In this document: in pieces, positions 1 to 21,314 of the stretch
Layout: each line of letters starts with the position of its first letter
How positions within the stretch are numbered: position 1 is the first letter of the stretch
Virus record (IMG/VR): IMGVR_UViG_3300047319_001025
Coordinates: 1 to 21,314 of that record
From: a virus
Length of the DNA stretch: 21,314 nucleotides
Strand: one strand, 5' to 3'
Made by a program: the position numbers and the translations under genes
The notes under the pieces: model-generated
The model's input: the letters and a program-made list of their open reading frames with translations, nothing else
The model's database searches: none
Told to the model about the DNA's origin: nothing

Positions 1-14
1 CCGAGGGCTAAGGC

Positions 15-257
15 GTGATGACCAAGAGCCGGCACTTCTTCCGCCTGGTCGAGGGCGACCCGCACGGCACCCACCGCTGCCAGCTTTGCGGAGCCGAGCG
101 CCGGCACCTTCCGAGCTGGGGCGTCGGGAGGTGGGCGTTCGGCTATCGGCCACCAGGCGGCATCTTCTCGCGTCACAAGCCGCGGTGCGATCCGGACCCG
201 ACGAAGCGGGAGGCCATGAAGCAGAAGCTGGCGGCCGAGTGGGAGGCGAAAGCATGA
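15..257 (+). CDS. small Cys/His protein, possible zinc-binding, unknown function
   Basis: An 80-residue basic protein that I do not recognise. C22-x2-C25 near the middle and H54-x3-C58 later could form a CCHC zinc site; the rest is rich in Arg, Gly and Pro, and the C-terminus (about 62-80) is a charged helix. GTG at 15 overlaps a TGA at 16-18 that closes the frame beginning at base 1, so an upstream gene probably ends there and the GTG start keeps the stop-start coupling used by its neighbours; ATG at 18 is the alternative. Purine-rich GAGGG and AAGG lie just upstream. Its stop overlaps the next start (ATGA at 254-257). Phage small-gene arrays often hold such proteins, but no specific role can be inferred. 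Confidence 0.6.
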   Translation: MMTKSRHFFRLVEGDPHGTHRCQLCGAERRHLPSWGVGRWAFGYRPPGGIFSRHKPRCDPDPTKREAMKQKLAAEWEAKA

Positions 258-487
258 ACAGCAAGCGAGAACCGGCGGATCTCACGCTTAAAGCAGACGC
301 GGTGCCCGCAGGCGGCCAAAACGGCTCAGGTATTTTTGAGTACCTCCCGGAGCACCACGGCGAGCCGATGCGGTTCAACCCGATCCGGGGCAACTGGGGC
401 GTCTGGGAGTGCCGGCAGTGCAACCACGTCGTTAGCCCGAAGGACGTGGACGAGATGGTTGCCTGGGCCAAGCGGAGTGTACCGTGA
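254..487 (+). CDS. small CxxC protein, unknown function
   Basis: A 77-residue protein beginning at ATG 254, which overlaps the preceding stop as ATGA. A longer in-frame reading from 86 would overlap the first gene almost completely and is unlikely. The N-terminal half is polar and Gly-rich; residues 51-72 carry W-E-C-x2-C-N-H and then a short helix, so the C53-x2-C56 pair with H58 could be half a zinc knuckle. The product ends at TGA 485-487, overlapped by the next GTG start (GTGA). Function is unknown. Membership of the coupled array and the Cys pair shared with both neighbours are the only clues. Confidence 0.6.
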   Translation: MNSKREPADLTLKADAVPAGGQNGSGIFEYLPEHHGEPMRFNPIRGNWGVWECRQCNHVVSPKDVDEMVAWAKRSVP

Positions 488-765
488 ACTTCGACTCCAA
501 TCCCGACGTGGCCCTTCAGCAGCGCATCCGCTGGGAGAACGCCTCGCCCGAGGAGAGACGGTCGCTCCGGCCGAAGCCGCCACCCATGCCGTTCGGGCCG
601 CCGCTAGTCTGCTCGCTCTGTCAGGCGCCGTGCCCCGACGACGAGGAGCACCGGTGCCCCGTGGCGCGGCGTGAAGCCTGGTGGACGGCCGCCATGGTTC
701 TTGTGCTCGTCGGGGTGCCCGGCGGGCTGTTCGCCATCCTGTGGGCGCTGGGAGGGCAGCCGTGA
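484..765 (+). CDS. small Cys-rich protein with C-terminal membrane segment
   Basis: A 93-residue protein starting at GTG 484 in a GTGA overlap with the previous stop. Residues 1-35 are polar and Pro-rich. C43-x2-C46 with C50, H56 and C58 form a compact possible zinc ribbon. Residues about 67-89 are a single hydrophobic segment rich in Val, Leu, Ala and Gly, followed by only a few residues, so the protein looks tail-anchored with its Cys domain in the cytoplasm. There is no signal peptide. Small single-pass phage proteins can act in lysis or superinfection exclusion, but nothing here identifies such a role. It is followed directly by the next gene at GTG 762. Confidence 0.6.
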   Translation: MNFDSNPDVALQQRIRWENASPEERRSLRPKPPPMPFGPPLVCSLCQAPCPDDEEHRCPVARREAWWTAAMVLVLVGVPGGLFAILWALGGQP

Positions 766-977
766 GCACCATGCCCACGGCCCAACAACTTGGGGCGGCC
801 ACGGCCAAGGTCGTGCTCGCCGTCGAGACGGTGCTTCCGGGCCACACGCCAGTCACCAGGGCCTACGCAACGATGCAGGCAGCGGTCCTGCTTCTGGTGG
901 CAGCGGGGTGCGACAAGGCCCGGACCCTCGAGAGCTTCACGGTGCTCCTGGACATCTTGGAGGCGAAGGCCAATTGA
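762..977 (+). CDS. small Ala-rich helical protein, unknown
   Basis: A 71-residue, mostly helical Ala/Val/Leu-rich protein. GTG at 762 is chosen because GGAGGG at 751-756 lies five bases upstream and the start overlaps the preceding stop as GTGA; ATG at 771 is a second possibility, giving 68 residues. The hydrophobic stretch around residues 40-55 is amphipathic rather than a clear membrane span. The stop TGA at 975-977 is overlapped by a TTG start. I do not recognise a family. Confidence 0.55.
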   Translation: MSTMPTAQQLGAATAKVVLAVETVLPGHTPVTRAYATMQAAVLLLVAAGCDKARTLESFTVLLDILEAKAN

Positions 978-1840
978 CCCGCCCTTGCTGCTCCCTCGGC
1001 GCCCACGCCCAAGCCCAGGCCATCGCGGCGGCCCTCGGGGAGGGGCAGAGCGTCCGGCAGGTAGCCAAGGTTTTCGGGGTGTCCAAGAGCGCCGTAAACA
1101 ACCACCGGCAGCACCTTGGACAGCCCCCGCCCGAGGACGTCCAGGAGCCCGAAGCGGTGGTCGCAGAGCTGGTGTCCGTGGACAGCGGTGGACAGGACGA
1201 GGACACCGGGGAGGAGCGTCCAAGTTCCAACCCCGAGGACGAAGCACCAACGCGCGCGCGCGATCCTCTCGCCGGCTGGGCAAAAGAAGCCTTTGGCATC
1301 ATCGACGAACGCGCCCGCGTGCGCTTCATTACCAAGCGGCTCCTGTCTGGCCACGAGTGGGAATCGGGCCACGACGTGCCCGCCCTGGCGTCTGCTTGGG
1401 GGGTGTCCGAGCGTGCTGTCCGCGGATACGTGAAGCGGGCGGCAGACCTCGTGACCGAGAACATGGGTGACGTGGAGCAGGCCCGCCTCGAGAGCCGGAC
1501 CTGGTGGCGGCACTGCCGGGACGACGCCGAGGCGACCGCGAAGGCGGACATCCCCGACGGGCTCCCGGCCCCGCTGGCGGCCATGGTCTCCCAGAACGGG
1601 CCCAAGTACCTCGCCCTCGCCGTCGAGGCGCAAAAGAGCCTGGACCGGGTAACGGGCGTCGTGCAGCCGGGGACGAACATCATCAACAACATCATCAACG
1701 ACCCGAACCTGTCGCGCGTGCTCGCCATCTTCCGCGAGGTGCTGCAAGACCACCCGGACCTACTGGCGGATTTCGCGATGAGGATTCAGGCTCTCAAGAA
1801 CGAGAACGTGGGCGTCAAGGCGCTCGGAGGGAAGAGGTAA
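974..1840 (+). CDS. two-HTH DNA-binding protein, candidate terminase small subunit
   Basis: A 288-residue protein from TTG 974 (TTGA overlap with the previous stop; GGAGG at 959-963 ten bases upstream). Residues about 14-48 form a helix-turn-helix with the typical G-V-S-K-S turn and recognition helix, as in homeodomain-like terminase small subunits and resolvase-type domains. Residues about 50-97 are an acidic, Pro-rich linker. A second helix-turn-helix lies at about 116-158 (A-W-G-V-S-E-R-A-V). The C-terminal third is helical with an Ile/Asn-rich stretch (N-I-I-N-N-I-I-N) near residue 240 and could be an oligomerisation region. Its place one small cluster upstream of TerL and its size suggest the DNA-recognition subunit of the packaging motor. 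A transcriptional regulator of late genes is the main alternative. Confidence 0.6.
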   Translation: MTRPCCSLGAHAQAQAIAAALGEGQSVRQVAKVFGVSKSAVNNHRQHLGQPPPEDVQEPEAVVAELVSVDSGGQDEDTGEERPSSNPEDEAPTRARDPLAGWAKEAFGIIDERARVRFITKRLLSGHEWESGHDVPALASAWGVSERAVRGYVKRAADLVTENMGDVEQARLESRTWWRHCRDDAEATAKADIPDGLPAPLAAMVSQNGPKYLALAVEAQKSLDRVTGVVQPGTNIINNIINDPNLSRVLAIFREVLQDHPDLLADFAMRIQALKNENVGVKALGGKR

Positions 1841-1842
1841 CC

Positions 1843-2163
1843 GTGGGCGAGGCAAAGAGGTACCTTTTGGTTCAGTCGGACGATGGTAGATACGGCGTGC
1901 GGTGCTTCGACATTGCCGCAACCACGCTTGACGACGCGCGTGCGAAGGCTGTTGATGCACTCCGCGAGACGTGGAAGGACGGCCGTCACGATGATTGGAT
2001 TAATCGCGCGACGCTCTACGCCGTCGATGCCGAGCACGACATTGGGCCGCTGCTCGACGCGGTGATTGCAGAGCGGGATGCAGCCAGAGAGGCGAAGAGG
2101 AAAGCGGCGGATGAGGCTGCCGAGCGGGCGCAATATGAAGCGCTGCGCAGGAAGTACGAATGA
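1843..2163 (+). CDS. small protein with charged C-terminal helix, unknown
   Basis: A 106-residue protein from GTG 1843, two bases after the previous stop; the purine-rich GGAGGGAAGAGG at the end of the upstream gene serves as ribosome binding site. Residues 5-60 look like a small alpha/beta domain. Residues about 70-106 are a long Ala/Glu/Arg helix likely to form a coiled coil. Third codon positions are less GC-rich than in the structural genes. The stop TGA (2161-2163) is overlapped by an ATG at 2160. I see no recognisable family. Confidence 0.55.
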   Translation: MGEAKRYLLVQSDDGRYGVRCFDIAATTLDDARAKAVDALRETWKDGRHDDWINRATLYAVDAEHDIGPLLDAVIAERDAAREAKRKAADEAAERAQYEALRRKYE

Positions 2164-2207
2164 AGCTCCTTGCCATGGTCCCCATCGAGGATGGGTTCAA
2201 GCGATGA
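2160..2207 (+). CDS. 15-codon mini-ORF bridging two coupled genes
   Basis: ATG at 2160 overlaps the preceding stop (ATGA), and 15 codons later its own stop TGA at 2205-2207 overlaps the next ATG at 2204 (ATGA). It encodes M-K-L-L-A-M-V-P-I-E-D-G-F-K-R. The perfect double overlap suggests it is translated so that ribosomes are handed on to the gene at 2204, which otherwise would start 40 bases past a stop with only a distant GAGG. It may work purely as a translational bridge. Chance cannot be excluded for so short a frame. Confidence 0.35.
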   Translation: MKLLAMVPIEDGFKR

Positions 2208-2500
2208 ACCCCTACCGCTCAGCCAAGCCCGTCGGCCTACCCTGGCCGCACTGCGCGCCGAAGGCGTCGATGTGGCGCCTGGCGAAAGCGTGGCTCATGC
2301 GCGGAGCCGTATTTGCCCTTTGGCGCGACCGTCCGCGTAGACGCGTGCTAAACGCACTCCTTCGAAAGTGGGCGGGCCACCTTAGGCTGCCGACCTTCGT
2401 ATTGCCGTCGGAGTTCACGCTGCCCATGTGGCGCGATGTGCGGCTGCACTTCCCGACGCGTATGCCGGCCGCGCCTCCGCTCGAGAAGGTGTCGAAGTGA
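2204..2500 (+). CDS. small basic protein, unknown
   Basis: A 98-residue Arg/Trp/Pro-rich, strongly basic protein. ATG 2204 is preferred over the upstream in-frame ATG at 2066 because the longer form would overlap the preceding gene, and because 2204 is stop-start coupled to the mini-ORF at 2160. The middle (about 20-60) is predicted helical with many Arg, so nucleic-acid contact is conceivable. It ends at 2498-2500 in a GTGA overlap with the next gene. No family is recognised. Confidence 0.5.
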   Translation: MNPYRSAKPVGLPWPHCAPKASMWRLAKAWLMRGAVFALWRDRPRRRVLNALLRKWAGHLRLPTFVLPSEFTLPMWRDVRLHFPTRMPAAPPLEKVSK

Positions 2501-2712
2501 TTGACCGTGACTTCGAGTCCCGCTTTCGCGAGGAACGCCTCTGGCTCGTCTACTGCCTCGACGAGGACGATGCGGAGGTGGACGCCGTGCTTGGCTGGGC
2601 AGAGAAGTCGCAGAGCTGCGAGCCTGGGCCGAGCTTGCCTCTGCCGTGGGGCGATGACGACGCCGAGCTCGACATCGGGGCATCAATGCTCGCTTGGATG
2701 CGTGGAGAATGA
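2497..2712 (+). CDS. small acidic protein upstream of TerL
   Basis: A 71-residue, very acidic protein (Asp/Glu clusters at about 19-26 and 49-56) starting at GTG 2497 in a GTGA overlap; GAGAAGG lies about eight bases upstream. An earlier in-frame ATG at 2428 would overlap the previous gene by more. Two Cys residues are not arranged as a metal site. The acidic character next to the basic product of 2204-2500 could mean the two interact, but this is a guess. TerL starts one base after its stop. Confidence 0.5.
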   Translation: MIDRDFESRFREERLWLVYCLDEDDAEVDAVLGWAEKSQSCEPGPSLPLPWGDDDAELDIGASMLAWMRGE

Positions 2713-2713
2713 C

Positions 2714-4333
2714 GTGACCTCCCGCTCTGCCCTCGACGCCATCTTGGAGAAGACGCTCGACGTCATCACGGCGCCATCGTCGAAGCAGGCAATCGACATG
2801 CTCGGACCCTCTCTCACCTTCGAAACGCTCGTCACGCATCGGGAGCTCGGCAACTTCTCGCCGTCTCCAACGCAGCTTGCGCTCATCCGTGCCGTGGACG
2901 GGCAGCCTGTCACGCACCTGTCAGCAACCAAGATGCTCTTCCACTTCGGCAGCGACGTCCTGCCGCCGTGCAAGCCGCGCTGCATCGTCCTGCGCACCGG
3001 TGTCCGCGCCGGCAAGAGCATGATCGCGGCGATGGCGCTCATGTACTCGATTCTGAAGTCGCAGTTCCGCCGCCCGGCGCTCGACTACGAACGCCCCGAC
3101 GCAGACGGACTCGTGGGCGTACAGCCCGGTGAGCTCGTGCGTGGGCTCATCGTTGCGCCGCTCCTGAAGCAGGCCCGCGCCGTGTTCAAGTGGGTCGTGA
3201 CCATCGCGCAGCGGAGTCCTGTGCTCTCCAAGCTGCTCGTGAAGTCGGGCGCCGAGCAAGCCATCATCCGCCGGCCGGACGGCAACGAGGTGACCGTTGA
3301 GCTCGTGGCCGCGTCGAGCGGCGGCGGCAACCTGCGCGGCACGTGGCTCGCCGGCATCGTGTTCGACGAGGCCGACTTCCACGACGCCGAGGACGGCGCG
3401 GTCAACCTGCCCGACAACTACCGCGCGGCCATCACCCGCATGCTCGGAGGCGCGCAGGTCTGGGTCGTCTCGTCGCCGTGGGCCGAGGAAGGCCCGTTCC
3501 ACGAGATGTTCACGGCGGCGTTCGGCAAGGCGAGCCGGGCGGCCTTGGCATTTCACTCCGACACGCGGAGCATGAACCCGACGCTCTCGCTCGAGGACGA
3601 GGAGGCGGAGTTTCGCCGCGACCCCATCAACGCGGCCCGTGAGTACTCGGCGGTCCCGCTCTCCGCAAACGCGTCGGCGTTCTTCCCCGAGAGCTGCATT
3701 GCCGTTGCCGTTGCCAAGGGCCGCCAAGCGCTCGCACCCAACGGCGCTCAGCACTACGCCGGAGCGGACCTCGGCTTCCGCAAGAACAGCAGCGCCCTCG
3801 CCATGGCCCGCGTTGAGGACGGCCGCGTCCGCGTCGCCATGTACGACGAGCTCGTCCCGCCCTCCGGCTCTCCGCTGAAGCCCTCCGAGGTCGTCCAGCG
3901 CTTCGCCTCGACGTGCCAGAGCTACAACTGCCACAGCATGAAGGGCGACTTGTACTACGCCGACACGGCGCACGACGAGCTGCGCCGTTGGGCCGAGCGT
4001 GAGAAGTGGGCCATGCAGTACGACGAGGCGCAGCCGACGGCAGCACGCTGGGCCGAGTGGTTCACGATCCTCCGCACGCTCATGTCCGAGGGCAAGTGCG
4101 AACTGCCAGACGATCCTAGGCTTATCAATCAGCTGCGCGGCGTGAAGAGCGGGCCCGTGCCTGGCGGGGCGATTCAGATCCAGCTGCCGAAGCAGGGGCA
4201 GAGCCACGGGGACATCCTGGCAGCGCTGGTGCTCGCTGTCTGCCAGGCGGCGCTGCACATCGGAGGGCCGCCCGCTGCGGTTCCTGGCGTGAGTTGGTTC
4301 AACCCCGACACGGAACCGCTGGGGTGGGGGTAA
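2714..4333 (+). CDS. terL: terminase large subunit (packaging ATPase and nuclease)
   Basis: 539 residues from GTG 2714, with GGAG six bases upstream; the extension back to 2501 overlaps the previous gene and is rejected. The N-terminal ATPase shows a Walker A of the terminase type ending G100-K101-S102, Walker B with the acidic pair D218-E219 (V-F-D-E-A-D), and a coupling motif V-V-S-S-P around 251-255. The C-terminal RNase H-like nuclease shows D352 (G-A-D-L-G), D417 (Y-A-D-T) and D500 (S-H-G-D) as likely metal ligands. In tailed phages this protein docks on the portal, drives DNA into the prohead by ATP hydrolysis and cuts the concatemer or host-flanked DNA. Length is normal for the family. 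All key residues are present, so it should be active. Confidence 0.95.
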   Translation: MTSRSALDAILEKTLDVITAPSSKQAIDMLGPSLTFETLVTHRELGNFSPSPTQLALIRAVDGQPVTHLSATKMLFHFGSDVLPPCKPRCIVLRTGVRAGKSMIAAMALMYSILKSQFRRPALDYERPDADGLVGVQPGELVRGLIVAPLLKQARAVFKWVVTIAQRSPVLSKLLVKSGAEQAIIRRPDGNEVTVELVAASSGGGNLRGTWLAGIVFDEADFHDAEDGAVNLPDNYRAAITRMLGGAQVWVVSSPWAEEGPFHEMFTAAFGKASRAALAFHSDTRSMNPTLSLEDEEAEFRRDPINAAREYSAVPLSANASAFFPESCIAVAVAKGRQALAPNGAQHYAGADLGFRKNSSALAMARVEDGRVRVAMYDELVPPSGSPLKPSEVVQRFASTCQSYNCHSMKGDLYYADTAHDELRRWAEREKWAMQYDEAQPTAARWAEWFTILRTLMSEGKCELPDDPRLINQLRGVKSGPVPGGAIQIQLPKQGQSHGDILAALVLAVCQAALHIGGPPAAVPGVSWFNPDTEPLGWG

Positions 4334-4340
4334 TGGTTTT

Positions 4341-4357
4341 GCCGAGCGGGTCTCGGC
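4341..4357 (+). promoter_or_regulatory. small hairpin upstream of the 4370 gene
   Basis: A perfect inverted repeat, GCCGAG (4341-4346) and CTCGGC (4352-4357) with a 5-base loop, sits between the TerL stop and the strong ribosome binding site GAGGAGG just before ATG 4370. It is preceded, not followed, by TTTT, so it is not a classical terminator on either strand. It could protect mRNA or tune initiation of the next gene. Confidence 0.35.
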
Positions 4358-4369
4358 GAGGAGGATAGG

Positions 4370-5161
4370 ATGGCAACGGTACAGCCCGCACCATGGGTGC
4401 GGCAGATGCTCACGGAGTACTACACCACGGACACTCGGCGCTCCAGCTTCGGGGCGCTTGTCGACGTGGCGTTCGGCGGATACGTCACGACGCACGATCA
4501 TGACCGCGCGGCCATCGGTCGCCACGAGGTTGGTCCTAACGCTGACAAGGTTTTCTCTCGCGAGCGAGAAGCACATGGGTTTATGCGCTCCGTTGGCGAA
4601 GATCACGAGCACACCTTCGCCGCTTGGCTCGGCCCGTATGACTGGGTGCACAGCATCGACCAGGGTTACGGAAGTGGAGACGGTCAGCGGGTCGTCCAGC
4701 GCTTCGGCGAATTCGTTGGTGTAACCCTCCTCACTGCATCAGCCGTCCGCGCATTCGAACGCCACCGCGAGCGGCACCAGGAAGAGCCCAAAGAGGTCGA
4801 GCATAGGTTGCAGCGTGGCGGGCGCCTTAGCGTGTACTGTATCCCGAAGGACTATAAGTTTGAGCCCAAGAGGCGACTTGGCGATCCGCTGCGGAGGCAG
4901 GACTGCGTTGGTGGTTACGTCGTCTGGCTCTGCACCAAGGCCACGGAGAAGAACGGCATCAGCATCAAGGAGCGCGACCGCACCGTCGAAGACATCCGCG
5001 AAGAGGTGCACACGCGCGCCCGCGGCGCCCTGTTTGCGCTCGGGTCTTTGGTTGGCGAGGACCCGTTCACCACGTCGGAGTCTAAGGTTCGCCGCACCCG
5101 TGAGCGTATCTCAGTGGGCCACGTCGAACGGGTCCGTGCGCCCGGTGGACGGTGGGCGTGA
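4370..5161 (+). CDS. hypothetical protein between TerL and portal
   Basis: 263 residues from ATG 4370, with a strong GAGGAGG ribosome binding site about eight bases upstream. I do not recognise the family. The first 130 residues are mixed alpha/beta with many aromatic residues. A Glu/Arg-rich helix covers about 122-148. Residues about 153-190 hold three Cys (C157, C179, C188) among basic residues, and the C-terminal 60 residues are basic. There is no membrane segment or signal peptide. Third codon positions are less GC-biased than in TerL or the head genes, which could mean recent acquisition. Its stop overlaps the next ATG by one base (TGATG), so it is probably co-translated with the small DNA-binding protein that follows. 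Confidence 0.7.
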   Translation: MATVQPAPWVRQMLTEYYTTDTRRSSFGALVDVAFGGYVTTHDHDRAAIGRHEVGPNADKVFSREREAHGFMRSVGEDHEHTFAAWLGPYDWVHSIDQGYGSGDGQRVVQRFGEFVGVTLLTASAVRAFERHRERHQEEPKEVEHRLQRGGRLSVYCIPKDYKFEPKRRLGDPLRRQDCVGGYVVWLCTKATEKNGISIKERDRTVEDIREEVHTRARGALFALGSLVGEDPFTTSESKVRRTRERISVGHVERVRAPGGRWA

Positions 5162-5493
5162 TGGCTGCGCAGTCGGGCGCCGTTCAGCCGGACGTCATCG
5201 AGGGTTGGAAGGGCATCGGCGTCGCCTTGCATGTCGACGAGAAGACGGCGCGCCGCTACGCCGACCGTGAGGTCGACCCGCTACCGACGCGCGTCGACCA
5301 TCGAGGCATCGTGTACATTCACCACGCCGCGCTCGTGGCCTGGGTCCAGCGGCACGATCGGTCAACACAGGATGTAGCCGAGCTCGATCGTCTGCGCATG
5401 CTAGTCGAGCGACTCAGGACTTCCCGTCGCGTTCCGGAGCTTCCGCCGAGTGACCGCACTACACTCGACAAGCCCGCAAAGCGTAGATTGTAA
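5161..5493 (+). CDS. small helix-turn-helix (excisionase/MerR-like) DNA-binding protein
   Basis: 110 residues from ATG 5161, overlapping the upstream stop by one base. Residues about 13-63 match the pattern of a winged helix-turn-helix of the HTH_17/excisionase type: G-W-K-G-I-G, then D-E-K-T-A-R-R-Y for the recognition helix, a wing with L-P-T-R and G-I-V-Y, and A-L-V-A-W as the closing helix. A basic Leu/Arg helix (about 75-90) and a Lys/Arg-rich tail follow. Such proteins bind specific DNA. Here it may be a packaging co-factor (a second small-terminase candidate) or a regulator of the downstream head operon, which starts after a terminator-bearing gap. Confidence 0.65.
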   Translation: MAAQSGAVQPDVIEGWKGIGVALHVDEKTARRYADREVDPLPTRVDHRGIVYIHHAALVAWVQRHDRSTQDVAELDRLRMLVERLRTSRRVPELPPSDRTTLDKPAKRRL

Positions 5494-5725
5494 GAAACTC
5501 TTTTTGCCCGAACGTGGGCGTTGATGTCCGGGCCCTCCCGAACTACTGTCCAACGCGCGTCCAGACGAGCCCCCGCAGTCTGCACGCACCTGATAGCCAA
5601 CCCGCCCGGTTGGCTTTCGCGTTTCAGCGCCTCACTTCGCACCCGGCCCGCTGCCGGCCGTAGCCGCCGAGCGCTCCTCCTTCGCTCGTTCGCGACAGGC
5701 AGCAAATCTCACAGGAGCCGACCGC
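5494..5725. other. 232-base non-coding gap before the head operon
   Basis: No credible gene fits here. The gap holds an intrinsic terminator near 5595-5623 and, in its last 20 bases, the ribosome binding site (AGGAG at 5713-5717) for the portal gene. A late promoter would be expected between the terminator and 5725, but I cannot point to convincing -35 and -10 boxes. A C/G-rich inverted pair near 5640-5662 is too ordinary for this base composition to interpret. Confidence 0.5.
5595..5623 (+). terminator. intrinsic terminator downstream of the packaging genes
   Basis: Perfect 8-bp stem AGCCAACC (5595-5602) and GGTTGGCT (5608-5615) with a 5-base loop, followed by an interrupted T-rich tail (TT, then GTTT at 5621-5624). 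This is the usual shape of a phage rho-independent terminator. It ends the 2714-5493 transcription block, making independent transcription of the head genes likely. Confidence 0.65.
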
Positions 5726-7354
5726 ATGGCGATCTTCGAACGCGCCAGCGTGTGGCTCCGCGGCTTCTTCGAGCCCTCGCCGGCACCTAGCACCATCGCG
5801 GTCGCTCCGCCGGCCCTACCGCCCGCTCGTCCCGCTGACGAAGCGCCGGCCCCAGAGGATGCGCCGCTAGCACCCTATCCTCTCGTTGACCGGTATCCAT
5901 CGGTCCTCGGGAGCTCACTCACCTTTCAGACCATCTCGGCGCTCATGCGCCTGTGCACGACGGGATACCGTCGTGAATACGTCGACCTGCTTGACGAGCT
6001 ACTCGAGCGGGAGCCACATGGCTACGCGGTTCTCAGCAAGCGCGTTCTCGTCGTCGCGGGCGCTCGCCTCGAGATTGCGCACGCCGACATCCCGGACGAC
6101 GATCCCCGCTTCGAACGAGCGAATGAGATCGCCGAGTTCGTCAACGAGTGCATCGAGGGCATCGCCGACCTAGAGCAGAGCCTCGCTGCGCTCCAGTGGG
6201 CCGTGTACTACGGCGTCTCTGCCGCCGAGATTGGGTGGGCGCGCGAAGGTAAGTGCTGGGTTCCTAAGCGCTTGCACTTCGTGCACAGCCGCCGCGTCGC
6301 TTACCCCGACCCGACGAGCTGGAAGGCTCACATTTGGGACCAGGGCTCTGTCCGGTCCTTCTGGGATTCGTCGTCGCCGACGTCAAACGCCTCCGGATTC
6401 GGCATCGTCGTCGACGACTTCCCGGGCAAGTTCATCATTCACACGCCGCAGCTTCGCGGCGACTACCCGACGCGCGAAGGGCTAGGACGCGAGCTCGCGT
6501 TCTTCTTCGCGCTGAAGGGAATGACCCTGCGCGGAGCGGGGCAGTACGTCGAGAAGTTCGGCAAGCCATGGCCGATTCTCCAATACTCCACGACGACCAC
6601 CGGGACGCCCCGGATGGCCGACAAGGACGATATCGCGGCGGCCAACAACACCGCTGCCGCCTTCGGAAGTGGCGCGGCCGCCTCGGCGGTGCTGCCCGAT
6701 TCCGTCAGCACGACACTCGTCGGCCCCGGACTCACGGGGCGCCCGGCGCTCACGCACGAAGCCCTGCTCAAGTACTGCGACGGGCAGATTAGCAAGTGCG
6801 TCGAGGGCTCCACCCTCACGACTGATTCGGGCGAACGCGGCAACGCGGGCGCCACGAAGATCCAAAAACAGGGCGCGACGGAGCTTGCTCGCTACGACGC
6901 TAACTGTCTAAGCGAAACGCTTCGGCGCGACCTTATCGCCTGGATCGTTCGCCTCAACTTCCCGGACGAGGTGGACCTGACCCCTCGGGTCACAATCCAC
7001 GTTGATGAAAAGCCGGATCCTGCCGAGCGCATGGATCTAGCGGCTGCCGCCGCCGCAGTCGGCATGCCGGTCGACGCCGACGAGCTCGGCCAGGAGCTCG
7101 GGCTGCCGCTCATCAAGCAGGAGCCGCCCGAAGACGCTCCGCCCGATTGGAAGGCAAAGCCTAGGCGCCTCGTACCGATCAAGCCGGTCGAGGTCACTGC
7201 CGACATCCTCGGCGGTGACGTCGCGACGCCGCCGCCTCCACCGCCTCCGGTGCTGCATCAGTTTCCCGGTTCAGGCCCTGAGCCTCCGCCGCCCGCAAAC
7301 GACCCTGCCGACCCGAACGAGGACGGCGCCGAAGACCCACTCGCCGCCGAGTAG
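5726..7354 (+). CDS. portal protein, Mu gp29-like (DUF935)
   Basis: 542 residues from ATG 5726, with AGGAG eight bases upstream. It resembles the DUF935/Mu gp29 portal family, which forms the dodecameric ring at one capsid vertex through which TerL moves DNA and to which the tail attaches. Residues about 15-50 are a Pro/Ala-rich arm. The core begins near residue 53, with G-Y-R-R-E-Y and L-L-D-E-L-L-E-R-E-P-H early on. The family hallmark region around 250-285 reads R-E-L-A-F-F-F-A-L-K-G and later E-K-F-G-K-P-W-P-I. An Ala-rich helical part around 435-455 is followed by a Pro-rich, acidic tail from about 498 to the end. Length matches the family. It is followed after 21 bases by the triplicated protein. 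Confidence 0.88.
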   Translation: MAIFERASVWLRGFFEPSPAPSTIAVAPPALPPARPADEAPAPEDAPLAPYPLVDRYPSVLGSSLTFQTISALMRLCTTGYRREYVDLLDELLEREPHGYAVLSKRVLVVAGARLEIAHADIPDDDPRFERANEIAEFVNECIEGIADLEQSLAALQWAVYYGVSAAEIGWAREGKCWVPKRLHFVHSRRVAYPDPTSWKAHIWDQGSVRSFWDSSSPTSNASGFGIVVDDFPGKFIIHTPQLRGDYPTREGLGRELAFFFALKGMTLRGAGQYVEKFGKPWPILQYSTTTTGTPRMADKDDIAAANNTAAAFGSGAAASAVLPDSVSTTLVGPGLTGRPALTHEALLKYCDGQISKCVEGSTLTTDSGERGNAGATKIQKQGATELARYDANCLSETLRRDLIAWIVRLNFPDEVDLTPRVTIHVDEKPDPAERMDLAAAAAAVGMPVDADELGQELGLPLIKQEPPEDAPPDWKAKPRRLVPIKPVEVTADILGGDVATPPPPPPPVLHQFPGSGPEPPPPANDPADPNEDGAEDPLAAE

Positions 7355-7375
7355 CGGCTTCGAAGGAACGAAGAC

Positions 7376-9037
7376 ATGGCCTCGACCATTACCGCGCCGA
7401 ACCGCGAGATCCTCGGCAACAACCCTGCTGCGCTCGCGCTGGACTATTGCACCAACATGTCGGCCGCGAGGGCCGACCTCAACGCCGTCGCCGGAATCGG
7501 AAGCGTCGAGATCGACCTGAAGGGTGCCATCCTCGCGGCGGGCACCGTGCTCGGTGCCTACGCCGGCTCGACTCCGGGCATCACGCTGGACAACTCCAAA
7601 GCAGTTGGTGTGCGCTGGAAGGGCGGCACGCTTACGGCGGTCTGGACCGAGGTGGACCTCCCTCTCGACCTCGACCCGACGTATCCGGTCACGGCGAACT
7701 TCGTCGTATCGAAGAGCGGCGCGACTGCGACTGACGTCGCTTCGATTACGGTTGTCGCATACGCGCAGACCGTGGGGGCGCTCGAAGACGCTGGCGCGAA
7801 CCTCGGGTCTGTCTCGACAGCGCTGACGACTGCTCAGGCCAGCGCCGCAGCGAAGACGTGCACGCTTCTTCAGGCGCAACTCTACCTGCCCCCCACGCCT
7901 CCGGCGCGCCTGTCGATGTCGGTGGTGCCGAGCGGCACGCTCGCGACCGACGACCTCATCATCAACAGCTCCTATCTGACGTACACGAAGCGGCCGGCCG
8001 TGCCGCGCGTGTTCATCGATCTGCGCGCAGCGATTCTCGCCGCCGGAACGCCGATGGCTGCGTTTGCAGACAACGCGGCCTCTCAACCCGGCGTGACGCT
8101 GGACAACACGCACGCCGTTGGCATTCGCTGGAACGACGCTGCGACGCAGGTCGCCATCTGGAGCTCGTTCGAGCTCCCGGCGGACATGGATGTCACGAAG
8201 CCGAGCGTCATCGTCGTGCTTGCGTCAAAGAGCGGCGCGACGGGTGGCGACGCAACGACGTTCGACGTCGGCATCTACGAGCAGGTGGCAGGTGCGCTCG
8301 AGGACGCGACCACGAACCTCGGCGGCACCACGAGTGCCCTCGTCGGCACGGCGACCGCCAAGACGGTTTCGAAGCTCACGCTCGGGCTTGCAGCCAACAA
8401 GTTCACGGCGGGTCCGCACCGCGTGTCTGTGACCATCAAGCCCACGAACGGCACGCTCGGCACCGACGACTGCATCTGCAACGGGTTTTGGCTCGAGTAC
8501 ACGAAGCTCGCCGGGCAGACGCCGATTCTCCCGATCGACTTCAAGGCCGGCGTCCTTGCCGCGGGAACGCCGATGGCGGCATTCTCGGACAACGCAGCGT
8601 CCCAGCCTGGGGTGACGCTCAACAACTCGAAGGCGGTGGGCATTCGCTGGAACGACGCAGCCACCCAGGTGGCCGTGTGGTCCGAGCGCGACTTGCCTCT
8701 GTCGTTCGACACGTCGCAGGCCTCGACGCTGGTCCTCATGGTCAGCAAGTCGGGCGCGACGGCTGCCGACACGTCGCCGTTCACGGTAACCATGTTCGAG
8801 CAGGTGCCTGGCAGTCTCGAAGACGCCGGCCCCACCTTCTCGGGTTCGACCTCGGCCATCGCGTCGCCCACGGCAACGGCGAAGACGTGTTCGCGACTCA
8901 CGATGACCATCCCGGCCAAGACCTTCACCGCTGCGCCTGGACGCATCTCTATCAGCGTCAAGCCGACGAATGGCCTTCTCGGCACGGATGACGTGCTGCT
9001 CTGCGGAGCCTGGATCGAGTTCGTGGCCCTCCCGTAG
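7376..9037 (+). CDS. head-module protein built of three tandem repeats
   Basis: 553 residues from ATG 7376, with AAGGAA upstream. After about 42 leader residues the protein is three copies of one unit starting near residues 44, 212 and 385 (168-173 residues each). Each unit runs I-D-L/F-(K/R)-A, then A-I/V-L-A-A-G-T, G-(I/V)-T-L-(D/N)-N, A-V-G-(I/V)-R-W, S-K-S-G-A-T, G-(A/S)-L-E-D-A and a final (T/S)-D-D motif before an aromatic strand. Composition (Thr, Ala, Ser, Val, few charges) suggests beta-sandwich domains. It occupies the place where Mu-like phages encode the F-type minor head protein, which I do not find. A head fibre, decoration or portal-adjacent structural role is likely by position only. 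I do not recognise the family. Confidence 0.8.
   Translation: MASTITAPNREILGNNPAALALDYCTNMSAARADLNAVAGIGSVEIDLKGAILAAGTVLGAYAGSTPGITLDNSKAVGVRWKGGTLTAVWTEVDLPLDLDPTYPVTANFVVSKSGATATDVASITVVAYAQTVGALEDAGANLGSVSTALTTAQASAAAKTCTLLQAQLYLPPTPPARLSMSVVPSGTLATDDLIINSSYLTYTKRPAVPRVFIDLRAAILAAGTPMAAFADNAASQPGVTLDNTHAVGIRWNDAATQVAIWSSFELPADMDVTKPSVIVVLASKSGATGGDATTFDVGIYEQVAGALEDATTNLGGTTSALVGTATAKTVSKLTLGLAANKFTAGPHRVSVTIKPTNGTLGTDDCICNGFWLEYTKLAGQTPILPIDFKAGVLAAGTPMAAFSDNAASQPGVTLNNSKAVGIRWNDAATQVAVWSERDLPLSFDTSQASTLVLMVSKSGATAADTSPFTVTMFEQVPGSLEDAGPTFSGSTSAIASPTATAKTCSRLTMTIPAKTFTAAPGRISISVKPTNGLLGTDDVLLCGAWIEFVALP
7505..9034 (+). repeat. three tandem coding repeats of about 504-520 bases
   Basis: Units about 7505-8010, 8011-8530 and 8531-9034. 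Units 2 and 3 are closest: both carry A-A-G-T-P-M-A-A-F, D-N-A-A-S-Q-P-G-V-T-L and R-W-N-D-A-A-T-Q-V-A, with clear similarity at the DNA level too. Unit 1 is more diverged. This suggests an older duplication followed by a more recent one. Confidence 0.8.
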
Positions 9038-9060
9038 CTGCCCACGCGAAAGACACCATC

Positions 9061-10884
9061 ATGACCGAGCTAACGGGAGCCGACCTCGACGGTTTCACCG
9101 TTGAGATGATCTCGGCGGAGAAGCGCAAGGACCTGCCGGAGGGCCAATTTGCCCTGCCGGCCAAGCGCGCTTACCCCATCGACACGGCGGCGCGAACCCG
9201 CAACGCCGCTGCTCGACTCGAGCAGGCGAAAAAGGCCGGCAGCGTTTCCGATACGGAGTACGCGGCGGCGAAGAAGGCGATTGCGCGCGCTGCCAAGAAG
9301 TTCGGCATCGAGTCGCAATACAACATGCCGAAGCAAGCCCAGCTGGACCTCGGAGTTGACGACGTGCACCAGCCCGGCAACGTCGGTGGCCTCAAGACGA
9401 AGCGCAAGGGATTGTCGATGCGTCTTGGATTCCCGGGTGGGCACACCATCGACATCATGCATGCGGGTGACGACGGCAGCGAGCGCCTCTGTCGCGACTT
9501 CCTGCCACTGACCGCCGACGCCGCCGGCCCCGCCGACAAGCCCGACCCGGTTTGGGTACAGATCGCCAAGTGCGGTCACTTCGAGGGCCACCCCGCGGGG
9601 CCATTCGACCTCAACGCGAAGGTGTTCACCGACATCGTTCGGAACTTCAGCGAGGTCGACGGCAAGAAGGTCTTCTTCGACTTTGAGCACGCTTCGGAGG
9701 AAGACCCTGCGAACGGCAACATCGCCGTCAACGGGGCACCAGCGCAGGGCCGCATCCTCGAATTGGACAACCGCGGAGGCGAGGGCCTTTGGGCACTCGT
9801 TCAGTGGTTCGAACCGCTGCGCTCGTATATCCGCGAAGGGAAATACACGAGCGTGAGCCCGGCCATTCGCTTCAACGCGCGCCACCCTATTACGGGGCAA
9901 CCCATCGGTGCGCGACTCACTTCGGTCGCCGCTACGAACCGCCCCTTCCTCCGATCCCTAGCGCCACTCGCCGCGAAGGACGCTCCGAAGAAGACGGCAC
10001 TCTACCGCTTCGACGACATGCTCCCCGCGATGCGGTCGGCGCTCAAGATGAGCCCGCTGGCGTCGCCTACGGAGTGTAAGGCCGAGCTCGGGCGCCTTCG
10101 CGCCCTCTATGACCTCACCGACGACCCGCGGGCCAGCGTCCAGGGTGTTGGACTCGGTGATTACACCGATTCGCTCATGTCGCTCATGGGCATGGGCCCG
10201 AGCGGCACGCTGCAAGACCTACTCGATTGCGTCGAAGAGATGATCGACGCCGCCATCGCACAACATGTTCTCGAGCGTCATGACGGCCTTGGTGCCGTTG
10301 CTGGCGACGACGATGCCGCCGACATGGCGGATACCACCCCGGAGACGACTGCCATGTCCGACGCGACCACTCAGGCGATCAACATGAACGACACGCGCAT
10401 CAAGGACCTCGAGGCGAAGAACGCCGAGCTTGCCCTCAAACTGGGCGCCGCCGAGGCGAAGAACGAGACCCTGGCCGCCGACGTCAAGGCCCTCAAGGAG
10501 GCACACGAGAAGCGCCTCATGTCCGACCGCGACACGCGCGTTGCCGAGGCGTTCGAGACCTACAAGGACTCGCACAAGCTCACGGACGCGTCCAAAGACA
10601 TGATGCGCGTCTACCTGGAGACGAAGCCGGAAGAGTTCGACAAGCTCTACCCGCGCGTCTCGCCGCGTGAGCGCTACCTGCTCCGCGACGTCGCGCCTCC
10701 GCCGCCCCCGGCCTCGCCGCACAACCCCCCGTCGGGTTCCGGTCCTATTGGCGCACCCGTCGACATTCCCACGGCAGAGGAGCTCGTTCCGAAACTCATG
10801 CGCGACGGCATGCCTCTCGAGCAGGCGTGCCTCACGGCCGAGAAGCAGATCCAGAAGGCCCTTGCGGCTCGCCGCGCTGCCTGA
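9061..10884 (+). CDS. Mu I-like capsid maturation protease fused to scaffold
   Basis: 607 residues from ATG 9061. Residues about 18-85 form a small helical domain (R-K-D-L-P, then F-A-L-P-A-K-R-A-Y-P-I and K-K-A-I-A-R-A-A-K-K-F-G-I) known as an N-terminal module in other phage proteins. Residues about 165-300 match the Mu protease I family: F-F-D-F-E-H at 205-210, A-P-A-Q-G-R-I at 226-232, G-L-W-A-L-V-Q-W, and Y-T-S-V-S-P at 262-267, whose Ser is a likely active-site residue. Residues about 440-490 are a strong coiled coil and the C-terminal part is helical with a Pro-rich linker near 540-560, as in scaffolding proteins. The protease cleaves scaffold and itself during prohead maturation in the capsid. 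Confidence 0.85.
   Translation: MTELTGADLDGFTVEMISAEKRKDLPEGQFALPAKRAYPIDTAARTRNAAARLEQAKKAGSVSDTEYAAAKKAIARAAKKFGIESQYNMPKQAQLDLGVDDVHQPGNVGGLKTKRKGLSMRLGFPGGHTIDIMHAGDDGSERLCRDFLPLTADAAGPADKPDPVWVQIAKCGHFEGHPAGPFDLNAKVFTDIVRNFSEVDGKKVFFDFEHASEEDPANGNIAVNGAPAQGRILELDNRGGEGLWALVQWFEPLRSYIREGKYTSVSPAIRFNARHPITGQPIGARLTSVAATNRPFLRSLAPLAAKDAPKKTALYRFDDMLPAMRSALKMSPLASPTECKAELGRLRALYDLTDDPRASVQGVGLGDYTDSLMSLMGMGPSGTLQDLLDCVEEMIDAAIAQHVLERHDGLGAVAGDDDAADMADTTPETTAMSDATTQAINMNDTRIKDLEAKNAELALKLGAAEAKNETLAADVKALKEAHEKRLMSDRDTRVAEAFETYKDSHKLTDASKDMMRVYLETKPEEFDKLYPRVSPRERYLLRDVAPPPPPASPHNPPSGSGPIGAPVDIPTAEELVPKLMRDGMPLEQACLTAEKQIQKALAARRAA
10354..10884 (+). CDS. probable internally started scaffolding protein (Mu Z-like)
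   Basis: In-frame ATG at 10354 (residue 432 of the protease gene) is preceded by GGAGA at 10341-10345, eight bases upstream, and opens exactly before the coiled-coil segment. The product would be 176 residues: coiled coil, helical region, Pro-rich linker, C-terminal helix. In Mu, scaffold Z is made from an internal start within the I protease gene, so the same arrangement is plausible here. A further ATG follows at residue 443 (10387). The site is supported by position and ribosome binding site only. Confidence 0.5.
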   Translation: MSDATTQAINMNDTRIKDLEAKNAELALKLGAAEAKNETLAADVKALKEAHEKRLMSDRDTRVAEAFETYKDSHKLTDASKDMMRVYLETKPEEFDKLYPRVSPRERYLLRDVAPPPPPASPHNPPSGSGPIGAPVDIPTAEELVPKLMRDGMPLEQACLTAEKQIQKALAARRAA

Positions 10885-10912
10885 AGTTCGCAGACGCGGC
10901 CCTAGCGCCCGT

Positions 10913-10944
10913 CCTCAAACAACGCACACGCGGCCTCTTTGAGG
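10913..10944 (+). promoter_or_regulatory. inverted repeat before the decoration-protein gene
   Basis: CCTCAAA (10913-10919) and TTTGAGG (10938-10944) are perfect 7-bp complements separated by 18 bases, lying about 22 bases before ATG 10967. They could form a hairpin in the mRNA leader or be an operator. A near-copy of the left half and its flank recurs at 11380-11396 (15 of 17 bases). Confidence 0.25.
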
Positions 10945-10966
10945 AACGCGAAGGGACAGTATTGTC

Positions 10967-11374
10967 ATGGCTAACAACAACCAGCCCACGCGCAACACCG
11001 TCATCGGTGGAACGAAAACCGTCAAGAACTATGGTGTCTCTGACATCGCTGAAGGCCTCTGCGTCAAGGCAGACACCGGCAACACCGGAAGCACGTCCGC
11101 TCCCATGGGGGTCGTGATCACGTCGAGTGACGTCGGCCCGATCGGCGTCACGATGCAGATCATCAAAGCCGGTCAGCAGGGTCAGATTCAGACCCTCGGC
11201 GAGACCTGGGCGATCGCGAGCGGCACGATCCACGTCGGCGACGTGCTGATGACGGACAGCGCCGGCAAGGTGCTCGACCAGACGACCGGTCACTACCAGA
11301 TCGGGCTCGCCATGAGCGAGGCCCTTAGCGGCGACCCCTGCCAGTTCAACATCGCGATCGCAAAGAACGCGTAA
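10967..11374 (+). CDS. capsid decoration/stabilisation protein, DUF2190-like
   Basis: 135 residues from ATG 10967, with AAGGGA about ten bases upstream. The pattern of a short polar N-terminus, an early G-L-C-V-K (as in DUF2190 'G..v'), a central A-I-A-S-G-T-I-H-V-G-D-V-L segment and a late Y-Q-I-G-L-A-M-S-E-A is typical of DUF2190 and related small beta-rich proteins placed between scaffold and major capsid protein. Members bind the outside of the capsid lattice and stabilise it. The length is slightly above the usual 110 or so. It is followed by a terminator-like hairpin, so its amount relative to the capsid protein may be set there. Confidence 0.72.
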   Translation: MANNNQPTRNTVIGGTKTVKNYGVSDIAEGLCVKADTGNTGSTSAPMGVVITSSDVGPIGVTMQIIKAGQQGQIQTLGETWAIASGTIHVGDVLMTDSAGKVLDQTTGHYQIGLAMSEALSGDPCQFNIAIAKNA

Positions 11375-11420
11375 CCCTCCCTCAAAGAGCGCACACACCA
11401 CATTCTATCGCGCGAGCGAG

Positions 11421-11445
11421 AAAGGGCGTCCACTGGGCGCCTTTT
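11421..11445 (+). terminator. terminator-like hairpin between decoration and capsid genes
   Basis: AAAGG-(bulged G)-CGTCC (11421-11431) pairs with GGGCG-CCTTT (11435-11444) around an ACT loop, followed by a T and GCTT. It has the shape of an intrinsic terminator but lies only 27 bases before the capsid ATG with no visible promoter between, so it must be leaky, act as a processing or stabilising hairpin, or mark a promoter I cannot see. Confidence 0.5.
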
Positions 11446-11471
11446 GCTTGTGCGCGCTCGGAGAAAGCACC

Positions 11472-12584
11472 ATGTCTCTCGGAACTATTGTTGGTCCCGA
11501 CGGCCGTCCGACGACCGGTTCGATCGACCTCCACAATCACACGATCACGCTCGTGGACCAGTCGACGGGACAGCTCGTCAAGATGGACCTCTCGCCGACG
11601 GACGTCCACGTTCCGACGACGCTGCCGATGTACGCGGCGGGCTACAAGCTTCAGGACGCGATCGCGGACCAGATGGCTCCGGCGGTCGTCGTGCCGAAGG
11701 CGAGCGACTACTTCCCGACCTGGGACAAGGACAACGCCTTCCAGCGGCCGCAGAGTGCCGTCGCGGGCCCCGGCGGTGAGCTCCCCGAGGTTAGCACGAA
11801 GCTCTCGTCCACGCAGTTCACGACCACGCAATACGTGCTCGCGAGCTTCGTGCCGACGGAGGTCGAAGCGAACGCCGACGGCGTGCTGCGTCCCATGATG
11901 AAGGCGATGTCGCGCATCATGATGGGCCACAAGCTCCTTCGTGAGGACCGCGTGGCCGCGCTGCTCCAGACCTCGGGCAACTGGGACTCGAGCGTCGTGC
12001 TCGCGCTCGGCGCGGGGCAGAACTGGAACGGCGGCGCAAGCTCGGACCCCATCGCCAACGTCAACTACATTCAGGAGCACTCGCTCCAGAAGGTCACCGG
12101 CTGGGGCATGAATCGCCGCGTCTGGAACGCCTTCTCGCGCAATAGCCAGGTGCAGAAGTTCGTTCAGTTCAAGAGCGACGTGCCCGGCGTCTTCAAGCCG
12201 GAGCAGATCGGTGGCGGCACGGCGATTCTCTCGCTGCCGGGCAACATCTACGTGTCCGACATGAAGGGCAAGACGACCTCCGGCACGTACGACTACGTGT
12301 GGGGCGACTCGGTTGTCTTCCTGACGGAGACGATGGGCGCACCCGCGGACCAGGAGTCGATCGCGACGGCGAAAACGTTCCGTTGGTCGGGTGTCCAGGG
12401 TGCCGTCCCCGGTGCCATTACGCCGACGAGTGAGGGAACGATCTTCCAGGGTTGGGTCGTCCGGTCCTTCTACGACCCCAAGCGCGGCGGTCGTGGCGGC
12501 AATTGGGTCGTCGCGACGGTCAATGACTCCGAGACCATGACCGGCAACATCGTCGGCGGTTTCATCAGCGGCGTCATCGTCTAA
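11472..12584 (+). CDS. major capsid protein
   Basis: 370 residues from ATG 11472, with GGAGAAAG about seven bases upstream; the upstream in-frame ATG at 11448 lies inside the hairpin tail and lacks a binding site. The order E-(V/x)-S-T-K-L-S-S, a helix rich in E/D-R-V-A-A-L-L-Q-T (spine helix region, about 155-170), W-N-G-G-A-S-S-D-P-I-A-N-V, then a long beta-rich half ending in a W-V-V-R-S-F strand is typical of HK97-fold phage capsid proteins of this size. Its position directly after scaffold and decoration genes supports this. It assembles the icosahedral shell. It does not look closely like Mu gpT, so the capsid gene may come from another lineage than the Mu-like tail genes. Confidence 0.8.
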   Translation: MSLGTIVGPDGRPTTGSIDLHNHTITLVDQSTGQLVKMDLSPTDVHVPTTLPMYAAGYKLQDAIADQMAPAVVVPKASDYFPTWDKDNAFQRPQSAVAGPGGELPEVSTKLSSTQFTTTQYVLASFVPTEVEANADGVLRPMMKAMSRIMMGHKLLREDRVAALLQTSGNWDSSVVLALGAGQNWNGGASSDPIANVNYIQEHSLQKVTGWGMNRRVWNAFSRNSQVQKFVQFKSDVPGVFKPEQIGGGTAILSLPGNIYVSDMKGKTTSGTYDYVWGDSVVFLTETMGAPADQESIATAKTFRWSGVQGAVPGAITPTSEGTIFQGWVVRSFYDPKRGGRGGNWVVATVNDSETMTGNIVGGFISGVIV

Positions 12585-12598
12585 TTCTGGAGCAACCC

Positions 12599-12799
12599 AT
12601 GTCGAATCAACAGCCCGGTCAGAGCAACAAGAAGGCGTACGTCTGCGTGCACGGCATCACCTCGCCGCACCCCGACCACGAGGACAAGACCAAGATCCTC
12701 GACTCGCGGTGCCTTCATCACCGCCCCGGCACGACCGTGCAGCTCACGGACGCCGAGGCCGCCTACCTCCTGAAGCGCGGTTCTATCCGAGCCGCGTAA
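12599..12799 (+). CDS. small protein at the Mu gp35 position
   Basis: 66 residues from ATG 12599, with GGAG seven bases upstream and 14 bases after the capsid gene. The polar N-terminus is followed by Y-V-C-V-H-G-I and, at the end, L-T-D-A-E-A-A-Y-L-L-K-R-G-S-I, a pattern seen in small phage proteins encoded after the capsid gene (Mu gp35-like). The role of that family is not established; a capsid or neck accessory is usual. Several His/Cys residues are present but no clear metal motif. Confidence 0.65.
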   Translation: MSNQQPGQSNKKAYVCVHGITSPHPDHEDKTKILDSRCLHHRPGTTVQLTDAEAAYLLKRGSIRAA

Positions 12800-12814
12800 G
12801 CAAGGCGCTTCGCC

Positions 12815-13282
12815 ATGCCGTACTCGCCGAAGTACATCACGGCGGACGACCTCGCGGACGCGCTGTCGCCGAAAGTCCTCCTCGAGATTTTCGACGACAA
12901 CAACACGAACGACCTAGCCGCCGTCAAGGCGAGCTCGCAGGTCCTACTCATCCTCGAGAATGCCGAGGGCCAAGTCGATAGCCGTCTCACGACGGAATAC
13001 GACGTCTCGCAACTCGTAGGCTCTGACCGGCTCATTCGGCGCGCCGCGCTCGAGTACGCCGTTGGCTACTCGTACGAGCGGCACCCCGAAGTGGTGCGCT
13101 CCGCCCAGGCACCCGAACGCATAAAGCGGGCGGATGACCTGGTGCAGCGAATCCAGGACGCGATCCAGATGCTGCCGGACAATCCGGACGACAAGCCGAA
13201 GAACGTCGGCGGCGCGCTCTACGACCCGTCGCCGCTCATGTGGACCAATCCGGACGGCAGCTACGCGGGCGGGGACTACTGA
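12815..13282 (+). CDS. head-tail connector, Mu gp36-like (DUF1320)
   Basis: 155 residues from ATG 12815. The helical core follows the DUF1320/gp36 layout: Y-I-T-A-D-D-L near the start, a helix leading to Q-V-D-S-R-L-T-T-E-Y-D-V around 48-60, then R-L-I-R-R-A-A-L-E-Y-A-V-G-Y helix and a closing E-R-I-K-R-A-D-D-L-V-Q-R-I-Q helix. The C-terminal 35 residues are Pro/Asp/Gly-rich and end in an aromatic tail. Such proteins (adaptor, HK97 gp6 fold) bind below the portal and prepare it for the tail. The stop overlaps the next start by one base (TGATG). Confidence 0.75.
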   Translation: MPYSPKYITADDLADALSPKVLLEIFDDNNTNDLAAVKASSQVLLILENAEGQVDSRLTTEYDVSQLVGSDRLIRRAALEYAVGYSYERHPEVVRSAQAPERIKRADDLVQRIQDAIQMLPDNPDDKPKNVGGALYDPSPLMWTNPDGSYAGGDY

Positions 13283-13725
13283 TGTCCTTCTCCGTCGACT
13301 GGGACCTCTCCGAGCTCCAGGCCGCCATGTCGGACGCCGACAGCATCCTCGAGACCGGCACCGCCGAGGCCATCTCGACGGGCCTGGACGCGGGCGCAAG
13401 CTTCGCTCGCGCGCAGCACCCCTACAAGGACCAGACGGGCAACCTCACGGCGTCAATCGCCCACGAGGGCGACGCGCTGGTTGCGACGGCCGACTACGCG
13501 AGCTTCGTGGAAGAGGCCACCGCAGCCCACGAGATCGTGGCGACCAACGCCAAGACGCTCCACTGGGTCTCAGGTGGTCAAGACCGCTTCGCCCAGCGCG
13601 TGCAGCACCCCGGCACCTCGGCGCAGCCGTTCATGCAGCCGGCGGCGGAGCACGCGAAAGAGATTGCGACGGCGACGATTGAGAGCAAGGTCGTCGGTGA
13701 CATTCAGGCGCGCCTGAAGGGCTGA
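13282..13725 (+). CDS. tail-completion/neck protein (HK97 gp10-like)
   Basis: 147 residues from ATG 13282, which overlaps the previous stop by one base; GGGG lies about nine bases upstream. The layout matches HK97 gp10/Mu gpG-type tail-completion proteins: an N-terminal helix pair, H-P-Y-K-D-Q-T-G-N-L-T-A-S-I around 46-60, a strand ending Y-A-S-F-V-E-E around 72-78, and a later G-T-S-A-Q-P-F-M-Q-P-A motif near the C-terminal helix. These proteins join the head neck to the tail tube. The family call rests on the T-G-N-L, Y-A-x-F-V-E and Q-P-F motifs, which I consider diagnostic. Confidence 0.78.
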   Translation: MSFSVDWDLSELQAAMSDADSILETGTAEAISTGLDAGASFARAQHPYKDQTGNLTASIAHEGDALVATADYASFVEEATAAHEIVATNAKTLHWVSGGQDRFAQRVQHPGTSAQPFMQPAAEHAKEIATATIESKVVGDIQARLKG

Positions 13726-13729
13726 GCCA

Positions 13730-14806
13730 ATGGCCGACACGTACGGCGCGATTGAGCTGCCGGTCCTCGCGCCAACCGACGGCCCCGACCCGAACGTCGC
13801 CGCGCTCTCCGCGGTCTCCGACCCCGGTCTCGACGTCATGCTCGCCTTCCTCAAGGCGGTCGTGAACGCCGAGCTAGCGGACGCGTGGCACAAGCGCGCT
13901 CCGGCTCAAGACCCCATCGGCTTCGTCTTCCCGTACAACCCGGAAGATGCTGGCGGCGGCTTCTTCAACGACCGCAAGGGCGGCGCGCTCTACGGCTACC
14001 GCAGGCCGAACGTCGCCGGCTACGACTACTCCGACGGCTTCCGCGTCACGGAAGACGCGTGGACCTTCCTCTGGGTTCCGCCTGAGCAACCGCAAGCGCG
14101 CTCGGGGCCATATAAGCCGATCATCAACGGCCTGGCGAAGGTCGTGGACGAGGCCGTCTACCTGACGCGCCACCCGGCGTATCAGAAGCCGCTCGACACG
14201 GACCCGAAGGCGCTAGACGTCGCCGCGCTTCCGAGCAGCATCCTGCTCACGAAGGCGACGCTGACGTCGCAGCACACCTACGCGGGTGCTGGCCTCGACG
14301 GCAGCATCGGACCGGCGGTCATCGGTCCCTCGCGCGGCATCACAATCGCGCTCGGCGGCACGGCCGGCAGCTTCACCGTCGGCTCGACCATCACGCTGTC
14401 GGGCCTCGACGTTCTCGGCTTCGCGCAGAGCGAAGTCTTCGTCATCCTGACGGGCGCCGAGACGTTTGCGTCAGCCAACGGATACACCGCCGTAACCAGC
14501 GTCGCAATCGACGCACAGACGGGCACCGCTGGAACCATCACCGTTGGCACTGGCGCCTTCGCCGGCCGTGGGACGCTCCTACTGCCGGCTCTCGGCGCCA
14601 TGCTCATCTGGCCGCTGAAGCAAGCGGCCTGGCGCTACCTCAAGATCCAACGCGAGGGCGCGAAGCCGATGGCCTACCCGGCCATTGAGTTCTCCTACGT
14701 CGTTCGTGAGCAGCGCGTTCGCGACATCAGCGACGACGCAGACGCCTCTCTGACGGCCTCGCTACTGCGCTCCGATGGCTCGGTCATCGAGTCGTTCATT
14801 CCGTAG
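13730..14806 (+). CDS. gp37-position protein (tail terminator?) with inserted Ig-like domain
   Basis: 358 residues from ATG 13730, four bases after the previous stop. By order it sits where Mu has gp37 (DUF1834, tail terminator). The N-terminal part (about 25-160) is alpha/beta with G-F-V-F-P-Y and W-T-F-L-W-V strands and the helix P-I-I-N-G-L-A-K-V-V-D. Residues about 195-280 are very different: Thr/Ser/Gly/Val-rich with F-T-V-G-S-T-I-T-L-S-G-L-D-V and T-S-V-A-I, like Ig-like beta domains displayed on phage structural proteins. The last 70 residues return to an alpha/beta style and end with a strand. The Ig-like part thus looks inserted into the parent fold. Length is well above the usual 150-200. 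The tail-terminator call is from position. Confidence 0.6.
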   Translation: MADTYGAIELPVLAPTDGPDPNVAALSAVSDPGLDVMLAFLKAVVNAELADAWHKRAPAQDPIGFVFPYNPEDAGGGFFNDRKGGALYGYRRPNVAGYDYSDGFRVTEDAWTFLWVPPEQPQARSGPYKPIINGLAKVVDEAVYLTRHPAYQKPLDTDPKALDVAALPSSILLTKATLTSQHTYAGAGLDGSIGPAVIGPSRGITIALGGTAGSFTVGSTITLSGLDVLGFAQSEVFVILTGAETFASANGYTAVTSVAIDAQTGTAGTITVGTGAFAGRGTLLLPALGAMLIWPLKQAAWRYLKIQREGAKPMAYPAIEFSYVVREQRVRDISDDADASLTASLLRSDGSVIESFIP

Positions 14807-14826
14807 CTCCAACCCCACAGGTCAAC

Positions 14827-15387
14827 ATGCCCGCACCTCGCCCGCCGCGTCGACTCGTGGTGTTCGCCAACCCCTATTTCCAACTCGACCACAACGGCAT
14901 GCCGTGCGGCGCTGTCCGCGAGGACGGCGACCGCCGCATCCGCCGCTGGGTCGGGGCGAAGCTATGCGTGCGCATCAACGCGTCGCAGATGATCAAGGGC
15001 GTCGAGGAAGTCTCGGACCAGGACAACTGGTTCGAGTTCTCCGGCGCCGAGGTCGAGATCGACGACACGCGCGACCACCGCGCGGCCCTTCGCGCCGGGC
15101 ACCTCTTCCCGGCCAACCAGCACACCGCGCGGCGCGGGAGTCTCGGGGAACAGAAGCTCGAAGTGCTCCCGCTGGAACAGGCGCTCGAGGCGGCCCGCAA
15201 AGAGGCCGTTGCGAAGTGGCAAGCCGCCTACGGCGAGGAGCCCGAGTTCGTCGCCTACGAGAAGGAGAGCGGGTCGCTGCACGCGCCTCCGGCCTCGAAG
15301 GCTGAACCGAAGGCCGAACCGAAAGCAGCCGCGCAGGTCGCGGCACCTCCGTCGAGCGCGCGGGTCGCGTCGGCCAAGGGGACCTGA
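14827..15387 (+). CDS. hypothetical protein at the Mu gp38 position
   Basis: 186 residues from ATG 14827, only a weak AGG upstream. Residues 8-75 look like a compact beta-rich domain (V-V-F-A-N-P-Y-F near the start; W-V-G-A-K-L, then W-F-E-F). Residues about 118-135 are a charged helix. From about 150 to the end it is a low-complexity Ala/Pro/Lys/Glu tail with a repeated K-A-E-P unit, probably disordered. It precedes the sheath gene, as the uncharacterised gp38 does in Mu. No function is inferred beyond likely involvement in tail assembly. Confidence 0.6.
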   Translation: MPAPRPPRRLVVFANPYFQLDHNGMPCGAVREDGDRRIRRWVGAKLCVRINASQMIKGVEEVSDQDNWFEFSGAEVEIDDTRDHRAALRAGHLFPANQHTARRGSLGEQKLEVLPLEQALEAARKEAVAKWQAAYGEEPEFVAYEKESGSLHAPPASKAEPKAEPKAAAQVAAPPSSARVASAKGT

Positions 15388-15388
15388 C

Positions 15389-16894
15389 ATGCCCATCATC
15401 ATCGCTGGATTCTCCGCGTCGACCAAGCGGCCCGGGTTCTTCGGGCAGACCGTCTTCGGCGCGGGTCCGATCTCGATTGGGTCGATTCCGCTCATCTGTC
15501 TGCTCGTCGGCCTCAAGTCGTCGGCAGGGACGATGGTGGCGGACGTGGACGTGCTCAGCGTCTCGGACCAGACGACGCTCAACACGTACGCAGGCGCCGG
15601 CTCCGAGCTCGCGCGCATGGGCTACCAGGCCCTCAAGGTGCCAGGCGTCCAGCTCAGGATTGCCACGCCCACGAGCGGCGGCGGCGTCGCTGCGACTGCA
15701 ACGGTGACCATCGGCGGCTCGTGGACCGTTGCTGGCACGGTGGGCGTTCGTGTCGGCGGCAAACTCTACACGGCGCCCGTCGCAGCGAACGACACTACGG
15801 ACAACGTGGGCGTTGCCCTCGCGGCGTCAATCAACGCGGACACGACTGCGCCGGTCACGGCTGCCGACGTCGCTAGCGTCGTTACGCTGACGGTCAAGCA
15901 AGTCGGCATCCGCGGCAACGAATACGTCCTGTTCAAGGACCTCACGGCGGCGCCGTCGGGCCTCACCGCGGCGGTGGCAGGCGGCTCCTCGGTCACGGGT
16001 GGTGGCGTGCTGTTCCACAACGGCACCGTCGCCGAGACGATGACCACCTTGCTGGCCACGCTCTTCCCCGGGCGTTACCACCGCATCGCGATCGCGCAGA
16101 ACGACGCGACGTCTCTGGCCGCCTGGAAGACGCAGCTCAACAACAAGGCCGCGTCGACCGAGGGCCGCATGGAGCACGCGGTGTTCTCGACGAACATCGC
16201 GCTGTCTTCCTTGGCAACCATCGCGACGACGACGCTCAATAACGAGCGCTTCCAGGCGTGCTGGCTCCTCAACTCGGAGTCTCACTCGAGCGAGATCAGC
16301 GCGGCCATGGCGGCGCTACGCACGTTCAAGGAGCAGACCGATCCGGGCAGCGGCTACGACGGCGTGGTCCTCGCGGGCATTGCGCCTCAGGCAGCACCGG
16401 GAGACGTGGCGACGAGTGGCACCCAGGAGACGGCGCTCGGCGAAGGCGTCACGCCGCTGCTCACGAACAGCGACGGCACGGTTTCGGTCGTGCGTGCTGT
16501 CACGACGCACAGCCTCAACGGGTCCAATCCGGACTACCGCACGCTCGACACGGCGCAGTCCGTCGTCCCGGACTACGTGCGCGACGTGCTGAATCTCGAG
16601 TGGACGACGAGCTTCGTCCGCGCCAACCCGAAGGTTGCAGACAACCCCAACACGGCGGCGGGCGAGAAGCCGCGACCGGCTGGCGTTGCCACGCCCAAGT
16701 CCTGGAATGACCGCGTGTCGGTCATCCTGTCGCAGCTCGAGGACCAAACCATCCTCACGGAGACGGCACTCAACCTGCCCGTCTCGGCGTTCGACGATAG
16801 CGGGCCGACCCCGCACATCCTCACGGCAGCGCCGGTGGTTCCTACTCCTATCAACCACCAGGTTGGAGTGCTCGTAAGCCAGTTGAACGCGTAA
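15389..16894 (+). CDS. contractile tail sheath protein (Mu L-like)
   Basis: 501 residues from ATG 15389, with AAGGGG seven bases upstream; the frame is open back to 15209 but that overlaps the previous gene. It is close to Mu gpL in length and order. The N-terminus has P-I-I-I-A-G-F and a strand-rich region with S-V-S-D-Q-T-T-L-N-T-Y-A-G-x-G-S-E-L. Residues about 95-205 form the Gly/Ala/Thr/Val-rich beta domain with G-x-R-G-N-E usual for this family. The C-terminal half has L-F-P-G-R-Y-H-R-I-A-I, then D-P-G-S-G-Y-D-G-V and a terminal P-I-N-H-Q-V-G-V-L-V-S-Q-L. The subunits form the outer tail cylinder that contracts around the tube. This shows the virion is a myovirus. Confidence 0.88.
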   Translation: MPIIIAGFSASTKRPGFFGQTVFGAGPISIGSIPLICLLVGLKSSAGTMVADVDVLSVSDQTTLNTYAGAGSELARMGYQALKVPGVQLRIATPTSGGGVAATATVTIGGSWTVAGTVGVRVGGKLYTAPVAANDTTDNVGVALAASINADTTAPVTAADVASVVTLTVKQVGIRGNEYVLFKDLTAAPSGLTAAVAGGSSVTGGGVLFHNGTVAETMTTLLATLFPGRYHRIAIAQNDATSLAAWKTQLNNKAASTEGRMEHAVFSTNIALSSLATIATTTLNNERFQACWLLNSESHSSEISAAMAALRTFKEQTDPGSGYDGVVLAGIAPQAAPGDVATSGTQETALGEGVTPLLTNSDGTVSVVRAVTTHSLNGSNPDYRTLDTAQSVVPDYVRDVLNLEWTTSFVRANPKVADNPNTAAGEKPRPAGVATPKSWNDRVSVILSQLEDQTILTETALNLPVSAFDDSGPTPHILTAAPVVPTPINHQVGVLVSQLNA

Positions 16895-16957
16895 CGCGCT
16901 CGCTGAAACGGACTCGCTCAAGAACGACGGAAGCCCCCGGCTCCGAAAGGCACAGTC

Positions 16958-17335
16958 ATGGCAAGCACGACGACCTTCATGTCGTTCATTTACAACTTGA
17001 AGCGCATCGAAGCCGCCCAGAATTCGAACGTCGACATCGACAACAACGCGACGCAGATGATCGGCGACGGCAAGGTCATCGCGATCGCGCAGGGCGTTGC
17101 GACCGTACAGGTCACGGGCGACTTCGTGTTCACGAACGACGACACCGACGCGGCTGGCATGACGTCAGACGTCATCAACGTCAAGACGGCCACGGTGTCC
17201 TTCCTGTTCGGAACCAAGCTCTTCTCGTGTGGCGTGCAGGCAACGAAAGCGTCGGTCAAGTCCACGTCGAAGTCCGGCGAGACGACCATGGCGCTCACGC
17301 TCATCAACACGGAAGCACCGAAGCTCGTCGGATGA
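16958..17335 (+). CDS. tail tube protein (Mu M-like)
   Basis: 125 residues from ATG 16958, with GAAAGG about seven bases upstream and a 63-base spacer after the sheath gene. The size and order (directly after sheath) match Mu gpM. The sequence alternates strands: V-D-I-D-N-N-A around 26, Q-V-T-G-D-F-V-F, then A-T-V-S-F-L-F-G-T and a final T-M-A-L-T-L-I-N-T strand, as expected for the small beta-barrel tube protein of contractile tails. Hexameric rings stack around the tape measure to form the inner tube. Confidence 0.78.
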   Translation: MASTTTFMSFIYNLKRIEAAQNSNVDIDNNATQMIGDGKVIAIAQGVATVQVTGDFVFTNDDTDAAGMTSDVINVKTATVSFLFGTKLFSCGVQATKASVKSTSKSGETTMALTLINTEAPKLVG

Positions 17336-17354
17336 AACAATACCTGGAGGCCAA

Positions 17355-17953
17355 GTGGCCAAGTTCTCCCAGATCGCGAAAGGCACCCGAGCGCTAAAGC
17401 AAGTCACTTTCCCGCTGCTGGACGGCGAGACCCAAGCGACGTGCTCTTTGCGCCCGCTCCTCGGATCAGACGATGCAATCGTACTGGCCGAGGCGCGGGC
17501 GTTTGCCGTTTCTAGTGGGGTAGCAGACCCCAAGGACGGCAACCCGCTCTACGAGTTTGGCAAGGCGATTGCTGTCTGTCTCCACGCGTGCGTGGACTCG
17601 GCGAGCGACCCGAAAAGCCCCGAGCCGTACTTCGAGTCGGCCGAGGAGATCCAGGCGGGCCTGGACCGCGAGCGCATCTTCCTCCTATCCGAGTGGCAGG
17701 CGCGGCACCAGGAGTCGGTCTCGCCGCGCCCGTCGTCGTCGAGCGTCGAGCAGTACATCGCGGACATGTACACGATCGCGTCCGCCGCCGAGGGCGAGGA
17801 CCTCCCTTTCGTCTTGTGGCCGCGCAGCAGGCTGGAGAGCTCTTTAGCTTTTTCGGCCAACATGCTTGTGAGCTTACTAGAGCGCAAATCGCCTACTGGA
17901 TCGGACTCCGCCGAGAATGCGAGCGGCTCCGACCCAAGTCCCAAGCTGGATAG
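17355..17953 (+). CDS. predicted -1 frameshift product of the chaperone gene
   Basis: Same start and first 152 residues as the zero-frame product, then a -1 shift at C CCT TTC (17804-17810) into the frame that ends at TAG 17951-17953, adding 47 residues for 199 in total. The new C-terminus includes A-A-Q-Q-A-G-E-L-F-S-F-F-G and later Q-I-A-Y-W-I-G-L-R-R-E, an amphipathic, aromatic helix unlike the Ser-rich zero-frame tail. Both stops lie within five bases of each other just before the next gene. Programmed -1 shifting is a conserved trait of chaperone genes upstream of tape measures (lambda G/GT and many others, including Mu-like phages). A sequencing error could produce the same pattern. Confidence 0.55.
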
Positions 17954-17957
17954 CTGA
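17355..17957 (+). CDS. tail assembly chaperone, zero-frame product
   Basis: 200 residues from GTG 17355, with GGAGG four bases upstream; the reading back to 17229 overlaps the tube gene. Position between tube and tape measure is the classic site of tail assembly chaperones, which coat the tape measure during tube polymerisation and are absent from the finished virion. Residues 1-30 hold a short beta-rich start (F-P-L-L-D-G), with helices at 40-70 and 95-120 and a V-E-Q-Y-I-A-D-M-Y helix around 134-142. Beyond residue 152 the zero-frame C-terminus is Ser-rich and uses rare codons (TTA twice, CTA), while the -1 frame looks more natural. See the frameshift product. Confidence 0.72.
   Translation: MAKFSQIAKGTRALKQVTFPLLDGETQATCSLRPLLGSDDAIVLAEARAFAVSSGVADPKDGNPLYEFGKAIAVCLHACVDSASDPKSPEPYFESAEEIQAGLDRERIFLLSEWQARHQESVSPRPSSSSVEQYIADMYTIASAAEGEDLPFVLWPRSRLESSLAFSANMLVSLLERKSPTGSDSAENASGSDPSPKLDS
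17804..17859 (+). promoter_or_regulatory. -1 frameshift site: slippery heptamer plus stem-loop
   Basis: C CCT TTC at 17804-17810 fits X XXY YYZ in the zero frame, so both tRNAs re-pair after a -1 slip (CCT to CCC, TTC to TTT). Six bases downstream TGGCCG (17817-17822) is perfectly complementary to CGGCCA (17854-17859); the 31-base loop holds a smaller AGCT/AGCT pair. Spacer length and stem position are those of known stimulatory structures. Confidence 0.55.
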
Positions 17958-17960
17958 CCC

Positions 17961-18539
17961 ATGGCCGCGTTCAAGAACGAGCTCTTTCGCGCGCTTGCCG
18001 GCAAGACCGAGAAGCCGGACGACAAGCGCCCGGCGCCACGCGTCGTGGAGCTTCCCGGCGACGCGTTCGCCGACACGTGGGGCGGCAGGCCCAAGCTCGG
18101 CAAGACGGTCAAGGTGGGCCTCCGGCTCACGTCCGCCGCTGACCTCCAGTACTTCCGCACCGAAGCCAGCAAGCGCGCCGTTCGCGCCTTCCCAGAGGAC
18201 GAAGCCCGCCGCGTTGAAGCCTTCCATGACGCCTTCTGTCGCGAGGCGTTGGGGCGGGCGCTCTGCCAGCCTGACGACGCCTCGCTCCCGTTCTGGGACG
18301 TGCAGTGCGACGCCGTGTTCGTTGCGCTGACGCCGGCGGGCGTGCGGCTGCTCTGCGAAGAGTACGAGGTCTTGAAGGCCGCGACCGACCCGCTGGGCGT
18401 CGAGGTCGACGACGAGAGGCTCCACGCGCTCGGCGACCTCATCGCGGCCGGCGACGTCTGGGCGGAGCTGCCGTTCGAGCGGGCGCGCAAGGTGCGCCGC
18501 CTCCTCAGCCGCGCAATTGCAATGATCGAAGGCGGATAG
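17961..18539 (+). CDS. second small tail-assembly protein, unknown family
   Basis: 192 residues from ATG 17961, three bases after the previous stop and in the same frame, with no strong binding site, so translation is probably coupled. The N-terminus is basic and flexible to about residue 40, followed by V-K-V-G-L-R-L and a helix-rich body with A-F-H-D-A-F-C-R-E-A-L-G around 93-104, F-V-A-L-T-P-A-G-V around 122-130, and a final R-K-V-R-R-L-L-S-R-A-I helix. Its place directly before the tape measure suggests it helps tail assembly, perhaps with the frameshifted chaperone. I do not recognise the family. Confidence 0.65.
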   Translation: MAAFKNELFRALAGKTEKPDDKRPAPRVVELPGDAFADTWGGRPKLGKTVKVGLRLTSAADLQYFRTEASKRAVRAFPEDEARRVEAFHDAFCREALGRALCQPDDASLPFWDVQCDAVFVALTPAGVRLLCEEYEVLKAATDPLGVEVDDERLHALGDLIAAGDVWAELPFERARKVRRLLSRAIAMIEGG

Positions 18540-18540
18540 A

Positions 18541-20745
18541 GTGGCCGACATCCGCATTGGTGTCTCCGCTGCCATCGACGGCACCTTCGCTGCCGTCTTC
18601 GGTCAGATCGAAGGCATCAGTTCGAGAGCGCGCGCGAAGGTCTCGGCCGATGCCGCTGCCATGGGCGTTGCGCACGAGGCCGCAGCCTCGAAGTCTGCAT
18701 CAGCAGCCGAGAAGGCTGCCGCGAAGGCTTCCGCGGCCCAAGAGAAGGAATACGCCAAGGCGCTCACCGCAGCCGAGAAGACGGCCGAGAAGAGGGTGGC
18801 GGCCGCAGAGAAGGCGTCAGAAAGGGAACTGTCGGCGGCGCAGCGCAAGGCCACGCAGATCATCAAGGAAGATGAGCGCGTGGCCGCCGCCTCTGAAAAG
18901 TCGGCGGACAAGGCAGCGAAAGCCCAAGAGTCGGCGGCCTCGCGCGCTGTGAAGGCATGGGCGTCTCAGAGCGCATCCAACTTCGCCAACAAGGTTCGCG
19001 GGGCCGGTCGTCTCGGAATGGAAGTCGCTGGAGCCGCGGGCGTCAACCTCGACGTCGGCTCACTCGCAAAGGCGAACTTCGACTTAGAGAGACGCGTCAC
19101 TCAGATCGCGAACAGCGGTTTTCTCGAAGGTGCCGAGGGCGCTGCTGGGGTTCGGCAGGACCCGAACGCGATTCGGGGCGAAGTTCGCAAAGCGGCGAAC
19201 GCTTCTGCGCTCGGCACGAACGAGGTCGCGAGCGGACTCGCAGCGTTCGTTGGCTCGTCGAGCGACCTCGAGACGGGGCGCGCGGTCATGGGTGACCTCG
19301 CGAAGATGTCGAAGGCGATGGGGGCGAACTTCGAGCAGGTGGCCGACGCTGCCGGCGGCGTGGCGAACAAGCTCGGCGACATCCCGGACAAGGGCAAGGT
19401 CGTCGTCGATGTGATGCGCCAGATCGCGCAGAGCGGCAAGCTCGGCGCCTCCGAGATGAAGGACATGGCGGCCAACATTGCCACCATCATTGGCCCCGCC
19501 AACAAGTTCGCGGAGGGCTCCGAAGAGGCGAGTAAGCACCTCATGACGGCCTTCCAGATCACGAAGAAGCTCGGAGGCGTCAAGGGCCCCGCGCAGGCCG
19601 CTACGGCCGTCGCGTCGTTCGTTGGAGACCTGACAAGCAAGAGCGGCATGAAGCACCTTCAGTCGATCGGCGTGAGCGGGATCGACCAGAAGACTGGAAA
19701 GCTCCAGAGCATCGACAAGGTAATCGAGGCCGTCCTCATTCGAACGGGCGGCGACATGGCGAAGATCGGTGGGACGTTCGCCAACAAGCGGAGCAAAGCC
19801 GTCGTCGACGCGTTTAACGACATCTACATGAGCGCTGAGAAGAAAGAGAAGGGCTCCGGCGTCAAGGCGGTAAAGCAGAAGTTCCAGGAGTTCAACGCGC
19901 CGATCTCGGACAAGGACCTCAAGGACTCGCTCGCCGCGACGATGAAGACGACGGAGAGCAAGGCCCAGCTCTTCAACAACAAGCTCGAAGAGATCGCCGA
20001 GCAGGCCGCCGGCAAGTTGGTTCCTGCGCTAGAAAAGCTGGCGCCGCTGATGCTTATGTTAGCCGAACACACGGCCAAGATGGTTACTCTAGTATCCGAG
20101 AACCCCGTCAAGGCTATTATCCTGGCCATCGTCGGCAGCATCGCCAAGGCCAGTATCGGAACGGTCGTGGCGGAGGCCCTTAAGCGCGCTGTCATGGGTG
20201 GCGCGGGAGGCGGTGGCGGAGGTGGCGGAGGTGGCGGCGGGATCGGCGGCAAGGCTGGCGCAGCGATGATTGGCGTTGCTGGCGGCGCAGCCCTCGGAAC
20301 CGCGATCTTGGCGTCAGCGGAAGGGTCGTTGGCGCGCGCCAGCGAGGGCATGGCCTCCGTCCAGGAAGATGCCGAAGCGCTCAAGCAGGCGCGCGGCGCC
20401 GTCAAGTCCGGGGCCATGACGAAGGAGGACCAAACCGCGCTCCTTCAGGCAACTGTTGAGAAGCAAAGTCTTCAGCAGCGCGTCATGGATGCTGAGGAGG
20501 CGGACAGCTTCATCGGTAGCGCGGCGCAGGGGCTACATGTGATTACCGGCGGTCTCTTTCAGAGCGAGGGCGGCAAGTCAGCTGCTCAAGACGCCGGCAA
20601 CCTCGACGAGCTCAAGGAGCAGCTTGCGCAGAGCAAGGCCGTTCAGGAGCGCCTCGTCGAAGCCATGAAGGGCACGCTCACCGTCAAGGTTGTTGGCGGC
20701 ACCACGCAGAACGTCGACTCCGGCAACATCGGCAGCGGCGGTTGA
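18541..20745 (+). CDS. tail tape measure protein
   Basis: 734 residues from GTG 18541, two bases after the previous stop. Residues about 40-140 are a long Ala/Lys/Glu coiled coil. Residues about 175-430 match the helical core of phage tape-measure proteins: N-F-D-L-E-R-R-V-T-Q-I-A-N near 180, a long series with A-L-G-T-N-E-V-A-S-G-L-A-A-F, S-G-K-L-G-A-S-E-M-K-D-M-A-A-N-I-A and a T-A-V-A-S-F-V-G-D-L helix. Hydrophobic segments at about 521-550 and 568-595 flank a 12-Gly run. The protein sets tail length and may help DNA cross the inner membrane. By the usual 1.5 angstrom per residue rule, the tail would be about 110 nm long. Confidence 0.88.
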   Translation: MADIRIGVSAAIDGTFAAVFGQIEGISSRARAKVSADAAAMGVAHEAAASKSASAAEKAAAKASAAQEKEYAKALTAAEKTAEKRVAAAEKASERELSAAQRKATQIIKEDERVAAASEKSADKAAKAQESAASRAVKAWASQSASNFANKVRGAGRLGMEVAGAAGVNLDVGSLAKANFDLERRVTQIANSGFLEGAEGAAGVRQDPNAIRGEVRKAANASALGTNEVASGLAAFVGSSSDLETGRAVMGDLAKMSKAMGANFEQVADAAGGVANKLGDIPDKGKVVVDVMRQIAQSGKLGASEMKDMAANIATIIGPANKFAEGSEEASKHLMTAFQITKKLGGVKGPAQAATAVASFVGDLTSKSGMKHLQSIGVSGIDQKTGKLQSIDKVIEAVLIRTGGDMAKIGGTFANKRSKAVVDAFNDIYMSAEKKEKGSGVKAVKQKFQEFNAPISDKDLKDSLAATMKTTESKAQLFNNKLEEIAEQAAGKLVPALEKLAPLMLMLAEHTAKMVTLVSENPVKAIILAIVGSIAKASIGTVVAEALKRAVMGGAGGGGGGGGGGGGIGGKAGAAMIGVAGGAALGTAILASAEGSLARASEGMASVQEDAEALKQARGAVKSGAMTKEDQTALLQATVEKQSLQQRVMDAEEADSFIGSAAQGLHVITGGLFQSEGGKSAAQDAGNLDELKEQLAQSKAVQERLVEAMKGTLTVKVVGGTTQNVDSGNIGSGG
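20197..20250 (+). repeat. GGN tract coding for a 12-glycine run
   Basis: Codons 20206-20241 are twelve consecutive glycine codons (mixed GGC, GGA, GGT, GGG), with further Gly-rich sequence on both sides. They join the two hydrophobic segments of the tape measure as a flexible hinge. Such tracts are prone to slippage, so unit number may vary between relatives. Confidence 0.75.
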
Positions 20746-20748
20746 TCC

Positions 20749-21314
20749 GTGGCCACCGTCTTCGACCAGCTCACCAAGATGAGCTTCGACGGAATTGCGT
20801 TTCCGATCTCCAAGTGCGTCACGCGCGGCGAGCACCGGATCCACACGCACGAGTACCCGAAGGCGCCCGGCGGCAGCCCCGAAATCCTCGGCCGCAAGAA
20901 CTACACCTTTCAGGTAGACGCCTTCTTCGTGCAGGGCGCCGCGGGCTACCCGCCGAACCTGTGGCCTAACAGCCTCTCAGAGATCCGCGCACGCGGCGAG
21001 GCAGGCGACACTGCCACGCTGCACGTGCCGACGATCGGCGACATCCCGGCGAAGCTACGCACCTGGGAGCAGACGACCGACTTCGAGAAGCTCCTAAATG
21101 GAGAACGCGCCTCGTTCACCTTCGAGGAAGATCAGACCAACGACTTCCTCATCACGGGCATCGTCAACGTCACGACGTCGAGCCTGTCGGCGACGGCCAA
21201 CGACTTCTTCCTGCTCGCTTCGGTCAAGACGCCCAACATCTTCGACCAGATCCAAGCGCTCGTGAACAGCGTTATCGGGCTCATCAACACGGTGCAGCTC
21301 TACGGCAACCTGCT
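20749..21314 (+). CDS. DNA circularisation/baseplate protein, Mu N-like, partial
   Basis: Starts at GTG 20749, three bases after the tape-measure stop, and is open to the end of the window (188 full codons); the 3' end is missing. The first 60 residues show the DNA_circ_N pattern: S-F-D-G-I-A-F-P, then H-E-Y-P-K-A-P-G-G and E-I-L-G-R-K-N-Y-T-F-Q-V-D-A-F-F-V. Later D-T-A-T-L-H-V-P and F-T-F-E-E-D repeat the family's strand order. In Mu, gpN is a baseplate hub-associated protein, and related proteins in other phages were named for DNA circularisation. Its place directly after the tape measure fits the Mu order, so further baseplate genes (P, gp45-47 types) should follow. Confidence 0.75.
   Translation, partial: MATVFDQLTKMSFDGIAFPISKCVTRGEHRIHTHEYPKAPGGSPEILGRKNYTFQVDAFFVQGAAGYPPNLWPNSLSEIRARGEAGDTATLHVPTIGDIPAKLRTWEQTTDFEKLLNGERASFTFEEDQTNDFLITGIVNVTTSSLSATANDFFLLASVKTPNIFDQIQALVNSVIGLINTVQLYGNL

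Follow-up and report, generated by a model that had tools for sequence, protein, structure and literature searches.

A predicted −1 frameshift exchanging C-termini of near-equal length in a tail-assembly-chaperone-like gene of uncultured Mu-like phages

A single gene located upstream of the tape measure gene in a Mu-like myophage fragment very probably encodes two tail-assembly chaperone isoforms by means of a −1 shift, with the T-like part nested in the G-like reading frame. The analyzed fragment, herein referred to as the window, is a virus record of 21,314 bases, and the gene belongs to a group of uncultured Mu-like phages. The prediction draws on features of the sequence: a slippery heptamer, conservation of the −1 frame, access to this frame exclusively by frameshift, openness of both frames, clustering of the two stops, and synteny. 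A broader reading, given about an even chance, is that the whole family uses a nested form of G/GT, in which C-termini of equal size are swapped, selection acts at the protein level in both frames, and a shared stop-start junction feeds the next tail gene. The following features were identified in the window.

16958..17335, + strand: gene for a putative tail tube protein, assigned by position and size
17355..17957, + strand: tail-assembly-chaperone-like gene in the zero frame, 200 aa, G-like product, with a GTG start at 17355 and a TGA stop; assigned by position and Foldseek
17355..17810, + strand: N-terminal domain, 152 aa, common to both products; defined by alignment and AlphaFold2 (AF2) pLDDT
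17790..17799, + strand: SD-like purine run GAGGGCGAGG, a possible stimulator 5' of the heptamer (suggestive only)
17804..17810, + strand: slippery heptamer C CCT TTC, in frame
17810..17953, + strand: −1 frame tail, 47 aa, predicted T-like helical domain RLVAAQQAGELFSFFGQHACELTRAQIAYWIGLRRECERLRPKSQAG, and stop
17811..17957, + strand: zero-frame alternative tail, 48 aa, a predicted helix followed by a Ser-rich disordered end, and stop
17817..17859, + strand: 6-bp stem TGGCCG/CGGCCA, present in the window; structure not conserved
17951..17963, + strand: cluster of the −1 TAG, the zero-frame TGA, and the ATG of the next gene at 17961
17961..18539, + strand: 192-aa gene between the chaperone and the tape measure, syntenic in relatives
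18541..20745, + strand: tape measure protein gene (phrog_28, E 1e-6)

The window contains a Mu-type portal (Pfam search: PF06074, E 7e-60) and a tail sheath (PHROG search: phrog_165). The gene order sheath, tube, chaperone, 192-aa gene, and tape measure is syntenic in relatives, and the chaperone gene is located, as in the G/GT systems, between the major tail/tube protein and the tape measure. No match above threshold was found for the chaperone gene among the Pfam, PHROG, and NCBIfam models, and no family match was found for the 192-aa gene in the same three collections. The AF2 model of the N-terminal domain has a pLDDT of about 88–97 for residues 11–120. In Foldseek searches with this model, 2ob9, the tail assembly chaperone of HK97, came nearest among PDB entries, with a weak resemblance (probability 0.90, E 0.058, TM 0.30/0.51), and BFVD yielded matches to a 'pre-tape measure frameshift protein G' and to several proteins named as tail assembly chaperones. 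These fold matches point, with moderate confidence, to a tail-assembly chaperone, and the identification is strengthened by the synteny. Elsewhere in the window, positions 7376–9037 encode a 553-aa protein with about three similar repeats (AAGTPMAAF...PGVTLDN.KAVGIRWNDAATQVA) and no family match; this is maybe a head or decoration protein.

In total, 13 lineages were found, mostly about 30–45% identical. The close relatives of the window are L002, in which the gene is identical, and L003 (about 91%). A scan for the heptamer together with the LTRAQ pattern identified L013–L018 and L024 (L014 is the same as L009, and L018 the same as L004). A scan with the alignment of the fused protein, in which the heptamer was not demanded, identified L058, L059, L064, L067, and L068. 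A scan with only the N-terminal domain, blind to the tail, revealed no further true member. L019, L021, and L025 in the viral scan, as well as L089, were chance matches and were rejected as members. A tblastn search of the chaperone against named phages returned nothing or weak chance matches only; no relatives were found in the genome contigs searched, where the pattern scan gave chance matches only.

The Mu-type portal was found in 9 of the 13 records searched for it, the remaining four being short records. The contigs of L013, L015, L016, L059, L064, and L003 are 80–100 kb long and carry the Mu-type portal, compared with 36.7 kb for Mu. Two other contigs, L007 and L008, match the window exactly over chaperone residues 1–38, and both stop at residue 38, which is probably an assembly break.

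The in-frame canonical slippery heptamer proposed in an earlier, sequence-only reading of the window is present at 17804–17810, where the zero frame reads CTC CCT TTC GTC and the heptamer (CCCTTTC) encodes Pro-Phe in both frames. Of the 13 lineages, 12 share a canonical X_XXY_YYZ at this codon, 11 with C_CCT_TTC/T and one (L067) with T_TTT_TTC. Four lineages found without demanding the heptamer (L058, L059, L067, and L068) carry it too. The residue preceding the heptamer varies (L, R, or D); nonetheless, its codon ends in C in all 11 of the C_CCT_TTY lineages. The Pro codon at the slip site is CCT, though CCT represents only 12–18% of the Pro codons in these lineages. At other upstream codon positions of these ORFs, an in-frame X_XXY_YYZ was found in only 2 of 2483 cases. 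The chance of the heptamer under synonymous codon choice is 0.026–0.113 per lineage and jointly 10^-14.9 over 12 lineages, a value that treats the lineages as independent and so overstates the improbability. The distance between the slip site and LTRAQ is 21 codons in nearly all lineages. The sole lineage with no canonical heptamer, L064, has G CTT TTA at the slip position (L064:4378–4384) and keeps both tails, with the −1 frame closed two codons 5' of this position; this exception reflects a slip by some other mechanism or an error in the sequence.

The −1 frame runs for 47 codons from 17810 to the TAG at 17951–17953 and yields a 199-aa product; both this open length and the 199 versus 200 residues given in the earlier reading are borne out by the sequence. 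The consensus of the −1 tail is ..AARxAVDLxAYFGxPVxELTRAQVALWxGLR.. (an example of the C-terminal peptide is LVAAQQAGELFSFFGQHACELTR). When the relatives were aligned for the heptamer and both tails, the check proposed along with the earlier reading, the heptamer proved to be kept (12 of 13 lineages) and the −1 peptide was more conserved than the zero-frame tail, with mean pairwise identities over 8 lineages of 0.48 and 0.37, respectively. The most divergent codon phase in the tail is position 3 of the −1 frame (0.50 vs. 0.31 and 0.31), and conservation of the −1 frame is far above what the zero-frame amino acids force (z 18). The window and L003 differ by 16 tail substitutions, of which 5 are silent only in the zero frame and 2 only in the −1 frame; these are too few to decide, and by showing no −1 preference they count against a simple −1 bias. 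The N-terminal/zero-frame half and the −1 tail were modelled apart; the 199-aa product spans two frames. With 13 sequences as the AlphaFold2 input, the 49-residue PF-plus-tail segment was modelled as three helices with a mean pLDDT of 92.7. A Foldseek search with the −1 tail alone gave no informative match.

It is very improbable that the −1 tail is an independent ORF translated by internal initiation, or that the arrangement is a pseudogene or an assembly error. Internal initiation would fit the window itself, where the −1 frame is open upstream and has GTG at 37 and 72 codons 5' of the slip site. However, the −1 frame is closed 1–3 codons 5' of the slip site in five lineages (L017, L018, L024, L058, and L064), so that only a shift reaches the −1 tail there. 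Moreover, in 9 of 14 sequences this frame offers no start codon ahead of the slip site. Together, the closure and the missing starts mean that internal initiation cannot serve the family, and it was rejected. Assembly error was rejected as well, being ruled out by the recurrence of the same arrangement in many independent contigs. As in G/GT, the shifted frame is conserved and reachable only by frameshift.

The zero frame continues for 48 codons past the heptamer to the TGA at 17955–17957. Its tail was described earlier as Ser-rich with rare TTA and CTA codons, and indeed contains 12 Ser in 48 residues, with two TTA codons and one CTA codon (an example of the zero-frame C-terminal peptide is LESSLAFSANMLVSLLER). 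This tail is 39–68 codons long across all lineages, and a recurrent LRPGxxWxxxRTxA....SPELKS was found in most of them. Both frames are open for 39–70 codons past the slip site in every lineage, and the two stops are at most 29 nt apart in all lineages; in the window, the −1 stop lies 4 nt before the zero stop. The predicted swap of C-termini at near-equal length, previously noted for the window as unlike lambda G/GT, is conserved across the family. In the 11 lineages where an ORF of 120 codons or more follows, the next start is located at −17 to +19 nt of the zero stop and at −4 to +12 nt of the −1 stop, and the stop/start junctions often overlap (TGATG, ATGA, or GTGA).

Conventionally, what matters would be the shared N-terminal domain and the −1 (T-like) product alone, and the long zero tail would be a passive by-product of the overlap. 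This view is possible but has clearly less than an even chance. The greater conservation of the −1 frame agrees with it, as do the distal end of the zero tail, which is poorly conserved and predicted to be disordered, and the AF2 confidence of only about 60–70 for the zero-tail helix. However, zero-frame stops were found in none of 12 lineages, whereas 7.0 lineages were expected to have one from the −1 peptide and local codon usage. The joint chance of an open zero frame is about 10^-5.4 (about 4e-6) with the lineages treated as independent and under an imperfect null, as N-domain controls match expectation in the +1 frame and are below it in places in the +2 frame. In addition, the first 20 zero-frame codons are conserved above the shared-ancestry baseline: their identity is 0.135 above the shuffled expectation, compared with an excess of −0.04 to 0.07 in N-domain control stretches and 0.066 in the third frame of the tail. 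Both stops also adjoin the next start. Judged by these comparisons, the zero-frame tail is probably more than a neglected by-product: constraint on its first ~20 codons goes beyond the −1 peptide, and stops are avoided throughout.

The constraint seen on the zero frame over its first ~60 nt could alternatively act on RNA, as a frameshift-stimulating structure, rather than on the peptide; this is unlikely, if less so than internal initiation. GGCC...GGCC stretches recur 3' of the heptamer and pair in several lineages, and the 6-bp stem named in the sequence-only reading exists and is perfect in the window (TGGCCG at 17817–17822 pairs with CGGCCA at 17854–17859). Nevertheless, this stem is not conserved and is probably not the key stimulator. 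RNAalifold across the lineages gave no consensus structure, covariation in the named stem was no higher than in shuffles, and folding 3' of the heptamer did not exceed that of other parts of the gene (mean z 0.11); on these three results, a conserved downstream stem was rejected. A structure near the slip site would also fail to explain the avoidance of stops farther 3'. Upstream of the heptamer, 10 of 13 lineages carry an SD-like 4-mer between −20 and −4, against 6.0 expected (P 0.004), which is suggestive of the dnaX type of stimulation.

For the two-isoform gene, we infer a mechanism that includes the slippage itself, its efficiency, the roles of both ends, and the coupling to the next gene. 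The majority of ribosomes would keep frame and produce the 200-aa G-like protein, the last 48 residues of which would form a helix and a Ser-rich disordered end. A minority would move back by one nucleotide at C CCU UUC, with the P-site pairing moving from CCU to CCC and the A-site pairing from UUC to UUU. Their 199-aa product would combine the same N-terminal domain with a T-like C-terminus made of three helices in a compact fold. On the lambda G/GT model, coating of the tape measure would fall to the N-terminal domain and recruitment of tail tube subunits to the T-like end. With both frames finishing beside the next start, both kinds of ribosomes would arrive at it, which may be why the zero frame is kept open.

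Conserved tail-assembly frameshifting is known for lambda gpG/gpGT and its relatives (Xu, Hendrix and Duda, 2004, as cited in PMC5009743). The gene analyzed here resembles lambda G/GT in lying before the tape measure, in carrying a canonical heptamer for a −1 slip close to its 3' end, and in a predicted pair of products with one start and a common N-terminal domain. In lambda, however, the zero tail has 5 codons and the shifted tail 144, whereas here they have 48 and 47, and the T-like part is nested in the G-like frame. The system is rated as working like lambda G/GT but as a variant, because the defining extension and T homology are both lacking. The shifted product does not extend beyond the G stop (200 vs. 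199 aa), and hhalign detected no homology of the T-like domain to the known T domains of P2 (E') and lambda (T). P2 gpE/gpE+E' is similar in its contractile tail, the −1 slip on a canonical T TTT TTG, and a short helical T part, but differs in a zero tail of 6 codons and a shifted tail of 57. Phage Mu gp41 is similar in the Mu-type portal, sheath, and gene order; unlike here, −2 frameshifting was reported in Mu (PMC5009743), and the Mu zero tail was computed to be short. HK97 provides the closest solved fold to the window model (2ob9), with no sequence match between its chaperone and the window protein, and differs in that its product is extended by the frameshift.

A long dual-frame overlap with a −1 slip has a precedent in SPP1 gp17.5/gp17.5*. 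The gp17.5 protein has 173 aa, 112 of which are common to both products, with a slip on UUUUUUC and a zero tail of 61 codons (PMC6316719). The shifted SPP1 product of 297 aa is nevertheless an extension and not an equal-length swap (PMC6316719). No published equal-length nested case was found in a literature search that covered mainly open-access papers.

Tail-assembly frameshifts are usually detected by seeking a longer second ORF that follows the first. A nested swap of equal length appears in annotation as one ordinary ORF, with the second product hidden, and the 13 lineages provide a heptamer-plus-tail signature for finding such systems. Since one stretch of ~140 nt serves both frames, changes silent in one of them would allow the role of each end, G-only or T-bearing, to be probed on its own.

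A further overlap was observed in gp39 of Burkholderia phage KS10 (L069:2101–2655), for which no frameshift in the tail chaperone was reported in the KS10 paper (PMC2628397). No homology was found between the KS10 +1-frame tail and the −1 tail described here. A +1 (or −2) frame ORF (DPRARLQNWETLARQLSLALRCSLTSLREMPKVQLMAQAADLERLHK..) overlaps the 3' end of gp39, and the zero-frame tail is also open. This +1-frame ORF is about 50% identical to Curvibacter phage TJ1 (L076:199–822) over 44 residues, and KS10 and TJ1 may represent a second, independent nested arrangement.
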